NCBI GenBank assembly: GCA_937951485.1
Contig: CALEDJ010000038.1
Location: 70,190-134,189, forward strand
Direction of reading: 5' to 3'
DNA from: an uncultured bacterium
Lineage (GTDB): Bacteria > Hydrogenedentota > Hydrogenedentia > Hydrogenedentales > CAILVY01
DNA: 64,000 bases
Numbering within the stretch: the stretch's first letter is position 1; the number at the start of each line of letters is the position of its first letter. Below the pieces are notes generated by a model that was given only the letters and a program-made list of their open reading frames with translations, had not been told where the DNA came from and ran no database searches. The translations under genes and the position numbers were made by a program. Below, piece by piece: positions 1 to 64,000 of this stretch.

Positions 1-1311
1 GTCCAGGCGCCCCGGAAGGTCCGTCACCACCAGCGTGTTGTATCGCGGGTCCACCTGAATCAAGCCCCGCTCGGAAAGCAACACTTCGAGCGAGTCTATG
101 ACATCTTCGGCATTGACATGCGCGATCTCGAATTTTCGCGACTCGACCGGCACGTCGAGGCGCGAGACCGCCGTGCGCATCTGGTCCAGCGCGGCCGGCG
201 CGTCCCACACGAAGATCTGCGCGGTCCGTGGGTCAGAGAGCAGGCTGCCGTTCGGGGTCAGCAGCGAATTGAGCACGCTTTCAATGTCGCCGATGTCGGC
301 ATGTGCGATGGTGAATTCCGCCTTCTGCAGGGGCACATCCAACTGCTCGACGGTCTTGATCATCTGCTCCAGGTTGTCCTGGGTGTCCCAGACGTAAATG
401 TGCGAGGTCCGGTGATCAGAGATAAGTCTCCCCACGCCGGAAAGCAGCGAAGAGAGAATAGATTCGATGTATGTCACATCTGCGTACTGGACCTTGAACT
501 CATGCGGCTTGGTGTCACCGTAGGTCTTCTTCAGCCATTCGTCCTTGGACATGACATATAAGAAACGCGTTTCCGGATTCCATTCGTAGTAGATGTCATG
601 AAATTTGAGGATTTCAAGCGCCTCGGCCGGTTTTTTGTCATTGATCCAGAATTGGAGTTGCGTGCCGAGCGCTTCCTGTGTAACGAGAATATCCCAGTTG
701 GTGGCCATATTGATGAGTTGCAGGAACTCACCCAACGGCATTGGCCCTTCCACCGTAATGCTTTCTCCTTCATCCGGCACATCACCGTATTCGAGATGAC
801 GCTGCATGAAGGGTTCATAGGTCCCGGCCCCCATGACGGACACCGTTCCCGGAGCGCCGCGCGTCATCCGCGCGGCGGCAGCGGCAGCGCCGGCAGGGCC
901 GCGCGCGGCCGGCCCGGCTGCGGCGCGAATGGCCGCGGGCGACAGCGGTGGCATTGCACCCCGCTGCCCGGGAGGCGCGGGCGGCTGCTGCGCCGCGGGC
1001 GCAGGACTGGGGGGGGCGGCGGCAGGCGCAGCCGGAGGCTGGGCTGTCTCAGTAGCCTCCGCACGGGGCTGGGCTTGTTGCTCCGCGCCGGTATCCCGTT
1101 GCAGGCGGCTTCGCGTCCCCAAGGGACTTCCCAATTCCTGGTATCCGGACTCTCCCATTTGTCTTGTGGGTTCTGTGGCGCTGCGCAAGGCCCTGGGGCG
1201 TGGCTGCGGCGTGGTGGGCGTCTGGCTTTGCGCGAAAAGCGGCCATGCCATGCTGAACAGCAACAGGGCAGGGAGCAAACATCGTAATAATGGTCGTGTC
1301 CGTAGGCTCAT
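1..1311 (-). CDS. gspD: Type II secretion secretin GspD, N-terminal part (cut by window edge)
   Basis: Secretin of the type II secretion system; it forms the outer-membrane channel. Only the first 437 residues are in the window and the frame is open to position 1. Residues 1-27 look like a signal peptide (hydrophobic run ending LFA before QSQ). Residues 28 to about 165 are Pro/Ala-rich low complexity, an unusual linker for this family. Residues about 185-260 resemble the N0 domain. Three secretin N1-type repeats follow at about 270-327, 330-386 and 391-437, each with the pattern of a strand, a helix ending in SLL or VLL, and a strand such as IYVW or IFVW. The start is an ATG at 1311 with a weak AAAGA upstream. 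It is the last gene seen in the secretion cluster. The family call rests on the repeats and the neighbours; the membrane-inserting secretin domain lies outside the window. Confidence 0.88.
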   Translation of the reverse strand, partial: MSLRTRPLLRCLLPALLLFSMAWPLFAQSQTPTTPQPRPRALRSATEPTRQMGESGYQELGSPLGTRSRLQRDTGAEQQAQPRAEATETAQPPAAPAAAPPSPAPAAQQPPAPPGQRGAMPPLSPAAIRAAAGPAARGPAGAAAAAARMTRGAPGTVSVMGAGTYEPFMQRHLEYGDVPDEGESITVEGPMPLGEFLQLINMATNWDILVTQEALGTQLQFWINDKKPAEALEILKFHDIYYEWNPETRFLYVMSKDEWLKKTYGDTKPHEFKVQYADVTYIESILSSLLSGVGRLISDHRTSHIYVWDTQDNLEQMIKTVEQLDVPLQKAEFTIAHADIGDIESVLNSLLTPNGSLLSDPRTAQIFVWDAPAALDQMRTAVSRLDVPVESRKFEIAHVNAEDVIDSLEVLLSERGLIQVDPRYNTLVVTDLPGRLD

Positions 1312-1607
1312 GATATCTTTATCGCCGGCATTGGAAACATTTCCGGAAGCGGTGGGATGCATTCTCCACCTCCACGCGCACTGACCCTTTCGTTTCCCAC
1401 CTCAATATATAACGCAGATCACCCTCCGGATACAAGAATTTGTGCAGCCAGGCCGCTCGATTCTCAGATTGCCGGGGCATCCTGCACACATAAAACGTTA
1501 TCCTCTCTTTCCAAGGTGACAGGATTCAGTCGAAACACAGAAAGCCACGCCACAGCACCGATGCGCATAACAGGATCGAAGCGATCCTTCAAGACCATCC
1601 ATCGGAC
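1312..1607. other. 296-bp gap between gspC-like gene and gspD
   Basis: No convincing gene is seen. On the minus strand a TTGTAT and a TATATT lie around 1400-1440, but the spacing of about 20 bases is too long for a good sigma-70 promoter. The gap is unusually large for this cluster, whose other genes overlap or nearly touch, so gspD may be separately transcribed. Confidence 0.3.
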
Positions 1608-2102
1608 TTACTCCCTGGGAATGACATGAGTGATTTCCTGATTCCCTTCCCGCCAAAAGATCGAAAAAGTGACAGCATTGCGATCGAAGGATTTCAAGGT
1701 GCATCCGTTGACTTTTTCACCCACCTCCAAAAACGCGCCACGGGGGTTTTCGGGGGTGATGATCTTCACTTTGTCGCCGACCTGATGCTTGGATGCCGAG
1801 ACGCCTTCAAGCATCTTTCGGATGTCAGGCGGCTTGGGCGGGGGTGGCGGTTTTGGGGGCGGGGGCGGGGGCGGGGGGATAAGGCCGTCCCAGATGCCCA
1901 TATTGCTGCGGATGGTGCTTTCCCATTCGCCGAAGGGGAGGGGGGCCGTTTCGGGAAATTCCATGGCGGCAGGCACATTTTGGAGGTCCCGCGCCAGTTG
2001 GGCGCGTTCCGCCTCCATGGGGTCGCTGATGACATTCATCAGCATCATTGCCAGGATGCCCGCCAGGATTCCACAACCCAGTATCAGCATGATCCGTCGC
2101 AC
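1608..2102 (-). CDS. GspC-like inner-membrane protein of type II secretion
   Basis: Small bitopic protein of 164 residues. Residues 3-24 form one membrane segment after a very short cytoplasmic end. A periplasmic stretch follows, then a striking proline tract with interspersed lysines at about 76-92, then a C-terminal beta-rich domain (about 98-164) with the pattern VGDKV, GAFLEVGEKV and NGCTLKSFDRNAVTF. This resembles the homology-region or PilP-like domain by which GspC contacts the secretin. The start is GTG at 2102 with GGAG six bases upstream, three bases after the GspM-like stop. Position just before gspD fits a GspC role. There is no PDZ domain, so this is a short GspC analogue. The domain match is by pattern only. 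Confidence 0.6.
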   Translation of the reverse strand: MRRIMLILGCGILAGILAMMLMNVISDPMEAERAQLARDLQNVPAAMEFPETAPLPFGEWESTIRSNMGIWDGLIPPPPPPPPKPPPPPKPPDIRKMLEGVSASKHQVGDKVKIITPENPRGAFLEVGEKVNGCTLKSFDRNAVTFSIFWREGNQEITHVIPRE

Positions 2103-2105
2103 GTC

Positions 2106-3182
2106 TCACTCCGCCTTTCGCAATACCATCCGGTGGATTGTTGCAGTGGCCTCCGGCCCTTGCAACAGCAGTGTCGGTGCGCGCATGCGCACTTCGCGCG
2201 CCGGCCAGGCAGGGGCGCTGAATTGAATGTGATATCGGCTGAGTCCGCCGCCGGCTTCCAGCAACACGGGATCGGCCAGCAACATGCCGCCGGTTTCATC
2301 GGCAACAGCCGCCTGCACCTCGCCCGTGACTTGCACGTCAAGGTACATATCATAGGAAGCGCCGGGCCGGATGGACGCGATGTGGTATGCCGCGCCCCGC
2401 TCCGAGTCGGACCGTACAGCCAATCGCGGCGCGCCGTCGGGCGCTGCAACATCTCTCACGCGCCGCAAGATCGCGCCCTCAGCCTGCCAGCCGGCAAGCC
2501 CCAGGCGTTCCCAACCGGAAGCGCCGGCGGCATCCATTCCCGGAGCAGGCGTTTCCGTCGCGGCATCCGCAACGGTCCGCGTGATGTCAATCCGTGCGGC
2601 GGTTGCGCGCCCCATGGGATCCCGGCTGATTTCCAGGCTGTCTATCCGCAGCGCCTGCGGACTTTCCTGCAACCGCTGCAAAAAAGCCACGAGCGGCATC
2701 AATTCCGTTTGCGGCAACCGCAGGCTGATGCGGTATTCCCGGTAGCCTTCGCCGCCTTCAAGCAGCATGCCCTGTTGGAGTGCGGGGATGTCCACAAGAC
2801 GGCCTTCCTCGCCGGTGGTTCTCACCGGAATGCCGTCGTCGCCCAGCGGGGGGGGAATTTTCTGCGCCAGGCGGTAGATTTCCGCCCGAAGCCTGTCATG
2901 AATCTCCGCTTCCGACCAGCGGCTGGAATGCTGCGCGGCCACCCGGTTGTATTGCGCCTCCACGCTCTGCCGCCGCGCCATCTGGTAGTGATAATTGACA
3001 ATATCCTGCTGGAGCCGGTCAATGGTGCGGTCCATCAGGTCCAGACGGGCCATCGCGCCACGATATGCCATCAGCGTCATCATGGCGATGAGCAACACGA
3101 GCACGGCCGCGCTCAGCGCCCGCTCGCGCAGGTTCAGGCGGATCCATTGATCAGTCAATATCTGAATCAGCCGTGTCAGCAT
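2106..3182 (-). CDS. GspM-like type II secretion assembly protein
   Basis: Predicted inner-membrane platform component of 358 residues, partner of GspL. A short cytoplasmic end (LTRLIQILTDQWIRLNLRER) precedes one membrane segment at about 20-40. A coiled-coil-like stretch (about 45-75) and a periplasmic ferredoxin-like region follow. The C-terminal half (about 200-358) is an extra beta-rich domain not found in typical GspM, which is about 160 residues. The chosen ATG at 3182 has AGAGG six bases upstream; the ATG two codons earlier has that motif directly against it. It overlaps the end of the GspL gene by 32 bases. Sequence conservation in this family is low, so the name rests mainly on topology and gene order. 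Confidence 0.65.
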   Translation of the reverse strand: MLTRLIQILTDQWIRLNLRERALSAAVLVLLIAMMTLMAYRGAMARLDLMDRTIDRLQQDIVNYHYQMARRQSVEAQYNRVAAQHSSRWSEAEIHDRLRAEIYRLAQKIPPPLGDDGIPVRTTGEEGRLVDIPALQQGMLLEGGEGYREYRISLRLPQTELMPLVAFLQRLQESPQALRIDSLEISRDPMGRATAARIDITRTVADAATETPAPGMDAAGASGWERLGLAGWQAEGAILRRVRDVAAPDGAPRLAVRSDSERGAAYHIASIRPGASYDMYLDVQVTGEVQAAVADETGGMLLADPVLLEAGGGLSRYHIQFSAPAWPAREVRMRAPTLLLQGPEATATIHRMVLRKAE

Positions 3183-4644
3183 GTTCATCCTCTGTGAAGG
3201 GAATGGCAATCTGATACATGAATACCCACGAACCGCGTTCCTGTCCCTGCTGCCAATATACGCTGCGCGCCTGGGCAAGCCGACGCAGACCGCTCTGCGT
3301 CGCCGCGTTGCGCAACGCCTCGGCGAAGCCCTGAACATCATCCACGGTAAGGGCATGCCCCCAGAGATTGATACCGTCTTCCCGCTCAAACGTCATGCGG
3401 GTCAGAGACACGCGGGACTCGGGCGCTGCGTCAAAAATGGCCGCCATGAGTTCCAGCACGGTGCCGGTGCGGTCCACCTGCCGCCGCAGGATTTGCAGTT
3501 GCTCCTGTTTTGCCGCCACGCCTTTGGCCAGGGGGGCCACCGCCGCCGCCTGTTGCTCCAATTCCTGAATCAGGCGCTGGCGCTGCCACGATGCCTGATA
3601 ATACAGGCCACACAGCGCCAGCACGATTGCCGCCACCAACCCGGCCCCCAAAAGAAGATTCATCCTGACCCCCTCCAGTTTCCGCGCGCGCGCCACGGAA
3701 ACCGGCAGGAGGTTGATGCGGAACGCCGATCGGTCCTGCGCTTCCAGGGCGGCCCCGATCGCCACCAGCGGCGTGGCCGCGATCTGGTCCGCGCCTCTCG
3801 TCACAATCTTTGCCACCAGGTCCCCGGCGACGAGGCAATCGCGGCCTATCTCCGATCCGAGCGCCGCCGCCATCGGCGCAATTTCCGCCCAGTCCGAGCA
3901 CAGATACACCTTCTCCACATCCGCGCCGTCTTCCGATTCGCGGCGATGCGCCGAGAGCGACCCCCGAATCTCGATCGCCAGTTCGCGCAGCGCCCCGCTT
4001 CCTTCCTCGCCCGACAACGCCCAGTCCTGCACCGTCGGGATGGCCCGGCCGTAGCGCGGCCTGCCGCGGGACACCATGAGCGCTTCGATGCCGCCCGACG
4101 CCAGATTCACGATGGCGGCGGGCGCGGCGTCATCCGCCATGACGGCTGCGGCAGCGGAGGCCAGGCAGGCCGTACTGAGCATGATGCGTTCCGGTTCGAT
4201 ATCCGCGCGGCGCATGGTCGCAAGATGCCCTTCCACCACGTCCCGATGCGCCAGTGCCGCGAGCACGGTGGCCTCGCCGCTGGGCAGTTTTTCCAGGATA
4301 CACTGATCAATAATCAATTCATCAGCGGTGAAAGGCACATACTCCTCCGCGCTCAGGCGGACCATGCTGGCGGCTTCCTCTGGGCTGTGCGTCGGCAAGG
4401 TCAGGATGCGGGTGGTAATGTCATGGCGCGGCAAGACGGTGCAGACCATATCGTCGCGCAGGCCGGTCTCATCGGCAAACGCGCGAACGGCCTGCTCCAG
4501 TGATCCATCCTCCGGGCGCCACGCGCCCCGGAGGACATCGTGCCGCAGCACTTCAAGCCCTTTTGGGGTCTTGCGCACCTGCAGGCGCGTAATGCACTGC
4601 GGGTCCACTTGTAAGATGCTTATGTAGTTCGATTTACGAGCCAA
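3151..4644 (-). CDS. gspL: GspL-like protein (PilM-type actin fold joined to PilN-type domain)
   Basis: Inner-membrane platform protein linking the cytoplasmic ATPase to the pseudopilus. The first 300 or so residues have the PilM/GspL actin-like pattern (YISILQVDP at the start, then VCTVLPRHDITTRILTLP, SAEEYVPF and the LVAIGAAL segment). A membrane segment follows at about 333-355 (LLLGAGLVAAIVLALCGLYY). A periplasmic coiled coil and a PilN-like domain complete the 497 residues. This is the GspL layout, equal to PilM plus PilN of type IV pili. The start is TTG at 4644, with AGGAAG about six bases upstream, overlapping the gspK stop by 11 bases. The open frame extends upstream to 4896, but that part is antisense-like and lies inside gspK. 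Confidence 0.8.
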   Translation of the reverse strand: MARKSNYISILQVDPQCITRLQVRKTPKGLEVLRHDVLRGAWRPEDGSLEQAVRAFADETGLRDDMVCTVLPRHDITTRILTLPTHSPEEAASMVRLSAEEYVPFTADELIIDQCILEKLPSGEATVLAALAHRDVVEGHLATMRRADIEPERIMLSTACLASAAAAVMADDAAPAAIVNLASGGIEALMVSRGRPRYGRAIPTVQDWALSGEEGSGALRELAIEIRGSLSAHRRESEDGADVEKVYLCSDWAEIAPMAAALGSEIGRDCLVAGDLVAKIVTRGADQIAATPLVAIGAALEAQDRSAFRINLLPVSVARARKLEGVRMNLLLGAGLVAAIVLALCGLYYQASWQRQRLIQELEQQAAAVAPLAKGVAAKQEQLQILRRQVDRTGTVLELMAAIFDAAPESRVSLTRMTFEREDGINLWGHALTVDDVQGFAEALRNAATQSGLRRLAQARSVYWQQGQERGSWVFMYQIAIPFTEDEHADTADSDID

Positions 4645-5563
4645 GGGGTTCTTCCTGCCAAGCCAGAAGGCTTCCGCCGACATGCACCACGGCCGAGCAT
4701 GACACGCGCACGGCGCCGTTGCGCCGCGTTGCTTCGCCGGTGATCTTAAATAACTCAGAGTTGTACTTACAATACTGCATGATTGCCTGCATGGCATCCA
4801 CACGAATGCCGACCAGCCCGACCAGATCAACGAGCGGCTTGAATCCCTGATCGTCGCCGGTGCCCAATTCCCCGTCGTTCCCCGCGCGAAATGCAATAAT
4901 CTTTTCCACGTCGTCCTCGCGCATGCCGGGAATGCTCCGCAGCACCTCGGCCGATGCGGTGTTTACATTGACCCTGCCGTCGCCCCATGTGGTCAACAGA
5001 TGCCTCAGGCCGGTCTTGCCTTTGCTGCCGAACCAGTCCTCGTCGCGCACGCCGTCAATATGCCGGATTTCCTCAAGGGCGTGAAAGGCGGCGGGCGGAT
5101 CGCCTTCCTGCTCGCCGGTGCGGGTGCGCGCATACATTTTCCGCGCGGCGGTGCGGCTGAGCGCATCAATGTTTTCCAGCAATTGCGGGGGCGCACGGTT
5201 GACGTTGATGCGCCGCTCCATATCTTCGATGCGATAAACCACATGATCCGTTTCAAAGGCTTCGCCCAGCCGGAAAATATCGCCGTCCTTCAGCATGTCC
5301 TGCGGTCTGGCCCACGATTGCCCCAGGTGCGTAATGCCCGGATCGCGCTCCGAGAGTTCGTCTATGATCGCCTTGTTCCGCACTTCGGCAATCCCCCGGT
5401 GCACAGCGCCCCGCGCCATGAGCATGGCCTGGCTGCGATCAAGCGCGTAGGCCGCCGCGCGGCGGTCGAGCAGCGCCCGCCGTCCCAAGCCAAGTGTCGC
5501 CACCGTAAGGATGGCCAGAACCCACAACACGCACACCAATACAAAGCCGTGCCGGTTCCTCAT
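4634..5563 (-). CDS. gspK: Type II secretion minor pseudopilin GspK
   Basis: Minor pseudopilin thought to cap the pseudopilus tip with GspI and GspJ. The 309-residue protein starts MRNRHGFVLVCVLWVLAILTV, the GspK-type N-terminus, with G6 and F7 at the expected prepilin cleavage site. The usual Glu at mature position 5 is Cys here, as GspK proteins often lack that Glu. Helix-hairpin-helix-like segments appear (RINVNRAPPQLLENID and RVNVNTASAEVLRSIPG), which are characteristic of GspK. The ATG at 5563 has AAGGA nine bases upstream and overlaps the gspJ stop by four bases (ATGA). Confidence 0.87.
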   Translation of the reverse strand: MRNRHGFVLVCVLWVLAILTVATLGLGRRALLDRRAAAYALDRSQAMLMARGAVHRGIAEVRNKAIIDELSERDPGITHLGQSWARPQDMLKDGDIFRLGEAFETDHVVYRIEDMERRINVNRAPPQLLENIDALSRTAARKMYARTRTGEQEGDPPAAFHALEEIRHIDGVRDEDWFGSKGKTGLRHLLTTWGDGRVNVNTASAEVLRSIPGMREDDVEKIIAFRAGNDGELGTGDDQGFKPLVDLVGLVGIRVDAMQAIMQYCKYNSELFKITGEATRRNGAVRVSCSAVVHVGGSLLAWQEEPLGS

Positions 5564-6300
5564 GACGTCACGTCCTTCAATTGGCTCATCAGTTCCCGTC
5601 GCGTGTGCGCCGCATGCTGCGCGGGTACGGGGATTGTCGCCTTGAGGGTCAACGGATCAGCCGAACTCCGCTTGCGATCCTGAAAGGCGAGGGTGACTTG
5701 AATGGCGTTGGGCATGCCAAGGCGCCATTTTTTTTCATGGCGATCCACGAAGATGGGGGCCTCCGGTTTCGGCGGTTTACGCATATCCCGATCTTCCTCC
5801 CGAGGCACCCAGACATACTGTACGCGGAAACGGCGCACACCGGTGGCGACCACAAAGGTCTCCTTGCTCTGTACGCGGAGCCGGCCCCCGGTCATCTCGT
5901 CCTCGTCGGGCGATTGGGGAAGGGCTTTGACGACAATGGCCTCCTCGCGGACCAGTTCGTTCTTGTTGCTGTTGCGATAATAACGCACGCGCAACAGGTG
6001 GCGCCCTTCGGTCTTGTCCACATTCATCGGTTCGGAGACGACAAAGGCGGTGAATTCATCGTTTCCCCCCTCGAAAAGAAAGCCCGCCGCGCCCAACAGC
6101 GAGTTCATCTCCCGCTGCAGGATGGTCAGGGCGATACGCGCGTCCTGATAGGCGTCATAATCCTCTTCCACCGCCCGCCAGGCGGTGATCACCGTATTGC
6201 ACAGCGTGTACACCGAGGTCATGACGATGCTCAGCAGGATCGTCGCCACCAGCAGTTCGGCGAGCGTGAATCCGCGCTGTCTCGATTTCATCCGCATCAT
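5560..6300 (-). CDS. gspJ: Type II secretion minor pseudopilin GspJ
   Basis: Minor pseudopilin of 246 residues. The prepilin motif is RGFTLAELLVATILL, with cleavage expected after Gly and Glu at mature position 5, followed by one hydrophobic helix. Residues about 40-90 contain the GspJ pattern of QDARIALTILQREMNSL. The C-terminal half is beta-rich. ATG at 6300 has GGAGG four bases upstream and shares one base with the gspI stop (TGATG). A second ATG follows directly at 6297 and cannot be excluded. Translational coupling to gspI is likely. Confidence 0.82.
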   Translation of the reverse strand: MMRMKSRQRGFTLAELLVATILLSIVMTSVYTLCNTVITAWRAVEEDYDAYQDARIALTILQREMNSLLGAAGFLFEGGNDEFTAFVVSEPMNVDKTEGRHLLRVRYYRNSNKNELVREEAIVVKALPQSPDEDEMTGGRLRVQSKETFVVATGVRRFRVQYVWVPREEDRDMRKPPKPEAPIFVDRHEKKWRLGMPNAIQVTLAFQDRKRSSADPLTLKATIPVPAQHAAHTRRELMSQLKDVTS

Positions 6301-6761
6301 CAGTCCTCCGGCGGGGTCCATAATTGGCCGGGACGCAGCAGCGTTTCACCAACCACCTCGAAATCCTGTCCGGCCCGCGTCCATGTGATCCGCACCTGGA
6401 GTTTGCCGATATACTTCATGAACCGGCGCTCCAGTTCCTGATATCGCTCCGGGGGGAAACCGGGGGGAATCGGCGGGCGCGGGAGGGTCACCCGGGTGAT
6501 CTCCCATTCGTGGCGGAACCGCGAGCAGGGCGCGGGAAATCTGCCTCCGCCCCGCCCTTCAATCACCTCCGGCAACAACTCCTTTTCCGCGACGACCTCC
6601 TCGAGCAGAAACCGCGCAATGGTGTAATCCTGCGCCTGCCCGCGCGCGATGACGGTCTGCCGGATGGATCCGTGGATGGCGATCATGCTGACGCTGAGCA
6701 GGCCCATGGCCACCACCGTCTCCACCATGACATAGCCGAATGTCGTCGCGATGCGCATCAC
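6300..6761 (-). CDS. gspI: Type II secretion minor pseudopilin GspI
   Basis: Minor pseudopilin of 153 residues, the expected size for GspI. The N-terminus reads TTFGYVMVETVVAMGLLSVS: Gly then a hydrophobic residue, with Glu at mature position 5, matching the prepilin peptidase site. A segment ARFLLEEVVAEKEL follows the helix, as in GspI (usual pattern ATWIAENQ). Gene overlaps are four bases with gspH and one base with gspJ, so H-I-J-K are translated as a coupled group. The assignment among the small pseudopilins is by length and order. Confidence 0.75.
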   Translation of the reverse strand: MMRIATTFGYVMVETVVAMGLLSVSMIAIHGSIRQTVIARGQAQDYTIARFLLEEVVAEKELLPEVIEGRGGGRFPAPCSRFRHEWEITRVTLPRPPIPPGFPPERYQELERRFMKYIGKLQVRITWTRAGQDFEVVGETLLRPGQLWTPPED

Positions 6762-7342
6762 CGCACCACCTGCGTCGTGCCGCTGCGCACATCAATCCTG
6801 CCCATGGCGCCCAGGGTGGCCACGCGAAATGCGCGGCTGCGGTTGCGTTCATCGCGAAACGAAACGGTGGCCCGGTCTGACGCGCCGTTGGGATAACAGG
6901 CGATGTAATATGCCCGGCGCTCGCGGTCTTTACGCGCCCTCACCCGGTCCATGCGCAGATAGGGCGGAAAAAACACCTTGCGCGCGAACTCTCCGGAAGC
7001 CGGCTCGAAAACTTTCTCATCCTTGTCCATGCCCGCCAGCCGCATCACCCAGTACGCGCCTTCTTGATCGTCAATGTAGATGCGGTATTCAAGCGATTCG
7101 GCGACCGCGCGCTCCTGCACATGCGTAATCAACGACACAAAACTGTTTCGCGCGTCGCGCAACTGGACGTGCGCCATGGAACTGCCGTACAGCGGAACCA
7201 CCACGGCGGCGATCACCGTTACCAGCGTAAGCACCACGATGAGTTCCATGAGCGAGAAGCCGTCGCATGCCCTGTGCTTCAATGGGATTTGTCCGGCATC
7301 ATCCACGGCGTCCGGCTCCTTACTGCGACAAGACACCATCAA
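6758..7342 (-). CDS. gspH: Type II secretion pseudopilin GspH
   Basis: Pseudopilin of 194 residues with a long leader of about 27 residues before DGFSLMELIVVLTLV, in which Gly precedes the cleavage site and Glu is at mature position 5. The body is beta-rich with a GspH-like pattern (RDARNSFVSLITHVQERAVAES, where the family usually shows a helix ending in A..SR). Its end is a typical GspH strand (ATVSFRDERNRSRAFRVATLGAMGRIDV). The open frame starts 24 bases inside the end of gspG-side sequence with an overlap of four bases. Two consecutive start codons exist at 7342 and 7339. Confidence 0.78.
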   Translation of the reverse strand: MMVSCRSKEPDAVDDAGQIPLKHRACDGFSLMELIVVLTLVTVIAAVVVPLYGSSMAHVQLRDARNSFVSLITHVQERAVAESLEYRIYIDDQEGAYWVMRLAGMDKDEKVFEPASGEFARKVFFPPYLRMDRVRARKDRERRAYYIACYPNGASDRATVSFRDERNRSRAFRVATLGAMGRIDVRSGTTQVVR

Positions 7343-7719
7343 TCCGCGGTCGAAGTCGTGGTGACGTCGTCCTCATTCCCCGGAATGCCGTCCGGACCGG
7401 CGGAAAACAATACATAGTCCGCCTTCTTGGGGTCACTCGGCGGACGGTAAATGTACGGATTCCCCCACGGGTCGGGGCGGATTTCCCGCACATAGCGCCG
7501 CGAGCCGGTCACCAGGTCCTCCAATGTCTGGGGGTATTTGTCGTTGTTGTCCAGCGCGTACAGGTCCACGGCGTTCAAATAACTCATGATGTCGCCCTTG
7601 GCGGCGCGAATCTGCGCTTCGCGCACCCGTCCGCCGTAGGTGGTGACCACCATCCCCGCGAGGATGCCGATAATAACCGTCACCAGGATCAATTCAATGA
7701 GGGTGAAACCCTTGTTCAT
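7339..7719 (-). CDS. gspG: Type II secretion major pseudopilin GspG
   Basis: Major pseudopilin of 126 residues. The motif is NKGFTLIELILVTVIIGILAGM, with cleavage after Gly and Glu at mature position 5. The C-terminal half has the GspG pattern: YALDNNDKYPQTLEDLV, PDPWGNPYIYRPP, and an acidic loop SAGPDGIPGNEDDV that matches the calcium site of GspG. ATG at 7719 is chosen because GGAGG lies five bases upstream; the open frame begins four codons earlier. It is the first gene after a candidate promoter and palindrome at 7778-7799. Confidence 0.93.
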   Translation of the reverse strand: MNKGFTLIELILVTVIIGILAGMVVTTYGGRVREAQIRAAKGDIMSYLNAVDLYALDNNDKYPQTLEDLVTGSRRYVREIRPDPWGNPYIYRPPSDPKKADYVLFSAGPDGIPGNEDDVTTTSTAD

Positions 7720-8024
7720 GCACGCCTCCATGCGCGCCCGGCGCGCCCAGTTCTTTCCTCACGCCCAGAGGAATTTTGAGGATATCCTCTCTCATTATAC
7801 GCTGATCTGCGGGAAAAATGAGACAGCCCCAGCCCCTGCCCCCGATGAAGAGCATTTAAGAACGGGCATCGCCCCCATGGCCTCCTGGATTCTTCGTGAA
7901 GCCATGGCCGCCCTGCATGCGCCCTGCCACACTCAACCGCCCGCCCACGGGAGAAACGTTTCCCAGAACCGGCCCCGGTGTGGGTGTGGGCGCACCGGGG
8001 GCCCGCGCCCATCGAATGCCGCGA
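7720..8024. other. 305-bp gap between the DUF1559 pseudopilin gene and gspG
   Basis: No gene is seen apart from the promoter-like site at 7778-7799. An 8-bp inverted repeat CCCCGGTG/CACCGGGG (7973-7980 and 7993-8000) lies 25 bases beyond the stop of the upstream gene. It has no T-rich tail on the minus strand, so it is at best a weak terminator. An imperfect palindrome, GGGAGAAACGTTTCCC, lies near 7949-7964. Confidence 0.35.
7778..7799 (-). promoter_or_regulatory. Candidate promoter -10 and 12-bp palindrome before gspG
   Basis: On the minus strand a perfect TATAAT is read from 7799 to 7794. A perfect palindrome GAGGATATCCTC at 7778-7789 lies where transcription would start, as an operator would. 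No good -35 box is visible, so activation may be needed. The start codon of gspG is about 65 bases downstream. Confidence 0.4.
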
Positions 8025-8981
<957 letters not shown>

Positions 8982-9244
8982 CACGACATACTCCTTATTG
9001 TTGTAAGAATGCGCCATTACCCCCGGCGCCGATTCCCACTTTTGCCCGACATATCGCCAGACATTGGGGTGCGAATCAGGCTCTCCGGCACCGTCCCACC
9101 ACGGCAAACTCAGTATATCGCAAGACCCGGGTTCGGCGCAAAATCCAGAATAACCCTGTTTCCCCGAAAAACTGAAGCGCCGATTGCCCGGTCCTTGGCG
9201 CCCCCCCATCCTCTTCCGCTTCAGGACAACGGGTGAGTTGCGAT

Positions 9245-10459
9245 TTACACCCCGATAGCGGAACTGAGGGTGAGCATGGGCAGCAGCATGGCGATGACCA
9301 GGAAGCCGACGACAACCCCCATCACCACGATAAGCAGCGGCTCGAAAAGCGCAGTCAACGCCTTCACCGCGCGGTCCACCTCGGTGTCATACGCATCCGC
9401 GACCCGTTTCGCTACGCTTCCAATGCGCCCGCTTTCCTCGCCCACGGCGAACATGCTGACGACCATCGGGGGGAAATGCGGCGCGCCGCGCATGCTCTCG
9501 CTCATGCTGTCGCCTTCCATCACCCCCGCGTGAATCGTGCTCACTTCCTCGCGGACGATACGGTTGCTCATGGTTTCCGCGGTGATGCGCAGGGCCGTCA
9601 AGACCGGCACCCCATTGTCAAGCAGCGTGCCCAGCGTGCGCGCGAACTTGGCCATTTCATACTTGTTCACCACGTCGCGAACCACGGGGATTCGCAGCAC
9701 GAGGGTGTCGAATTGCCTGCGGCCGGCATCGGTTCTCACATACGAGACGAGGCTTGCCACGAGGGCAATCACTCCCAGCAGTACCGCCCACCACCATTTT
9801 CCCATGAAGTCGCAGATCGCCATGACGATACGGGTCGCCAGCGGGAGTTGCGCGTCAAACTCTTCAAAGATGGCGACAAATTTGGGGAAGACGAACGAGA
9901 TGAGGATAAACACGGCGGCAGTGCCGACGATGCTCAGGAAGGCCGGATAAACCATGGCGGAAACCGCTTTGCCCCGCAGTTCCTCCTCCTGCTCCCCGAA
10001 GGCCACGATGCGCCAGAGCACTTCTTCGAGCATGCCGCCGGTTTCCCCGGCGCGGATCATGCTGCAATACATCGCGGGGAACAGCGTTGGGTGCTTTTCC
10101 ATCGCATCGGCGAGGCTGTTGCCCTTCTGCACATCGTCGCGCAGTTGCCCGATGATGCGCGCCAGTTTGGGGTTCTGCGTCTGCTCCGTGAGCGTGCGCA
10201 GGGCGCGGGTGATGACCATGCCCGACTCGCTCAAATTGGCCAGTTGCCGGAAGAAGATATTGCGGTCCTTCAGCCGGATGCGCTGCAGCGATTGCAGGAC
10301 CCGGTCGCGTGGTGCCTCGCCGGTATATTCCTCGACCCGGATGGGGAAGTAGCCCATGTCGCGGAGCCGGGCGACGGCGGCGCGCTGGTTTTCCGCCTCG
10401 ATGACTCCGGAAGCCGTTTCCTCCGGACCTTTTTTCACCTCATATTGAAATTGAGGCAT
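9245..10459 (-). CDS. gspF: Type II secretion inner-membrane platform protein GspF
   Basis: Polytopic platform protein of 404 residues, the normal GspF length. It has the tandem T2SSF domain layout: a cytoplasmic half with [22 protein letters not shown] and a membrane segment near 170-195, then a second half with [22 protein letters not shown] and a final membrane pair near 375-400. An N-terminal [24 protein letters not shown] segment is the family start. It works with GspE to build the pseudopilus. No clear ribosome site is seen for the ATG at 10459 (AAAGG lies 13 bases away). It is separated from gspE by a 326-bp gap with repeats. Confidence 0.93.
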
Positions 10460-10785
10460 ATGCGCATCGGAGCCTTTTTGTCGTGCAACACATAACCCTC
10501 GAGAAGATTTGCGCGGTGTTTTTTGCAGTCCGAAAAAATGGCATTCGGCAGTTTCTCTGTGATGCTTTCGCTCTGAAAGGGCGAAAAATGATTCCGGCGA
10601 AAGATCTCGCCGTTATCATCAAGGAGTCCTCAATCTCCGCCTTTTGTTTCGCGCTTTCAGCGCTGATATTTGAGCAAGCGATTCCGTTTTCCCAGGGTTT
10701 CGCCTTGGGCTGAATTGTTCCGCGCCTCCGGCGCTTTTGCCTGCGTTTTTCCATTCCGCATTCCGCATTCGGAATTCCGCATTGA
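10460..10785. other. 326-bp repeat-bearing gap between gspE and gspF
   Basis: No gene is supported. The gap holds several small hairpins. CTTTC/GAAAG flanks a 5-base loop near 10563-10577, and CGGCGA/TCGCCG flanks a 6-base loop near 10598-10615. A GCGCC-TCC-GGCGC hairpin followed by TTTTG lies at 10722-10738, and a string of ATTCCGC units at 10751-10783. Short open frames here read through the repeats and look spurious. Confidence 0.5.
10722..10783. repeat. GCGCC hairpin followed by ATTCCGC string
   Basis: A 5-bp stem GCGCC/GGCGC with loop TCC lies at 10722-10734. It is followed at 10751-10783 by repeated ATTCCGC units. The ATTCCGC string recurs at 51136-51162 next to the flagellar motE-like gene, so it is a dispersed intergenic element. 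Confidence 0.6.
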
Positions 10786-12495
10786 TCACGCGTCTGCGGT
10801 CACGCGGAGCACTTCCTCCGCCGTGGTGATGCCCTGGCGCACCCGTTGCCATCCCGACATGCGCAACGTACGCATGCCTTGTTGCAGGGCGAGACGCTTG
10901 ATGTCGAGCGATGTGGCGCGGCGCACGGTCAAATCCTTGATTTCGTTGGTAAACGGAAGGATTTCACAGATGGCCATGCGGCCCTTGTATCCGGTATGGC
11001 GGCATATGTCGCAGCCACGGCCTTTTCGGAAATCCCCCTGCCTGACTTCCTCTTCGGGAATATTGAACTCGTCGCAGATGGCCGCCGGGTCCAACTGGGT
11101 CGGCGCGGCGCAATTCTCGCACACCCGCCGGAGCAGGCGCTGCGCCATCGAAGCGATCATGGTGCTGGAGATAAGAAACGGCTCGACGCCCATGTCGGTC
11201 AGGCGCGTCACTGCGCCGGCGGCGTCGTTGGTGTGCAGGGTGCTCAACACCAGGTGTCCTGTAAGGCTGGACCGGATGGCCATTTCCGCTGTCTCGTAGT
11301 CGCGAATCTCGCCCACCAGCATCACATCGGGGTCATGTCGCAGCATGGAGCGCAAACCGAGGGAAAAATCGAATCCAATGCGCGGCTGCACCTGCATCTG
11401 CGAAATGCCCGCCAACTGGTATTCGATGGGGTCTTCAATCGTGAGTATTTTGCGGTCAACGCTGTTGAGTTTGGCGAGCGCGGCATAAAGCGTGGTGGTT
11501 TTACCGCTGCCTGTGGGACCAGTGACCAGGATAATGCCATGCGGCTTGCTGATGAAGGTATTGAACAGTTTCATGTCCTCCGCCTGGAAACCCAACTGAT
11601 CCAGCGTGAGCAGCATGGAGGACCTGCTCAGGATGCGGATGTTCACCGTTTCGCCATGCGGCGTCGGAAGAATGGAGACGCGGAGGTCATACTGTTGATC
11701 ACCGAAAGAGGCCAGAATCTTACCGTCCTGCGGCAAACGCCGCTCGGCGATGTTCAGGTTCGCCATGATCTTGATGCGTGACACAATGGCCGAGTGGAAA
11801 CCCCGGATGGAGGGCGGGGTGGGGACCTGATGCAGGATGCCGTCAATCCGATAGCGGACCCGCAGGAAATCCTCGAACGGCTCGATGTGAATGTCCGTCG
11901 TATCGGATTGCACCGCCTCGAGGATGAGTTCATTCACGAATTTGATGATGGAAGCGTCAATGGTGTCGTCGCCGAGGTCCGCGCTCATCCCGGTCGCTTC
12001 CAGGTTGACCACTTCCCCGGCGTGTTCCTCGCTGATGAGGATGCGCTCCATGGTGTCCGCGCCCACCCCGTACAATTCCTTGGTCACTTTCTGAATTTCG
12101 GCGGGCGTGGTGACCACCGCCTCGATCCGTCGCTTGAGCACAAGCCGGATATCATCCAAGAGGTGGGCGTTAAGCGGGTCGGAGAGCGCGACGACCAGGG
12201 CGCCGTTGGCCTCCTGGACCGGCACAAAACGGTAGTGGGTGGCAAACCTCGCGGGCACCCGGGCGATGATTTCCGGAGGAATCTGCATTTTCGAGGGAAG
12301 GACGAAGCGCATTTCGCAGAAATCCGCCAACGCCCGGTACGCTGTCTCCGCCGTGGCGTATCCCAATTGGGGGATAACCTCCACCAGCGGCAAATCGTTT
12401 TTGACCGCTTCCGCGCGCGCCCGCGTCAATTTCGCTTCATCCAGAATATTCTGTTGAAGCAGGAAGCGCTCAAAGGCTTTGGGTTCCTGCACCAT
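10786..12495 (-). CDS. gspE: Type II secretion ATPase GspE
   Basis: Hexameric cytoplasmic ATPase of 569 residues that powers pseudopilus assembly. The N-terminal GspE/PilB domain covers about 1-140. Walker A is GPTGSGKT at 326-333, the Asp box is LTIEDPIEYQ, Walker B is VMLVGEIRD at about 391-399, and the His box is STLHTND at about 418-424. A zinc-binding pair follows: C459 and C462, C495 and C498. ATG at 12495 has GGAG five bases upstream. The gene stands 158 bases downstream of the anti-sigma gene and opens the secretion cluster. PilB of type IV pili is the alternative, but the surrounding K, J, I and D genes favour GspE. Confidence 0.93.
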   Translation of the reverse strand: MVQEPKAFERFLLQQNILDEAKLTRARAEAVKNDLPLVEVIPQLGYATAETAYRALADFCEMRFVLPSKMQIPPEIIARVPARFATHYRFVPVQEANGALVVALSDPLNAHLLDDIRLVLKRRIEAVVTTPAEIQKVTKELYGVGADTMERILISEEHAGEVVNLEATGMSADLGDDTIDASIIKFVNELILEAVQSDTTDIHIEPFEDFLRVRYRIDGILHQVPTPPSIRGFHSAIVSRIKIMANLNIAERRLPQDGKILASFGDQQYDLRVSILPTPHGETVNIRILSRSSMLLTLDQLGFQAEDMKLFNTFISKPHGIILVTGPTGSGKTTTLYAALAKLNSVDRKILTIEDPIEYQLAGISQMQVQPRIGFDFSLGLRSMLRHDPDVMLVGEIRDYETAEMAIRSSLTGHLVLSTLHTNDAAGAVTRLTDMGVEPFLISSTMIASMAQRLLRRVCENCAAPTQLDPAAICDEFNIPEEEVRQGDFRKGRGCDICRHTGYKGRMAICEILPFTNEIKDLTVRRATSLDIKRLALQQGMRTLRMSGWQRVRQGITTAEEVLRVTADA

Positions 12496-12653
12496 GTCTG
12501 CTCCAGAATCGTCAAAACTGCTTGATTATCAATATGTTACCACATGCATGCGAAACCCGGCAAGCCCGCTTGGCGGAAACGCGGCGCCACCCTTCCCTCT
12601 GCGGCGGTCTGCCCCTGCATGGCAGACGAAACGGCTGCGCCGGACCGATGGGT

Positions 12654-13688
12654 TTACGGCAGCATGCCCGCAGCCAGACTGTCCATCTCCCACAACGCGG
12701 CACGCGCCACGCTGGCCAGGGCCATATGCCCGCTGCCCGCCGCCTGCGTGTACGCTTCGCGGGCGCGTTCGATGTCCCGCAGGTCCCGCCAATACATATC
12801 GCCCAGCGCAACATTGATTTGGGCGATCGCCACGGGGTCGGTGCATCGGTCCCGGACAAACTCCATGGCGTCAATGCGCGTTTCCGGCGCCGCGCTGTCT
12901 TCCGGGCCGCACAGGCGCTCGCGCATCGTCTCGATAGCCAGCGAAGCCACCAGTTTGCACGGATACTTCGCCACCACCTTCTCCAGTTGCGCAAAGGCGT
13001 CGCCGCCGCTGTTGCGGGCGGCGTCAAACTGGTACAGCGGCTCGAAATTCTCCAAGCGCGCCTCCGCGAGCAGGTCATAGCGGTCCTTCACCGCGCCGGG
13101 ACTGGTGTTCCAATCCTGTGGATACCGACTGCGCAGCGCGTCGTAGGCGGCGAAGGCTTCTGCATAGCGCTGTCCATGGCTGAACTCCAGGTTTGCCAGC
13201 AGCAGTTGCGCTTCGCCCGCGCGCGGGTCACTCGGGTGTGCCTGAATCGCCTCGCGCAGCGTCAACACCGCCTTGCCGAACTGCTGTCCGGACTGTTCCA
13301 TCGCCGCCGCAATCGCGGCGTCCATCGGCGATGCCGTCGCAACGGTCGCCACATCAGGACCCGACATGCCGCGGCCATCCCACGCGGTGTATCCGAAAAT
13401 GGCCGCCAGCATGATGCAGGCCGCCACAGGCAACGCCACGCGCCACCCGGCCCATGCGGACCGCGCGGGCGCTTCCATCAGTCGTTGCCGCACCACGGGC
13501 AGCAAATCGCCCGTGAACGGGGCGGGCGGCACGGGGATCGCTCCGGCCACGCGCGGCAGCGATTCCGCTTCTGCGCGACAGGCCGCACATGCGGTCATGT
13601 GTCGCGCAAGATACGCGCGTTCTTCCGCCGAAGCGTCATCATAAATGGACGCGGCGATGATTCCTCTCGCTTTTCGACACCCAAACAT
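12654..13688 (-). CDS. Zinc-finger anti-sigma factor with TPR-like periplasmic part
   Basis: Predicted membrane anti-sigma factor of 344 residues. The N-terminus carries a zinc anti-sigma motif HxxxCxxC (H30, C34, C37). One membrane segment lies at about 77-98 (VALPVAACIMLAAIFGYTAW). The C-terminal part (about 120-344) is helical, with several repeats of tetratricopeptide type such as AVLTLREAIQAHPSDPRAGEAQLLLANLEF. It would sequester the ECF sigma factor encoded 124 bases upstream and release it on an envelope signal. ATG at 13688 is chosen for GAGGA seven bases upstream; an open frame extends to 13751 without a ribosome site. The TPR sensor part is an inference from pattern. Confidence 0.8.
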   Translation of the reverse strand: MFGCRKARGIIAASIYDDASAEERAYLARHMTACAACRAEAESLPRVAGAIPVPPAPFTGDLLPVVRQRLMEAPARSAWAGWRVALPVAACIMLAAIFGYTAWDGRGMSGPDVATVATASPMDAAIAAAMEQSGQQFGKAVLTLREAIQAHPSDPRAGEAQLLLANLEFSHGQRYAEAFAAYDALRSRYPQDWNTSPGAVKDRYDLLAEARLENFEPLYQFDAARNSGGDAFAQLEKVVAKYPCKLVASLAIETMRERLCGPEDSAAPETRIDAMEFVRDRCTDPVAIAQINVALGDMYWRDLRDIERAREAYTQAAGSGHMALASVARAALWEMDSLAAGMLP

Positions 13689-13812
13689 GTCTGATTCCTC
13701 ATTGGATTTATGAGGCATTTGCGAAACGGGTGTTCCGGACCTCAGTTCCATCTAAAATCGCGGATATTTCATGCTCCCATGCCCACAAACAGTTCATTTC
13801 GCAAATGCCTAT

Positions 13813-14463
13813 TCATGATTCGGGATCGTACAAATCCCGTAGTTCTCGCTGGAGTTTCTTCAACGATCGGAACAGATGCACCTTTACGCTGCCCACGGTG
13901 CACCCCAGTTGTTCCGCGATTTCCGCCAAAGCCAGACCCTCATAATGCCGCAATACAAACACCGTTTTCTGCGTGGGCGAAAGCACATCCAACGCCGCGC
14001 GCACGCGCGCGTCAATCTCCCGGCCACGCACCTCCGCCGCCGTCCCCGGCACCGTCGGCTCCACCGCCGCGCCTTCCGTTTCCGGAAGGAACGCCTCATC
14101 CAGCGGTTCCTGGCGGTGCCGTCGCCGCCGCCGCAGATGATCAATCGCCTGGTTCGCCGTCAACCGCAACAACCACGGCAGGAAACCGCCCGTCGGCTGC
14201 CACGACCCAATCTTGCGGTACAACTTGATCAGGGCTTCCTGCGCCACATCCAACGCGTCCTCGCGGTTGCCCGTGAGCCGGTACGCTACGGCGTACACCC
14301 GGCCCTGATGACGACGCACCAACTCGTCGAAGGCGCGCTCATCGCCGCCTTTCAGCGCCAGCGCCAGCGCCTTGTCGTCCGACGCCGCAACATTTTTCTC
14401 GTTTTCTCGAACCACTTGACCTAACGCCTTCCCGAAACAAAAGGTTAACAGGCGCCCCCGCAC
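13813..14463 (-). CDS. ECF-type RNA polymerase sigma factor
   Basis: Sigma-70 family group 4 (ECF) factor of up to 216 residues. Region 2 covers about 45-110, with DERAFDELVRRHQGRVYAVAYRLTGNREDALDVAQEAL and FLPWLLRLTANQAIDHLRR. Region 4 covers about 150-205, with LSPTQKTVFVLRHYEGLALAEIAEQLGCTVGSVKVHLFRS as the helix-turn-helix. The start is uncertain: the frame begins with a GTG at 14463, and another GTG at 14415 has GGAAGG 11 bases upstream and gives a more usual 200-residue protein. It is paired with the anti-sigma gene downstream. Whether it drives the secretion cluster is an inference from adjacency. Confidence 0.9.
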   Translation of the reverse strand: MRGRLLTFCFGKALGQVVRENEKNVAASDDKALALALKGGDERAFDELVRRHQGRVYAVAYRLTGNREDALDVAQEALIKLYRKIGSWQPTGGFLPWLLRLTANQAIDHLRRRRRHRQEPLDEAFLPETEGAAVEPTVPGTAAEVRGREIDARVRAALDVLSPTQKTVFVLRHYEGLALAEIAEQLGCTVGSVKVHLFRSLKKLQRELRDLYDPES

Positions 14464-14500
14464 CCTTCCGCACGCCGCCTATTGTACACGCTCGGCGTAA

Positions 14501-14545
14501 AAGGACATCAAGGACGGCAAGGACAACAAGGACGATCAGGACAGC
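14501..14545. repeat. 9-bp minisatellite, five AAGGACNNN units
   Basis: Five consecutive 9-base units: AAGGACATC, AAGGACGGC, AAGGACAAC, AAGGACGAT and CAGGACAGC, with a decayed sixth after them. It sits between the sigma factor gene and the next gene cluster. A second array with the same 9-base period but a different unit (TCGGACNNN) lies at 50830-50883. Confidence 0.85.
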
Positions 14546-14603
14546 AAAGGGACTGATGACCACTGGCCGCGGTCAGCAAACTGACCGATTCACTACCGAC
14601 GCC

Positions 14604-15488
14604 TCAGCGGTCCGTAGCGTTGCCCGGGGGGTGCATCTCATTCCCCTCCGGTTTCCGGCGGCGCATGAGCGCGCGGGCCTCCGCGACAAAGCGGGCGAAC
14701 AGGGCATTGACACGCGGTTCCTCGGTCCGCATCCGTTCGGGGTGAAACTGCACTCCCAGAATGAACACATCGCCCTCATGCTCGATGGCTTCGACAATAC
14801 CATCATCGCTACGGGCGGAAATGCGCAGCCCTTCGCCCAGTTTTTTGACGGCTTGGTGATGATGGGTGTTCACCTTGATCCGCGTCACGCCCAACAGCGC
14901 GTGCATCAATGTACTTTCCTCGATGGTGATGTCATGATGCTTCGATCCGCCGCGATGCGTAACCGCCTCGCCGCCAATCGGCCCGAATTGTGCGGGGATG
15001 TCCTGGTAAAGCGATCCGCCGAAGAATACATTGATCACCTGATGGCCGCGGCAGATGCCCAGCACGGGCAATCCATGTTCGCGGGCGTGATCCAACAAGT
15101 CGAATTGGAGGCGGTCAAGCGGCAGGTCCACTTCCTCCAGTTTCTCATGGGGTTCCTCGCCATAGAACGCGGGGTCCACATCCACCCCGCCGGGAAGCAG
15201 CACACCGTCAAGCATCGCCTTGCGCGCTGCAATATCCGCCGGGTCGCACGAAGGCGAGAAAACGATCACTTCAGCGTCATACTCATCGAGGGCCGCGCGA
15301 TACAATGCCAATGGATCGTTCTTGCCGCCCTGAAGCGCCTCCATCTGCCCAGTCGTGTACACCAGCGCAATGCCCGGCGCTTCGGCAACGGCCAGCGCGG
15401 CGAGGAAAAGCGCCAAGCCGGGACACGTTATTTTACGTATGAACAAATCCTTCGTTTCCTGATTTGTTTTATAAATAAACGAATTCAC
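14604..15488 (-). CDS. Class I glutamine-amidotransferase-like hydrolase (peptidase C26 type)
   Basis: Predicted gamma-glutamyl hydrolase-like enzyme of 294 residues, related to PuuD-type gamma-glutamyl-GABA hydrolases. The nucleophile elbow is GICRGHQ with C146, and the second catalytic pair is H249 and E251 in GVQFHPE. The GVLLPGGVDVDPAFYGEEP segment is typical of the family. The N-terminus has a hydrophobic stretch (about 22-37) that could be a signal or anchor, which is unusual because PuuD is cytosolic. The start is GTG at 15488, overlapping the stop of the upstream gene as GTGA, so the pair is probably translationally coupled. The natural substrate cannot be inferred. Confidence 0.83.
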   Translation of the reverse strand: MNSFIYKTNQETKDLFIRKITCPGLALFLAALAVAEAPGIALVYTTGQMEALQGGKNDPLALYRAALDEYDAEVIVFSPSCDPADIAARKAMLDGVLLPGGVDVDPAFYGEEPHEKLEEVDLPLDRLQFDLLDHAREHGLPVLGICRGHQVINVFFGGSLYQDIPAQFGPIGGEAVTHRGGSKHHDITIEESTLMHALLGVTRIKVNTHHHQAVKKLGEGLRISARSDDGIVEAIEHEGDVFILGVQFHPERMRTEEPRVNALFARFVAEARALMRRRKPEGNEMHPPGNATDR

Positions 15489-16879
15489 CGCAACAATCGG
15501 GGTTGTTCGCGGTCCTCGGTCATGGTGTAGGGCAATTCCCAGACGTGGCTGCCGTCCCGGTTGGTGAAATAGAGATGTGATTCGGAGAATTCATCGGGAT
15601 TGCCGTCGGCCCAGAAGGCGTAGAAATCGGGATGGGCGTTGACGGGCCGGCGCGCATACGCGTGATTGCGTGGGCTGTTTTCGGTGATCTGCCGCACTTT
15701 TTTCCAGGTGACGCCATGGTCATGGCTGTGCCACAGGGCCATCTCACCGCCTGTTCCCCAACGCTGCGGGCCGGGTTCCGTCGGCGCGATGATGCGCCAG
15801 GGGCCTTCTTTCTCGATGTACAGCGAACCCATGTCGTAGTTGTGCGTGGAACGTGTTACCTCGTGAGAATCCCACGAGGCGCCGTTCCAATGGACAATCA
15901 GCCAGGTGCGCGGGTCGTTTTCAGGACCCGGCTGATGCCCGCCGCTGGTGACGATGAGCATGACCGGCCGCCTTGCGTCGTCGAAATTGATGTCTTTGAC
16001 ATAGACCAGGCGACTTTCCGCCGCGAAATCGCGCACCAGCGCCGGGTTCTGCACATCTTCCAACGGCGTGGTCACGACTTCGCCGGCGGCGGTCCGCCAG
16101 GTCTCCCCGAAATCGCTCGTTTCAACGTAATAGAGGTTGGTCCGCTTGTCCACATTGCCGCCGGGATGATAATTGAATGCTGTAATCACGCGGCCATCCT
16201 TTTCCCGGCTGACCTGGTAATGGCCGCCCATGCCCGCGAGTTTGCGGTCCTCGGTCCAGATGCGGCCGTCGGCGCTTGTCGCCCAATACAACTCACGGCC
16301 CTGGGTGTACTTGGTGAAACAGAGGAGGAAACCCTTCCCGGCGATAAACCAAGGCTGGGGATAGGTCAATTCCCGTTCCCGGATGCGCTCAAAGGCATTC
16401 ACGCTGTACGGCGCGACGCTGCGATACAGGAAACCGGGACGGCGGCGGCCGCGTCCGCTGACAAAGACCCACACATGCCCGTCCTCGGCCAGCGCGATGC
16501 TGGGGTTGTCGTGGGGATCGTTCACGCCTTCCTTGTCGTGGACGATGGTGGGTCGCGGCACGGTCCCCGTAGCATGGTCATACGCGGAGGCCATCATCAG
16601 CAGATGCCGTTCCTGCGGACTTCGCGTGCCGCCATAAACGAAAAAGGTTTTGTCCGCCTCCGGCGTATACACCGCCAACGGGATGTGCTTGGCGGTATAG
16701 GTGCCCAGTCCGCCGGAGTATTTGTCGCCATGCTCCGAAAACTGGCCGAGGGTGAACCAGATGCCCTTGTATCCGTCCGCCTTGTCATCGTTGATGACGG
16801 TTTCTGTAGGTGCCGGCGCGGCGCCGATAACGGCCAGGAGGCACACATGCGCCATGATAAGATTGCGGCAATGATTCAT
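15485..16879 (-). CDS. Exported BNR-repeat (sialidase-like propeller) protein
   Basis: Predicted exported beta-propeller of 464 residues. A signal peptide covers about 1-22 (LIMAHVCLLAVIGAAPAPT). Asp-box-like (BNR) turns appear as TSDFGETWRT and SHDHGVTWKK, with a looser one at TSADGRIWTE. The pattern KGIWFTLGQ and PHDNPSIALAEDGHVWVFVSGRGR is typical of the BNR-4 family common in planctomycetes and Bacteroidota. It may bind or cleave a glycan, but catalytic residues cannot be assigned from sequence alone. ATG at 16879 has GGAGG eight bases upstream; the frame begins five codons earlier. It forms a two-gene unit with the C26-type gene. Confidence 0.78.
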   Translation of the reverse strand: MNHCRNLIMAHVCLLAVIGAAPAPTETVINDDKADGYKGIWFTLGQFSEHGDKYSGGLGTYTAKHIPLAVYTPEADKTFFVYGGTRSPQERHLLMMASAYDHATGTVPRPTIVHDKEGVNDPHDNPSIALAEDGHVWVFVSGRGRRRPGFLYRSVAPYSVNAFERIRERELTYPQPWFIAGKGFLLCFTKYTQGRELYWATSADGRIWTEDRKLAGMGGHYQVSREKDGRVITAFNYHPGGNVDKRTNLYYVETSDFGETWRTAAGEVVTTPLEDVQNPALVRDFAAESRLVYVKDINFDDARRPVMLIVTSGGHQPGPENDPRTWLIVHWNGASWDSHEVTRSTHNYDMGSLYIEKEGPWRIIAPTEPGPQRWGTGGEMALWHSHDHGVTWKKVRQITENSPRNHAYARRPVNAHPDFYAFWADGNPDEFSESHLYFTNRDGSHVWELPYTMTEDREQPRLLR

Positions 16880-17012
16880 CTGACGAGCCTCCATGCGGTT
16901 TGGCTGGATACCCCTCTAACCCCTGTGTAACGCGAATGGAACACAGAATGCAAATTGCGGGCGTAATGTCTTCGCCTTCGTCTATGGGGTATGATGGGCA
17001 TGCGGCAGAGAA

Positions 17013-19229
17013 GTGGACGACAGAACCCATTGGCTGACAAGAGTGCGTGTGAACACAAGCGAGCATCCAAAGAACGCCGAACCGCCAACCGGTCCGAAAG
17101 GATTTTGGGAGCGGCATGCCTGGCGGATACTCGTGCTTATCCTGCTGGCGGCGCTGGCATTGCGGCTGGCGTATCTGCGCGAAATCGTCGCGTCGCCGAC
17201 GTTCACATACGCCGTTTATGACCCGCAATACAACGACTATTGGGCGCGGGGGCTGGTGACGGACGACTGGACCGTGCCGGAAGGCGTGAATGATCCGGAG
17301 ATTCGCACGACGCCCTATGGGCGACCGCCGGGCTATCCGTTTTTCCTCGCGCTGGTCTATCGCGTCTTCGGACTGAATTACCTCGCGCCGCGTCTGGTGC
17401 AGATGTATCTGGGTCTGATCAGCGCCGTGCTGCTGTTTGTTTTGGCGCGCGGCATCTTCGGCGCGGCGACAGCGTTGCTCGCGGCAGTGTTTTTCTCATG
17501 CTACTGGGTGTTTATTTATTTCGAGGGCGTGCTCACCTATCCCTCCGTGGTGGTGTGCCTGCTGCTCCTTATCATGATCGCGATTTCGGCGTGGTTACGG
17601 CAGCCCCATGCCGGCCGCGCGGTCATCGTCGGGCTGCTGATGGGTCTGTTCGCGTTGTTCCGGCCCAATGGATTGCTCTACGTGCCGGTGTTGGTCGTCT
17701 GGATGGGGTGGACTTTGCGGCACCCGGACGCGCATTCCGGAGAATCCGTCAAACGGCCCGGCGTACAGCGGGCCTTCCGGCGGTCGGTCGCGGCGTTGGT
17801 GCTCGGGGTTGTCGTGCCGTTGGTGCCGGTGCTGGTGAGAAACTACGTCGTGGCCGGCGATTTCGTTTTCCTTTCTTCCTACGGCGGCTTGAATTTCTAT
17901 GTGGGCAATCACGCGGGGGCCGGCGGGGTGGAACCGCGGATTCCCGAACTGCCCGAACTGGCGGGCATCGAGAACTGGTCCTGTTTCGATTACCCGGCGA
18001 TAGTGCGCGGCCTTGCTGTAAATATGGGCAGGGAGCACATCCGTTTTTCCGAGGCCAACGCTTATTTCTACCGAAAAGCCCTTGATTTCATCCGCCACGA
18101 TCCCGTCGCATTCCTGAAATTGACCGCGAAAAAAGCGTTGCTGTTCTGGGGACCGCGGGAAATCACCAACGACACCGTCTTGGAATGGGACAAGCGGCAT
18201 TCGCCGCTGCTGCGTTGGCTGCCGGGATTCCCCTTCGCGCTGGGGACCTTTCTGTCCGGACTGTTGCTCTTTCTCCGTGACATGCGCATGGGCCGCACGC
18301 TTCCGCGCCCCGAATCACGCGCGACGGCTTGCGCCGCACTGTTGTTCATCGGCGCGTATTTCGTTTCCGTCGTGCCCTACTTCATCGCGGGGCGCTACCG
18401 CGTGCCGGTCATCCCGTTCATGCTGTTGTTCAGCGCGTACGGCGCGCAGCGCATCGGGGCGATGGCGGCGGCGCGACAGTGGCGACAATGCACGCTGTGG
18501 CTGGGCGCGGCGGGCGCGCTGGTGGGGGTGTCATTCTGGAATCCCATGGGCTACGCACCATCCGAGGCGACATGGCATTTTCATCAGGCGATGGCGTACG
18601 CCGCGCGCCAGGATTGCCCGGCGGCCGCCGAACACTACCGGGAATGCATCGCCCTTGACCCCGCCAACGCCGCCGCACACAACAATCTCGGACGCATCCA
18701 TTCGCGCCTGGGCGAACACGATGCCGCGCTGGCACTGTTTCAAGAGGCGCTGCGCCTGCGTCCGCAAGACCCGACCATCCGGAACAACCTCGGTTTTGAA
18801 TTGCAGCAACTTGGCCGCACGGCTGAGGCTGTGGAGGAGTATGAGGCGGCGCTGCGCGCCGCGCCCCGGGCATATCTGCCGCGCGCCAATCTCATCAACG
18901 CGCTGACGGCGCTGGGCCGCGCCGACGAGGCCCTGCGACACGCCGCCGTCCTGCTGGAAACATATGGCCACACCGCCGCCGCGCAGAACGCCTGCGGGTA
19001 TGCGTTCGCGCGCGCAGGCCGCGCCGAGGAGGCCGTGATGCGCTTCCGAGAAGCACTCCGCATCAACCCCCGCTTTGTCCCGGCGTGGGTCAACCTCGGC
19101 ATGGCGCTGGAAAGCCTGGGGCGACGCGAGGAAGCCGCAGACGCCTACACGCAGGTTCTTGATCTGGAACCCACAAACGCCCACGTGCAGGAACGTCTGC
19201 GCGTCCTGCGAGCACAACTATCACCTTAA
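17013..19229 (+). CDS. GT-C glycosyltransferase with C-terminal TPR repeats
   Basis: Predicted polytopic membrane glycosyltransferase of 738 residues using a lipid-linked sugar donor. The first 500 residues have about ten membrane segments. An early periplasmic loop has acidic residues (YDPQYNDYWARGL) and TTPYGRPPGYPFFLALVYRVFG, the pattern of the PMT/ArnT-like GT39 and GT83 group. Residues about 520-738 are six tetratricopeptide repeats. The start is uncertain: GTG at 17013 has only a weak AGAGAA upstream, and another GTG at 17043 is possible. It is transcribed away from the BNR gene and its stop overlaps that of the convergent VapBC remnant by four bases. Acceptor, possibly protein or glycan, is unknown. 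Confidence 0.78.
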   Translation: MDDRTHWLTRVRVNTSEHPKNAEPPTGPKGFWERHAWRILVLILLAALALRLAYLREIVASPTFTYAVYDPQYNDYWARGLVTDDWTVPEGVNDPEIRTTPYGRPPGYPFFLALVYRVFGLNYLAPRLVQMYLGLISAVLLFVLARGIFGAATALLAAVFFSCYWVFIYFEGVLTYPSVVVCLLLLIMIAISAWLRQPHAGRAVIVGLLMGLFALFRPNGLLYVPVLVVWMGWTLRHPDAHSGESVKRPGVQRAFRRSVAALVLGVVVPLVPVLVRNYVVAGDFVFLSSYGGLNFYVGNHAGAGGVEPRIPELPELAGIENWSCFDYPAIVRGLAVNMGREHIRFSEANAYFYRKALDFIRHDPVAFLKLTAKKALLFWGPREITNDTVLEWDKRHSPLLRWLPGFPFALGTFLSGLLLFLRDMRMGRTLPRPESRATACAALLFIGAYFVSVVPYFIAGRYRVPVIPFMLLFSAYGAQRIGAMAAARQWRQCTLWLGAAGALVGVSFWNPMGYAPSEATWHFHQAMAYAARQDCPAAAEHYRECIALDPANAAAHNNLGRIHSRLGEHDAALALFQEALRLRPQDPTIRNNLGFELQQLGRTAEAVEEYEAALRAAPRAYLPRANLINALTALGRADEALRHAAVLLETYGHTAAAQNACGYAFARAGRAEEAVMRFREALRINPRFVPAWVNLGMALESLGRREEAADAYTQVLDLEPTNAHVQERLRVLRAQLSP

Positions 19230-19510
19230 AGCCAGTTGGCGACTCTCAATCCCGCAACGTGCCGGAATTCCCGCTCGTTGTTGGTGACCAGCACTGCGCC
19301 CTCCGCCACGGCATGCGCCGCTCCCAGCAGGTCCATCGGCCCAATCACCCCGCCCGCGCGCTCCAGCGCCTCCCAGCCACGCTCCGGTGGAAAAATCATC
19401 ACCACGTCACGCACCTTGGTGATACACACCTCGTCCGAAGAAAACCGGTGTTCTTTGAGCAGGCGCACCGCCTGGCTGCCGCCATTGAGGAAGACCTTGG
19501 CTTTTTTCAC
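19226..19510 (-). pseudogene. In-frame VapB antitoxin / VapC toxin-tail chimera
   Basis: This 94-residue frame looks like a collapsed toxin-antitoxin locus. Residues 1-50 are a VapB-type AbrB/MazE antitoxin (KVFLNGGSQAVRLLKEHRF, then DEVCITKVRDVVMIFPP and GWEAL). Residues 54-94 are the C-terminal tail of a VapC PIN toxin (IGPMDLLGAAHAVAEGAVLVTNNEREF, ending GLRVANWL). The N-terminal two-thirds of the toxin, with its first Asp and Glu active-site residues, is missing, while the last acidic residue (D60) and TNN remain. A single in-frame deletion joining the two genes explains it. GTG at 19510 has AGGAG six bases upstream, so the chimera can still be translated. It cannot be an active nuclease; DNA binding by the antitoxin half is possible. 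Confidence 0.82.
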
Positions 19511-19606
19511 GGCACACTCCTGAAAGTATATACAAATTACACGGATCAAGATGTCAAGCCGGGACCTCTTGGAAAGCGCCTGCGCCGGGTGCTACCATGC
19601 TGCCGC

Positions 19607-20464
19607 ATGAACGGACACATTTATACAAGCGCCAACCAGCGGGAGTGGCTGCGGGTGCTTCCCGACCTCGTCCGGGCGCGGGAACTGCTGCGCGATCTGA
19701 TCTGGAAAGACCTTCGCGCGCGGTACCGCTATGCCGTGATGGGATTCCTGTGGGCTGTTCTGGAACCCCTGGCGTTCACGCTGATCCTGGCATTCGTGTT
19801 TTCGGTTCTGCTGGCGGACAAGGCGGCGTTCTTGCGCCCCGACAACGGGCCGCCGTTCACGACGATGCTCTTGAGCGGGTTGATCTTCTGGCAATTCACG
19901 GCGACGGCGCTGGCGAGCGCAACGTTTTCGCTGGTGATCAACCAGAATCTTGTGAAAAAGGTGCATTTCGCGCGGGAGACCGTCCCGTTGGCGACGGTAT
20001 GCGTGCCGCTGGTGAATCTTGGCGTGGGCTTCCTGTTGCTGCTGGGGGTGCATGTGCTGCTGGGCGGACGGCTGCATCCCGCACTGGTCTGGGTGCTGCC
20101 GGTGTTCGGCATCCAATTCTCCCTGACAGCGGGATTGGCGCTGATCTTTTCCAGCGCCCATGTGCACTTTCGCGACGTGGGGAACATGGTCAATGTCGCC
20201 ATTCTCTTCGGTTTCTACGCCTCGCCGGTGTTCTATCCGCTGGAGCGGGTGACCCAGTCCGGCGTGTTGCCGGCGTGGGCGGTGCATGCTTATCTGCTGA
20301 ATCCCATGGCGGGACTGCTGACCGCCTACCGGCAAATCCTGTTTGACGGCCATTTCCCGGACTGGACGCTCCTGCTGTGGCCCGCCATGTTGGCGGGGCT
20401 GGTGCTTGTCGGCGGATCATGGCTTTTCCGGCGCGCAGCGCCGACCTTTTCGGATTACCTGTAA
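19607..20464 (+). CDS. ABC-2 type polysaccharide export permease (Wzm/TagG family)
   Basis: Inner-membrane permease of 285 residues with six predicted membrane segments, the usual size for Wzm or TagG. The family patterns RELLRDLIWKDLRARYRYAVMGFLWAVLEPL at the N-terminus and FGFYASPVFYPLERV plus LNPMAGLLTAYRQILF near the end are clear. It would export a lipid-linked glycan with the ATPase encoded immediately downstream, whose ATG shares one base with this stop (TAATG). ATG at 19607 fits the family N-terminus but has no evident ribosome site. The open frame runs upstream to 19259 through antisense of the VapBC remnant and is not used. Confidence 0.88.
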   Translation: MNGHIYTSANQREWLRVLPDLVRARELLRDLIWKDLRARYRYAVMGFLWAVLEPLAFTLILAFVFSVLLADKAAFLRPDNGPPFTTMLLSGLIFWQFTATALASATFSLVINQNLVKKVHFARETVPLATVCVPLVNLGVGFLLLLGVHVLLGGRLHPALVWVLPVFGIQFSLTAGLALIFSSAHVHFRDVGNMVNVAILFGFYASPVFYPLERVTQSGVLPAWAVHAYLLNPMAGLLTAYRQILFDGHFPDWTLLLWPAMLAGLVLVGGSWLFRRAAPTFSDYL

Positions 20465-22548
20465 TGCCCATCATCGAAGTGGACCATGTGACCAAGGTGT
20501 TCCCGGCGCGGCGCGGCGCGCGCGACATCCGGGGACGCGGCGGTCTGGCCGACTGGATTCGCGGACGGAAGACGGAGACGTTCGAGGCGCTGAAAGATAT
20601 CAGCCTGTCGGTCGAGCGTGGGGAATCGCTGGGCATCATCGGTCGGAATGGCTCCGGAAAAAGCACCCTGCTCAGCCTCATCGCGGGGGTAACACTGCCC
20701 ACACGCGGCACGGTCACCGTTCGCGGGCGCGTCGCCTCGTTACTGGAACTGGGCGCCGGCTTTCATCCCATCCTGACCGGACGCGAGAATGTTTATCTGA
20801 ATGCCGGCCTGCTCGGCATGCGCCGCGCGCAAGTGGACGAAGTTTTTGACCGTATCGTGGCGTTTTCAGGCATCGCTGAATTCATTGATCAGCCGGTCGA
20901 AACCTACAGCAGCGGCATGTATGTGCGCATCGGTTTCGCCGTGGCCGCTCATGTCAACCCCGATGTTTTTCTCGTGGACGAGGTCCTGTCCGTCGGCGAC
21001 GAGGAATTCCAGCGCAAATGCCGCGCGCGCATCAGTGCGTTGCGCGAAGAAGGCAAGACCATCGTCTTCGTCTCGCATGATCTCGGTATTGTGAACACCC
21101 TCTGCGACCGGGTGGTGCTCCTGGACAAGGGCCGGATGGTTCTGCGCGAGAGCGCGCGCAAGACCATCAGTTTCTATCTGCGCCAGGTCGGCCGCGAACG
21201 CGGCGTGCACACCTTCGCCGCAGGTCCCCTGGAGGCCATCCTCTGCGAAGGCCGTATCTCACTCTTCCACAATCAGGAGGAACTCACCGCGCCGGATGGC
21301 TTCGCCATGTTTGTCCAATCGCTGGGGCGCCTGCACGCCTCGACGGAAGCGGATTGGGTTCTGACCCGGCGTGACCCTGACGGTTGCACCGCCGAGGGGC
21401 GCATGATGCGCCTGCCCCTCAAATACTTCTGGGACCTTCAACTCACCCCCGACCGTCTCACCTGGCACATCGCCGTGGAGTGCGAACGCGAAACGCCCAT
21501 GAACAGCCTCGACGTACGGCTCACCCTGACCACCGCGTTCACCCGTTGGATGTTGGGCGACTTGTCGGGGGTTTTCCCGGAAATCCGTCCCTCAGACACC
21601 CTCTGGAACATGCTCGTGTGGCCTTCGGACACGCCCCTCGACGATACCCGCGCCGCCATCCTGCCGGAGGAGGAAAACGAAGCCGTTCCCCGCCTGATCT
21701 TCCGCACCACCCCGCTGCGGCCGCATTTCAACCTCTACTGGGTGAACTCCGACTATGCCGCCTACTGCCGGATTCTGTTCATTCACACCCGATTCCCCGA
21801 CAAGGACGCCGGACTGCCTCCCGGTCGCCATGAACTGCTGCGTGTCGAGATTGAGCCGGCGGCGGGTCGGGACCTCCTGTGGCGACGCCTCTCCCCCGAC
21901 CGGACCATCAGCGCCGGAAAAGTGTCCGCTTGTTTCGAGCGTGGCTGGCTGAAACTGGCCTACGACGGCCGCGAAATCACCGCGCTTATCCATGTCTTTT
22001 CCTCAATGCTTGTACAACACCTCTGGAACGACAGCCACACATTGCATTGGGGCGAGGTGCAGAATGACGGCCGATGCCTGCGCGTCAGCGGCGAGTCGCG
22101 CCGTTTCCCGTTTTTCCAGCATTGGGAAGCGGAGGCGCGCGAAGACGGCATTTTTCTGCGCATATGGCTGGAGGCGGTCGAAGCGCTGGACGCCCAGGAA
22201 TACCAGGCATCCGTAGTGCTGTTACCGGAGTACAGGGCGTGGCGTTCCGACTACGAGGAAGGTGTGTTCCCGCCGTTTGACGCCAAAGCCGACAAATGGC
22301 GGCATCTGAATAAGATCTACCTCCCCGGCAAACGCCTCAGCGCCTTGAGTTCCACGTTACCATCTGTTACGCTTGAGGTTACAAACGACGCAATGCAGTT
22401 CCGAATGACCCCGATCAACACCCGGCGACAAGAAAACGCCCGGGTATTGCAGGCTTTGTGTTCCTCGGAATCGGGTGTCTTTCATTTCGATCGCGGGCGG
22501 CATCTCATCTTTGAAGGAATGATCCGGATAGCGCCCCCAGGGAGTTGA
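20464..22548 (+). CDS. ABC exporter ATPase (Wzt/TagH type) with long unknown C-terminal extension
   Basis: ATPase of 694 residues for the glycan exporter. The ATP-binding domain covers about 1-245: Walker A GRNGSGKST at 60-68, signature YSSGM at 148-152, Walker B VFLVDE at 168-173, and the switch His at 205 in VSHD. Residues about 246-694 are a beta-rich extension of some 440 residues that I do not recognise. Wzt proteins often add a glycan-binding domain of about 150 residues, so this is about three times longer. The segment near 510-600 (LHWGEVQNDG, SRRFPFFQHWE, LRIWLEAVEAL, VVLLPEYRAWRSDYEEGVFPPF) suggests a sugar-handling beta sandwich. The start shares one base with the permease stop, and the radical SAM gene follows at once. 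Confidence 0.85.
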   Translation: MPIIEVDHVTKVFPARRGARDIRGRGGLADWIRGRKTETFEALKDISLSVERGESLGIIGRNGSGKSTLLSLIAGVTLPTRGTVTVRGRVASLLELGAGFHPILTGRENVYLNAGLLGMRRAQVDEVFDRIVAFSGIAEFIDQPVETYSSGMYVRIGFAVAAHVNPDVFLVDEVLSVGDEEFQRKCRARISALREEGKTIVFVSHDLGIVNTLCDRVVLLDKGRMVLRESARKTISFYLRQVGRERGVHTFAAGPLEAILCEGRISLFHNQEELTAPDGFAMFVQSLGRLHASTEADWVLTRRDPDGCTAEGRMMRLPLKYFWDLQLTPDRLTWHIAVECERETPMNSLDVRLTLTTAFTRWMLGDLSGVFPEIRPSDTLWNMLVWPSDTPLDDTRAAILPEEENEAVPRLIFRTTPLRPHFNLYWVNSDYAAYCRILFIHTRFPDKDAGLPPGRHELLRVEIEPAAGRDLLWRRLSPDRTISAGKVSACFERGWLKLAYDGREITALIHVFSSMLVQHLWNDSHTLHWGEVQNDGRCLRVSGESRRFPFFQHWEAEAREDGIFLRIWLEAVEALDAQEYQASVVLLPEYRAWRSDYEEGVFPPFDAKADKWRHLNKIYLPGKRLSALSSTLPSVTLEVTNDAMQFRMTPINTRRQENARVLQALCSSESGVFHFDRGRHLIFEGMIRIAPPGS

Positions 22549-22553
22549 CGTTC

Positions 22554-23891
22554 ATGGACCCGGTAACCGCGGAAAACGCCGTGGGCGCGGATTGCCCGAA
22601 CCCCATCGCCGCAGCATCCGCTGCGCCCTTGCAAGTCGCGCATGGATGCCGGAAAACCACGCGGCGCGTGCTTACCCGGCGCGGGGTGATGTGGCTCGGC
22701 CAGACCTGCAATCTTCGCTGCTACTTCTGCTACTTCATTGACCGCATCGAGGACCACAAGCATCCCGAGCACGCGTTCATGACCCTCCAGAAAGCCAAGC
22801 AAATCTGCAAGGCGCTGCGCGAGTTCTACGGCAACACCGCCATTGACATCCAGGGCGGCGAGCCGACCATCCACAAAGAAATCCTGGAACTTATCCGCTA
22901 CTGCCGTGAAATCGGCCTGATTCCCACCCTCATCACCAATGGCCTGATCCTGGGAAAGCCCGGCAAACTGGAGGAATTCCGCGACGCGGGCATCCGCGAT
23001 TTCCTGGTCAGCCTCCATGGCATCGGCGAACTGCACAATGAAGTCGTGCGCGTGAAAGGCGCCTACGAGAAAATCATCGCGGCCATCGAGCGCATGCGCG
23101 CCCTCGACATCCCCTTTCGCTTCAACTGCACCATGTCCAAGCCGGTGATCCCCGTGCTGACGCAGGTCGCCCAGAAGGCGATTGATTACGGGGCGCTTGT
23201 CGTCAACTTCATCGCGTTCAACCCTTTCAGCGACCAATTCGGGCATCGCCGCGCCGACACCGTCGCCCGCTATGCCGATATCAAACCGGAACTCACCCGT
23301 GCGATGGACATGCTGGAGGCGGCGGGCATCGAGGTCAATGTGCGCTATCTCCCCCTGTGCATGGCCGAAGAGCGCCACCGCAAAAACTTCTTCAACTTCC
23401 AGCAACTTTCCTACGACATCCACGAATGGGATTACCAGAGTTGGCTCTGGACCATGATGATGACCCAGATGATGCGGGACGGCAACCCCTCGCCCCTGTT
23501 CCGACTCGGTCCCGGCGCAAGCCGCATCTACAAGGGCGGCGCGATGCGCATCCGCGACAACTACGAGAAACATCCGCTGCGGCAGGGAGTGAAATTCGCC
23601 GCGCAGCGCGCCCTGGCGCGCATCTATCAGGCGGCGCGCGGCATGCCCGCCGTCTATCGCGAGGAAGCCCGCCGCCGCGCCGAGCACGACTGCGGCTACA
23701 AATACGCGGAGGCTTGCCAATCGTGCGCGGCCCGGAACATCTGTGACGGATTCCACGGCGATTACGCCGAATTCTTCGGAACCGACGAGGCCCGGCCCAT
23801 CACCGGCATCGCGCCCATTGACGACCCGCTCCACTATATCCGCAACCAGGAAAAAGTCGTCTTTCCCGAGGATGCCTCCTGGGCGCTGTGA
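22554..23891 (+). CDS. Radical SAM enzyme in the glycan-export operon
   Basis: Predicted radical S-adenosylmethionine enzyme of 445 residues. The cluster motif is CNLRCYFC (C52, C56, C59), followed by IDIQGGEPT at about 97-105 for SAM binding and LITNG. A C-terminal cysteine group (C380, C388, C391, C397, then DGFHGDYAEFFG) is SPASM-like and may hold an auxiliary iron-sulfur cluster. ATG at 22554 has AGGGAG nine bases upstream; a TTG at 22545 is the alternative. It starts six bases after the ATPase stop, so it belongs to the same operon. Radical SAM proteins in such loci may modify sugars, lipids or peptides; the substrate is not evident. Confidence 0.88.
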   Translation: MDPVTAENAVGADCPNPIAAASAAPLQVAHGCRKTTRRVLTRRGVMWLGQTCNLRCYFCYFIDRIEDHKHPEHAFMTLQKAKQICKALREFYGNTAIDIQGGEPTIHKEILELIRYCREIGLIPTLITNGLILGKPGKLEEFRDAGIRDFLVSLHGIGELHNEVVRVKGAYEKIIAAIERMRALDIPFRFNCTMSKPVIPVLTQVAQKAIDYGALVVNFIAFNPFSDQFGHRRADTVARYADIKPELTRAMDMLEAAGIEVNVRYLPLCMAEERHRKNFFNFQQLSYDIHEWDYQSWLWTMMMTQMMRDGNPSPLFRLGPGASRIYKGGAMRIRDNYEKHPLRQGVKFAAQRALARIYQAARGMPAVYREEARRRAEHDCGYKYAEACQSCAARNICDGFHGDYAEFFGTDEARPITGIAPIDDPLHYIRNQEKVVFPEDASWAL

Positions 23892-24091
23892 ACGACACAG
23901 GACGCTATTTGGAAAGCGCATGAGGGAAGGGAGTCGCGGGGGGATTGGCGTATTGGGGGGCGGGTTGTTGCACAATAACAAGGCTCTTGCAGGACTTCCG
24001 TGGCATGGGCGTATCGCCCATAAAACACGGGCAGGATGCCCGTGCTCTATTGGATAACGGAAGGTTCTGCAAAAGCCTCTTATGGCAGGAC
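23892..24091. repeat. Paired-hairpin dispersed element inside the glycan operon
   Basis: This 200-bp spacer contains two adjacent perfect hairpins: ATGGGCG-TAT-CGCCCAT (24005-24021) and CACGGGCA-GGA-TGCCCGTG (24026-24044). Read in the upstream frame they give the spurious peptide MGVSPIKHGQDARAL, a string I have seen in many unrelated translated intergenic repeats of planctomycete-like genomes. The element interrupts the otherwise tightly packed operon and lies just before the start of the fusion gene. Confidence 0.75.
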
Positions 24092-26461
24092 ATGAACGCA
24101 TATTCTGAGATGGACCAACCCTTGCATCCCACGCGCGGGCTGATGGCCACGCACGACGCGCATGGCCGTCCTTTCGACCTGACAGACCTCAAGAAGTGGC
24201 TTCGACTGCATGCGGTCGTGTTCCACACGGAAAAGATAGACGTGCGCCCTGCAGGCGAAGGCGTCCGCCTGCTGCCCGCGCTGCTGGATTTCGCCCGTCA
24301 GAACGGCGTCCGGCTTTCCCTGCGCACCGATGGAACCCACGATCCCGTCATGCTGCCCGCATTGGCCGAGGCCGGGCTGCTGGACGTATTCTGCGCCATG
24401 CCGGCCTGCGACGGCGGCCTCATCGCCCGATGGGCGGCAGCCTGTGCGGACGCCGGGCTGGCGTTGCGGGTGCAAATCGGCGCGCCGCTGCCCGAACAAG
24501 AGAACATTGAAGCCGCCGTGAAACGTCTGGCCGGGGCCGCCGTGGTGAACATCACGCTCCATGATCCCTTTGCGCCCGCGCCGCCGTTGCGGGGCGAGAC
24601 CGCATCCGCCGCCCTGCGGAACATGAACGCGCTGGCGCGCGCGCTGGATGCGCGCGGCGTGGAAGTCAACCTCCTGCATGCGCCGTTTTGCCTGATCGCG
24701 GAAGAGAACCGGCCACATGTCGTCAACTCGGCGCAATTTTTCCTTGACCATCAGCACTATGACCGGCGCGCTTATGATTTTGCAGTCAACATCCACGCGC
24801 GCGGCCCAAGGCGGCTGGGCAAGGCCGTCGAAAACATGCTCAGCCGGGGAATGGCCGTGGACAGCCCTTTCCACCATAGCGTGCTCCCGTGGCTGCTGCA
24901 TCATCCCCTTCTTCTTATGCGTCTGTGGGTCTTGCATCAACTGACGCGGCATCTTCAGTTGCTGCGGGGTCCGCGCCCGCTGCCGGAGACCGTCGAGGAA
25001 TGGGAAGCCGCGATTGAAGCCCACCGCAGGCGCCACCGCAGGAACCTCGGCCCCGTCTGCGCCGCGTGCCGCTTCCAGCGCATCTGCGACCACGCCCCGG
25101 AGGAATTCCGCCGCCGATACCCCGACCTCCAGATCGCCGCCGTGCCGGGCGAAGAAGTGATATCGCCTTTCCATCTCATGCGGGGGCGCAAGCGTTATTA
25201 TGACGCAGTGGATGCCGCGCGCCGGGAACTGCCGAAAATCCAGGAGGCATTGGCCGAGGAAGCGCGCCGCATCACCCTGCGCGAAGCGCCCACCCGTGAA
25301 ATCACCGCCGATCACTACGAGATTGAGAACCATTACACCCACCACATGCCCGGCGCGGTGCGCTGGCTTTCCTTTCTCAACGTCGAACACTGCAGCACGC
25401 CGCTGGCGCGACTCACCCCGCCCTTCACCATGCAACTCACCTTCGGCGGCGGCATCGCCGGGCACATCGGCTTCAGTTTCGGGCGTCACGCCAAGATTCT
25501 CTGCCCGATGGTGGACTATTCGCACCGTCTCACGCTGCACGTGGATGAATTCGGGCGCTACGTTCTGCTGCGCGACGGCGTCCTCGTGCGTCCAACCGAG
25601 TTCGAGGGCGCGCGCTGCCTGCCTCCTCGCATCGGCGACAACGTCGAACCGCGCATCTGTATCCATAACATAGACGGGTTCCTCCTCACGCAGACCCTGC
25701 TGCTCTGGGAAGGCCGCCGCGACGCCGACGGCGCCCTCGCCGAACATGTCCCCGAAATGACAAGGATCAAATATTCCGTCGTCATCATCTGCACGCGTTA
25801 CACGCGGCGACTTCAGGCGACGCTCCTCGGGCTGGCCCATCAGCGCGGCTTCGACATGCGCGCCCTCGAAGTTGTCATCGGCTATGTGCCCGGCATTGAC
25901 GCTACCGACGACCTCATTGACAGCATGCGCCGCGCCTGCCCCGAACTGCGCATCGTCCGCATGCCCTTCTCCGAAGACCACGTCCGCGCCAAGGGATTCA
26001 TGATCAACGAGTCGCGGCGCATCGCCGCCGGCGACTGGATCGTCCTGCTCGACGCCGACATCATCCTCCCGCCCGATTTCTTCGTCCGCATGGAGACCCT
26101 TGGGGAAGACGCGCGCTTCGTCGCGCCCGACGGCCGGAAAATGCTCACGCCCGATGACACGGCCCGGGTGCTGCTCGGTCGGATTCGGCCTTGGGAATGC
26201 TTTGAGGAACTGGCTGCCGGCGCGGGCGAATACCGCTTCCGCGAGGCCGACCGCGTGCCCATCGGCTTCTGCCAGTGCGTGCGCCGGGATATTCTGGAAA
26301 AGATTCCCTACCATGAACGGGATCACTTCGAGGCGTCCGACTGGTGGTTCGGGCATTGCGTCATCAAGGAATACGGCCCCGAAACCCGACTCGAAGGCGT
26401 TGTCGTCCTCCATCTCGACCACGGCGGCAGCCAATGGTACGGCGCTTTCAAGCACATGTAA
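24092..26461 (+). CDS. Three-part protein: cluster-less radical-SAM-like half, middle domain, GT2 glycosyltransferase
   Basis: A 789-residue protein with three parts. Residues about 1-375 align by eye with the preceding radical SAM enzyme: RGVEVNLLHAPFCLIAEENRPHV matches its AGIEVN and PLCMAEERHRK region, and C323, C326 and C332 match its SPASM-like cysteines. The CxxxCxxC motif is absent, so the half cannot hold the radical SAM cluster. Residues about 395-555 are a beta-rich domain I do not recognise. Residues about 558-789 are a GT-A fold family 2 glycosyltransferase: YSVVIICTRYTRRLQATLLGL, then VLLDADIILP with D654 and D656. ATG at 24092 is preferred because everything upstream is a dispersed repeat; only AGG lies close, and ATGs at 24110 and 24143 are alternatives. 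Possibly a scaffolded glycan-tailoring enzyme. Confidence 0.8.
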   Translation: MNAYSEMDQPLHPTRGLMATHDAHGRPFDLTDLKKWLRLHAVVFHTEKIDVRPAGEGVRLLPALLDFARQNGVRLSLRTDGTHDPVMLPALAEAGLLDVFCAMPACDGGLIARWAAACADAGLALRVQIGAPLPEQENIEAAVKRLAGAAVVNITLHDPFAPAPPLRGETASAALRNMNALARALDARGVEVNLLHAPFCLIAEENRPHVVNSAQFFLDHQHYDRRAYDFAVNIHARGPRRLGKAVENMLSRGMAVDSPFHHSVLPWLLHHPLLLMRLWVLHQLTRHLQLLRGPRPLPETVEEWEAAIEAHRRRHRRNLGPVCAACRFQRICDHAPEEFRRRYPDLQIAAVPGEEVISPFHLMRGRKRYYDAVDAARRELPKIQEALAEEARRITLREAPTREITADHYEIENHYTHHMPGAVRWLSFLNVEHCSTPLARLTPPFTMQLTFGGGIAGHIGFSFGRHAKILCPMVDYSHRLTLHVDEFGRYVLLRDGVLVRPTEFEGARCLPPRIGDNVEPRICIHNIDGFLLTQTLLLWEGRRDADGALAEHVPEMTRIKYSVVIICTRYTRRLQATLLGLAHQRGFDMRALEVVIGYVPGIDATDDLIDSMRRACPELRIVRMPFSEDHVRAKGFMINESRRIAAGDWIVLLDADIILPPDFFVRMETLGEDARFVAPDGRKMLTPDDTARVLLGRIRPWECFEELAAGAGEYRFREADRVPIGFCQCVRRDILEKIPYHERDHFEASDWWFGHCVIKEYGPETRLEGVVVLHLDHGGSQWYGAFKHM

Positions 26462-26566
26462 GCGACGGAACAAACCCAGGCGTATCCGTCATCGCAGCGG
26501 TGCAGACCTCTGGCACGCGACTGGCGTTGACAGGGTGCGGTTTTCTTTGGCACTTCCAAAGGAGAT

Positions 26567-27733
26567 TCAGGCAGCGGCAGGCAGGGTTTCCTTCAGAAAC
26601 CGGACCAGATTCCCGCCCATGACGGCGGCGATCTCGGATTCGGAGAATCCTTCGCCAAGCAGCGCTTCGGTTATCAGCGGCATGCCTGATGCATCAAAAG
26701 GCATCCGCACTGCGCCGTCAAAATCGGACCCCAGGGCGACATGCGGCACCCCGGCCACATGCACGGCGTGCCGAATAGCGCGGGCGATGGCAGCGACATC
26801 CGTGCCGCCAACCGCCTGCGGCCAGAAACCCACCCCGACCAATCCACCTTTCTCCGCGATGTGTCGCAGATGCGCATCGCTGAGATTGCGTGGTCCCGGG
26901 CATATCGCTTGAAATCCCGTGTGTGACACCACGACAGGGCGCGCGGCGCACTCCAGCACATCGTCAATGAGCCGGGGCGCGGCATGCGCCAGATCAATGA
27001 TGATCCCCGTGCGCTCCATCAAATGAATCGCTTCGCGCCCGAACGGGGTCAAACCTTCTGACGCCGCGCCGTGCGCCGAACCGCCGATCTCGTTGTCATG
27101 AAAATGCATCAGCCCCATCATGCGGAATCCCGCATCGAAAAACACGCGGATATTGTCGAGGCTGTGTTCCAGCGCGTGCATGCCCTCGATGCTCAGCAGT
27201 GCGCCGCAGCAGGCGGTGTCCACGGCGCGACGCGCCAGGAACCGTTCCAGTTCCTCCCGGTTGCGCAACAGGACAAGTTGACCGTCGGATTCCCTGACGG
27301 CGGCGTCCATCCGGGCGGCGGCGTGCAGCGCGCGGGCGCGCGGACTGGTCCATGTGGCGACAGGCCAGCCCTGAAGCAGCACCAGCGGGGTGATCACGTC
27401 CCAACGATCCGGCACCCTTTCCATGCGGTATGCCTGTACAGGCACGCGGGTCACCGAGGCAAAGACTTGGATTGCCACATTACCCGCGACAAGCCGGGGC
27501 AGGTCCGCATGTCCCCAGCGCCCGCGGTGAAGCACCTCGCGTCGCCAGAGCAGCGCGTCGCAGTGCAGGTCCGCCACCAGCAGGCGCCGGTGCAGCGCGT
27601 TGGCTGTCGCCGACGCAGCATAGGGACCTACGCGCCGCACCCGGTTCAACGCCGCGCCAATGCCCCTCGGAAGCCACAGAACAAGCGCTATCGCCGAAAC
27701 GGCAACAAACATGATCGCCAGCAGCAACACCAT
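26567..27733 (-). CDS. Membrane-anchored dipeptidase, peptidase M19 family
   Basis: Zinc dipeptidase of the renal dipeptidase (M19) family, 388 residues. Metal-binding landmarks are visible: DLHCD near residue 55, the bridging Glu in LLSIEGMHAL, His in IIIDLAHA, His in VVVSHTG, and GSDFDG near the end. A hydrophobic segment at about 1-22 (VLLLAIMFVAVSAIALVLWLP) would anchor it in the membrane. ATG at 27733 has AAGGAAG eight bases upstream and is preferred over the frame start at 27772. Substrates in bacteria include D-containing dipeptides, perhaps from peptidoglycan. It is convergent with the fusion gene, with 105 bases between and no clear terminator. Confidence 0.88.
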   Translation of the reverse strand: MVLLLAIMFVAVSAIALVLWLPRGIGAALNRVRRVGPYAASATANALHRRLLVADLHCDALLWRREVLHRGRWGHADLPRLVAGNVAIQVFASVTRVPVQAYRMERVPDRWDVITPLVLLQGWPVATWTSPRARALHAAARMDAAVRESDGQLVLLRNREELERFLARRAVDTACCGALLSIEGMHALEHSLDNIRVFFDAGFRMMGLMHFHDNEIGGSAHGAASEGLTPFGREAIHLMERTGIIIDLAHAAPRLIDDVLECAARPVVVSHTGFQAICPGPRNLSDAHLRHIAEKGGLVGVGFWPQAVGGTDVAAIARAIRHAVHVAGVPHVALGSDFDGAVRMPFDASGMPLITEALLGEGFSESEIAAVMGGNLVRFLKETLPAAA

Positions 27734-28477
27734 TCCGAGGACTTCCTTCCCGCCGCTTTCCGCCGACAGCATACCTGAAAGTGTTCTTCTTTACACAGCG
27801 TCATTGAGAACAGCGTATGATCCCCTTTGAAATGGAAGTGTTTTCTGCAACATTCGTTCGCAATATGCGCGAGAATATATGACGCTGTTTGTCATCAGTT
27901 CAATACACATCGTAACACTTTGGCGGAATGGCATGGACTGTCGGGGCGCACTATATGGCCTTTTCCATCCCCCCTGGAAGGGTGTTCCGGGAGGAATTTC
28001 CGGGCGATGATTTATTTATGAGTAAAAGGCTTTTCCGTCGGTTGGCAAGTCACCTGTCGGCATTGCAGTCAAGTCCGCCTTGGAAGGGGGCGGCGCGCAG
28101 CGCCGGGGGATGTAGAAAAAACACAAGATTCCCGGCTGCACGCCACTCGGCTAAAAGTAACTGAACACCAAATTTTTCGTTGGATGATCAGGCATACGCT
28201 AAATGCGTGGTTGCACAATTGCAAGCGCGCCGCCGTCTCCAAAAAGTTGCACTTTCGAAAAGAGAGGAGTAGGCTACGCCAGTGAAATGTCCCGCCCTTC
28301 GGCTGCGGGCGAAATTGCGACCTGCTTGCCGCTGTTTCCGTCTGCACTCCGGGATTGCAGCAAACCCGTTAACCGTGGATCGGCGCGGATGCGCCGGCGC
28401 GGGACGCATCTTCTGGGGTATCCAGGGGGCGGAAAGTTCAACACAACGCGCATGCGCCGCATGCAAAGGAACCGACG
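27734..28477. other. 744-bp gap upstream of the FKBP gene
   Basis: No gene is supported. The stretch is less GC-rich at its left end (27780-27920). A repeat with a GGCGC-type hairpin lies at 28078-28130. The last 200 bases upstream of the FKBP start presumably hold its promoter, but no convincing -35/-10 pair was found. Confidence 0.45.
28078..28130. repeat. Dispersed GGCGC hairpin element
   Basis: The core is the hairpin CGGCGC-GCA-GCGCCG at 28091-28105, flanked by a purine-rich left side (TTGGAAGGGGG) and GGGGGATGTAGAAAAAACAC on the right. The right flank recurs in inverted orientation at 60052-60071, where the sequence is GTGTTTTTTCCACATCCCCC, next to the same kind of core. These are copies of one intergenic element. 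Confidence 0.75.
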
Positions 28478-29203
28478 ATGAAAAAGATGACATGTGTATT
28501 GGTGGCATGTGTTTTGTTCTCCGCGCTTTCGGCGTGGACGGCTGATGACACCGCGAAAGCGAAGGAAAAAAGTACCGTGGTTTTGTATGACGACAGTGAA
28601 AAACTGAGTTATGCCGTGGGTCTGCAGGTGGGAAAAAGCCTTCAGACGGCGGCGATTGACCTTAAGATGGATGCATTTGTGAAAGGGATCGAAGATGTCA
28701 TGGCGGACCGCGAACCGGCCCTGTCTGACGAGGAAATGATGGTCGTCATGAATGCATTTCGACAAAAGGCGATGGAAGAAATGGAATCAAAGCAGCAGGC
28801 CGAAGCCGAGACCAACCTGCGGGACGGTCAGGCGTTTCTTGCCGCGAACGCCGCGAAGGAGGGGGTCAAGACGCTGGACAGCGGCCTGCAGTACCGGGTG
28901 ATCGAGGAAGGCGCGGGGCCTTCCCCCACCGCATCGGACCGCGTCAAGGTGCATTACCGGGGCACGCTGATTGACGGATCGCAGTTCGACAGTTCCTATG
29001 ATCGCGGCGAACCGGTGGTCTTCGGCGTCACCCAGGTGATCAAAGGGTGGACCGAGGCGCTGCAACTGATGAAGAAGGGCGCCAAGTGGCAACTGTTCAT
29101 CCCGCCGCAACTCGCCTACGGCCCCAACGGAAGACCAGGCATTCCGCCCAATGCGGTGCTCATTTTCGACGTGGAATTGCTGGACATCAATCCGCAACAA
29201 TAG
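28478..29203 (+). CDS. Exported FKBP-type peptidyl-prolyl isomerase
   Basis: Envelope folding catalyst of 241 residues, of the Mip/FkpA type. A signal peptide covers about 1-21 (CVLVACVLFSALSAWTA). A helical dimerisation region (about 38-125, with KLSYAVGLQVGKSL and FLAANAAKEGVKTLDSGLQYRV) precedes the FKBP domain at about 130-238. The active-site pattern VKVHYRGTLIDGSQFDSSYDRGEPVVFGVTQVIKGW and FIPPQLAYG is intact. ATG at 28478 has AAAGGA seven bases upstream. It is a stand-alone gene closed by a strong terminator at 29251-29284. Confidence 0.95.
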   Translation: MKKMTCVLVACVLFSALSAWTADDTAKAKEKSTVVLYDDSEKLSYAVGLQVGKSLQTAAIDLKMDAFVKGIEDVMADREPALSDEEMMVVMNAFRQKAMEEMESKQQAEAETNLRDGQAFLAANAAKEGVKTLDSGLQYRVIEEGAGPSPTASDRVKVHYRGTLIDGSQFDSSYDRGEPVVFGVTQVIKGWTEALQLMKKGAKWQLFIPPQLAYGPNGRPGIPPNAVLIFDVELLDINPQQ

Positions 29204-29250
29204 CCCCGCATTCGCGTTCCGCCCAAGCGTTTTCTTATGGCACACCCGAT

Positions 29251-29284
29251 GGCCGCCGCATCCGTGCGGCGGCCGTTGTTCCTT
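29251..29284 (+). terminator. Rho-independent terminator after the FKBP gene
   Basis: A perfect 10-bp GC-rich stem GGCCGCCGCA/TGCGGCGGCC with loop TCCG (29251-29274) is followed by GTTGTTCCTT. It lies 47 bases after the FKBP stop and just before the end of the convergent GT-C gene. Confidence 0.8.
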
Positions 29285-29292
29285 CAGAAATG

Positions 29293-32200
29293 TCAATGCT
29301 CCGCCGAATCTTCACCGGCGTTGTGCGTCGCTGTCGGCGCTTCCGCGCGGGTCTGTTCCATCATGACGCGCGCCAGGGCTTCCCTGGTGCCTTCCGCGTC
29401 CGGGTCCAGTTCCAACGCGCGTTCATAAGCGACGCGCGCGGCGTCCCAATCGCCGCGTCGCTCAAGGGCAAGCCCGAAGCAGAACCAGGCCAGCGCGCGT
29501 TCCGGGTGCGCCTTGACAGCCCGCTGCCACTCCGCCACAAGCCCCTCCAGATCGCCCTGTCGCACATACATGTCCGACAATTGTTCATAGGCGCCGTAGT
29601 CGTGCGGCACCGCTTCGATGACACGGCGGCAGATTGCCAGGGCTTCGGTGATATTTCCTTCGTGGGCATGCAGCATCGCCAATCCCATCCAGATTTCGGA
29701 CCGGCCCGGCGCCAGCGATTCCGCCCGATCAAACGCCGCCCGGGCTTCGGCTGCTCTGCCTGTCGCAAACAATGCGTACCCCTCCGCCATCACTAAGCGC
29801 CACTGCACGTCTTTTGCTGCTTCGGGACGTTGCGTATAACTATCCGGTTGTTCGCGAATATCGGCATGTAATCGAGTCATTTCGGGAAACTTCAATAACT
29901 CCTCACGCAACTGCAGTGCGCTTTCCCGCGCGGCGCCGATATCGGACTGCGCCTGACGCCGTATGATGTCCACGCGAATCGCCGCCGCGCATGTCATCAG
30001 GAAGGGGTTTGCAAAGTCTTTCCCCTGCTCGTTCGCGATCCATTGCAGCATCGCCGCGGGGTCCAGAAATTGCTGGGCGGGCGTGAGAATTACCGAGAGT
30101 ACAAAGTCCAGGCTGCCTCGGCTCGCGCAGTAGGCGTTGGCGCATGCCTCCATTGTTCCCGAAAGATCGCCGTGGCGGGCGCGCGCCAACGCGAGATGCG
30201 CCTGCGGCAGGGGATGGAACGGCAATTCCCCGGCAAGCACTTCCCACTCCCGCAGTAGAAGTTCTTTGTCATCATGGTCGGTGTAAAGATTCGTCAGTTG
30301 TCGGCACAGCGCCACGGAATCCGGTTGTTTTCGGATTGCGCGGCGCAGCGGCATGGCCTGGCGCAGGAGCGCGCGCCGGTGTTCAAAAAACGCCATGCTT
30401 CCGCGGTAGAAGGAATCATGAATGTCCGAATCTTGTGTTAGGCCCAGGCGTTTGAGGCGACGGCGGCGTTGTTCCGCGCTGTGCTGCAAATACCGTTCAG
30501 GCGCGACAGGCGTCCCGCCGGCCGTCCAGCGATAGATCGTCAGCAGAAGTTCGCCTGAATGCTCCGATTCAATTTCCAGTACCAATTCGGCGCCTGTTTC
30601 ATGCGGGGGCGGCGCGAGCGCCGCCGCGCAGGTCGCCAGAGATTCGGACAGATTCTCTTCAAGGGGGAGGGTTTCCAACAGCGCTGCGTCAATGCCGGGT
30701 GACTGAACGCTTGCGGTCACTTGACCATGGATACGTGACTGCGGCGGCAGCGCAACCAGCAGCAGAAGCGGATGCGCATCCGGCAGCGGTCTGGAAAGGC
30801 GGACAACGCCGGGGACCAACGGAATCCGCCACGACAGACGCGAAAGTTCGTCCCACCGATGCCATCCAGCGGTGATTTCAGAGCCGTCATCTTGACGCCA
30901 AGGCTCGGCATGCCAGCGGGTAAGCAACTCCGGGGCATCGGCGGGCATTCGATACAAGTCCGCCGCCGGCGCAACAAACCCGTAGGACAAGACAAACAAG
31001 GGGAGCGTCGCCCGGTCGTCCCGCACAAGGAAGACTTCACCAATCTGACCGAAACTGTCAGTCCCGAATGATATCGTCGCCATGAAATGCTTCGTGTGCG
31101 CATGGTACGCCTCATGAAGAAAAGGAATATCATATAGAGCCGTACTGAAAAGGGAATGAATGGAATAGGTCGGCTGCATGGCCAGTAATTCCGGCGTATT
31201 GGCCACGCCCATCGTGAGGAATGCCTGAATGTGCGTATTGGGTCGGTGCAGCGCCGGATGTGTCAGGCCGAATTGCTCGATCACATAAGCCCGCTCGAGC
31301 ATCCATGCAGGCATGCCGCCATTTTCCACGATAACTTTGTCGTCGGGATAATAGAAATCTTCCGGACAAAGATGCTTATACGCAGGGATGAAATTGTCGT
31401 GCGCCATATCTCTTGATTGTACGAGATGCCGGGTCCGGTAGTCGGGCTGGTGGAGAAAATCCGCGCTTCTTTGGGCCAACGCCCCGACGTTCATGTTGTA
31501 GAGTGCAGTCCCCACGCACACGCCTACCGCCGCCTCCTGCAGGCAGAAGCGCCGGGGAAGCGCGGCGCACCCCAGCAAAGAGCCAAAAGCGAGCAAAGTG
31601 TAATAGGGAGATAGCAGTCGAAATCCCAGCCAGTCCCCGCCGTTCTTTATCACCAAGGCCGCATTGAAGCATAGCAGGACAAGCATCAAGCCGGCCAATG
31701 ATGCGTTTTGCCGCCGCATGGCGCCTGTCGCGAGCAACGCCAGCAAGGGAAGCAAGGGCTGATAGTAGTTTCGAACAAGCGCCACGCCGGCCCGGGTGGC
31801 CACATGGTCATTGCCTTCCATTATTTTCGACGCCAGGGCTTTGGCCCGTACCGTGCTGGGGATGACATCGCCGAAATATAGCGCGCGGAACAATGTAATG
31901 CCGCCCACCGCAAATGCCGCCATCGCAGCCACGAACAGGAATCCATTCAGCGATATGCGCGCGCGGCGGAATTCCCAGAATGTCCAGGCGGCGATAAAAC
32001 CCGCGATCACAGCGCCTTCCGGACGGTTCGCCGTGAAGAGCGCCGCCGCAACGCCCAGCACAAGCGGCGCACGCCGCACCGCGCCGTACAGCATCAACGC
32101 GCAGCAAAAAAATACCAGCGACCCTTCGAGCATGTTGCCGGAATCCGTCAGGAATGCCGTAAACAGCACGGTCATCGCCAAGGGCAGCCGGCTGAGAAAG

Positions 32201-32610
32201 GGTCGATCCGCAAACTGTTTTAGCGACGCGGCGCGTACAAGCCACGCGCCGAAAAGCAGGCAAAGCATGGTCATTATGTGGGCCGCGAAACGCATGCTGA
32301 AGCCCGCGCGATAGAGTCCCGCCAAACACAGGGTCCATAGCAGGTTGCTGATGCCTTCGTGGTACTCCCCCGCGTTGTACGTCAGTCCGTCGCCCCACGC
32401 CAGGTTGCGCGCATATCGGAAACTGATGCAGGCATCATCTACAAGACCAAAATAGATAACGGATTGATAGGCCAGAAATGCAAAAAGAAGTATGTCAAAG
32501 CCCAGGACAAACACGCGGAAATTGAAAGAGGGGGATGCACTCTTGACCCAGGAACCCGCCACGTGTGTCTCTCCGGTCCGTTCGCTTGAACTCGTTGATG
32601 GTTCCCGCAC
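29293..32610 (-). CDS. GT-C glycosyltransferase-like membrane protein with TPR-rich C-terminus
   Basis: Very large polytopic protein of 1105 residues. The first 390 or so residues hold about ten membrane segments. The loop FGLVDDACISFRYARNLAWGDGLTYNAGEYHEGISNLLWT is the acidic donor-site pattern of arabinofuranosyltransferase-like (AftB-type) GT-C enzymes. A large soluble region (about 400-720) follows, then tetratricopeptide repeats (about 760-1090, such as EIWMGLAMLHAHEGNITEALAICRRVIEAVPHDYGAYEQLSDMYVRQGD). It is the second GT-C plus TPR protein in the window. The start is uncertain; the first 30 residues are Ser/Thr-rich and may be upstream of the true start. The sugar and acceptor are not known. 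Confidence 0.72.
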   Translation of the reverse strand: MREPSTSSSERTGETHVAGSWVKSASPSFNFRVFVLGFDILLFAFLAYQSVIYFGLVDDACISFRYARNLAWGDGLTYNAGEYHEGISNLLWTLCLAGLYRAGFSMRFAAHIMTMLCLLFGAWLVRAASLKQFADRPFLSRLPLAMTVLFTAFLTDSGNMLEGSLVFFCCALMLYGAVRRAPLVLGVAAALFTANRPEGAVIAGFIAAWTFWEFRRARISLNGFLFVAAMAAFAVGGITLFRALYFGDVIPSTVRAKALASKIMEGNDHVATRAGVALVRNYYQPLLPLLALLATGAMRRQNASLAGLMLVLLCFNAALVIKNGGDWLGFRLLSPYYTLLAFGSLLGCAALPRRFCLQEAAVGVCVGTALYNMNVGALAQRSADFLHQPDYRTRHLVQSRDMAHDNFIPAYKHLCPEDFYYPDDKVIVENGGMPAWMLERAYVIEQFGLTHPALHRPNTHIQAFLTMGVANTPELLAMQPTYSIHSLFSTALYDIPFLHEAYHAHTKHFMATISFGTDSFGQIGEVFLVRDDRATLPLFVLSYGFVAPAADLYRMPADAPELLTRWHAEPWRQDDGSEITAGWHRWDELSRLSWRIPLVPGVVRLSRPLPDAHPLLLLVALPPQSRIHGQVTASVQSPGIDAALLETLPLEENLSESLATCAAALAPPPHETGAELVLEIESEHSGELLLTIYRWTAGGTPVAPERYLQHSAEQRRRRLKRLGLTQDSDIHDSFYRGSMAFFEHRRALLRQAMPLRRAIRKQPDSVALCRQLTNLYTDHDDKELLLREWEVLAGELPFHPLPQAHLALARARHGDLSGTMEACANAYCASRGSLDFVLSVILTPAQQFLDPAAMLQWIANEQGKDFANPFLMTCAAAIRVDIIRRQAQSDIGAARESALQLREELLKFPEMTRLHADIREQPDSYTQRPEAAKDVQWRLVMAEGYALFATGRAAEARAAFDRAESLAPGRSEIWMGLAMLHAHEGNITEALAICRRVIEAVPHDYGAYEQLSDMYVRQGDLEGLVAEWQRAVKAHPERALAWFCFGLALERRGDWDAARVAYERALELDPDAEGTREALARVMMEQTRAEAPTATHNAGEDSAEH

Positions 32611-32771
32611 GCAATGACCATTCTAACAACCGACATAGATGTGTTCAATGACCTTACGGCCTGAATGCGTCGTGCTGGAACCCCAGCGAGGAGAAACCGA
32701 CCCAAGTTGGCTCTTTCAAACATTTGTTAGTGTTCCTTGTCTCGAAAGAAAAGCGGTTCTTCATCAGATTG

Positions 32772-35231
32772 TCAAGTTGCCGAATTACCCGTTGCGGCGA
32801 TTTCCAGGGTGTGGTCGAGGCGGTAGATCGCCCACGCGGCGAGGACATACACCGCCACGGCGGCGATCATGATCGCCTTGAATCCGAGATGTACGGCGAT
32901 AAGCGTGGCGAGCGACGCGCCGGCCACGGAGGCGCAGCCGTTGATGCCCCACGCCCAGGGAAGGAGTGCATCGTCGCTGTCGGCGGCTTTCTGCAGGCCG
33001 GCGGGGAAGGGTATGCCCATCGCAAAGGCGAGCGGCGCGATCAGCAGCAATCCGATGGGAATCTTCACGAAATCGGGCCAGGCGATGGCGGCGCGGAAGA
33101 CCGCGGGCAGGAATGCGCCGTATAGCGCGGCGATGATCGCGATTGCGATGACGGCGCCCAGGACGAGGCGCGGCGCGCGCAGGCGCGGACTGCGCCACGC
33201 GTAGCAGTGGTGTGCGAAGAGGCTGCCGAGACCGGAAAAGACCAGGAAACCCGTGAGCGCCACGGCCACGGCGTAGACAGGATACGCGAGAAAGAGCATC
33301 AGCCGCTGGATGAACGCGATTTCCAGCAGCATGTAGGCGAGGCCCAGTCCCGCGAAATAGACGATGACCCAGCGTTTGGCGCGGCGCACGGCGGGTCGCC
33401 GCGCCAGCGTGAGCAACGGGACAAGAATGAAGACCGCCGAGGCGACCGCGCCCTGGACCAGCGTCGCCGCCAATGTGATGTAGCCCCACTCGACGAACGG
33501 CGCCCATTGCGCGCCCATGGCGCGCACGAGCCGGGGCAGTGAGGTCCACTTGAAGAATCTGAAAAAATAGGGTTTGTCATCGGTGGCGGGCCGCAGATAG
33601 AACAGGGCGTCGCGCTGTGCCGATTCGCGGTCGCCGAACAGCAGCGTCTTCGCGAAGCGGTAATGCACCGGGTCCTCCAGTACCGTGAAGCGGTTCCCCT
33701 CGTCTTCGCGCATGCCGGGCAGATAACACAGGTCAAAGCCCCGTTCTTCTGAGAAGCGCCGCGCCGCCGCGATTTGCGTGTCGGTCAGCGGGCTTTCAGT
33801 GATCACAATCGTCCCCGTGTTCCACGAGCGGATGAAGGCCAGGCGCTCGGCGGCGGGGCCGCGCCCCGCGCGTTCGCAGGCGGCCACGGCGGTGGCGAAC
33901 ATTTTCAGGCTGTCGCGCGGCGGGGTCTTGAGCCATCGGGTGATGGCGATCATCCCGCCGGGTTGCAGACGTTCCAGGTAGAGCGTGATCGCCTCGACGG
34001 TGTAGAGGTAACTTTCGTTCAGCGCGTGGACGCCCGCCGCCGCCGCATTGAAGGCGTCCAGCAGCGCGATTTGGATGAGGTCGTGACGCTGCGCGTCCGC
34101 CTGCACGTGGCCGCGTCCGTCGGCGATCACCGGGGTCACCTGCGGCAATTCATAAATCGCGCCGGAAAATTCGCGGATTTCCGGGTGTTCGCGCATGAGT
34201 CGGAATACATCGGGATTGACTTCGACCGCCGTGACACGCGGCGCGCCGTGCCATAACGCGGCCAGCACGTCCGTGCCGCCGCCCGCGCCGATGACCAGCG
34301 TATCCGGCTTGTCCAGAAGGTGATACGGAAGCGCGGCGGTGACGCAGTCGAGATAGGCGAAGCGCGACAGGTCGCCGTCGAAGCGGTGCACCGGCGACAC
34401 GCCGCCTGCGTCGAAGAATAGCCCGATCTGCTCGGGCATGGCCCCCTTTTCGCTCCAGGGATAGGAATAGGCGATCTGGCCGGGCGATTCGCGGATCATC
34501 TCGGAGCGCACCGCCGTGATCACGGCGAGCGGGCCGACGGCTTCCGTCACGATCCGCGCGTCGGGAAACTGCATGGCGTAGGACAGACCCTTGTATTCCG
34601 AGACCCGGATGGGCACAAACACCGCCCAGACGGCCGCGCCCGCTGCACCCACCGCCACGACGACATGCCGCGCGCCGACGCCGCAGGCCAGCAGCCATCC
34701 CGCAATCGCCGCCGCCGCAATCAGGGACGGCGCGTACTGCGGGTGCGCCAGATGCAGCAGGGCAACGGTCGCCGCCGCGCCCGCGCCGGACCCCACCATA
34801 TTCGCGCAGTAGAGTTGCCCCACGCCGCCGGTATGCTGCATGAACGCGAGCGTCAGCGACACCGACAGCAGCAGGAATGGCACAGCGAGCACGGCATAAA
34901 GCGCGAAGAGCCAGGCGAACTGCACCGGCTGCGTCGCGAGTTGGAAGGTTTCAAAGGGAATCCGCTGGCTCAGGGCGTAGGACGCGGGCAGACTCAGCGC
35001 GAACACCGGCAGCGCCACGGCCAGCAGCGCGCGCTCCCGCCCGCTGATCCGATGCCGGAACAGGGCGAGCGCCGATCCCCCCGCGCCGAAGCCGAGCATC
35101 GCGATGCTGATGATCATGTAGGCGAAATGATGCCACTGCGCGATGCTGAAGATGCGCGTCAGCGCCACCTGCTGCGCGATGCCCGCCGCGCTGATGCAGA
35201 ATACGGCGGCATGTATCGAGAAACGTTTCAT
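32772..35231 (-). CDS. Polytopic membrane protein with spermidine-synthase-like methyltransferase domain
   Basis: An 819-residue protein. Membrane segments fill about 1-205 (seven helices) and about 570-805 (six or more helices). Between them, residues about 215-520 form a Rossmann domain of the spermidine synthase type: TLVIGAGGGTDVLAALWHGAPRVTAVEVNPDVFRLM is the nucleotide loop, then VIADGRGHVQADAQRHDLIQIALLDAFNAAAAGVHALNESYLYTVEAITLYLERLQPGGMIAIT. Such fusions are common in environmental bacteria and have no assigned reaction. The start MKRFSIHAAVFCISAAGIAQQVALTRIFSIAQWHHFAYM is typical of the fusion family. It lies 60 bases after the PPC-domain gene on the same strand. Confidence 0.82.
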   Translation of the reverse strand: MKRFSIHAAVFCISAAGIAQQVALTRIFSIAQWHHFAYMIISIAMLGFGAGGSALALFRHRISGRERALLAVALPVFALSLPASYALSQRIPFETFQLATQPVQFAWLFALYAVLAVPFLLLSVSLTLAFMQHTGGVGQLYCANMVGSGAGAAATVALLHLAHPQYAPSLIAAAAIAGWLLACGVGARHVVVAVGAAGAAVWAVFVPIRVSEYKGLSYAMQFPDARIVTEAVGPLAVITAVRSEMIRESPGQIAYSYPWSEKGAMPEQIGLFFDAGGVSPVHRFDGDLSRFAYLDCVTAALPYHLLDKPDTLVIGAGGGTDVLAALWHGAPRVTAVEVNPDVFRLMREHPEIREFSGAIYELPQVTPVIADGRGHVQADAQRHDLIQIALLDAFNAAAAGVHALNESYLYTVEAITLYLERLQPGGMIAITRWLKTPPRDSLKMFATAVAACERAGRGPAAERLAFIRSWNTGTIVITESPLTDTQIAAARRFSEERGFDLCYLPGMREDEGNRFTVLEDPVHYRFAKTLLFGDRESAQRDALFYLRPATDDKPYFFRFFKWTSLPRLVRAMGAQWAPFVEWGYITLAATLVQGAVASAVFILVPLLTLARRPAVRRAKRWVIVYFAGLGLAYMLLEIAFIQRLMLFLAYPVYAVAVALTGFLVFSGLGSLFAHHCYAWRSPRLRAPRLVLGAVIAIAIIAALYGAFLPAVFRAAIAWPDFVKIPIGLLLIAPLAFAMGIPFPAGLQKAADSDDALLPWAWGINGCASVAGASLATLIAVHLGFKAIMIAAVAVYVLAAWAIYRLDHTLEIAATGNSAT

Positions 35232-35291
35232 GATTTGCCTCGACCCACGCCATTGACTTCCTTGACCGGCCTTTGGGGATATCCTGCCACG

Positions 35292-37631
35292 TCAATGGAT
35301 TTCAATGGAAATGGCCGGCAGGACGCCGGCCGGCGCACGCTGTAACCTGGCCGCCGGATTGTCTTTCTGCGCCTCCGCTGTCTCGACGAACGCTTTGACA
35401 ATCAGGTTGTCTTGATAGCCCGTTTCCAGGCTGCTTCCCTCATCCCGAAGCCGGAAGGCCAGTCCGATGGGCGTGACACACACGTTTTCGATGGAGACAC
35501 CCGGCGGCGCTTCGTCAAGTTCAAGCCGCACATGCGGCAGGAGCGGATGCCTCGGCGTCCGTATCCGCACAAGGGCGCTGCCGCCCCTGGGAATACGCAC
35601 CGGCATGGGATCGGCCAGGCGCACCATTGGCGCGCCGCCCCGCCGGCGAAGCACAGCGGCCAGCAATTCCGCCGAAGGAACCAGATGCCTCGGCAGGAAG
35701 GCCTGCATCATGTCTTCGGAGGGCGCGGCGCGCCGCACGACCATTTCGCCGCCAATCTCAGCGCGCCCTTCAAGGATCAGGGCGGTTGGCGCGGCGGGCG
35801 CTCGAGGCGCGGCGGACAGCGTCATTCTCATCTTGTCGTGCCCGCGCGGGATGCGTCCGCCCTCGAGCGAGATGAAGTCGGGCGCATCGGCCAACGCCAC
35901 TTCGATCTCGCCGTCAAAGCCGTCCAGTCGCACCGCATGGACGCAGATCGTCGCGGACCTTCCGGCGGGGATGTTCACGGACGAGGGCACAACCAGAAGA
36001 GCGAAGTCGGGCCGGGGCGGCCCGACGCGCAGCCGGTAATTCCAGGCATCGCCGCCCTGTCGCTGCGTATCCGAGACCTCCACGTAATAAACGCCTGTTT
36101 GCGGCAGGCGCGCCGCGAGTCGGGCGTCCGCGTGGTGTGTCAACAACTCGAAGCGCCGGTCCTTGTGGTCATCATTCCATTGCAGCACGCGGCCCGAGCC
36201 ATCCATCAGCCGCAACAGAGCGTCCATTGGCGAGTTCAACCGGCGGGCAAACACCTCTGCGACAATTTCTTCTCCCGCACGCCCTTCGAAGGCAAACACA
36301 TCCACGTCATTTGGATTCGCAACGGTTCCGTTGACAATTTTCGGCACACTGACCCGCTGCGCGGTCTCCGCGCAGTCGTTCGGTTCGATTTCCTTCGTTT
36401 CAGGCAAATCGTCCACCGCATACAGGAACTCGTTGGACTGGTTACCGTTTGCGAAAACCGCGGCGCGGCGGATGCCTGTTTCATCCCCGCGCGTATCCAG
36501 ATACAGCCGTTCGCCGGGCAAGTTGCACCCGGCCATGGTGACAACCGTTTCCTCACCGACGCGCCCGCCCAAGGGAAATATGTGCGAGACGAATGGCAGT
36601 TCCCCCAAAACGATGCGATATACAAAATCCTCACGCCCGCGATAGAGCGCATCGCGGATTTCGATTTCATAGTCGGCATCCGACGGGAGGGTATGGACAA
36701 GCACCGGGTCCGGGTCATAGCGGTAATCGTCGGCGCAGGCCAGTTCAATGCCCCAGGCGTCGTACAGACACACCGTGGCCTGAAACCAACCGGGGACCGC
36801 ATCGGCCAGGTAAGGGATCAGCCGCCGGGCCGCCACCCGCACCACGAGTTGCTGTCCCTTCTTGCCGCGAAAGCGAAACCGGTCCACATCGCCGGGCATG
36901 ATCTGACCGTTCAACACGGCGGGCGGCGTAATGGGCGCCGTTTCCGGCAGGGGAAACGCAATCTGCGGGTCGTTTGGCTCCTGCTCATGGATTTCGGGCA
37001 ACACGCCTACCTGAAAACGGATGGGATTGGTCAGGCCGGCGGCGGTGCGGATTCGCAGTTCCCGCTCACCCGGCGTCGCATCCGCGCTGATCCTGATTTC
37101 GATGGCGACCATTTCGGCCAGTTGCATGTTCATTTGTCGCTTGCGGAAACGCCGGATTTCATGCACGACACCCGCCAGTTCCCGCAGACTCATGCGCTCG
37201 ATGTTATTCAAAAGGGGGTGGTCGGGGAGTGTGACGGGCTTCAATGCGTTCAGGGCCGGCCGGCGCCTGTCGGCGACCCCGAACGCCGTGGCGGACGGAA
37301 CCCTTTTCCTGTCCTCGCTTGGGAGTTCCGCGCGACGCTTTTCCCAACTTTCCCGAAGACGACGTTCCAGTTCGCGCCGCTGGTCCTGATCAAGATTCCT
37401 CAGCGGGCGGTAATAATGGACGACCTCGGCGTGAACGCCGTCGCCGGAAACGATTACGCTGTCCGTGCCCCGAAGCGCCTGTCCCCCGGCAAGCGCGTGC
37501 ACAACCGTCCCCTGTTGTCCGCCGGCAGGATAAAGATACCCGACGCGCGGTTCACGCGCCGCCTGCTGCGCCCATGCGCCCGCCGCGCATAGAAACGCCG
37601 CCGAAAGAAGAAATCTTCGGACGAGTTTCAT
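35292..37631 (-). CDS. Exported PPC-domain protein of the DUF1549/DUF1501 operon
   Basis: Exported 779-residue protein. The signal peptide covers about 1-21 (VRRFLLSAAFLCAAGAWAQ). At least two bacterial pre-peptidase C-terminal (PPC) domains are seen. One is near 225-345 (EQEPNDPQIAFPLP, GQIMPGDVDRFRFRGKKGQQLVVRV), and another near 415-525 (EIEPNDCAETAQRV, GTVANPNDVDVFAFEGRAGEEIVAEV, ending in VYYVEVSDTQRQGGDAWNYRLRV). This is the companion found beside DUF1549 and DUF1501 genes in planctomycete genomes. ATG at 37631 has GGGAG six bases upstream and follows the DUF1501 stop by 16 bases. The role is unknown. Confidence 0.85.
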   Translation of the reverse strand: MKLVRRFLLSAAFLCAAGAWAQQAAREPRVGYLYPAGGQQGTVVHALAGGQALRGTDSVIVSGDGVHAEVVHYYRPLRNLDQDQRRELERRLRESWEKRRAELPSEDRKRVPSATAFGVADRRRPALNALKPVTLPDHPLLNNIERMSLRELAGVVHEIRRFRKRQMNMQLAEMVAIEIRISADATPGERELRIRTAAGLTNPIRFQVGVLPEIHEQEPNDPQIAFPLPETAPITPPAVLNGQIMPGDVDRFRFRGKKGQQLVVRVAARRLIPYLADAVPGWFQATVCLYDAWGIELACADDYRYDPDPVLVHTLPSDADYEIEIRDALYRGREDFVYRIVLGELPFVSHIFPLGGRVGEETVVTMAGCNLPGERLYLDTRGDETGIRRAAVFANGNQSNEFLYAVDDLPETKEIEPNDCAETAQRVSVPKIVNGTVANPNDVDVFAFEGRAGEEIVAEVFARRLNSPMDALLRLMDGSGRVLQWNDDHKDRRFELLTHHADARLAARLPQTGVYYVEVSDTQRQGGDAWNYRLRVGPPRPDFALLVVPSSVNIPAGRSATICVHAVRLDGFDGEIEVALADAPDFISLEGGRIPRGHDKMRMTLSAAPRAPAAPTALILEGRAEIGGEMVVRRAAPSEDMMQAFLPRHLVPSAELLAAVLRRRGGAPMVRLADPMPVRIPRGGSALVRIRTPRHPLLPHVRLELDEAPPGVSIENVCVTPIGLAFRLRDEGSSLETGYQDNLIVKAFVETAEAQKDNPAARLQRAPAGVLPAISIEIH

Positions 37632-37647
37632 GGAATGCTCCCGTATT

Positions 37648-38970
37648 TCATGTGATTTCAGTCAAGCGAGCGCCGCGCAATTCACCCGGCGCGGAAGGAG
37701 GCAATACCCGCACATCCAGGCCGCGCGGGTTGGGCAACGGCCCGTCCGGGGCTATGCCGAGCAGTTCATAGATGCCGGCGATGAGGTCCGCCGGGTACAC
37801 AGGCCGCGATGCAACCTCCTCACCCCGAGCGTCTGACCCGCCCACCACGTGCCCGCCTTTGAAACCGCCCCCGGCCACCATCGCGCAGAAACATGCGCCG
37901 TAATGCCCGCGCCCCCCGTTCCAAGGGGGACTCCATTGAACACGCGGCGTGCGCCCGAACTCGCCGCTCCACCAGACAATGGTGCTGTCGAGCAGGCCGC
38001 GTTCCGAAAGGTCCTGCAGCAACGCGGCCATGGCGCGGTCCATTTCAGGCAGTTTGCGGCGCATGATCTCGAAATGCTGCTTGTGCGTGTCCCATCCCTT
38101 ATAGTTGATGGTGACATACGGAACGCCATGTTCCACCAGTCGGCGCGCCGCGAGACAGGACTGACCGAACGTGTTTCGCCCATAGCGCTCGCGCGTCGCC
38201 TCGTTTTCTTCGTTCAGGTCAAATACGCGGCGGGCCTCGCCGAAGATGAGGTCGCTGGCGGCGTCGCCGCAACGCTCAAATGCCTCGAAGCGCGGATGGT
38301 CCGGCATTTCCCGCCCCAGCGAATCGAGGGCTGCGAGCAATTCCCGCCGGTGCTGCTGCCGTTCGTCTGTAACGTTTTCCAGGACAATGCCCTCGACCGC
38401 GAAGCGCCGTTGATTGGGGTCGCCCCCGGTGGCGAAAGGTTTGTATCGCTGCCCCAGAAAACCCGCCTCAGAGAAACGTCCCTGCGGTTCCGTCAACACG
38501 ATATAGGGGGGAGCGATGCCCGCATACCCGTGGTCATATCCCTTGAATGCCGAAACGACAGCGCCCACGGCGGGATAGACCAGCCTGCCGGGCATGCGCC
38601 CCGTCTGCACCAGGTACGAAGCGGTCTCATGGGCGTTGACGCCGTGGGTCATGCTGCGGATGAGGGCATACTTGTCGGCCTGCTGCGCCAACTGGGGCAA
38701 CGCGGCATTGATCCGTATGCCGTCCACGTTGGTGGCGATGGCTTTGTCCAGGGGACCGCAATAGTCGTAGCCGGCGTCAGGTTTTGGATCGAAGGTATCG
38801 AGATGACTCGGCCCGCCCCACATCCAAATCTGGATGACCGCTTTTGCGCGGGCTGCCTTGGCCGCGGGATGCGTGCGGGCGTGCCCCGGAAACGCCAGCC
38901 CCGCGGCGCCGGCCAGACCGCGCAGAAGGGCTGTGCGCCGCGTGATTCTTTCTGTATGGCGCTCGTCCAT
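37648..38970 (-). CDS. DUF1501 family exported protein
   Basis: Protein of 440 residues from the DUF1501 family, which has an alkaline-phosphatase/sulfatase-like fold. A Tat-like signal is seen at the N-terminus (TRRTALLRGLAGAAGLAFPGHA; RR at residues 11-12). Family motifs include IQIWMWGGPSHLDTFDPKP, the segment VDGIRINAALPQLA, RSMTHGVNAHET, GWDTHKQHFEIM, TIVWWSGEFGRTPRVQ and GRGHYG. ATG at 38970 has TGGAG eight bases upstream and follows the DUF1549 stop by 36 bases. The family always travels with DUF1549/DUF1553 proteins; the activity has not been established to my knowledge. Confidence 0.93.
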   Translation of the reverse strand: MDERHTERITRRTALLRGLAGAAGLAFPGHARTHPAAKAARAKAVIQIWMWGGPSHLDTFDPKPDAGYDYCGPLDKAIATNVDGIRINAALPQLAQQADKYALIRSMTHGVNAHETASYLVQTGRMPGRLVYPAVGAVVSAFKGYDHGYAGIAPPYIVLTEPQGRFSEAGFLGQRYKPFATGGDPNQRRFAVEGIVLENVTDERQQHRRELLAALDSLGREMPDHPRFEAFERCGDAASDLIFGEARRVFDLNEENEATRERYGRNTFGQSCLAARRLVEHGVPYVTINYKGWDTHKQHFEIMRRKLPEMDRAMAALLQDLSERGLLDSTIVWWSGEFGRTPRVQWSPPWNGGRGHYGACFCAMVAGGGFKGGHVVGGSDARGEEVASRPVYPADLIAGIYELLGIAPDGPLPNPRGLDVRVLPPSAPGELRGARLTEIT

Positions 38971-39006
38971 GACGTTATCTCCACAAGAACGTTTATTGCC
39001 TCGATT

Positions 39007-40569
39007 TCAATGGCGATAAAGAAACTCCTTGGAGTTGATGAGCGCCCAAACCAGGTCCTCGGCGGCCTGTTGCGGAGTGACCTGGCCCGCCGACGCGTAC
39101 CGCATCACCGCCGCCACTTCATCTTCTGTGGGGAATCGCGACAGGATGCCGAGGTAGATTTGATCGATGCCCCGGCGGGGATTGCCCCGCGAAGACGCCA
39201 GAATCTGGCGGATCCGTCTGTTGTTGGCGATGCTGCGTTGCACCTCCGAGGAATTCAGCAAGTACAGGCGCTGCGCATCGGTGGGCTGGTTGCTGCGCTC
39301 GCTTTCAAGGCCCGTATCGCGCGCCGGACGCCCAAAGGTTTCCAGAAACGCGCTGGTGATGCTGCCGTCCGCCAACGCGACCGCACGATGATGTTCCGGA
39401 ATATGGGTGAACGGCTCCGGAATCATGCTGGCGTAGGATTCCCGCGCTCCGAACAGCGAATTGAGCAGGTCGCGGAGCACTTCGGCTTCCAACCGGCGCA
39501 CCGGGTAACATGCAAACAGCGCCTCGGCTTCAGGCGGCTGCGTCGGCGCGACAGCGGACTGCTGATAGGTGGCGGAATTGAGGATAATCCGGTAGATATG
39601 GCGCAGATCATACCCGGCTTGAATCAATTCCGTCTCAAGATACGCCAACAGTTCCGGGTTCACAGGCGGGTTATCCGGGCGGATGTCGTCGGGTTCGTGA
39701 ATGATGCCACGACCCAGCAGCCACGACCAGACGCGATTGACGATGTTCCGCGCAAACCATTCGTTGTCCGGCGCAATCAGCCAGTCGGCGAAAACGATGC
39801 GGGGGTCTTCGCGTGAGGCAATCCGCACGCGCGTGCCGTCGGGCAACACTGCGTCCAGGGGATCGGCGGGCGCGGGGTCAAGACATACGATTTCCTCTTT
39901 CCATTCGTCGGTCTCCTTGAACACAAGGCGCGAAAAAAAGGCCGCCATGTCAGCGCGCCGCTGTTCCGGCCACGCATCGAGGCGCGTCCCCATGAAGGTC
40001 AGCGCAACCGCGCCGGCGATGGCGGTTGGGTCTTTGCCCTGGACGGCGCGGTAGAAGTTCACGGGCGGCGTACGGAAATTGCTGCCGCTGGAAGTCAGCA
40101 AGGCGCGGGCAAAGGCATCGTAGGGCATATTCGATTGAATGGCTTCGCGAATCCAGCGGTGATATGCCTGCACCGCGTTGGGCCACAAATTGATCGGGAA
40201 TTCGGCCTTGACGCGCAGCAGGTCACACCATTTCATTGACCAGTATTCGCTGAATTCGTCACGGCGCAGGAGCGCATCAATACACCGGACGCGCTTGTCC
40301 GCCCGGTGATCATTCAGAAACGCGACCACATCCCGCGGTTCCGGCAGGATTCCAAGGAGATCGAGATGCACCCGCCGGAAAAAAACTTCGTCCGAACACA
40401 CCGCCGCCGGAACAAGACCATGCTTCTGGAGATTGGCATGTACCAATGCGTCTATGACGTTCGTGGCGGCAATCGGGACACCGTAATCAAGCGGATCTTG
40501 GCGCGCGGTTTCCCTCTCGGAGACCGGCCATGTGGCAGCGAAAAGAATGACTGCAAGAAGGGTCTGCAT
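39007..40569 (-). CDS. DUF1549/DUF1553 exported protein
   Basis: Protein of 520 residues with DUF1549 in the first half (NVIDALVHANLQKHGLVPAAVCSDEVFFRRVHLDLLGILPEPRDVVAFL, RVRCIDALLRRDEFSEYWSMKWCDLL) and DUF1553 in the second (WFARNIVNRVWSWLLGRGIIHEPDDIRPDNPPVNPELLAYLETELI and the final ALINSKEFLYRH). A short signal peptide covers about 1-15. ATG at 40569 has AGGAG six bases upstream; the open frame extends to 40755 without support. It is shorter than many relatives, which carry cytochrome or laminin-G domains. It is the first gene of a three-gene operon with the DUF1501 and PPC genes. Confidence 0.92.
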   Translation of the reverse strand: MQTLLAVILFAATWPVSERETARQDPLDYGVPIAATNVIDALVHANLQKHGLVPAAVCSDEVFFRRVHLDLLGILPEPRDVVAFLNDHRADKRVRCIDALLRRDEFSEYWSMKWCDLLRVKAEFPINLWPNAVQAYHRWIREAIQSNMPYDAFARALLTSSGSNFRTPPVNFYRAVQGKDPTAIAGAVALTFMGTRLDAWPEQRRADMAAFFSRLVFKETDEWKEEIVCLDPAPADPLDAVLPDGTRVRIASREDPRIVFADWLIAPDNEWFARNIVNRVWSWLLGRGIIHEPDDIRPDNPPVNPELLAYLETELIQAGYDLRHIYRIILNSATYQQSAVAPTQPPEAEALFACYPVRRLEAEVLRDLLNSLFGARESYASMIPEPFTHIPEHHRAVALADGSITSAFLETFGRPARDTGLESERSNQPTDAQRLYLLNSSEVQRSIANNRRIRQILASSRGNPRRGIDQIYLGILSRFPTEDEVAAVMRYASAGQVTPQQAAEDLVWALINSKEFLYRH

Positions 40570-40774
40570 TGCCTGCTCCTGAGTTCGCAACATCGAACAA
40601 CAGCGGATGTGGCGTCTGACACGCGGTCCTGCCGCCCGAACGAAAATCTGCAAATCGTTAAACACCCTCTCGCAACAGAAGTTCCGGCATGCCGGGGATC
40701 GCCCGGAAAAGGTCCCGACAAGATGTGTTCCGACAGCAAAACAGAAGCGCGGCACGGGCCGTCATAATGCCCGT

Positions 40775-41557
40775 TTATTCGCCGCCCGGCGCGCGGGTCA
40801 GCGGCACGAAACGCACCGGCATGACGCTGCGCTGGCGGATGCTGCCGTCCTCGCGCTTCTCCAGGATCATCAGTTGCTGCACCTGCATCGGCGGGCCGAC
40901 GGGGATCACCATGCGCCCGCCCGGCTTCAATTGCTCCACCAGCGGCGGGGGAATGTGGGCGGCGGCAGCCGTTACGATGATGAGGTCGAACGGCGCATGC
41001 TCCGGCCAGCCGTGATAGCCGTCGCCGGTCTTGACGGTCACATTGTCGTACCTCAGGCGTTTCAGCGTCTCCTCGGCGCGTCGGCTCAGTTCCGGCACGA
41101 TCTCTATCGTATAGACCTCTTTGACCAGTTCCGCGAGCACCGCCGCCTGGTAGCCCGACCCTGCGCCTATCTCCAGCGCCTTGTGCTCCGGTTTGGGCTG
41201 GAGCAGTTCCGTCATGGACGCCACGATGTAGGGCTGCGAGATGGTCTGGCCGTAGCCGATGGGGAGCGGGCGGTCCGCGTAAGCCTGGTCGCGGATTTCG
41301 CGCGGCACAAACTCATGGCGCAACACCTTGCGCATCGCGGCGAGCACCTTGACGTCCTTCACGGCCTGGCGGCCCCACAGGTCGCCCTTCGCGATATCCT
41401 GGCTTACCATGCGTTCGCGTTGCGCCCGATACGGGTCGGACTGGTCCGGCTTCACGTGCTTCTCTGCCGCCGCCGCCCAGGCCGCCAGACAGCCCATCAC
41501 CACACATGCCCGCAACCATCCCCTCCCGTGAATCCCCCGGAGAATAGCGTGCTTCAT
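40775..41557 (-). CDS. pcm: Exported protein-L-isoaspartate O-methyltransferase
   Basis: Repair methyltransferase acting on isoaspartyl residues, 260 residues. The motifs are intact: LPIGYGQTISQPYIVASMTELL, the SAM loop ALEIGAGSGYQAAVLAEL, VYTIEIVPELSRRAEETL, and LKPGGRMVIPVG near the end. The N-terminus adds about 30 residues with a signal-peptide look (GWLRACVVMGCLAAWAAAAEK), so the enzyme should act in the periplasm, whereas the E. coli type is cytosolic. Where SAM would come from outside the cytoplasm is unclear. ATG at 41557 has AAAGGAGG five bases upstream. Confidence 0.9.
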   Translation of the reverse strand: MKHAILRGIHGRGWLRACVVMGCLAAWAAAAEKHVKPDQSDPYRAQRERMVSQDIAKGDLWGRQAVKDVKVLAAMRKVLRHEFVPREIRDQAYADRPLPIGYGQTISQPYIVASMTELLQPKPEHKALEIGAGSGYQAAVLAELVKEVYTIEIVPELSRRAEETLKRLRYDNVTVKTGDGYHGWPEHAPFDLIIVTAAAAHIPPPLVEQLKPGGRMVIPVGPPMQVQQLMILEKREDGSIRQRSVMPVRFVPLTRAPGGE

Positions 41558-41885
41558 GCGCGCCTCCTTTCCCGCCGCGCGGCGGAAGGCATTCCAGAGT
41601 GTGCCGTGCTCCTCTTATCACAACATCCCCAGAGTCGTTTGTCAACTTCTTGGAACAGCGAAAGTCGTTTTCCTTTGGACCGCGGCGGCTTGCCAACGAT
41701 TTCATGCGTCCAGGCTCGCCTGGACGCCCCGCCTGCAAGCCGACCGGTGAAAAGCGCACGCATGGTTTGCGCACTGTAAAATACGAGCGCGCCTGTCTCG
41801 GACCTTGGAACGCAGGGCGACTCGCCTGCCTGGTGCGGCCAAACTGATTCCCAATCATTTTGACGGGGAGGGTTGAAGGAAGTCG
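41558..41885. other. 328-bp gap at the end of the flagellar cluster
   Basis: No gene is seen. The stretch holds the 9-bp stem GCGTCCAGG-CTCG-CCTGGACGC (41706-41727) and a degenerate GCGCA palindrome (41754-41773). Short open frames on both strands read through these repeats. No terminator with a T-rich tail was found directly after the small fliP-linked gene. Confidence 0.45.
41706..41775. repeat. GCGTCCAGG hairpin and GCGCA palindrome
   Basis: A perfect 9-bp stem with loop CTCG lies at 41706-41727. It is followed by CCCCGCCTGCAAGCCG and, at 41754-41775, GCGCACGCATGGTTTGCGCACT. The latter is a diverged copy of the GCGCAAGC-ATG-GCTTGCGC palindrome at 50981-50999, including the CACT that follows it. 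Confidence 0.65.
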
Positions 41886-42335
41886 TTATGCGGCCTTGAA
41901 GATGTTAATGATGTGTTGGAGGAGGGCCTTGTCTTCGCCGGTGGCGACGATCATGAACTTTCCCCGGCGCGCGGCGAGGGTGGGAAGATTCCGGGAAGGT
42001 GCGGCGCCCAGAGATTGCGCCAATCCCCACATCTCGACGATGGCCGTTCCAGGGTCCTGTTTCTGGTATTCGAAATGCCGGGCGATTTTTCCCGCATCGT
42101 CGTATTGGTAGATGTCCACGCGAACGCCCGCCACATACAGGCCGACGTGCGCAATGGATTCCAGTTGGGGCGGCAGGACTTCCGTATACCCTTCTATGGG
42201 CAGGCCGGCGTCGCGGATGGCGGTGGTGATGCGGTCAAAGGTCATGGGTTTTGGGATAATCATCGGCAAAACGGGGAGGAAGGCGAGCAAAATAACCGCA
42301 ACGATGACCACTTTCTTGATGCCTGAAGCGTTCAT
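41886..42335 (-). CDS. Small membrane-anchored protein coupled to fliP
   Basis: Unrecognised protein of 149 residues. One membrane segment at about 6-28 (KKVVIVAVILLAFLPVLPMIIP) is followed by a soluble domain with FDRITTAIRDAGLPIEGYTEVLPPQ, HVGLYVAGVRVDIYQYDDAGKIARHFEYQ and ARRGKFMIVATGEDKALLQHIINIF. The end resembles a small alpha-beta fold. Its ATG overlaps the fliP stop by one base (TGATG), with AAGGAG nine bases upstream. A GTG one codon earlier overlaps by four. It is therefore co-translated with fliP, in the place where fliQ normally stands. A flagellar role is inferred from position only. Confidence 0.75.
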   Translation of the reverse strand: MNASGIKKVVIVAVILLAFLPVLPMIIPKPMTFDRITTAIRDAGLPIEGYTEVLPPQLESIAHVGLYVAGVRVDIYQYDDAGKIARHFEYQKQDPGTAIVEMWGLAQSLGAAPSRNLPTLAARRGKFMIVATGEDKALLQHIINIFKAA

Positions 42336-43117
42336 CACTGAAAACTCCTTACCAGGGAACCGACCAGCAGGCTCCAGCCGTCCACCAGCACGAACATGAT
42401 AATCTTGAACGGCAGCGAGACGAAAATGGGCGGCAGCATCATCATGCCCATCGCCATCAGGGTGCTGGCGACGACCATGTCAATGATGAGGAAGGGGATG
42501 TAGATCACAAAGCCGATGATAAATGCGGTGGTGATTTCGCTGAGCACGAAGGCGGGGACGAGCACGTGGGTGGGCACATCGTCGGGGGTATTGGGCCGGC
42601 CCAGCCCGGCGATCTCGAGGAAAAGGCGCAGGTCTTTGGGACGGGTCTGCTTGAACATGAATTCGCGGATGGGCACGAGGGCGGTTTCGAGCGCCTCCAT
42701 CTGGGTCTCGAATTCGCCCCGGATATAAGGCTGGAGCGCTTCATCATTGACGCGCTGATAGGTCGGCATCATGATGAAGAAGGTGAGTAAGAGCGCGAGA
42801 CCGATGAGCACCTGGTTGGGCGGGGTCTGCTGGGTGGCGAGCGCCTGCCGGAGGAATCCGAGCACGACGATAATGCGGGTGAAGGAAGTGGTCATCACCA
42901 GGATGGCGGGCGCGAGCGAGATGACGGTGATGAGAAATACGATGACGAGAGAGGTGGAGATGTTTTCCTGTTCGAGGGCGTCGCGCGCGCCGCGCAGCAG
43001 GTTCAGGCCGAGCGTGTCGGGTTCCTCTTGGGCGGACGCGGCGGCCATGCACAGCGCCAGGATCAGCGCCGAGATCGCCAGGACGCGGCGCGCCCGCGCG
43101 TTACTGGCGGGGTTCAC
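42335..43117 (-). CDS. fliP: Flagellar export gate protein FliP
   Basis: Core membrane protein of the flagellar type III export gate, 260 residues, the usual length. It begins with a cleavable signal ([18 protein letters not shown]). The family segments follow: [58 protein letters not shown], the motif [59 protein letters not shown] and the end [17 protein letters not shown] at 43117 has AGGAGG six bases upstream and overlaps the fliO stop by 17 bases; the longer open frame to 43315 is rejected. fliQ and fliR do not follow it. Confidence 0.95.
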
Positions 43118-43931
43118 GGGACCCCTCCTGCAGGTAGCGCTGAAGGCGCTGGAGGTCGCCGCGCAACGCGGCCAGATCGTCTTCCTCCTCCGCTGCGGCG
43201 CCTTGCCGGGCGATGGCCTGCAATTGGTCCAGAAAAGTGGCGGGTTGGGCGGCTGTTTGCGAGGCGGCTTCGAAAGTTGCTTCGGGCGCGGCCGCCTCGA
43301 ATTTTTCGGCATCAAAATCCGCCACCAGCGAAACGGCGTTCGGCGTCACCGCGACAATCAGGACCCTCCCGCCGGTCTTGACATAGTGGAGCGTCACCTT
43401 TGGGGCAAGATGCACCCGGCCGAGCACCGCGCCAAGGCGCGGCCCGGCCAACAGCGGCGAATGCCGCCCCATGCGCCGCGCGAGGTAGCCGCCCAGAAGA
43501 ATCAGCCCGCAGACGACACACAGGCCGATAATCATACGCGGGATGAACTGCCACAGGCTGAGGGGTTCCAGCGGCGGCACGGCGGCGTCGGTTTCCGGTG
43601 CAGCGCCTTCCTCATCCCAGATGCGCTGGTGGGCCTTGAAGAAGTCGGGTGTCCCTGCCGGTTCCTTGCCGGGCGGCGGCTCCGGTGGGACCGTCGTGTC
43701 AATCACCGGGGGGGAGGTTTCCTCAAAATGCCTTTCGTGTTCTTCCGTCGCGTTTGTCGCGTCAAGGGCGTCCGCTTCCGTTGATTCCGTTCCGACGGCT
43801 TCCGGGGCGGGCCGCACGGCCTCTTGCGGCGACGCGTCGCCGGCGGCAGCGCCCGATGCATGGGCAAAGGCAACGATTGTTCCCATCAGCATGGCGCACA
43901 AAACTGCATGGCGTGGAGGACGTTTATTCAT
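43101..43931 (-). CDS. fliO: Flagellar biosynthesis protein FliO
   Basis: Export-gate assembly protein of 276 residues. A signal peptide (about 1-26) precedes an acidic, Pro/Glu-rich stretch (about 30-125). The FliO core follows: one membrane helix at about 131-150 ([23 protein letters not shown]), then a beta-rich segment [35 protein letters not shown], which is the diagnostic FliO pattern. The end is a coiled-coil-like acidic tail. It overlaps fliN by eight bases and fliP by 17. Confidence 0.85.
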
Positions 43932-44271
43932 ACTCTTCGGATTCTTTCTCGGTGAACCCGAAAATTTCCGCGATGCGCACGTGCAGGGTATCGGCGATCA
44001 CGACGACTTCGCCTCTGGCGAGAGGAACGCCGTTGACGCAGATTTCCACCATTTCCCCGGCCATTTTGTCCAAAGGAAGCACCGATCCGCGCTTGAGTTC
44101 GAGCACTTCGCGCACCAGCAGCGAGCAGCGGCCCAGTTCCGCCGTCACATCCAGGCGCACCCGGCGCAGGCTGTCAATACCCAAATGAACGCCCGGCCCC
44201 TGCACCTCAACCAGTTCCTGGTCCAAGGCGGGGTCGGGCATGGTTTCGCGTAGTTGGCCCTGTTCGGTCAT
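43924..44271 (-). CDS. fliN: Flagellar motor switch protein FliN
   Basis: C-ring component of 115 residues with one SpoA domain. The motif IDSLRRVRLDVTAELGRCSLLVREVLELKRGSVLPLDKMAGEMVEICVNGVPLARGEVVVIADTLHVRIAEIF is complete. ATG overlaps the fliL stop by four bases. In most bacteria fliM stands between fliL and fliN; it is absent here. This protein is too short to be a FliM-FliN fusion. Confidence 0.93.
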   Translation of the reverse strand: MTEQGQLRETMPDPALDQELVEVQGPGVHLGIDSLRRVRLDVTAELGRCSLLVREVLELKRGSVLPLDKMAGEMVEICVNGVPLARGEVVVIADTLHVRIAEIFGFTEKESEEYE

Positions 44272-44798
44272 AGGTCAATTATGGCGTACTTGGTATACAT
44301 AACGTCAATCACTTCGAAATTGCTGCCGGGAGCGAGTTTCTTCAGCAGCAGGTTGGCTTCCTGTCTTGCCTGGCGCAGGATGTTGTCCTGAACGAAAGGA
44401 TCGTTCAGTTCGGCGCGGGTGCGGTTGCGGTGCAATTTGCTGAGCATGGCGCTGAACCACGATTTTTTTTCTTCGATCAACGCCCGCGCCGTCGGACTTG
44501 AAACGGCCATCGAAACGCGGTACATGAGGAGCGGCGCGGCCACGGCGGGGTCCTCGGTGAGCACGGTGGCCTGGGACTCCTCGAAATCCACCATCACGAC
44601 GCCTGGAGGAATAACCTCGATCTGCTCATTGACAGGGGGGGACACATCCTGGACCAGCAGCGGTCGCAGCACAAAAAGGAAGGTGCTCAAGCCAAGAGCG
44701 GCGGGAATGACGATGACGACCGCTGCAATGAGCAGCGTTCGCGACAACGATCCTCCTCCACCTGCTTGTTGAGGGACGGTTTCTTGCGGATCAGGCAT
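44268..44798 (-). CDS. fliL: Flagellar basal body-associated protein FliL
   Basis: Single-pass membrane protein of 176 residues found around the stator. A membrane helix at about 20-46 (LLIAAVVIVIPAALGLSTFLFVLRPLL) follows a short cytoplasmic end. The periplasmic part has the FliL pattern of a strand (YRVSMAVSS), a helix with basic residues, PFVQDNILRQA and a final strand IDVMYTKYAIID. It stands between motB and fliN, as in many flagellar operons. Confidence 0.82.
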   Translation of the reverse strand: MPDPQETVPQQAGGGGSLSRTLLIAAVVIVIPAALGLSTFLFVLRPLLVQDVSPPVNEQIEVIPPGVVMVDFEESQATVLTEDPAVAAPLLMYRVSMAVSSPTARALIEEKKSWFSAMLSKLHRNRTRAELNDPFVQDNILRQARQEANLLLKKLAPGSNFEVIDVMYTKYAIIDL

Positions 44799-44804
44799 GG
44801 CAGT

Positions 44805-45602
44805 TCACCTCAAGTCGGTTAGTTGCCGGGGAGACACGGGCATCCCCGGCGCTTCAGATTCCTCCAGCGTTTCGGATTCCCCCTGCAGCAGTTCCATCTT
44901 GCGCCTGTCAACCAGACCGCGCACATAGATTTCCACGCGCCGGTTGGCGTTGCGGCCTTCCTCGGTGGCGTTGGTAGCCACGGGCTGACTGGACCCGCAG
45001 GAGATGATCTCGAATTGTTCCATCGGGATTTCGCCGACGCGCATCAACTGGCGGGCCACGGCGTCCGCGCGCGCGTAACTGAGATCGTAGTTGTCTCGAA
45101 AGCGCACTGTATCGCGGAGGGGTTGCGAATCCGAATGCCCGCGCACCTCGATGAATGTGTCCGGCAATTCGGCGAGAATCTGGGCCACATCGCGCAGGAC
45201 AGGGAGCGCCTCGGCGCGGAGCGTGGCGCTGCCGATGTCGAACAGAATGGCGCTGGGCAAATTGATTTTCAACCCGCCTTGGGCATCCATTTCGATTTTG
45301 ACCTGGCGCTCCTTGCCCTGGATCAGCAATTGGCGCTGGAGCCTGCGCGCCGCCTGCTCCATTTCCTCTTTCCGCTGGCGCATGGTGCGCGGATAGGTCG
45401 CGACGACGCTGCTGTGCGCGGGCAGCACGCCGAGCGCGCCCTGAAGGGAAAGCAGCGCCTCCTTGAAAGCCTCTTCGCTGATCGTCGAGAAGGACAGGAG
45501 CAGCACGAAGAAGCACAGGAGCAGGCTCATCATGTCGCCATAAGTAACGACCCACGACGGCGCGCCTTCGGCTTCGGGTTTTTTCTGTCTTGCGCGGGGC
45601 AT
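44805..45602 (-). CDS. motB: Flagellar stator protein MotB
   Basis: Stator subunit of 265 residues that anchors MotA to peptidoglycan. The N-terminal helix WVVTYGDMMSLLLCFFVLLLSFS carries the ion-binding Asp of the plug region (GDMMSLLL, D23). The C-terminal OmpA-like domain (about 105-235) has LFDIGSATLRAEALPVLRDVAQIL, EVRGHSDSQPL and NRRVEIYVR. Its start lies one base after the motA stop. The acid-Leu/Ser pattern does not by itself decide between proton and sodium use. Confidence 0.93.
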   Translation of the reverse strand: MPRARQKKPEAEGAPSWVVTYGDMMSLLLCFFVLLLSFSTISEEAFKEALLSLQGALGVLPAHSSVVATYPRTMRQRKEEMEQAARRLQRQLLIQGKERQVKIEMDAQGGLKINLPSAILFDIGSATLRAEALPVLRDVAQILAELPDTFIEVRGHSDSQPLRDTVRFRDNYDLSYARADAVARQLMRVGEIPMEQFEIISCGSSQPVATNATEEGRNANRRVEIYVRGLVDRRKMELLQGESETLEESEAPGMPVSPRQLTDLR

Positions 45603-45603
45603 T

Positions 45604-46374
45604 TCAGCGTCTCGTCCCGATGCGTTCGCGAATGTGAGGCGAAACGAACGCCTTCAGTTTCTGCTCCACCACCCGGGGATTGTCGCCGGACTGGATGGAC
45701 AGAATGCCTTCGATGATGATCTCTTTTTGCAGCAGTTCCAGCGCGGTACGCACTTTCAGTTTGCCCGCCGTGGGCAGGAAAATCACGTTCGCCATCAAGG
45801 CGCCGTAAAGCGTGGTCAGAATGGCCACCGCCATGCCCGCGCCGATGGTGGAAGGGTCTTCCATGGTGGCCAGCATCTGCACCAGGCCGATCAGGGTGCC
45901 GATCATTCCGAAGGCCGGCGCGTAGAGCGCCATGCCGCCGAGGATGGACTGTCCCATCGCATGGCGGTCCTCCATGAACGCGATCTCGGTGGTGAGGATG
46001 TCCTTGATCAGTTCCGGGGCGGTGCCGTCAATGGCGAGTTGAATGCTGCGCTGCAGAAACTCGTCCCCCGCATTGGCGGCGTGACTTTCCAGCGCGAGAA
46101 TGCCTTCGCGGCGCGCCACGGTGGCGAAATCAACCAGTTTCTCGATGAGTCGCTCCGGGGTGGCCGCCTTCTGGATGAACGAGTTCTTGGCGGTGTTGAA
46201 CACGCTGAGCACTTCGCTCAGGGGGAAGTTGATGAGGGTGGCGGCGATGGTACCGCCGACAACGAGCACCAGCGAGGGCGGATTGATGAAGATCGCAATA
46301 TTGCCGCCCATGACGATGGTGATGGCGACCAGGAAGATGCCGGAGACAAAACCGATGATTGTTGCGATGTCCAT
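45604..46374 (-). CDS. motA: Flagellar stator protein MotA
   Basis: Stator subunit of 256 residues forming the ion channel with MotB. The start MDIATIIGFVSGIFLVAITIVMGG is typical. Four membrane helices are present, with a cytoplasmic loop carrying basic and acidic residues (ARREGILALESHAANAGDEFLQRSIQLAIDGT) and the conserved GMIGTLIGLVQML and MANVIFLPTAGKL segments in the last two helices. ATG at 46374 is chosen by similarity to the family start; a weak GGGG is upstream. A candidate promoter lies at 46438-46467. Confidence 0.94.
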   Translation of the reverse strand: MDIATIIGFVSGIFLVAITIVMGGNIAIFINPPSLVLVVGGTIAATLINFPLSEVLSVFNTAKNSFIQKAATPERLIEKLVDFATVARREGILALESHAANAGDEFLQRSIQLAIDGTAPELIKDILTTEIAFMEDRHAMGQSILGGMALYAPAFGMIGTLIGLVQMLATMEDPSTIGAGMAVAILTTLYGALMANVIFLPTAGKLKVRTALELLQKEIIIEGILSIQSGDNPRVVEQKLKAFVSPHIRERIGTRR

Positions 46375-46687
46375 ACACTGCACCCCATAACTGTCGGCGT
46401 CCGCCCCTTCCGGTGGCGGGCACCGTTGCATGCGGCTATTCTAACACCCGTTCTTCCGCGCCGTCCATGACGACGGATGCCATGCGCGATTTGCGGTGGA
46501 CCACGATCCGGCGGATTCCGCGCAGCCGCCGGACGCAACGCACGGCCTGCGGGACGCGGCCCGAAGGCCGCGCCCCGCGAGGACGCGACGGCATCTGTTT
46601 TGCCGCGCAATTCCGGCGACGCTTTCGGGCGCGGCGCTCAATCGGCGCGCCGCGCGCCGCCCCGCCGGCGTGCGCCGTCATGCTGGA
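46375..46687. other. 313-bp gap between flgE and motA
   Basis: An 81-codon open frame (46436-46681, minus strand) begins six bases after the flgE stop. Its product is very Arg- and Ala-rich and unlike the small FlbD protein often coded here, so I do not call it a gene. The right part of the gap is extremely GC-rich with GCGC runs. The left part holds the promoter-like site at 46438-46467. Confidence 0.4.
46438..46467 (-). promoter_or_regulatory. Candidate sigma-70 promoter before motA
   Basis: On the minus strand TGGACG (46467-46462, four of six matches to the -35 consensus) and TAGAAT (46443-46438, five of six to the -10) are 18 bases apart. Transcription would start about 57 bases before motA. 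It suggests separate expression of motA and the genes after it. Confidence 0.35.
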
Positions 46688-47959
46688 TTATCGGACAAGG
46701 TTGACGGTTTCCTGAAGGATGGTGTCCGCCGCGGTGATCGTGCGGGCGTTGGCCTGGAAACCGCGCTGGGTGATAATCAGGTTGCTGAATTCGCGGCCGA
46801 GGTCCACGTTGGAATTCTCGAGCACGCCGCCGGAGACCGAGCCGCGCCCGCCGGTTTCCGGCGGGCCGATCTGGGCGGTACCCGACGCGGGCGTCTCCAA
46901 GAACATGTTGTTGCCGGCCCGGCTCAGCCCGCCCACATTCGAGAAGGTCGCCAACGCCACCTGGGCGATCACACGGGTCAGGCCGTTGCTGAACACGCCG
47001 TTGACCTGGCCGCCGCCGCCAATATTGAAACTCTCCAGAATACCGCGCGGAAAGCCGTCCTGATTCCGCAGCGTGATGTCGCTGGCGACGTCGGCCCCGC
47101 TCGCCAACTGCGTCACGGCGGAGAAATCCACGATGAAATCCAAATCGTCAGGCAGCGAACCGGTGGCGTTCATCAGCGCGCCGGCGATGCTGATGTTTCC
47201 CGTTGTGCCGGCGGGCAGGGTGCCGTTGGTCTGGAAGTCCAGATCACCGCTGCCCACCACCGTCACGCCGAGGGTCGGCGAGTTGTAGGTGGCTTCCCAA
47301 GACCAGCGGTTTTCCGGGACGGCCTGCTTGGTGTAGGTGATGGTCACCTGCTGCGCTGTGCCCAGGGAGTCATAGACAATGAAACTGCGCTGCACGCTGG
47401 TCGGCGGGACGCTGGGCGCATCGGCGTTCAGGTTGCCGATCATCGTGGCGAGGGTCGTGGCGCGGACAATGCCGATGCCGCTCAGCGGAATCGCAATGTC
47501 CTGCGGCGGGGTGTTGGTATTGATCACCCCCTGCGTATCGGCAAGATACCCCTGCACGCGCATGCCTGTGGCCGGCTCGATCAGCAGGCCGTTGGCGTTG
47601 AGCGAGAAGGAACCGTCGCGGGTGAAGCCCAGCCGCGAGCCGTCTGAAAGCACAAAGAAGCCGCTGCCCTGGATGGCAAGGTCGGAGGACAGGCCCGTTG
47701 TGAGCAGCGATCCCTGCTGAAAGTCCACGTCAATGCTGGCAATTTTCACGCCCAGCCCGATCTGCTGCGGGTTGGTGCCGCCGAAGGCGCCCAGCGGCGC
47801 GGAGCCGCCTTGGAGCGTCTGCGAGAACAAGTCCTGAAACAACACCCGCGAACTCCGATACCCGATGGTGTTCACGTTGGCGATGTTGGCGGCGACCACA
47901 TCCAGGCGCCGCTGATGCGCCTGCAATCCGGTCACGCCTGTGTAAAGCGCCATACTCAT
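46688..47959 (-). CDS. flgE: Flagellar hook protein FlgE
   Basis: Hook subunit of 423 residues. The N-terminal rod motif MALYTGVTGLQAHQRRLDVVAANIANVNTIGYRSSRVLFQDLFSQTL is clear. It is followed by FQQGSLLTTGLSSDLAIQGSGFFVL and FTRDGSFSLNANGLLI, and the C-terminal motif SGGVLENSNVDLGREFSNLIITQRGFQANARTITAADTILQETVNL. The middle domain has strands typical of FlgE. ATG at 47959 has AAAGGAG eight bases upstream. Export is by the flagellar type III system, without a cleaved signal. Confidence 0.95.
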   Translation of the reverse strand: MSMALYTGVTGLQAHQRRLDVVAANIANVNTIGYRSSRVLFQDLFSQTLQGGSAPLGAFGGTNPQQIGLGVKIASIDVDFQQGSLLTTGLSSDLAIQGSGFFVLSDGSRLGFTRDGSFSLNANGLLIEPATGMRVQGYLADTQGVINTNTPPQDIAIPLSGIGIVRATTLATMIGNLNADAPSVPPTSVQRSFIVYDSLGTAQQVTITYTKQAVPENRWSWEATYNSPTLGVTVVGSGDLDFQTNGTLPAGTTGNISIAGALMNATGSLPDDLDFIVDFSAVTQLASGADVASDITLRNQDGFPRGILESFNIGGGGQVNGVFSNGLTRVIAQVALATFSNVGGLSRAGNNMFLETPASGTAQIGPPETGGRGSVSGGVLENSNVDLGREFSNLIITQRGFQANARTITAADTILQETVNLVR

Positions 47960-47972
47960 GGGAAGGTCTCCT

Positions 47973-48449
47973 TTACATGTTGAGCCGCATCAGTCGGTCA
48001 GCGGCCTGCGGGCCTCCCCAGGCGGGGTCCGGCCCTGATGACATGGTTGTGGTCGGCGCTTCCGGACCGTCCGAAAGCACCACCGCGCTGTCTATGTTGG
48101 TGAAGACGGTTCCCGCCGCTTCGTCAGCGGCCATGACCGTGATCACCGTCCGATTGGGGATATTCACGACGAGGGCTGTGCGGTCAATCAGCAACAGCGA
48201 TTCGCGGCAGCCTTTCGCCGCGGCGAGGTCCACCGCTTCGCGGATGCGCGCCAGGTCTTCACCGCTCAACGCGATGCCGCGCCGCTCGATGCGCTGGATG
48301 GCATGCGCCGAGAAACGGATGTCTCCGCTGCGCCGCATGGCGGCGGACAGCACCGACGCGAAGGCTGCGCCGGACGAAGCGGTCGCGGCGCGCCGCGCCG
48401 GGGTTTCCGGCGGCGATGTGCCGGTGGTCGGTTGGATTTCCCGGATCAT
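47973..48449 (-). CDS. TIGR02530-type flagellar operon protein
   Basis: Small conserved flagellar protein of 158 residues of unknown exact role. The core at about 44-116 reads IRFSAHAIQRIERRGIALSGEDLARIREAVDLAAAKGCRESLLLIDRTALVVNIPNRTVITVM, which is the family signature. The family sits between flgD and flgE in Firmicutes, spirochaetes and many other phyla, exactly as here. The overlap with flgD is four bases. Confidence 0.88.
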   Translation of the reverse strand: MIREIQPTTGTSPPETPARRAATASSGAAFASVLSAAMRRSGDIRFSAHAIQRIERRGIALSGEDLARIREAVDLAAAKGCRESLLLIDRTALVVNIPNRTVITVMAADEAAGTVFTNIDSAVVLSDGPEAPTTTMSSGPDPAWGGPQAADRLMRLNM

Positions 48450-49078
48450 CGCACGCCCTCCGCCTCCGCTTCCGGCGGGACTTCCGCCTCCGCGGGGGCC
48501 TCGGCGAAAATCGCCAGGACGCCGGTCATGGGCATGATCCGGCCGTCCACCCGGAGCAGGACGATGCTGCCATCCAGGGTCACGGCATCCACCAGCCCAG
48601 CGGCAAATCCACCTTCTCTGGTGATGCCCTCGACGTGTTTGCCGAGCAGCCCCTGCGCAGCGATGAAATTCGCCTGGTCAATGTTTCCCGCCAGCAGTTC
48701 CATCTGCGCCCTGAACTCCGTATTCAGGTTTGTCATCTGTTCCAGGGCGGCGAATTGGGCCAGTTGCGTCACCATTTGCGCATTGTCCATCGGACTCGTC
48801 GGATCCTGGTTCTGCATCTGAACCACCAGCAACTGCAGGAAGGCGTCCCGGTCCAGTTCCTTTTTCACGGTTCGGACGCCCTGCGCGGAAACGATGGCCG
48901 CCTTTGCGGCGCCCGCCGCCACAGCGCTTGCGTCCGATTTGGCCGCCGCGCCCCGGAGCAGGCCCGCCAACTTCGCGCGCAGATTCGCGGTCACGGCATC
49001 CACCGCCGCTTTGCGCTGCGCCGCCGTAGGCGTCAGCGTTCCTGCTCCGTTCGCCCGAAAGGTCACCAAGGCATTCAT
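48446..49078 (-). CDS. flgD: Hook capping scaffold protein FlgD
   Basis: Scaffold for hook assembly, 210 residues from the chosen start. The diagnostic N-terminal region is LDRDAFLQLLVVQMQNQDPTSPMDNAQMVTQLAQFAALEQMTNLN. It is preceded by an Ala-rich stretch of about 75 residues. The C-terminal part is short, with a beta segment VEGITREGGFAAGLVDAVTLDGSIVLLRVDGRIMPM, and lacks the full FLG/tudor domain. ATG at 49078 has AAGGAG 11 bases upstream. A GTG at 49126 would overlap the fliK stop as GTGA and is a real alternative. Confidence 0.88.
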   Translation of the reverse strand: MNALVTFRANGAGTLTPTAAQRKAAVDAVTANLRAKLAGLLRGAAAKSDASAVAAGAAKAAIVSAQGVRTVKKELDRDAFLQLLVVQMQNQDPTSPMDNAQMVTQLAQFAALEQMTNLNTEFRAQMELLAGNIDQANFIAAQGLLGKHVEGITREGGFAAGLVDAVTLDGSIVLLRVDGRIMPMTGVLAIFAEAPAEAEVPPEAEAEGVR

Positions 49079-49122
49079 GATGTTCTTCGCTCCTTCTGCG
49101 CGGATCGGCGATCCGCGCCGGT

Positions 49123-50715
49123 TCACACAAATACGTTGAGTACTCCGTGATGCGGCCGGCCGCGCCCGCCCGCGTGCCCCGCCGCCGCTTCCGGCGCGCC
49201 GTCATACGGCGCGCGGCCGGGAGACGCCCAGCGAATGTGCTGCGGAACCGCCTCCTGGGGATGACGGCCGCCCTGGCCCGCGTTCTGGCTCATGCCCGCC
49301 GCAATGTCCACCCGCGTCACTTCGATGCCCTCGCGGGCAAGGCTCTGACGGAGGTCGTGGACTTGCGCCTGGATGCTTTCGCGCACCGACGGATTCGCCG
49401 AAACAATGCGCACCAGCATCTCCTCACCCTGCGCGCGCACCTCCACGCGCATTTCTCCCAACGACTCCGGCACAAGCCGCACGGTCAGGCTGCGGTCGCC
49501 GCCTCTTGATGCCAGGTAGCGGACGCTTCTGACCGCCGCCGCGCCGATGGATTCCATTCCAACGGGCGCTTGTGGCGGCGCCGGACTTTCCGCCAAGGTC
49601 GGCGGTGCGCCGCGCGCCGTGGGTGTCACCCACGATGCGACGGGCGCCGAAGCGCCGGCACGCGTCGCTTCCGACGCGCCTTCGGCGCGCAACGGGAAAG
49701 CGTCTTTGACGCCGGGGAGACGGTCATCCTGAATTGAAAGCCGATCCTCATGAACAGGCAAAGGCGCTTTCCGCGAGACAATCACAGTGTCTGCGTCCTG
49801 GATGCGGGTCGCCGCCTCGGGCGCATCCGCGACCTGGCGCATCACCGCAACGATGCGCAGCGGCGGCGATGGCGCCATGCGCGATGCGACGGCGTCGGGG
49901 GGCTGGAGTTGTGCATCCATGCCGCGCGGCGCGGCATGGTCGGCATGGTTTTTCAGGGGATCAGCGGCCTCCGGGGGCGTGCCGGACGGCGACAGATCGG
50001 CGGCTTGCGTCAGCGGAACCGCATCGGGGACCACCGGAGCGGGCGTTGAGAAAGCCTCCGATGTCCCCATTGACGCCTGCGGAAGCGAAGGGGCGAGTGG
50101 AACGCCAATGTCCAATGCGTCCGACGCACCGGCACCAGTGGGCGCTGCACCTGGCATATTGGCATTCAACTCCAAAGCCGCGAAACCATAACCCCCGCCC
50201 GATTGACTGGAAGCGTTCATGCCCATGAATGAAAGCGCCGCAAGAAGCGAATCGTTTTCTTTCACGGGGGCATTCATCGCATCCGGTGACCGGGCGGCCG
50301 CCGTGCCGATCACTGCGGCCAACCACGCACCGGCATCCGATGTGTCCGCTACGGAGCCGTGGCCCATAATCATGGCGGATGCTGCCGCCGCAGCCCAATG
50401 GGCCGCATCGCCTGTGTTCATCTCCGACAGCGTTGCATCATCGGCGGGCGTCTCCGACGGTGTCTTATCGTCTGCATCGGTTTCCTGAGCGCTTCCCGGG
50501 TTGGGCGCCGGCGCGTTCGTTGCCGATGTTTCCAATACCGTAACCGCCGAAGAAAACCCAAATGCCGGCATTGCGTCCCGCATCGCGGCGAAGACCGCCG
50601 CGAAATTCAGGCCATCCGCCGGCGCAGACACTGCCGGAGACGCATGCGCCGGGAATGTTGCCGGTGTCGGCGCTTCCTGGGGAAACAACGGCACGATTTC
50701 CATGTTCATATTCAT
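49123..50715 (-). CDS. fliK: Flagellar hook-length control protein FliK
   Basis: Molecular ruler and export-specificity switch of 530 residues. As usual for the family, most of the chain is low-complexity (Ala, Pro, Thr, Ser and Asp). Only the C-terminal domain (about 410-490) is conserved: SLTVRLVPESLGEMRVEVRAQGEEMLVRIVSANPSVRESIQAQVHDLRQSLAREGIEVTRVDI. The ATG at 50715 has a strong AAAGGAGG with five bases spacing; another ATG directly precedes it and a third follows two codons later. It overlaps flgD only if the GTG start of flgD is used. Confidence 0.87.
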   Translation of the reverse strand: MNMNMEIVPLFPQEAPTPATFPAHASPAVSAPADGLNFAAVFAAMRDAMPAFGFSSAVTVLETSATNAPAPNPGSAQETDADDKTPSETPADDATLSEMNTGDAAHWAAAAASAMIMGHGSVADTSDAGAWLAAVIGTAAARSPDAMNAPVKENDSLLAALSFMGMNASSQSGGGYGFAALELNANMPGAAPTGAGASDALDIGVPLAPSLPQASMGTSEAFSTPAPVVPDAVPLTQAADLSPSGTPPEAADPLKNHADHAAPRGMDAQLQPPDAVASRMAPSPPLRIVAVMRQVADAPEAATRIQDADTVIVSRKAPLPVHEDRLSIQDDRLPGVKDAFPLRAEGASEATRAGASAPVASWVTPTARGAPPTLAESPAPPQAPVGMESIGAAAVRSVRYLASRGGDRSLTVRLVPESLGEMRVEVRAQGEEMLVRIVSANPSVRESIQAQVHDLRQSLAREGIEVTRVDIAAGMSQNAGQGGRHPQEAVPQHIRWASPGRAPYDGAPEAAAGHAGGRGRPHHGVLNVFV

Positions 50716-50829
50716 CATCACCTCCTTTCCATGGGAATGTTCGCGGCGCGCGTTGCGCGCCGCTTGATTCATCCGCAGACAGCGGGAATCGTTAAAGATA
50801 CATCATGCAGGGTCGCAGTTCTGAGAAAT

Positions 50830-50883
50830 TCGGACTGGTCGGACGAGTCGGACAACTCGGACGAGTCGGACAAGTCGGACAGG
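50830..50883. repeat. 9-bp minisatellite, six TCGGACNNN units
   Basis: Six units follow one another: TCGGACTGG, TCGGACGAG, TCGGACAAC, TCGGACGAG, TCGGACAAG and TCGGACAGG. The first six bases are invariant and the last three vary, the same architecture as the AAGGACNNN array at 14501-14545. Confidence 0.88.
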
Positions 50884-50980
50884 CGCAGCGCGAGCCGAGG
50901 CTTGCGCAGTTCCGGAATACAGGCTTCAGCCTGCAAGTTTTTTGGAGACCTTCGGGCAGGCTTGTGGCCACAACGGCAAA

Positions 50981-51182
50981 GCGCAAGCATGGCTTGCGCA
51001 CTCCAAAGGGAGTGGCGCGGTTCGGCCTTCGCAACATGCTGCGGCGGACACGCAGGCGACCAGCCACAACGACATATCCAGAAAGAAACACGTGGTTCTC
51101 TGGACTGCGATGGCAAACCACCGCCGTCCAAAGAAGCATTCCGCACCCCGCATTCCGCATTCAACGGCGCAACGCGCCGTTG
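50981..51182. repeat. GCGCAAGC palindrome, ATTCCGC string and CAACGGCGC hairpin
   Basis: GCGCAAGC-ATG-GCTTGCGC (50981-50999) is a perfect 8-bp stem and recurs in diverged form at 41754-41773. GCATTCCGCACCCCGCATTC (from 51136) matches the string at 10751-10783. CAACGGCGC-AAC-GCGCCGTTG (51162-51182) is a perfect 9-bp stem ending ten bases after the motE-like stop, without a T-rich tail. Confidence 0.7.
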
Positions 51183-51191
51183 CGCCGTTGC

Positions 51192-51734
51192 CTACAGTCT
51201 GCGTTCCTGGAGTGCGCGCAGGATCAGGCCGGCCCGGTCGCTGGTCATGGCCTCAACGATCTTGCCGCGTTCCTTGGGTTTCACGAGATGCAGGATTTCG
51301 GCCACGTCTTCGATGGGCAACTGTTCGAGGCGTTCCGCCGCTTTGTCGGGCTTCATCACCGATATGGTGCTGGCGACGGTTTCAAGGCGGACCTTGCGCT
51401 CTTTTTCGGCGTCGGCGAGGGAATCGTCAATCTGTTTCTGGAGGTCCTCCAGGCGCTTCTGGAGTTGCGCGAGTTCCTGTTCGCGTTGCGCCACTTGGCT
51501 CTCGCGTCGTTTCAGTTCCTGTTCGCGCTGTTGCAGGGCGTTTTCGCGGCGTTTAACCTGCTGTACGAGCGGCGCGAGCGGGTCGGGGGGTGCGGCTTCG
51601 ATGGGGGCCGGCGGGGCCTGTCCGAAGACGCGCTGGAGCGCGTCCGTGGAGAGGTTGCCGGTCAGGTAGAGTGAGAGGACCAGGGTGGCTGCAAATGAGA
51701 GCAGCCCGATAAGCGCCATCACCACGGTTTTCAT
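51192..51734 (-). CDS. MotE-family flagellar protein (MgtE N-domain-like)
   Basis: Protein of 180 residues with one membrane helix at about 4-24 (VVMALIGLLSFAATLVLSLYLTG). A long coiled coil follows at about 55-125, rich in Glu, Gln, Lys and Arg. The C-terminal domain resembles the MgtE N-terminal fold (VASTISVMKPDKAAERLEQLPIEDVAEILHLVKPKERGKIVEAM). This layout is that of the small flagellar protein encoded directly after fliJ in many bacteria and named MotE in current annotation. ATG overlaps the fliJ stop by four bases. Confidence 0.82.
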   Translation of the reverse strand: MKTVVMALIGLLSFAATLVLSLYLTGNLSTDALQRVFGQAPPAPIEAAPPDPLAPLVQQVKRRENALQQREQELKRRESQVAQREQELAQLQKRLEDLQKQIDDSLADAEKERKVRLETVASTISVMKPDKAAERLEQLPIEDVAEILHLVKPKERGKIVEAMTSDRAGLILRALQERRL

Positions 51735-52222
51735 GGCTGCCTCCGATCCTTGGGTTGCGCCGTGCGCGCCGCCGAAGATTGTCGCAGGGCGGCGCGGGTT
51801 GTGGCGGCTTCGTCCAGGGCGGCCTGTTCCATCTTGCGCCGGTACAGAAGATTGGCCGATGCGCGCCGTTCCACGAGGCGTTCCATGACGCGGCGGGTTT
51901 TCGCCGAGGTCTCCAGTTCCACGCGCTTTTCTTCAGCGATGTTCTCCAACTGGCGGATATCGGCGTCCCTCGCGTCCCCCAGGCGCGCGAGATGCCGCTC
52001 ATATTGGTAATAGCGGCGCACTTCGTCCGCGTCGAAGCGACCCTGCGCGATGGCTTGCGCGGCGTGCAGGGCGCGCATCTGTTCTTCGGCGATCCGGGCG
52101 CGTTCGCGGCGCGCGGCATGGACCTGCCGCCGGGCCGACGCAAGCGCCTGGGCCTTGATGTCTTCCTGCCGCTTGCGGATGCGCAGGATGGTCTCGTAAT
52201 GCGCGATATCCTTGATCGCCAT
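51731..52222 (-). CDS. fliJ: Flagellar export chaperone FliJ
   Basis: Soluble, almost wholly helical protein of 163 residues, highly charged and predicted to form the two-helix coiled coil of FliJ (YETILRIRKRQEDIKAQALASARRQV near the start; EEKRVELETSAKTRRVMERLVERRASANLLYRRKMEQAALDEAAT near the end). FliJ couples the FliI ATPase to the export gate. Sequence conservation is low, and the name rests on fold pattern and position after fliI. Confidence 0.83.
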   Translation of the reverse strand: MAIKDIAHYETILRIRKRQEDIKAQALASARRQVHAARRERARIAEEQMRALHAAQAIAQGRFDADEVRRYYQYERHLARLGDARDADIRQLENIAEEKRVELETSAKTRRVMERLVERRASANLLYRRKMEQAALDEAATTRAALRQSSAARTAQPKDRRQP

Positions 52223-52226
52223 GCTG

Positions 52227-53543
52227 CTATCCCTTCAACGCGGCGGCCATGCGCGGTTCGATTTCCGTATAGGGGGACGCCTCGAAAAGTCCCTGTTGGA
52301 GGAATGCCCTTATTTTGGGCATGAGCCGCAGGGCGGTGTCAATTTCCGGGTTGCTTCCGGCGACGTACGCGCCGATATTCACCAGGTCCTCCGCGTCGCG
52401 GTAGGTGGCGAGAATCCGGCGGATGCGCGCCGCGAGCGCCTGGTGGCTCTCGCTGGTCACTTCGGTCATGGACCGGCTCACGCTTTCGAGCACGTCCACC
52501 GCGGGGTAGTGATTGCGCGTGGCCAATGCGCGCGACAGCGCGATGTGCCCGTCGGTGATGCTGCGCACCGCGTCGCCGATCGGGTCATTCAGGTCGTCCG
52601 CTTCCACCAGCACCGCGTAGAAGCCTGTGATGCTGCCTCGCCCATCCGCGCCGGCGCGCTCCAGCAGTTTGGGCAACAGCGCATAGACGGAGGGCGGGTA
52701 GCCCTTGGTGGTCGGCGGTTCGCCCACGGCCAGCCCGATTTCCCGTTGCGCCATCGCGAAGCGCGTCAGCGAGTCCATGACCAGCATGACATCGGCGCCC
52801 TGCGCCCGGAACCACTCCGCCACCGCCGTTGCCGCGTAGGCGCCGTTCAGGCGCACCAGGGCCGGCTCATCGGCCGTGGCGACCACCACCACGGACCGGC
52901 GCAACCCTTCCGGGCCGAGGTCGCCCTCGATGAATTCCCGAACCTCGCGACCGCGTTCGCCGATCAGGGCGATCACATTGACATCCGCGTTGGTATTGCG
53001 GGCAATCATGCCGATCATCTTGCTTTTGCCGACGCCGCTGCCGGACATGATAGCGATGCGCTGTCCTTTGCCGCAGGTGACGCAGGCATCCACGGCGCGG
53101 ATGCCCGTCGCAATCGGCTCGGCGATGCGGCGGCGCGCCATGGGCGGCGGCGGGTCTGCATGGAGCGGCACTTCCTGCGTCCAGGGCGGGGGCGTGCCGC
53201 CGTCAATGGGGTTTCCCATCGCGCCGATGACGCGGCCCAGCAATCCTTCGCCCACCCGCACCATGCGGGAATGGTGGGTGGGGATGAGCAGGTTGCCCGG
53301 AGCGATGCCGCGCATGCCGCCCAGCGGCATGAGCAGGATGCGGTGGTCCCGAAAACCCACGACTTCCACCGGAATGGGCATGCCCCCCCCCTCGGCCTGC
53401 ACGTAGCACAAGTCGCCGATCTTCATCTTTGGGCCGGTGGCCTGAATGGTCAGACCAGCGACTTCGGCGATCTTGCCATAGGCGACAATCGGTTCCGCGG
53501 CCTCGGCGCGCGCGAGGTACGCGCTCAGACTGACGGCGGGCAT
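52227..53543 (-). CDS. fliI: Flagellar type III export ATPase FliI
   Basis: Export ATPase of 438 residues, the usual length, related to the F1 beta subunit. Walker A is SGSGVGKS, followed by VIALIGERGREVREF, Walker B is VMLVMDSLTRFAMAQREIGLAVGEPPTTKGYPPSVYALLPKLLERAG, and the catalytic Glu lies in the GERGREV region. The start at 53543 has GGAAGGG eight bases upstream and overlaps the fliH stop by 19 bases; the longer frame to 53633 lies within fliH and is rejected. Confidence 0.95.
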   Translation of the reverse strand: MPAVSLSAYLARAEAAEPIVAYGKIAEVAGLTIQATGPKMKIGDLCYVQAEGGGMPIPVEVVGFRDHRILLMPLGGMRGIAPGNLLIPTHHSRMVRVGEGLLGRVIGAMGNPIDGGTPPPWTQEVPLHADPPPPMARRRIAEPIATGIRAVDACVTCGKGQRIAIMSGSGVGKSKMIGMIARNTNADVNVIALIGERGREVREFIEGDLGPEGLRRSVVVVATADEPALVRLNGAYAATAVAEWFRAQGADVMLVMDSLTRFAMAQREIGLAVGEPPTTKGYPPSVYALLPKLLERAGADGRGSITGFYAVLVEADDLNDPIGDAVRSITDGHIALSRALATRNHYPAVDVLESVSRSMTEVTSESHQALAARIRRILATYRDAEDLVNIGAYVAGSNPEIDTALRLMPKIRAFLQQGLFEASPYTEIEPRMAAALKG

Positions 53544-54238
53544 GCATCCGACCCTTCCAGCGCGCTCAGGAGGTTGCCCAGCAGGGTTTCGAGGCGGGCG
53601 TCCACGTGCATCCGTTCGGATTCCACGATACAACCTCCGGGCGACACGGAATCCGACGCCTGGACTTCGAGGATGTCAACGCCTGGAAAATCCTCCAACA
53701 GGCGTATCTTCCGGGCGCGCAGCGCCTCCAGGTCGGCGGGATGCACCCGCACCACGAGCCGCTGTCGGTCGGCGATTTTCTCCAGGGCGCGCCGGACCGT
53801 ATTGTGGATGAGTTCGGGGTCTTCGCGTGATTCGCGCGCGAGAATCCGCCGCACGATCAGCGCCGTCAACTCGATCACCTGCGGCGTGAGCGATGCCAGA
53901 AATTCCTCACGCGCCCTGCGAATCGCCTCAGCGGCGCTTTCCAGGGCCGCGGCCGACTGCGCCACCGATTGCGCAAAGTGGTCGCGGCCGGCTTCCATGC
54001 CGCGCTCAAAGGCCTCGGCGTAGGCTTCCTGAATCTTCTGGGCCGCTTCTTCACGCGCTTCGGCCAAAACCGCGCGGCGTATGGCTTCGGGATCGGTGTA
54101 GTCGGGACGCGTCGGATCACCGATGGGTGCAAGATCGAGCCGGGGCGCTTCCCGGGGCGGGAATTCCTCCAGCGTGTCGGTTGCGACACGCACGGCAGCG
54201 CGCCTGTGCGCGCCATCCACCTTAATGACCCTCTCCAT
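53525..54238 (-). CDS. fliH: Flagellar assembly protein FliH
   Basis: Regulator of FliI, 237 residues. The middle is a helical stretch with spaced Ala/Gly and Glu (REEAAQKIQEAYAEAFERGMEAGRDHFAQSV), the GxxxG-like helix typical of FliH. The C-terminal half resembles the V-type ATPase E-subunit domain (VIELTALIVRRILARESREDPELIHNTVRRALEKI, LVVRVHPADLEAL, VSPGGCIVESERMHVDARLETLL). Located between fliG and fliI in the normal order. Confidence 0.88.
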   Translation of the reverse strand: MERVIKVDGAHRRAAVRVATDTLEEFPPREAPRLDLAPIGDPTRPDYTDPEAIRRAVLAEAREEAAQKIQEAYAEAFERGMEAGRDHFAQSVAQSAAALESAAEAIRRAREEFLASLTPQVIELTALIVRRILARESREDPELIHNTVRRALEKIADRQRLVVRVHPADLEALRARKIRLLEDFPGVDILEVQASDSVSPGGCIVESERMHVDARLETLLGNLLSALEGSDACPPSV

Positions 54239-54290
54239 GCACCCAATGCTCCCTGCCGCGGCGGGGCGGAAAACCCGGACGCAGCCGCTG

Positions 54291-55337
54291 TCAGACCAGA
54301 ATCTCGTCCCTCTCGCCGCCGCCGCGCCCGGAGATGATCAGTTCGCCCGCTTCTTCCAGGCGGCGGATTGTCGCCACGATGCGCTGTTGCGCCTCCTCCA
54401 CGTTCTTGAGACGGGTCGGCCCCATGTATTCGATTTCTTCCTTGATCATTTCGCGGGCGCGCTCCGACATATTCCGGAAAATCTTGTCCGTCACTTCGTC
54501 GCTGGCGTTCTTGAGCGACAGGGCGAGGTCTTTCGTTTCGATCTCCCGCAACATCTTCTGAATGCCGGTGTCATCCACGTAGATGATGTCGTCAAAGGTG
54601 AACATGAGCCGGGCGATTTCGTCGGCCAGTTCCGGATCGCGCTCTTCCAGTTCCGCCATGATGGTCTTTTCCGCGGTGCGCTCGACGCGGTTGAGGATTT
54701 CCGCCACGTCCTTCACGCCGCCGGCAAAGGTGAATCCCTGGCTGAAGATGGCGGCCATTTTCCGTTCGAGCACGCGCTCCACTTCGCGCACGATTTCCGG
54801 CGCGGTGCGGTCCATGGTGGCGATGCGCATGACGACGTCGGACTGCACATTCTGCGGCAGGGCGGTGAGGACAATCGCGGCGGTGGCGGGTTCCAGATGC
54901 GCGAGAATCAACGCGATGGTCTGGGGGTGCTCATCCTGAATGAAACTGGAAATCTGGGCGGGATCGGCCTTTTTGAGAAACTGAAACGGGACCTCCTGCA
55001 GGCTGTTCTGAATTCGGTTGAGGATTTCAAAGGCGCGTTCCGCGCCAAAGGACTGTTCGAGCAGGTCCTTGGCGAAATCAATGCCGCCTTGCGCCACGAA
55101 CTGCTTGGCCACGGCCATCTGGTGCAGTTCGTCGAAAACAGCCGCCTTCAAATCCGGGTCAATCGTGCCCAGGCCGGAAATATCCAGCGTGATTTGGTCC
55201 ACTTCATCCTCGCGGAGTTGGGCCAAAACGCGGCCCGCGTTCTCCGGTCCCAGGCAGGCCAGCAGGATCGCCGCCTTCTGCCGACCGTCCAACTCCTCCA
55301 GTGTGAGTTTTTTATCCTTCTTCTTGGCCATGCTCAC
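54291..55337 (-). CDS. fliG: Flagellar motor switch protein FliG
   Basis: C-ring torque protein of 348 residues. All three FliG domains are visible: N-terminal (LDGRQKAAILLACLGPENAGRVLAQLREDEVDQITLDI), middle (IQDEHPQTIALILAHLEPATAAIVLTALP with the EHPQT motif at about 140-145) and C-terminal (MFTFDDIIYVDDTGIQKMLREIETKDLALSLKNASDEVTDKIFRNMSERAREMIKEEIEYMGPTRLKNVEEAQQRIV), which carries the charged torque residues. ATG overlaps the fliF stop by four bases. Confidence 0.97.
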   Translation of the reverse strand: MSMAKKKDKKLTLEELDGRQKAAILLACLGPENAGRVLAQLREDEVDQITLDISGLGTIDPDLKAAVFDELHQMAVAKQFVAQGGIDFAKDLLEQSFGAERAFEILNRIQNSLQEVPFQFLKKADPAQISSFIQDEHPQTIALILAHLEPATAAIVLTALPQNVQSDVVMRIATMDRTAPEIVREVERVLERKMAAIFSQGFTFAGGVKDVAEILNRVERTAEKTIMAELEERDPELADEIARLMFTFDDIIYVDDTGIQKMLREIETKDLALSLKNASDEVTDKIFRNMSERAREMIKEEIEYMGPTRLKNVEEAQQRIVATIRRLEEAGELIISGRGGGERDEILV

Positions 55338-56908
55338 TCATGCTCTTCCGCCATCCAACCCCGCAACAACGCCGCCACTCCCTGCGGTTCTTCCCGCGCC
55401 ATGCGGTTGACTTCCATGGCCACGTCGTGGCGCCGCAAATCCTCGCGGGTCGCCTCGGGCAGCGGAATCACTTCCTCTTCCTCCTCGCCCGGCGCTTCTA
55501 TCGCCCGACCCAGCAGCACCCGGAGCACATAAAAGCCCGCCAGAATGGCCAGAATCTGCGCGACAGTCCACACCCACTGCATCCGTTGCGTCCATTGCGC
55601 GGCGGCCCGCGCCTCGTCCCGCGCGGCGACCGCGATTGGCAGTTGATCAATGGCGAAGGGATGATCATGAATCGCCACCTCCGTGGGAATCTCACCCTCG
55701 CCCACAGCCGCCTTCGCCAGATCGATATACGCCTGCCGGCGGTCCTCCGACAGGCCCACGTACTCCCGAACCGTGTTGCCCGCTTCGTCCGTTGTCTCCT
55801 GATAGTCGCCCTCCACGATCAGGGCCACCTGGAATTTTACCACATCTCCGGGGTCGGTGCGCGTCTTCGTCACCGTCCGTGAAGGCTCATAATTGATGAT
55901 CTCCTCCTCTGTCTCCTCGGTCGTCACCACGCCTCCCGCCGCCGCTGCGGCCTCAGGCACATTGGCGAAAGCGCCCGGAGCGCCTTCCGGCAGCCGTTCC
56001 GCGCTGCTGACGCTGACAGTCGAGGTGAAGGTGCTCAGTTCCGTGCCCTCGCTCACCTTCTCGTCGCTGATCTCCTTGTGATCAAAGTTCAGTTTCGCGC
56101 TCACCGTGACGGTGCCGCGCACGCCCAGTTCCCGCAGTTTGGCGAGCAATTTGCTCTCCCGCTGCTTTTCCCAGTCCGCCACCAGTTCCAGTTTGGAGTT
56201 GGCGATGGAGGCGAAATCGGATTGCGGCGGCAGATAGAGCACATCGCCCCGCGTCGTCGTCACGGTGATGTTGCCGGGATGCAGGTTCGGGCCCCCCGCG
56301 TGCGCCACCATGTTCACAATCGCCTTCACCTCCTGCTTGCTCAGCGGCCGCGTCACTTCCAACGTCACCGCCGCCTCCGACGGACGTTGCTCGGAAACGA
56401 ACAACTCCTCCTTCGCCTCGCGGATGAGGACATAGGAATACTCGATGAATTCAAAGGCGTTGAGTTGCCGTTCGATTTCCCCCTGGATGGCCCGCATGAA
56501 CTTCACGTCCTGCAGCCACTGATTGGTCATCAGTTCCCGTTCCTGGAAAAGTTCCAGGCCCGGCGTCACGCGCCGGCCCACAGGCAGGCCGCTCTCGGAC
56601 AGCAGCAGTTGTGCGCGGCTGCGATGCTGCACCGGCACCAGGACGGTCCGGTTGTTGTTTTCCAGCCGGTAGGCGATGTTCTGCTGGGTCAGAATATCTA
56701 CGATCTTGGTGACCTGATCCGGCTCGACATTGGCGGTGAGCGTCACATATTGGGGGCGGGCGCCCGTCACCACCAGGATGACCATCAACGCCACCACCGC
56801 CGCCCCCGCCAGCACAATGTTGATGCGGGCGCTCAGCGACAGGCGTTGCCACGCCTGGATGATCCCGCTCAAAAGTTGGCGCAAAAAGTCCACAGGGCTA
56901 CACCCCAT
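55334..56908 (-). CDS. fliF: Flagellar MS-ring protein FliF
   Basis: MS-ring protein of 524 residues. Two membrane helices flank the periplasmic part, at about 29-48 (INIVLAGAAVVALMVILVVTG) and 447-467 (VWTVAQILAILAGFYVLRVLLG). YscJ/FliF motifs are present (ANVEPDQVTKIVDILTQQNIAYRL, LFQERELMTNQWLQDVKFMRAIQGEIERQL, VTLEVTRPLSKQEVKAIVNMVAHAGGPNLHPGNITVTT). An acidic C-terminal tail binds FliG. No clear ribosome site precedes the ATG at 56908; a GTG five codons later is possible. Confidence 0.95.
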   Translation of the reverse strand: MGCSPVDFLRQLLSGIIQAWQRLSLSARINIVLAGAAVVALMVILVVTGARPQYVTLTANVEPDQVTKIVDILTQQNIAYRLENNNRTVLVPVQHRSRAQLLLSESGLPVGRRVTPGLELFQERELMTNQWLQDVKFMRAIQGEIERQLNAFEFIEYSYVLIREAKEELFVSEQRPSEAAVTLEVTRPLSKQEVKAIVNMVAHAGGPNLHPGNITVTTTRGDVLYLPPQSDFASIANSKLELVADWEKQRESKLLAKLRELGVRGTVTVSAKLNFDHKEISDEKVSEGTELSTFTSTVSVSSAERLPEGAPGAFANVPEAAAAAGGVVTTEETEEEIINYEPSRTVTKTRTDPGDVVKFQVALIVEGDYQETTDEAGNTVREYVGLSEDRRQAYIDLAKAAVGEGEIPTEVAIHDHPFAIDQLPIAVAARDEARAAAQWTQRMQWVWTVAQILAILAGFYVLRVLLGRAIEAPGEEEEEVIPLPEATREDLRRHDVAMEVNRMAREEPQGVAALLRGWMAEEHE

Positions 56909-57357
56909 CGCCGTCCGGCGGCATCCGCCGGGAACGGCCTTTTTTCCTCAGCCCCGCCGGATGCTCCGGCGCGCCGCTGCACCCTATCCACATCTTGCGC
57001 CCGAACGCCGCGCGTTCGCAACAATCATGAACCGGGAAATGCGGGACCCCGCATTTGTACCCTCATTTCCCGCCGCGTCTTCGCCAATGAGGACCGGCGC
57101 GGCGATTGCCGCCGCACATCGCGCCGGTTCGTCGCGTTGTCCCCCATTGGCATGGGCTGGATTCAATTATAACCTCCGCCGATACGGCGGCGAACGCCCA
57201 TCGTCATGTCCGCCGCCGGGAACGCTGCGCGCCGGCAAATCACGGATCGGGTCCAGGGGAATGCAGCCCTGCATTTCCCGCCGGAATCCCGCGCCTGGCG
57301 CGCCCGCGCTTCAATTGTCCCGGATGCGCCGGTCCGCCCCGCGGCCATCGGGCCGCA
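56909..57357. other. 449-bp structured gap between fliE and fliF
   Basis: No gene is supported. Two hairpin regions share the GGGAAATGC motif. At 57033-57072, AAATGCGG/CCGCATTT (57037-57056, loop GACC) competes with CGGGAAATG/CATTTCCCG (57033-57041 with 57064-57072). At 57257-57279, AATGCAG/CTGCATT is flanked by GGG/CCC. The rest is very GC-rich with small GGCGC-type inverted repeats. Confidence 0.5.
57033..57072 (-). other. Mutually exclusive hairpins upstream of fliF
   Basis: Two perfect stems use the same AAATG segment: an inner 8-bp stem (57037-57044 with 57049-57056) and an outer 9-bp stem (57033-57041 with 57064-57072). Only one can form at a time. The element lies 125-165 bases before the fliF start on the flagellar transcript, so an attenuation-like role is possible but unproven. 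Confidence 0.45.
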
Positions 57358-57675
57358 TCAGACCTGCATCCGCATGATCTCCTCATAGGCCGCGACGACC
57401 TTGTTCCGCACGGTCATCATGGTCTGAAACGCCACATCCGCCCGCTCCACCGCCAGCATGGCCTCCGCCACATCGGTAATCTCGCCCGCCACCAACTGCT
57501 TGATGGTCTTGTCCGCCTCATTCTGCAAACGCTGCACCTCTGTCACCGCCTCCGCCAACACCGCCTTGAATGACGCCCCGCCTTCCGGCGCGCGCGGCTG
57601 CGGCGGGCGCATCTGCAGCGGGCTGACTTCTACAGGGCGTGCGCCCAGTCCCGGCACTTTCAGCGGATCAACCAT
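57358..57675 (-). CDS. fliE: Flagellar hook-basal body protein FliE
   Basis: Small MS-ring-to-rod adaptor of 105 residues. The conserved C-terminal half reads ASFKAVLAEAVTEVQRLQNEADKTIKQLVAGEITDVAEAMLAVERADVAFQTMMTVRNKVVAAYEEIMRMQV, nearly the full family consensus. The N-terminal 30 residues are Pro-rich and variable, as usual. It follows flgC by 25 bases. Confidence 0.95.
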   Translation of the reverse strand: MVDPLKVPGLGARPVEVSPLQMRPPQPRAPEGGASFKAVLAEAVTEVQRLQNEADKTIKQLVAGEITDVAEAMLAVERADVAFQTMMTVRNKVVAAYEEIMRMQV

Positions 57676-57700
57676 ATCCCATCAATCCCACGCTGGCGGC

Positions 57701-58123
57701 TCACCTCTGTATGATTTCCAGCGCCCGCTGCCGCATCCGGCTGCTGGACACAATCACTGCAATGTTCGCTTCATAGGCCCGCTGGGCCGATATCAGGTCC
57801 ACCATCTCCACCACCACGTTCACATTCGGATATTGCACATACCCGTCGGGGTCCGCATCGGGATGCTGCGGATCAAAAACGGTTCGAAGCGGCGTCGCGT
57901 CCGGCACTATTTTCTTGACACGAACACCCAGTTTCTGGGGATTCGCACCCCGCCGAATCTGCTCCCCCCGAAGTATCGTCAACTGTCGCCGAAACGCCCC
58001 CCCGCCATCCGGCGTGCGGGTCGTTTCCGCATTCGCGAGGTTGTTCGCGATCACGTTCATCCGCATGCGCTGGGCACGAAGCCCGCTCACGGCAATGTCA
58101 CGCGCTGAAATGGCTTCGATCAT
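57701..58123 (-). CDS. flgC: Flagellar proximal rod protein FlgC
   Basis: Rod subunit of 140 residues. The N-terminal rod motif AISARDIAVSGLRAQRMRMNVIANNLANAETTRTPDGGGAFRRQLTIL and the C-terminal motif VQYPNVNVVVEMVDLISAQRAYEANIAVIVSSSRMRQRALEII are complete. It is 11 bases downstream of flgB. Export is by the flagellar system. Confidence 0.96.
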   Translation of the reverse strand: MIEAISARDIAVSGLRAQRMRMNVIANNLANAETTRTPDGGGAFRRQLTILRGEQIRRGANPQKLGVRVKKIVPDATPLRTVFDPQHPDADPDGYVQYPNVNVVVEMVDLISAQRAYEANIAVIVSSSRMRQRALEIIQR

Positions 58124-58134
58124 GTTCCCCTTTC

Positions 58135-58533
58135 TTAACGCGCCAGCGCATTCAACATGTTCTTCACCATTTCAAAGCGCTTGGCGGTCAGCGCGGCGTA
58201 AGTCGTGTACCTGCTGGTATTTTCGGACAACTTCGCCATCTGATCGTCCAAGTCCACCTTATTGTAGTCATTTTTGGACAAAAATGCAAGACGTTCGAAT
58301 TGTGGTTTATGTTGGGTGAAATCGAGGTGGCGGGGTCGGCTCGTGCGGAGGGCGAGGCCGCCCCGCCCCTCGAGGGCTGCGCGCAGGGTCTTCTGGAAAT
58401 CCATCTCGACCGGCACGTAGTTCGGCGTGTCCACATTGGCGATGTTCTGCGCCAGGTAACGGTGATGCAATGCCGCCGTGCGCATGCCTTCCACCAGCAC
58501 GCGCGTGGCGTCAATCCCGGCAAAAGGGGTCAT
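58135..58533 (-). CDS. flgB: Flagellar proximal rod protein FlgB
   Basis: Rod subunit of 132 residues and first gene of the flagellar cluster. The motifs MRTAALHHRYLAQNIANVDTPNYVPVEMDFQKTLRAAL and NKVDLDDQMAKLSENTSRYTTYAALTAKRFEMVKNML are diagnostic. ATG at 58533 has GAGAGG six bases upstream. A near-consensus sigma-54 promoter (58580-58595) would start transcription about 36 bases before it. Confidence 0.95.
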   Translation of the reverse strand: MTPFAGIDATRVLVEGMRTAALHHRYLAQNIANVDTPNYVPVEMDFQKTLRAALEGRGGLALRTSRPRHLDFTQHKPQFERLAFLSKNDYNKVDLDDQMAKLSENTSRYTTYAALTAKRFEMVKNMLNALAR

Positions 58534-58579
58534 GATATTCCTCTCCCACCCCCGGAAGATGCGGGGTCATCCAGGCAAG

Positions 58580-58595
58580 AGCAATGCCCATGCCA
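58580..58595 (-). promoter_or_regulatory. Sigma-54 (-24/-12) promoter before flgB
   Basis: On the minus strand the sequence TGGCATGGGCATTGCT matches the RpoN consensus TGGCACG-N4-TTGCW in all but one fixed position. GG and GC are exactly ten bases apart. It lies 47 bases from the flgB ATG. Flagellar control by sigma-54 is known in many bacteria. An enhancer-binding activator would be required. Confidence 0.75.
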
Positions 58596-58902
58596 GGGTA
58601 TCATTTGAATGTAAGTTATTAAAAAATAATGACATAAGAGGACCTTGCGCACGGCGAAACGCGACCCCGAATCGGTAAGGAATGCCGAGAAGAGGGCGTT
58701 TTTTCCCATCCAACCCAAGAGAGGGAGGCGATCAGCGCCAGAACCGGCGCTTGCCGCCCGCACACCGATAAATGGGTATGTCAGACTTGATAAACCTTTG
58801 CCGCAAAAGTTGACCAACCCAGTCAAACAGGGGTGTTCTGACCATCTCCGCAAATCGTTTTCGCAAAATATGTTACGACTTTTTCTGGCAATGCGCCGGA
58901 AT

Positions 58903-58917
58903 TGGCATCGAAATTGC
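58903..58917 (+). promoter_or_regulatory. Sigma-54-like (-24/-12) promoter before the PEP-CTERM gene
   Basis: TGGCATCGAAATTGC on the plus strand has GG-N10-GC spacing and the TGGCA and TTGC halves of the RpoN consensus. Transcription would start near 58929, leaving a leader of about 144 bases. PEP-CTERM genes are often associated with a sigma-54 activator (PrsR). Confidence 0.6.
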
Positions 58918-58933
58918 CCATTATAGGGTACGC

Positions 58934-58954
58934 GGTGTTCATGCAGTGAACGCC
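58934..58954 (+). other. Leader hairpin before the PEP-CTERM gene
   Basis: An 8-bp stem with one G-U pair (58934-58941 with 58947-58954, loop TGCAG) begins about five bases after the predicted start. It may stabilise the leader RNA. Confidence 0.4.
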
Positions 58955-59072
58955 GACAAGGTTTTTGTGGGTTGAAACTTGAATCTGCGGGGATGTGGCG
59001 TGAGACACGGAGGGCGTGTGAGGTTCTCCCGGGGCATCCAACGCGGGCAACAACACAAGGAGGATAAAGCAA

Positions 59073-59933
59073 ATGAAGAAAATGACGGTGGTGGTCATAG
59101 CACTCGCGATGTGCCTGACCATGGGAAACGCGACGGCATCACGATTGCCGGTGCTTCAAGACCAGTACAACATTACTGTGCCTGACGGCATGAATAGTGC
59201 CTACTTTGGTGGTGGGCCTCTGGGCATAGGCGGCGAAGACCAGGAAGTCGAGGCGAATTGTCTGACAGGCCAGGTCTGGGACTTGGAAGGGATGTTCTTT
59301 GACAAATCCACGCTCACATTTCGGATGGTCGGCGGATATGATTTTATCAACGGCTACCAAGGGTGGACGTCCGGTGACATTTTCATCTCACGAGGCATGC
59401 CATATTACGGTGATGCCGGTGAGGGGGGTAATCCATTGCCTGGCAGCGCTAACAAGGGGCTAATGTCCAGTTATTTATATGATTGGGTGATAGACGTGGA
59501 TTGGTTGTCACCGACCCTCGCCTATACCGTCTACACGGTTGGTCCCGAAACGCCCGTCAATGTGGTGTACTATGCTCAGAACAATGGATCAAACCCCTGG
59601 CGACGCTCCAGCGGCGGCACAGCGATCGCTACCGGCAACTTCTTGTCTCAGACGGGTTTGACAAACGATCAGACAGGTTTTCTGGGTGGTTCCCATAACA
59701 TGGTCACCTTTGACATGTCCGGGTGGCTGGTTGCCGCTCTTGGATTGCAGCCGGGCGATACAGTGACAGACGACTTGTGGTTCCATTTTACGATGGAATG
59801 CGGAAATGACAATCTGATGGGAACTCTGGGAGGCGGTTGGAGAGTGCCGCCGCCAGTTCCGGAGCCGGCATCCATCGGGATTCTGGGTCTGGGCATCCTG
59901 GGGATTATTGCCACGCGGATGCGGCGGAGATAA
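59073..59933 (+). CDS. PEP-CTERM exported protein
   Basis: Exported protein of 286 residues. A signal peptide covers about 1-22 (VVVIALAMCLTMGNATA). The C-terminus VPEPASIGILGLGILG followed by IIATRMRRR is the PEP-CTERM tripartite signal: PEP motif at about 263-265, membrane helix, basic end. It is processed by an exosortase, none of which is encoded in the window. The body is beta-rich with many Gly, Asn, Asp and aromatic residues and no recognised domain. ATG at 59073 has AAGGAGG nine bases upstream. A sigma-54-like promoter and leader precede it and a strong terminator follows at 59969-60013, so it is a single-gene unit. Confidence 0.92.
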   Translation: MKKMTVVVIALAMCLTMGNATASRLPVLQDQYNITVPDGMNSAYFGGGPLGIGGEDQEVEANCLTGQVWDLEGMFFDKSTLTFRMVGGYDFINGYQGWTSGDIFISRGMPYYGDAGEGGNPLPGSANKGLMSSYLYDWVIDVDWLSPTLAYTVYTVGPETPVNVVYYAQNNGSNPWRRSSGGTAIATGNFLSQTGLTNDQTGFLGGSHNMVTFDMSGWLVAALGLQPGDTVTDDLWFHFTMECGNDNLMGTLGGGWRVPPPVPEPASIGILGLGILGIIATRMRRR

Positions 59934-59968
59934 CCGCCTCCCTTAATAACGCGAAGCCCCTCAGCACT

Positions 59969-60013
59969 CCCCGTCGTGGCCCTGAGAAGGGCCACACGGG
60001 GGGTTGTTCTTTC
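59969..60013 (+). terminator. Rho-independent terminator after the PEP-CTERM gene
   Basis: The stem combines TGGCCCT/AGGGCCA (loop GAGA) with CCCCGT/ACGGGG, separated by a small internal loop (59969-60001). TTGTTCTTTC follows at 60004-60013. It starts 36 bases after the stop. Confidence 0.85.
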
Positions 60014-60051
60014 ATTGCACCATAACGGACTGGCGGAAATTGGGGAACGTT

Positions 60052-60151
60052 GTGTTTTTTCCACATCCCCCGGCGCTCCGCGCCACCTTCACCGATGTTG
60101 CGCCATCTGAGGACCCTGCTTTGTTTCTGCATCCCTCGGCGCTGCGCGCCA
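60052..60151. repeat. Two GGCGC-hairpin repeat copies
   Basis: Copy one has core GGCGC-TCC-GCGCC (60072-60084) preceded by GTGTTTTTTCCACATCCCCC, which is the inverse of the flank at 28100-28130. Copy two has core GGCGC-TGC-GCGCC (60139-60151), preceded by CATCCCTC and followed by CACCCCCTTCAACGGGG. Confidence 0.75.
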
Positions 60152-60263
60152 CCCCCTTCAACGGGGATTTTCCCCTCGTTACACCGCTCCTGCGGGATAA
60201 CGCACCACTGCGACGCTCCCGCATCGCGGCGTGCAGCGGCACGTTCCACTAGAATACATCGTT

Positions 60264-60359
60264 CCCCGGCGCGGAGCGCCTTAAACATGCGTAACGCAAA
60301 AACGGGGCAGCCGCTGTCACGCTCGCGGACTCGCTCGATTGTGTCAGTCCCCATTTTGC
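60264..60359. repeat. GGCGC hairpin and larger imperfect inverted repeat
   Basis: GGCGC-GGA-GCGCC lies at 60268-60280. At 60296-60359, GCAAAAACGGGG on the left faces CCCCATTTTGC on the right, with CTGTCAC and GTGTCAG as inner partial complements and a central segment rich in CTCGC. The arms could form a long imperfect hairpin. Confidence 0.6.
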
Positions 60360-60508
60360 TTCACATGTCCGACCGAAGGTCTCCGCCAGGAGTTCCCTCG
60401 TTACACCCCTTCAAAGGTATCTCGTATTGCGTATCGCCGTTTGGTGTCGTATCATGGCTTTCGGACACATGCCGCCGGGCGCGGCGGCGCAACAGGGAGA
60501 TCGAGGAA

Positions 60509-61723
60509 ATGGCTTCAATTTCACGACGGAGTTTTCTTGCGGCGTCCGGGCTGGCTGTGGGCGCGGGGATGGCGTTGCCGCGGACGGTGTTCGGCGCGAA
60601 CGAGCGCATTCGGGTCGGGGTGGTCGGCACGGGCGACCGCGGATCATCGCTGATGCAGGACATCGGCCGATTGCGCGAATCGCACAACGTGGAAATCACG
60701 GCGGTGTGCGACGTGTGGCGGCCGAACCGCGAGGCGGCGGCCGCGCGCGTCGAAAAGATGTTCGGCAAGCAGCCGTTTCAGACCTCGCGCTTCGGTGAAT
60801 TGCTGGCGCGGGACGACACGGACGCGGTGGTCATCGCGACACCGGACTTCGCGCACACGCCGATCATGATCGAGGCGCTCAAAGCGGGCCGGGATGTCTA
60901 TTGCGAGAAGCCGATGTCGCAGACGGTGGAGGAGGCGACCGAGGCATTGACCCTCGCGCGGGAGCGCGGGCGCGTCGTGCAGGTGGGCACGCAACGGCGA
61001 AGCGAAGGGCGCTGGAAGGCTGCGCGGGAATTTGTAGCGACGGGCGCACTCGGCCACATCAGCCGCATCTCCGCCGCGAACTGCTTCAACCATCCGAGGT
61101 GGGCGCGCGACTGCGGCGCCTGCAAGGAAGAGGATGTGGACTGGGATGCCTATTTGTTCAACCGACCGAAAGTCGCCTTTGATCCGTGCCTGCTCCGGCG
61201 CTGGCACCTCTACCGCATGTGCTGCAACGGCATCTCCGGATTGTGGATGTGCCACCTTATCGACGCCGCCGCCATGGCGATGGACGCGACTTACCCGGCG
61301 AGCGCGGTGGCGCTCGGCGGCATCTATGTGTGGAAAGACGGGCGCGAGCACACCGACGTATTCCACGCGCTCCTCGATTACCCCGAGGGCTTTTTGTTCA
61401 GTTGGTGCATGAGCCTGACCAACGCGGCGGGCACGCATTTCACCATCCACGGCCTGAACGGCACGCTCGACATGGAAAGGGCGACGTATTCCGGCGACGG
61501 CGCGGAAGGCGGCACGGGCATCGAAGCGGGAAAACTGGAGGCCCCGCCGGACGAGAACCACATGGCGAACTGGCTGGACTGCATCCGCAGCCGCAAGCAG
61601 CCCAACGCCGATATCCTTTTCGGCCACCAGCATTCCGTGGCCACAATCATGGCCGCCGAGGCACTGGAGAGCGGACGGCGCATGCGTTACGACCGGGGAG
61701 AGGGAAAAATCTTCGCTGGATAA
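60509..61723 (+). CDS. Tat-exported Gfo/Idh/MocA family oxidoreductase
   Basis: NAD(P)-dependent sugar oxidoreductase family protein of 404 residues. A Tat signal is present at the N-terminus (SRRSFLAASGLAVGAGMALP, RR at 6-7). The Rossmann start is RVGVVGTGDRGSSLM at about 36-50, and the family motif DVYCEKPMSQTVEEA has the catalytic Lys of EKP. The C-terminal half has the usual beta-sheet domain, with HLIDAAAMAMDATYPASAVALGG. ATG at 60509 has GGGAG nine bases upstream. Exported members are numerous in planctomycetes and may carry a tightly bound cofactor for glycan processing. The substrate is unknown. Confidence 0.93.
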   Translation: MASISRRSFLAASGLAVGAGMALPRTVFGANERIRVGVVGTGDRGSSLMQDIGRLRESHNVEITAVCDVWRPNREAAAARVEKMFGKQPFQTSRFGELLARDDTDAVVIATPDFAHTPIMIEALKAGRDVYCEKPMSQTVEEATEALTLARERGRVVQVGTQRRSEGRWKAAREFVATGALGHISRISAANCFNHPRWARDCGACKEEDVDWDAYLFNRPKVAFDPCLLRRWHLYRMCCNGISGLWMCHLIDAAAMAMDATYPASAVALGGIYVWKDGREHTDVFHALLDYPEGFLFSWCMSLTNAAGTHFTIHGLNGTLDMERATYSGDGAEGGTGIEAGKLEAPPDENHMANWLDCIRSRKQPNADILFGHQHSVATIMAAEALESGRRMRYDRGEGKIFAG

Positions 61724-61778
61724 ACACGTGGAAATCAGACATAGACGCAATCCCGGAACCCGGTGACGCCGGTTTGAA

Positions 61779-61818
61779 AAAACGGCCATGCAGCCTCACT
61801 CGTGGCCTGTGCCGTTTT
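61779..61818. terminator. Bidirectional terminator between convergent genes
   Basis: AAAACGGC/GCCGTTTT (61779-61786 with 61811-61818) encloses a second stem GGCCA/TGGCC. The arms supply an A-run before and a T-run after the stem on both strands, serving the oxidoreductase gene and the convergent phospholipase-like gene. Confidence 0.7.
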
Positions 61819-61827
61819 CCCGGATCC

Positions 61828-63165
61828 TCAACGGTTCTCCAATATGTTGAGCGCGTAACTGCGTCCGTAGGTGGAGAAAAGGTCCAGCGCCTGCGCCTGC
61901 AATTGGACCAGGCTCGCAATGACGGCCTCGCCGTGCTCGGCACAGACCATCTCCACAATGTTGAACCTGTTCGGACAATTGGCCAATTCCACGGCGGGGT
62001 TCCTTACAAAATGGGGCGGCATATAGGTTTCGACCGCCTTGTCCATTCTCGCCGACAAATCGTAGGAGGCCTTGGCCAATGCCGTTCGTGGCAGGTCGTC
62101 GGTATAAACCGGCGTCTGCCGGTCGCGACGCAGTGTGGCAATCACCGGGTCGGAAAGGTTGTTGTTGCGACAGGCCTCCGCCATGGTGAAGCCTTGGAAA
62201 AGTTCCAGCGCCATGTGGCGATTGGATACCAGTTGCACGGCATTGTTCTTGTATTTTGACAGGCCGAGCATGTCCAGAAGGTTTATCCAGAGCATCCGCA
62301 AGGTGCTGTATTGCGGCAGGACGGTGGTGTGATAAGGCATGGACATGTCCGCAATGTAATGCAGCCCCCATCCCATGAAACGCCAGCCCCAATAGTCCTG
62401 CCCCTTGCTGAATGCGTATTCCGAGAGCGCTTTGAAAAGATGAATCCGGTATTCCAGATACGACTGCTTGAGGAATCCCGCAAAGAGATAAATGATCCAC
62501 GATTCGTGATAGAACCCCATATGGAACGGCGCCTGGGAACCATAATCCAGGTTGGGGTTCCCGAAGGGCTGGACGCCGAAACCGAATATCCTGCCGATGG
62601 CTGTGCCATTGTCGCTGAAAAGCCCCACGTCCATGCCATAGTCGGGTTCGTTGCTCGCACCGGAGACGATGTCCACGGGATGAACCCAATCGCCGGGGAC
62701 CAATTCCTCAAAGACAAAGGCTTCGAGCATCGGCGTGCTGCGGAGAATGCTCACCGCGCTTGGCGGCAATATGTTTGCGCCCCCAGACTCCTGTCCCGCC
62801 AGATGGGTGACATAAAGAGGGGTCTTTATCGAAGGATTCACCCGAATGGCGCGGAAAAAACGGTGGCATATGTCATTCGGATTGCCGGTGGGCTGAAAGG
62901 CCAATACATCCGGCCGGGGCGCATACCAGGCCAGATTGGCTCTTGCCCAGGCCTCTTCCCGCGCAAGCAAATCGGCAATGCCGCTTTCCTCCTGCAGCAG
63001 AAATTCCTGGAGGGATACCGCCTGTACAGGGTCGGCATTGCTTATGTGCGGTATCGTGTCAACAACATGGCGAGTGATGAGCGGATGGTGTTCCCACGCG
63101 CCTGCCCGCAAGGATCCCGACAGGGCCGCTGCGGTCACAATGATAACAATATGCCTGTACTTCAT
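61828..63165 (-). CDS. Exported phospholipase C / P1 nuclease-like zinc protein
   Basis: Exported protein of 445 residues. The signal peptide is MKYRHIVIIVTAAALSGSLR plus AGA, with predicted cleavage after A23, which exposes W24 followed by EHHPLITRHV. In the zinc-dependent phospholipase C/P1 nuclease superfamily the mature N-terminal Trp is itself a zinc ligand. A central WGLHYIADMSMPYHTT matches the HYxxDxxxPxH zinc motif of that superfamily. It is larger than typical PLC (about 245 residues) because of inserts between these motifs. The ATG at 63165 lacks a good ribosome site. The substrate, lipid or nucleic acid, cannot be told from sequence. Confidence 0.72.
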   Translation of the reverse strand: MKYRHIVIIVTAAALSGSLRAGAWEHHPLITRHVVDTIPHISNADPVQAVSLQEFLLQEESGIADLLAREEAWARANLAWYAPRPDVLAFQPTGNPNDICHRFFRAIRVNPSIKTPLYVTHLAGQESGGANILPPSAVSILRSTPMLEAFVFEELVPGDWVHPVDIVSGASNEPDYGMDVGLFSDNGTAIGRIFGFGVQPFGNPNLDYGSQAPFHMGFYHESWIIYLFAGFLKQSYLEYRIHLFKALSEYAFSKGQDYWGWRFMGWGLHYIADMSMPYHTTVLPQYSTLRMLWINLLDMLGLSKYKNNAVQLVSNRHMALELFQGFTMAEACRNNNLSDPVIATLRRDRQTPVYTDDLPRTALAKASYDLSARMDKAVETYMPPHFVRNPAVELANCPNRFNIVEMVCAEHGEAVIASLVQLQAQALDLFSTYGRSYALNILENR

Positions 63166-63739
63166 GTCACACAATTCCCCGATGAGCGTACCTTGGCATG
63201 GATGGAGAGACCGGGTTCACTTGCCGTTTCCCATCCCCAATCGCCAACAATACGCGATCCCAGACTGTTACACGATTCTCGAAAATTTGAGCATCTTCTG
63301 ACACACATGCCAGACCTGCCCAACCGTGGCGGGGTGCAACCGACCACATGCCTGTTTATTATATATTGGAAGGCTATCCCGGCAAAACCCGGTCCTGTCA
63401 CGGCACCTTCCGTCACTGCTCTACGCGTCATGCAGCGGGAATCGGATCCATTCTGAAAACGCTCTGCCTGCTTGAAGCCCAATGACCTGAACCAAATACA
63501 AATATCAGATTGTCATTCGCGCTGCAATGCAGATGGACGAGCGGTTGGCGCAGGATTCCGAAGGGGCTTGCTTTTTTGGGCGTATCCTGCCTACTATAAT
63601 TGAGTTGGGAGAATTTTTTGTTTTTCTGGATTGGAGAGGGACCAGCGGGCGCCATCGCTTCAAGCAGGCTCCCAGGCACTGCCCGGGCGCTTGGCGCAGG
63701 GACCGCACATCACTTCCGTTCAATTTAAGGAGTTTTATC
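63166..63739. other. 574-bp divergent gap before the last partial gene
   Basis: No gene is supported. A perfect TATAAT lies at 63595-63600 on the plus strand, about 140 bases before the next start, but no matching -35 box is seen at 16-18 bases. A T-rich stretch (63611-63625) follows it. Short open frames on the minus strand are unlike any protein I know. Confidence 0.4.
63595..63600 (+). promoter_or_regulatory. Candidate -10 box before the SGNH-like gene
   Basis: Perfect TATAAT, preceded at the expected -35 distance only by a run of T residues. Weak support. Confidence 0.25.
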
Positions 63740-64000
63740 ATGAAATATTACAGCGCATCCAAAGGATTCGTGCGGGTACTTGTCATCTTGCTTGCCGTGG
63801 CCTTGCTTGCCGTGGGCGCTTTTGCGGATGCCGCACATATTCCCCGAATATTGCTTGTGGGGGACAGTTGGACGGGGTTTTTGCTGGCGTTTCGGTCGTT
63901 CCGGATCGTGATGCCGGAGTATGCGGGGCTGGAGCGGTGGGTGGAGGTGGGCAACCGGACGGCGGTGATGGGGGCGCGGGCCTTTGAGTTGCACGACCCG
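63740..64000 (+). CDS. SGNH/GDSL-hydrolase-like exported protein, N-terminal part (cut by window edge)
   Basis: The first 87 residues are in the window and the frame is open to the end. A signal peptide covers about 1-31 (VRVLVILLAVALLAVGAFADA). The mature part begins with IPRILLVGDSWTGFLLAF, whose GDSW places a Ser in the position of the GDSL/SGNH nucleophile (block I). ATG at 63740 has AAGGAG seven bases upstream. Only the first block is visible, so the family call is tentative. Confidence 0.6.
   Translation, partial: MKYYSASKGFVRVLVILLAVALLAVGAFADAAHIPRILLVGDSWTGFLLAFRSFRIVMPEYAGLERWVEVGNRTAVMGARAFELHDP

Follow-up and report, generated by a model that had tools for sequence, protein, structure and literature searches.

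A conserved Wzm/Wzt locus with a radical SAM enzyme and a pseudo-radical SAM/glycosyltransferase fusion in Candidatus Hydrogenedentota

Members of Candidatus Hydrogenedentota carry a real, conserved and, judging from the open-access literature that was searched, apparently undescribed variant of ABC-dependent glycan assembly, in which a Wzm/Wzt exporter is encoded together with a radical SAM (rSAM) enzyme and with a protein that fuses a pseudo-rSAM domain, a beta domain and a GT2 glycosyltransferase. What is directly established for this locus is its gene order and domain make-up, the homologies and conservation of its proteins, and its recurrence across the phylum. Its function is best read, with a probability of about 0.5, as that of a surface-glycan ABC module in which the rSAM enzyme modifies a glycan or donor in the cytosol and Wzm/Wzt exports the product. 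The locus was found in a 64,000-nucleotide stretch of DNA, the window, from an uncultured bacterium whose genomic relatives are Candidatus Hydrogenedentota MAGs. Four co-directional genes fill positions 19607-26461 of the plus strand, and the features of the locus, including one possible further member, are as follows.

17013..19229, plus strand: PMT_2 membrane glycosyltransferase-like protein with TPRs (PF13231 and TPR matches), possible member of the locus
19607..20464, plus strand: Wzm-type ABC-2 permease (P0001, 285 aa; PF01061, E 1.1e-13; NCBIfam Wzm/RfbD, E 3e-16, under its cut-off)
20464..22548, plus strand: Wzt-type ATPase with a long C-terminal extension (P0002, 694 aa; PF00005, E 3e-20; match to Aquifex aeolicus Wzt)
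21205..21861, plus strand: Wzt beta domain copy 1 (residues 248-466; beta-rich in the AlphaFold model, hhalign to copy 2)
21904..22533, plus strand: Wzt beta domain copy 2 (residues 481-690; AlphaFold, hhalign to copy 1)
22554..23891, plus strand: rSAM enzyme (P0003, 445 aa; PF04055, E 5.5e-22; CxxxCxxC at 22707-22730)
23981..24090, plus strand: dispersed repeat (10 further partial matches in the genome)
24092..26461, plus strand: pseudo-rSAM/beta/GT2 fusion (P0004, 789 aa; homologue alignment, AlphaFold model)
24092..25171, plus strand: pseudo-rSAM domain (residues 1-360; hhalign to the rSAM enzyme, BLASTP, alternating beta/alpha model)
25214..25747, plus strand: middle beta domain of the fusion (residues 375-552; model, no Pfam family)
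25757..26461, plus strand: GT2 (GT-A) domain of the fusion (PF13641, E 6.6e-11; structure match, conservation)

The Wzm stop codon and the Wzt start codon (ATG 20464) share one base and five bases lie between the Wzt stop and the rSAM start (ATG 22554), which bears out an earlier note on this DNA that had described four consecutive plus-strand genes, the first three tightly spaced. The fusion had first been taken to begin at 23945. This TTG is disfavoured and probably wrong, as a repeat lies between it and ATG 24092 and the homologues start later: their alignments open at about residue 7 of the protein starting at ATG 24092, and positions 23981-24090 (about 110 bases) recur as 10 further partial matches of 73-86% identity interspersed in the genome, the repeat ending one base ahead of the start codon at 24092. 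The fusion thus most likely begins near ATG 24092, and because its start has been moved there the gap between the rSAM gene and the fusion gene is about 200 bases. A scan for promoters and terminators gave no signal exceeding chance. Relatives of the protein encoded at 17013-19229 lie near Wzm/Wzt at three other sampled loci (L054, L058, L086). This protein and the one encoded at 29296-32610 are both large, with TPRs at the C-terminus, and a small PIN-domain-like ORF with a borderline Pfam score occupies the minus strand upstream of the operon (19229-19549).

The arrangement is typical of the phylum. Among 68 phylum genomes the fusion, counted as present at E at or below 1e-100, was found in 63 and the rSAM enzyme in 49 (one of them a contig-edge fragment), with both in 48, the fusion alone in 15, the rSAM enzyme alone in one and neither in four; the fusion architecture is therefore present in nearly every sampled member. 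The rSAM proteins of the phylum form one clade in the tree (100/100), and a genome scan yielded 39 loci of this clade, a few of which bear other submitter labels. Three of these loci, which had no exporter gene and whose upstream sequence was shorter than 1.5 kb, were left out, and in 30 of the 36 informative loci that remain Wzm and/or Wzt adjoin the rSAM gene, mostly directly upstream. The fusion directly follows the rSAM gene in 14 of the 32 loci with enough downstream sequence. In two genomes (G027 and G035) the genes have been re-sorted as Wzm with rSAM and Wzt with fusion (L087/L086 and L105/L104), which argues for a shared function. No Wzm/Wzt gene lies inside 6 kb at 28 of 46 sampled fusion loci, partly owing to contig ends, and counting rSAM genes in the neighbourhood of fusions by regex gives too low a number, some Pfam-positive rSAM/SPASM genes being missed. 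The operon is more than a chance local arrangement, since its gene order is found repeatedly in the phylum and the homology of the pseudo-rSAM domain is real. Three loci from MAGs titled Nitrospiraceae, Rhodothermaeota and Omnitrophota (L125, L140, L148) have rSAM proteins that fall within the Hydrogenedentota clade, reflecting mislabelled bins or transfer. Tandem duplicates of the fusion gene occur at L080, L088 and L099, and of the rSAM gene at L089 and L090.

The rSAM enzyme belongs to the radical SAM superfamily, C52xxxC56xxC59 and GGEPT being invariant across 29 homologues, as are other core residues, and its catalytic competence is inferred from these motifs. The same homologues also share an invariant quartet of cysteines outside these motifs, C269, C388, C391 and C397 (of which C397 lies within CDGFHxDY), and these look like the ligands of one auxiliary cluster. 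In its CxxxCxxC core, GGEP motif and extra C-terminal cysteines P0003 resembles auxiliary-cluster rSAM enzymes of the MoaA/PqqE/AhbD-like kind, from which it differs in a C-x2-C-x5-C-DGFH motif and an upstream PxC. The SPASM domain PF13186 gave no match at E up to 1, the cysteine spacing being different, and no named NCBIfam model attains its cut-off. The closest PDB chains, PqqE (6c8v), Tes (7tol) and SkfB (6efn), match the core alone, and none is a close relative.

The N-terminal domain of the fusion is a true homologue of this enzyme: residues 1-360 align with the rSAM profile from position 77 on (hhalign probability 99.4, E 3.2e-21, 322 columns), and BLASTP of P0003 against P0004 gives E 1e-7. 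It lacks the signature of an active rSAM enzyme, as the alignment starts past the cluster loop, the CxxxCxxC loop being deleted, and GGEPT is lost and unconserved. The paralogue had been called cluster-less, which stands for the SAM cluster motif; not so for the auxiliary site, as C200, C323, C326 and C332 of P0004 are equivalent to C269, C388, C391 and C397 of the rSAM enzyme. Because these four cysteines are retained, the domain may hold an auxiliary Fe-S cluster. Of 47 fusions, 38 retain the quartet; the others have lost it wholly or largely as a set, a second fusion clade being without it. In a 16-row alignment (A3) that contains a Myxococcales protein, all four cysteines are invariant. 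The AlphaFold model (mean pLDDT 81.6) has an N-domain of alternating beta/alpha structure, a middle beta domain without a Pfam family and a GT-A domain. The assignment of the latter to GT2 follows from PF13641, matched in all 47 homologues, and from D654-A-D656 and H774-x-D776-H777, invariant in the same 47; its GT-A domain matches AvpGT (VIA Z 22.8, rmsd 2.3, 195 aligned), and in whole-fusion structure searches (PDB, VIA) the match lists are filled by the GT2 domain. AvpGT, TarS, SpsA, chondroitin polymerase and GlfT2 share with it the GT-A fold, the DxD motif and the conserved HxDH, whereas here the GT2 domain shares its polypeptide with a pseudo-rSAM domain and a beta domain of no assigned family, an architecture absent from Pfam and NCBIfam. 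By its title, the haloarchaeal pseudo-SAM/SPASM family TIGR04347 is a named precedent for an rSAM relative without SAM-cluster function. Searched up to E 1, it has no match in the fusion, and we know of no GT2 fusion or exporter link for it.

The exporter is a glycan ABC exporter by its ABC-2 permease (PF01061) and ATPase (PF00005), and the best structural match of the Wzt nucleotide-binding domain (NBD) is A. aeolicus Wzt (VIA Z 29.2, rmsd 2.7, 236 aligned, 42% identity). The Wzt extension of about 450 residues consists of two tandem copies of one beta domain of about 215 residues (hhalign E 2e-37; AlphaFold) and matches no Pfam family, and the structural match list of whole Wzt (VIA) holds mostly ATPase-domain hits. 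Outside the phylum, related Wzt proteins carry a single copy (L152, L153, L154), the beta domain accompanying the rSAM enzyme in those MAGs too. A relationship between the Wzt beta domains and the middle beta domain of the fusion is unsupported by hhalign (E 0.09 and 0.6). At equal NBD identity the C-domains are 35-46% identical between rSAM-bearing families and 29-35% identical in pairs with an rSAM-lacking genome, and thus 6-10 points more alike in the former, in a comparison of related genomes with non-independent points and with G013 as an exception; this pattern agrees with a Wzt that reads an rSAM-dependent feature and is suggestive only. As 15 genomes without the rSAM enzyme keep the fusion and at least 11 rSAM-lacking genomes keep the long Wzt, the rSAM enzyme is inessential to export. 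WaaL/Wzy-type proteins (PF04932) are also encoded in the genome, making periplasmic ligation or polymerisation possible.

Beyond the phylum, relatives of the rSAM enzyme with 40-55% identity are spread over many phyla and reach cultured organisms such as Oleispirillum naphthae, in which the chemistry of the family is therefore testable. Of 43 non-phylum rSAM loci, 22 contain a GT2 gene from a single cluster, usually as the neighbour of the rSAM gene. At some of the loci the rSAM gene belongs to an island that includes MptE-like (PF01973), FkbM-methyltransferase or NAD-epimerase genes. Association of the rSAM gene with Wzm/Wzt, which the earlier note had wished to see tabulated, thus holds within the phylum (30 of 36 loci) and mostly fails outside it, where about 43 loci include just 5 or 6 with Wzm/Wzt nearby. 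In a search of 40 rSAM-bearing genomes for the fusion, a single genome outside the clade of the phylum was positive (L154, a Myxococcales MAG), besides G100 from a small phylum. The genes are ordered rSAM-fusion-Wzm-Wzt in the former and Wzm-Wzt-rSAM-fusion in the latter (L092), and this reappearance together with the fusion, added to the phylum-wide recurrence, supports the proposal that the locus is a dedicated module for glycan export to which the rSAM enzyme is linked. Six Desulfovibrionaceae-like loci (L157, L161, L167, L171, L172, L181) encode an rSAM orthologue and a short radical-SAM-like protein beside GT2 genes; most loci of this kind have a second rSAM-family gene, and several have MptE-like (PF01973) genes.

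With ABC-dependent O-antigen systems, whether those with WbdD or other terminators or that of A. aeolicus, the locus shares Wzm/Wzt, an extra C-terminal domain of Wzt, a linked glycan-modifying enzyme and a GT2 enzyme. It differs in that the linked modifier is a radical SAM protein instead of a methyltransferase, kinase or Kdo transferase, and in the two tandem beta domains of Wzt. Known O-antigen exporters rely on methyl, phosphate or Kdo caps, and a radical enzyme working within an export operon would, if true, amount to a novel type of glycan tailoring. The open-access search found no paper on an rSAM enzyme in a Wzm/Wzt operon or on Hydrogenedentota glycans, and to our knowledge the phylum has no well-characterised isolate. 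In known systems a chemically modified chain end is recognised by a Wzt domain before export (PMC9445017), WbdD being an example of an enzyme that installs such a terminal modification (PMC3482155).

In the favoured reading, glycosyltransferases, the GT2 domain of the fusion included, would assemble a lipid-linked glycan on the cytosolic side, and the rSAM enzyme, using SAM and its CxxxCxxC [4Fe-4S] cluster, would radically modify this glycan or its sugar donor, with epimerisation, deoxygenation and C-C/C-O chemistry as candidate reactions. Since the pseudo-rSAM barrel has kept its fold and a probable Fe-S site while losing the usual SAM binding, substrate binding and presentation is its most likely role; it would take the same kind of substrate and hand it to the GT2 domain. 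The fusion would extend or cap the modified glycan. By analogy with O-antigen Wzt, the duplicated beta domains are putative ligand binders whose most likely task is to check the chain, finished or modified, before export. A more specific version, in which the rSAM enzyme writes an export signal at the chain end, the fusion recognises it through a SAM-free Fe-S barrel and the Wzt beta domains read it, is improbable.

The earlier note had supposed that the rSAM enzyme and the fusion act together on one substrate, which is so far a conjecture; an obligate pairing found no support, given the fusions without an rSAM enzyme (15 of 68 genomes), adjacency in only 14 of 32 informative loci, rare co-occurrence outside the phylum and little signal of co-evolution with rSAM presence, the pseudo-rSAM domain being barely more alike between rSAM-bearing genomes at matched GT2 identity. 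It is accordingly quite possible, if held tentatively, that they are independent parts of one surface-glycan repertoire, the pseudo-rSAM domain being a fossil docking or stability barrel for the GT2 domain. Those same observations favour this reading, as do the lack of a fusion in nearly all non-phylum rSAM carriers and the loss of the cysteine quartet in the second fusion clade, yet 48 of the 49 rSAM-bearing phylum genomes also encode the fusion, the four genes cluster together in two distant lineages (L092, L154) and most fusions retain the quartet. The enzyme might instead act early, making an unusual nucleotide-sugar donor for GT2 enzymes, with an exporter that moves the product without reading the modification. 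Outside the phylum it does adjoin GT2 genes far oftener than exporters, and NAD-epimerase or FkbM-methyltransferase genes are sometimes nearby, but within the phylum the tight link is to Wzm/Wzt rather than to sugar-nucleotide genes and Wzt C-domain conservation tracks rSAM presence, which leaves this reading somewhat unlikely.

It is very unlikely that the rSAM enzyme matures a peptide or protein that is later glycosylated, in a RiPP-like or flagellin-like manner: although MptE-like proteins are encoded in the same islands as some relatives and the distant HxsC peptide-maturase model matches P0003 (E 2.4e-19, far under its cut-off), there is no SPASM match, a conserved small precursor gene was not noticed in an unsystematic look at the loci, and the context in the phylum is glycan export. 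A galactan system with a GlfT2-like polymerase and Wzm/Wzt, as for mycobacterial arabinogalactan, was rejected as scarcely credible. The top-ranked Foldseek matches of the fusion are GlfT2 structures (E 2e-12, yet TM-score only 0.19) and the NCBIfam galactan Wzm model is weakly matched, but UDP-galactopyranose mutase (PF03275) is missing from all 68 phylum genomes, while control genomes were positive.

The genome that contains the window also encodes a second module (L071:4527-12741, G000:C17), with three genes of one rSAM/SPASM cluster, two of them Pfam-confirmed, a fusion paralogue without the cysteine quartet, a GT4 gene and a conserved protein of about 165 aa that has no significant Pfam match.
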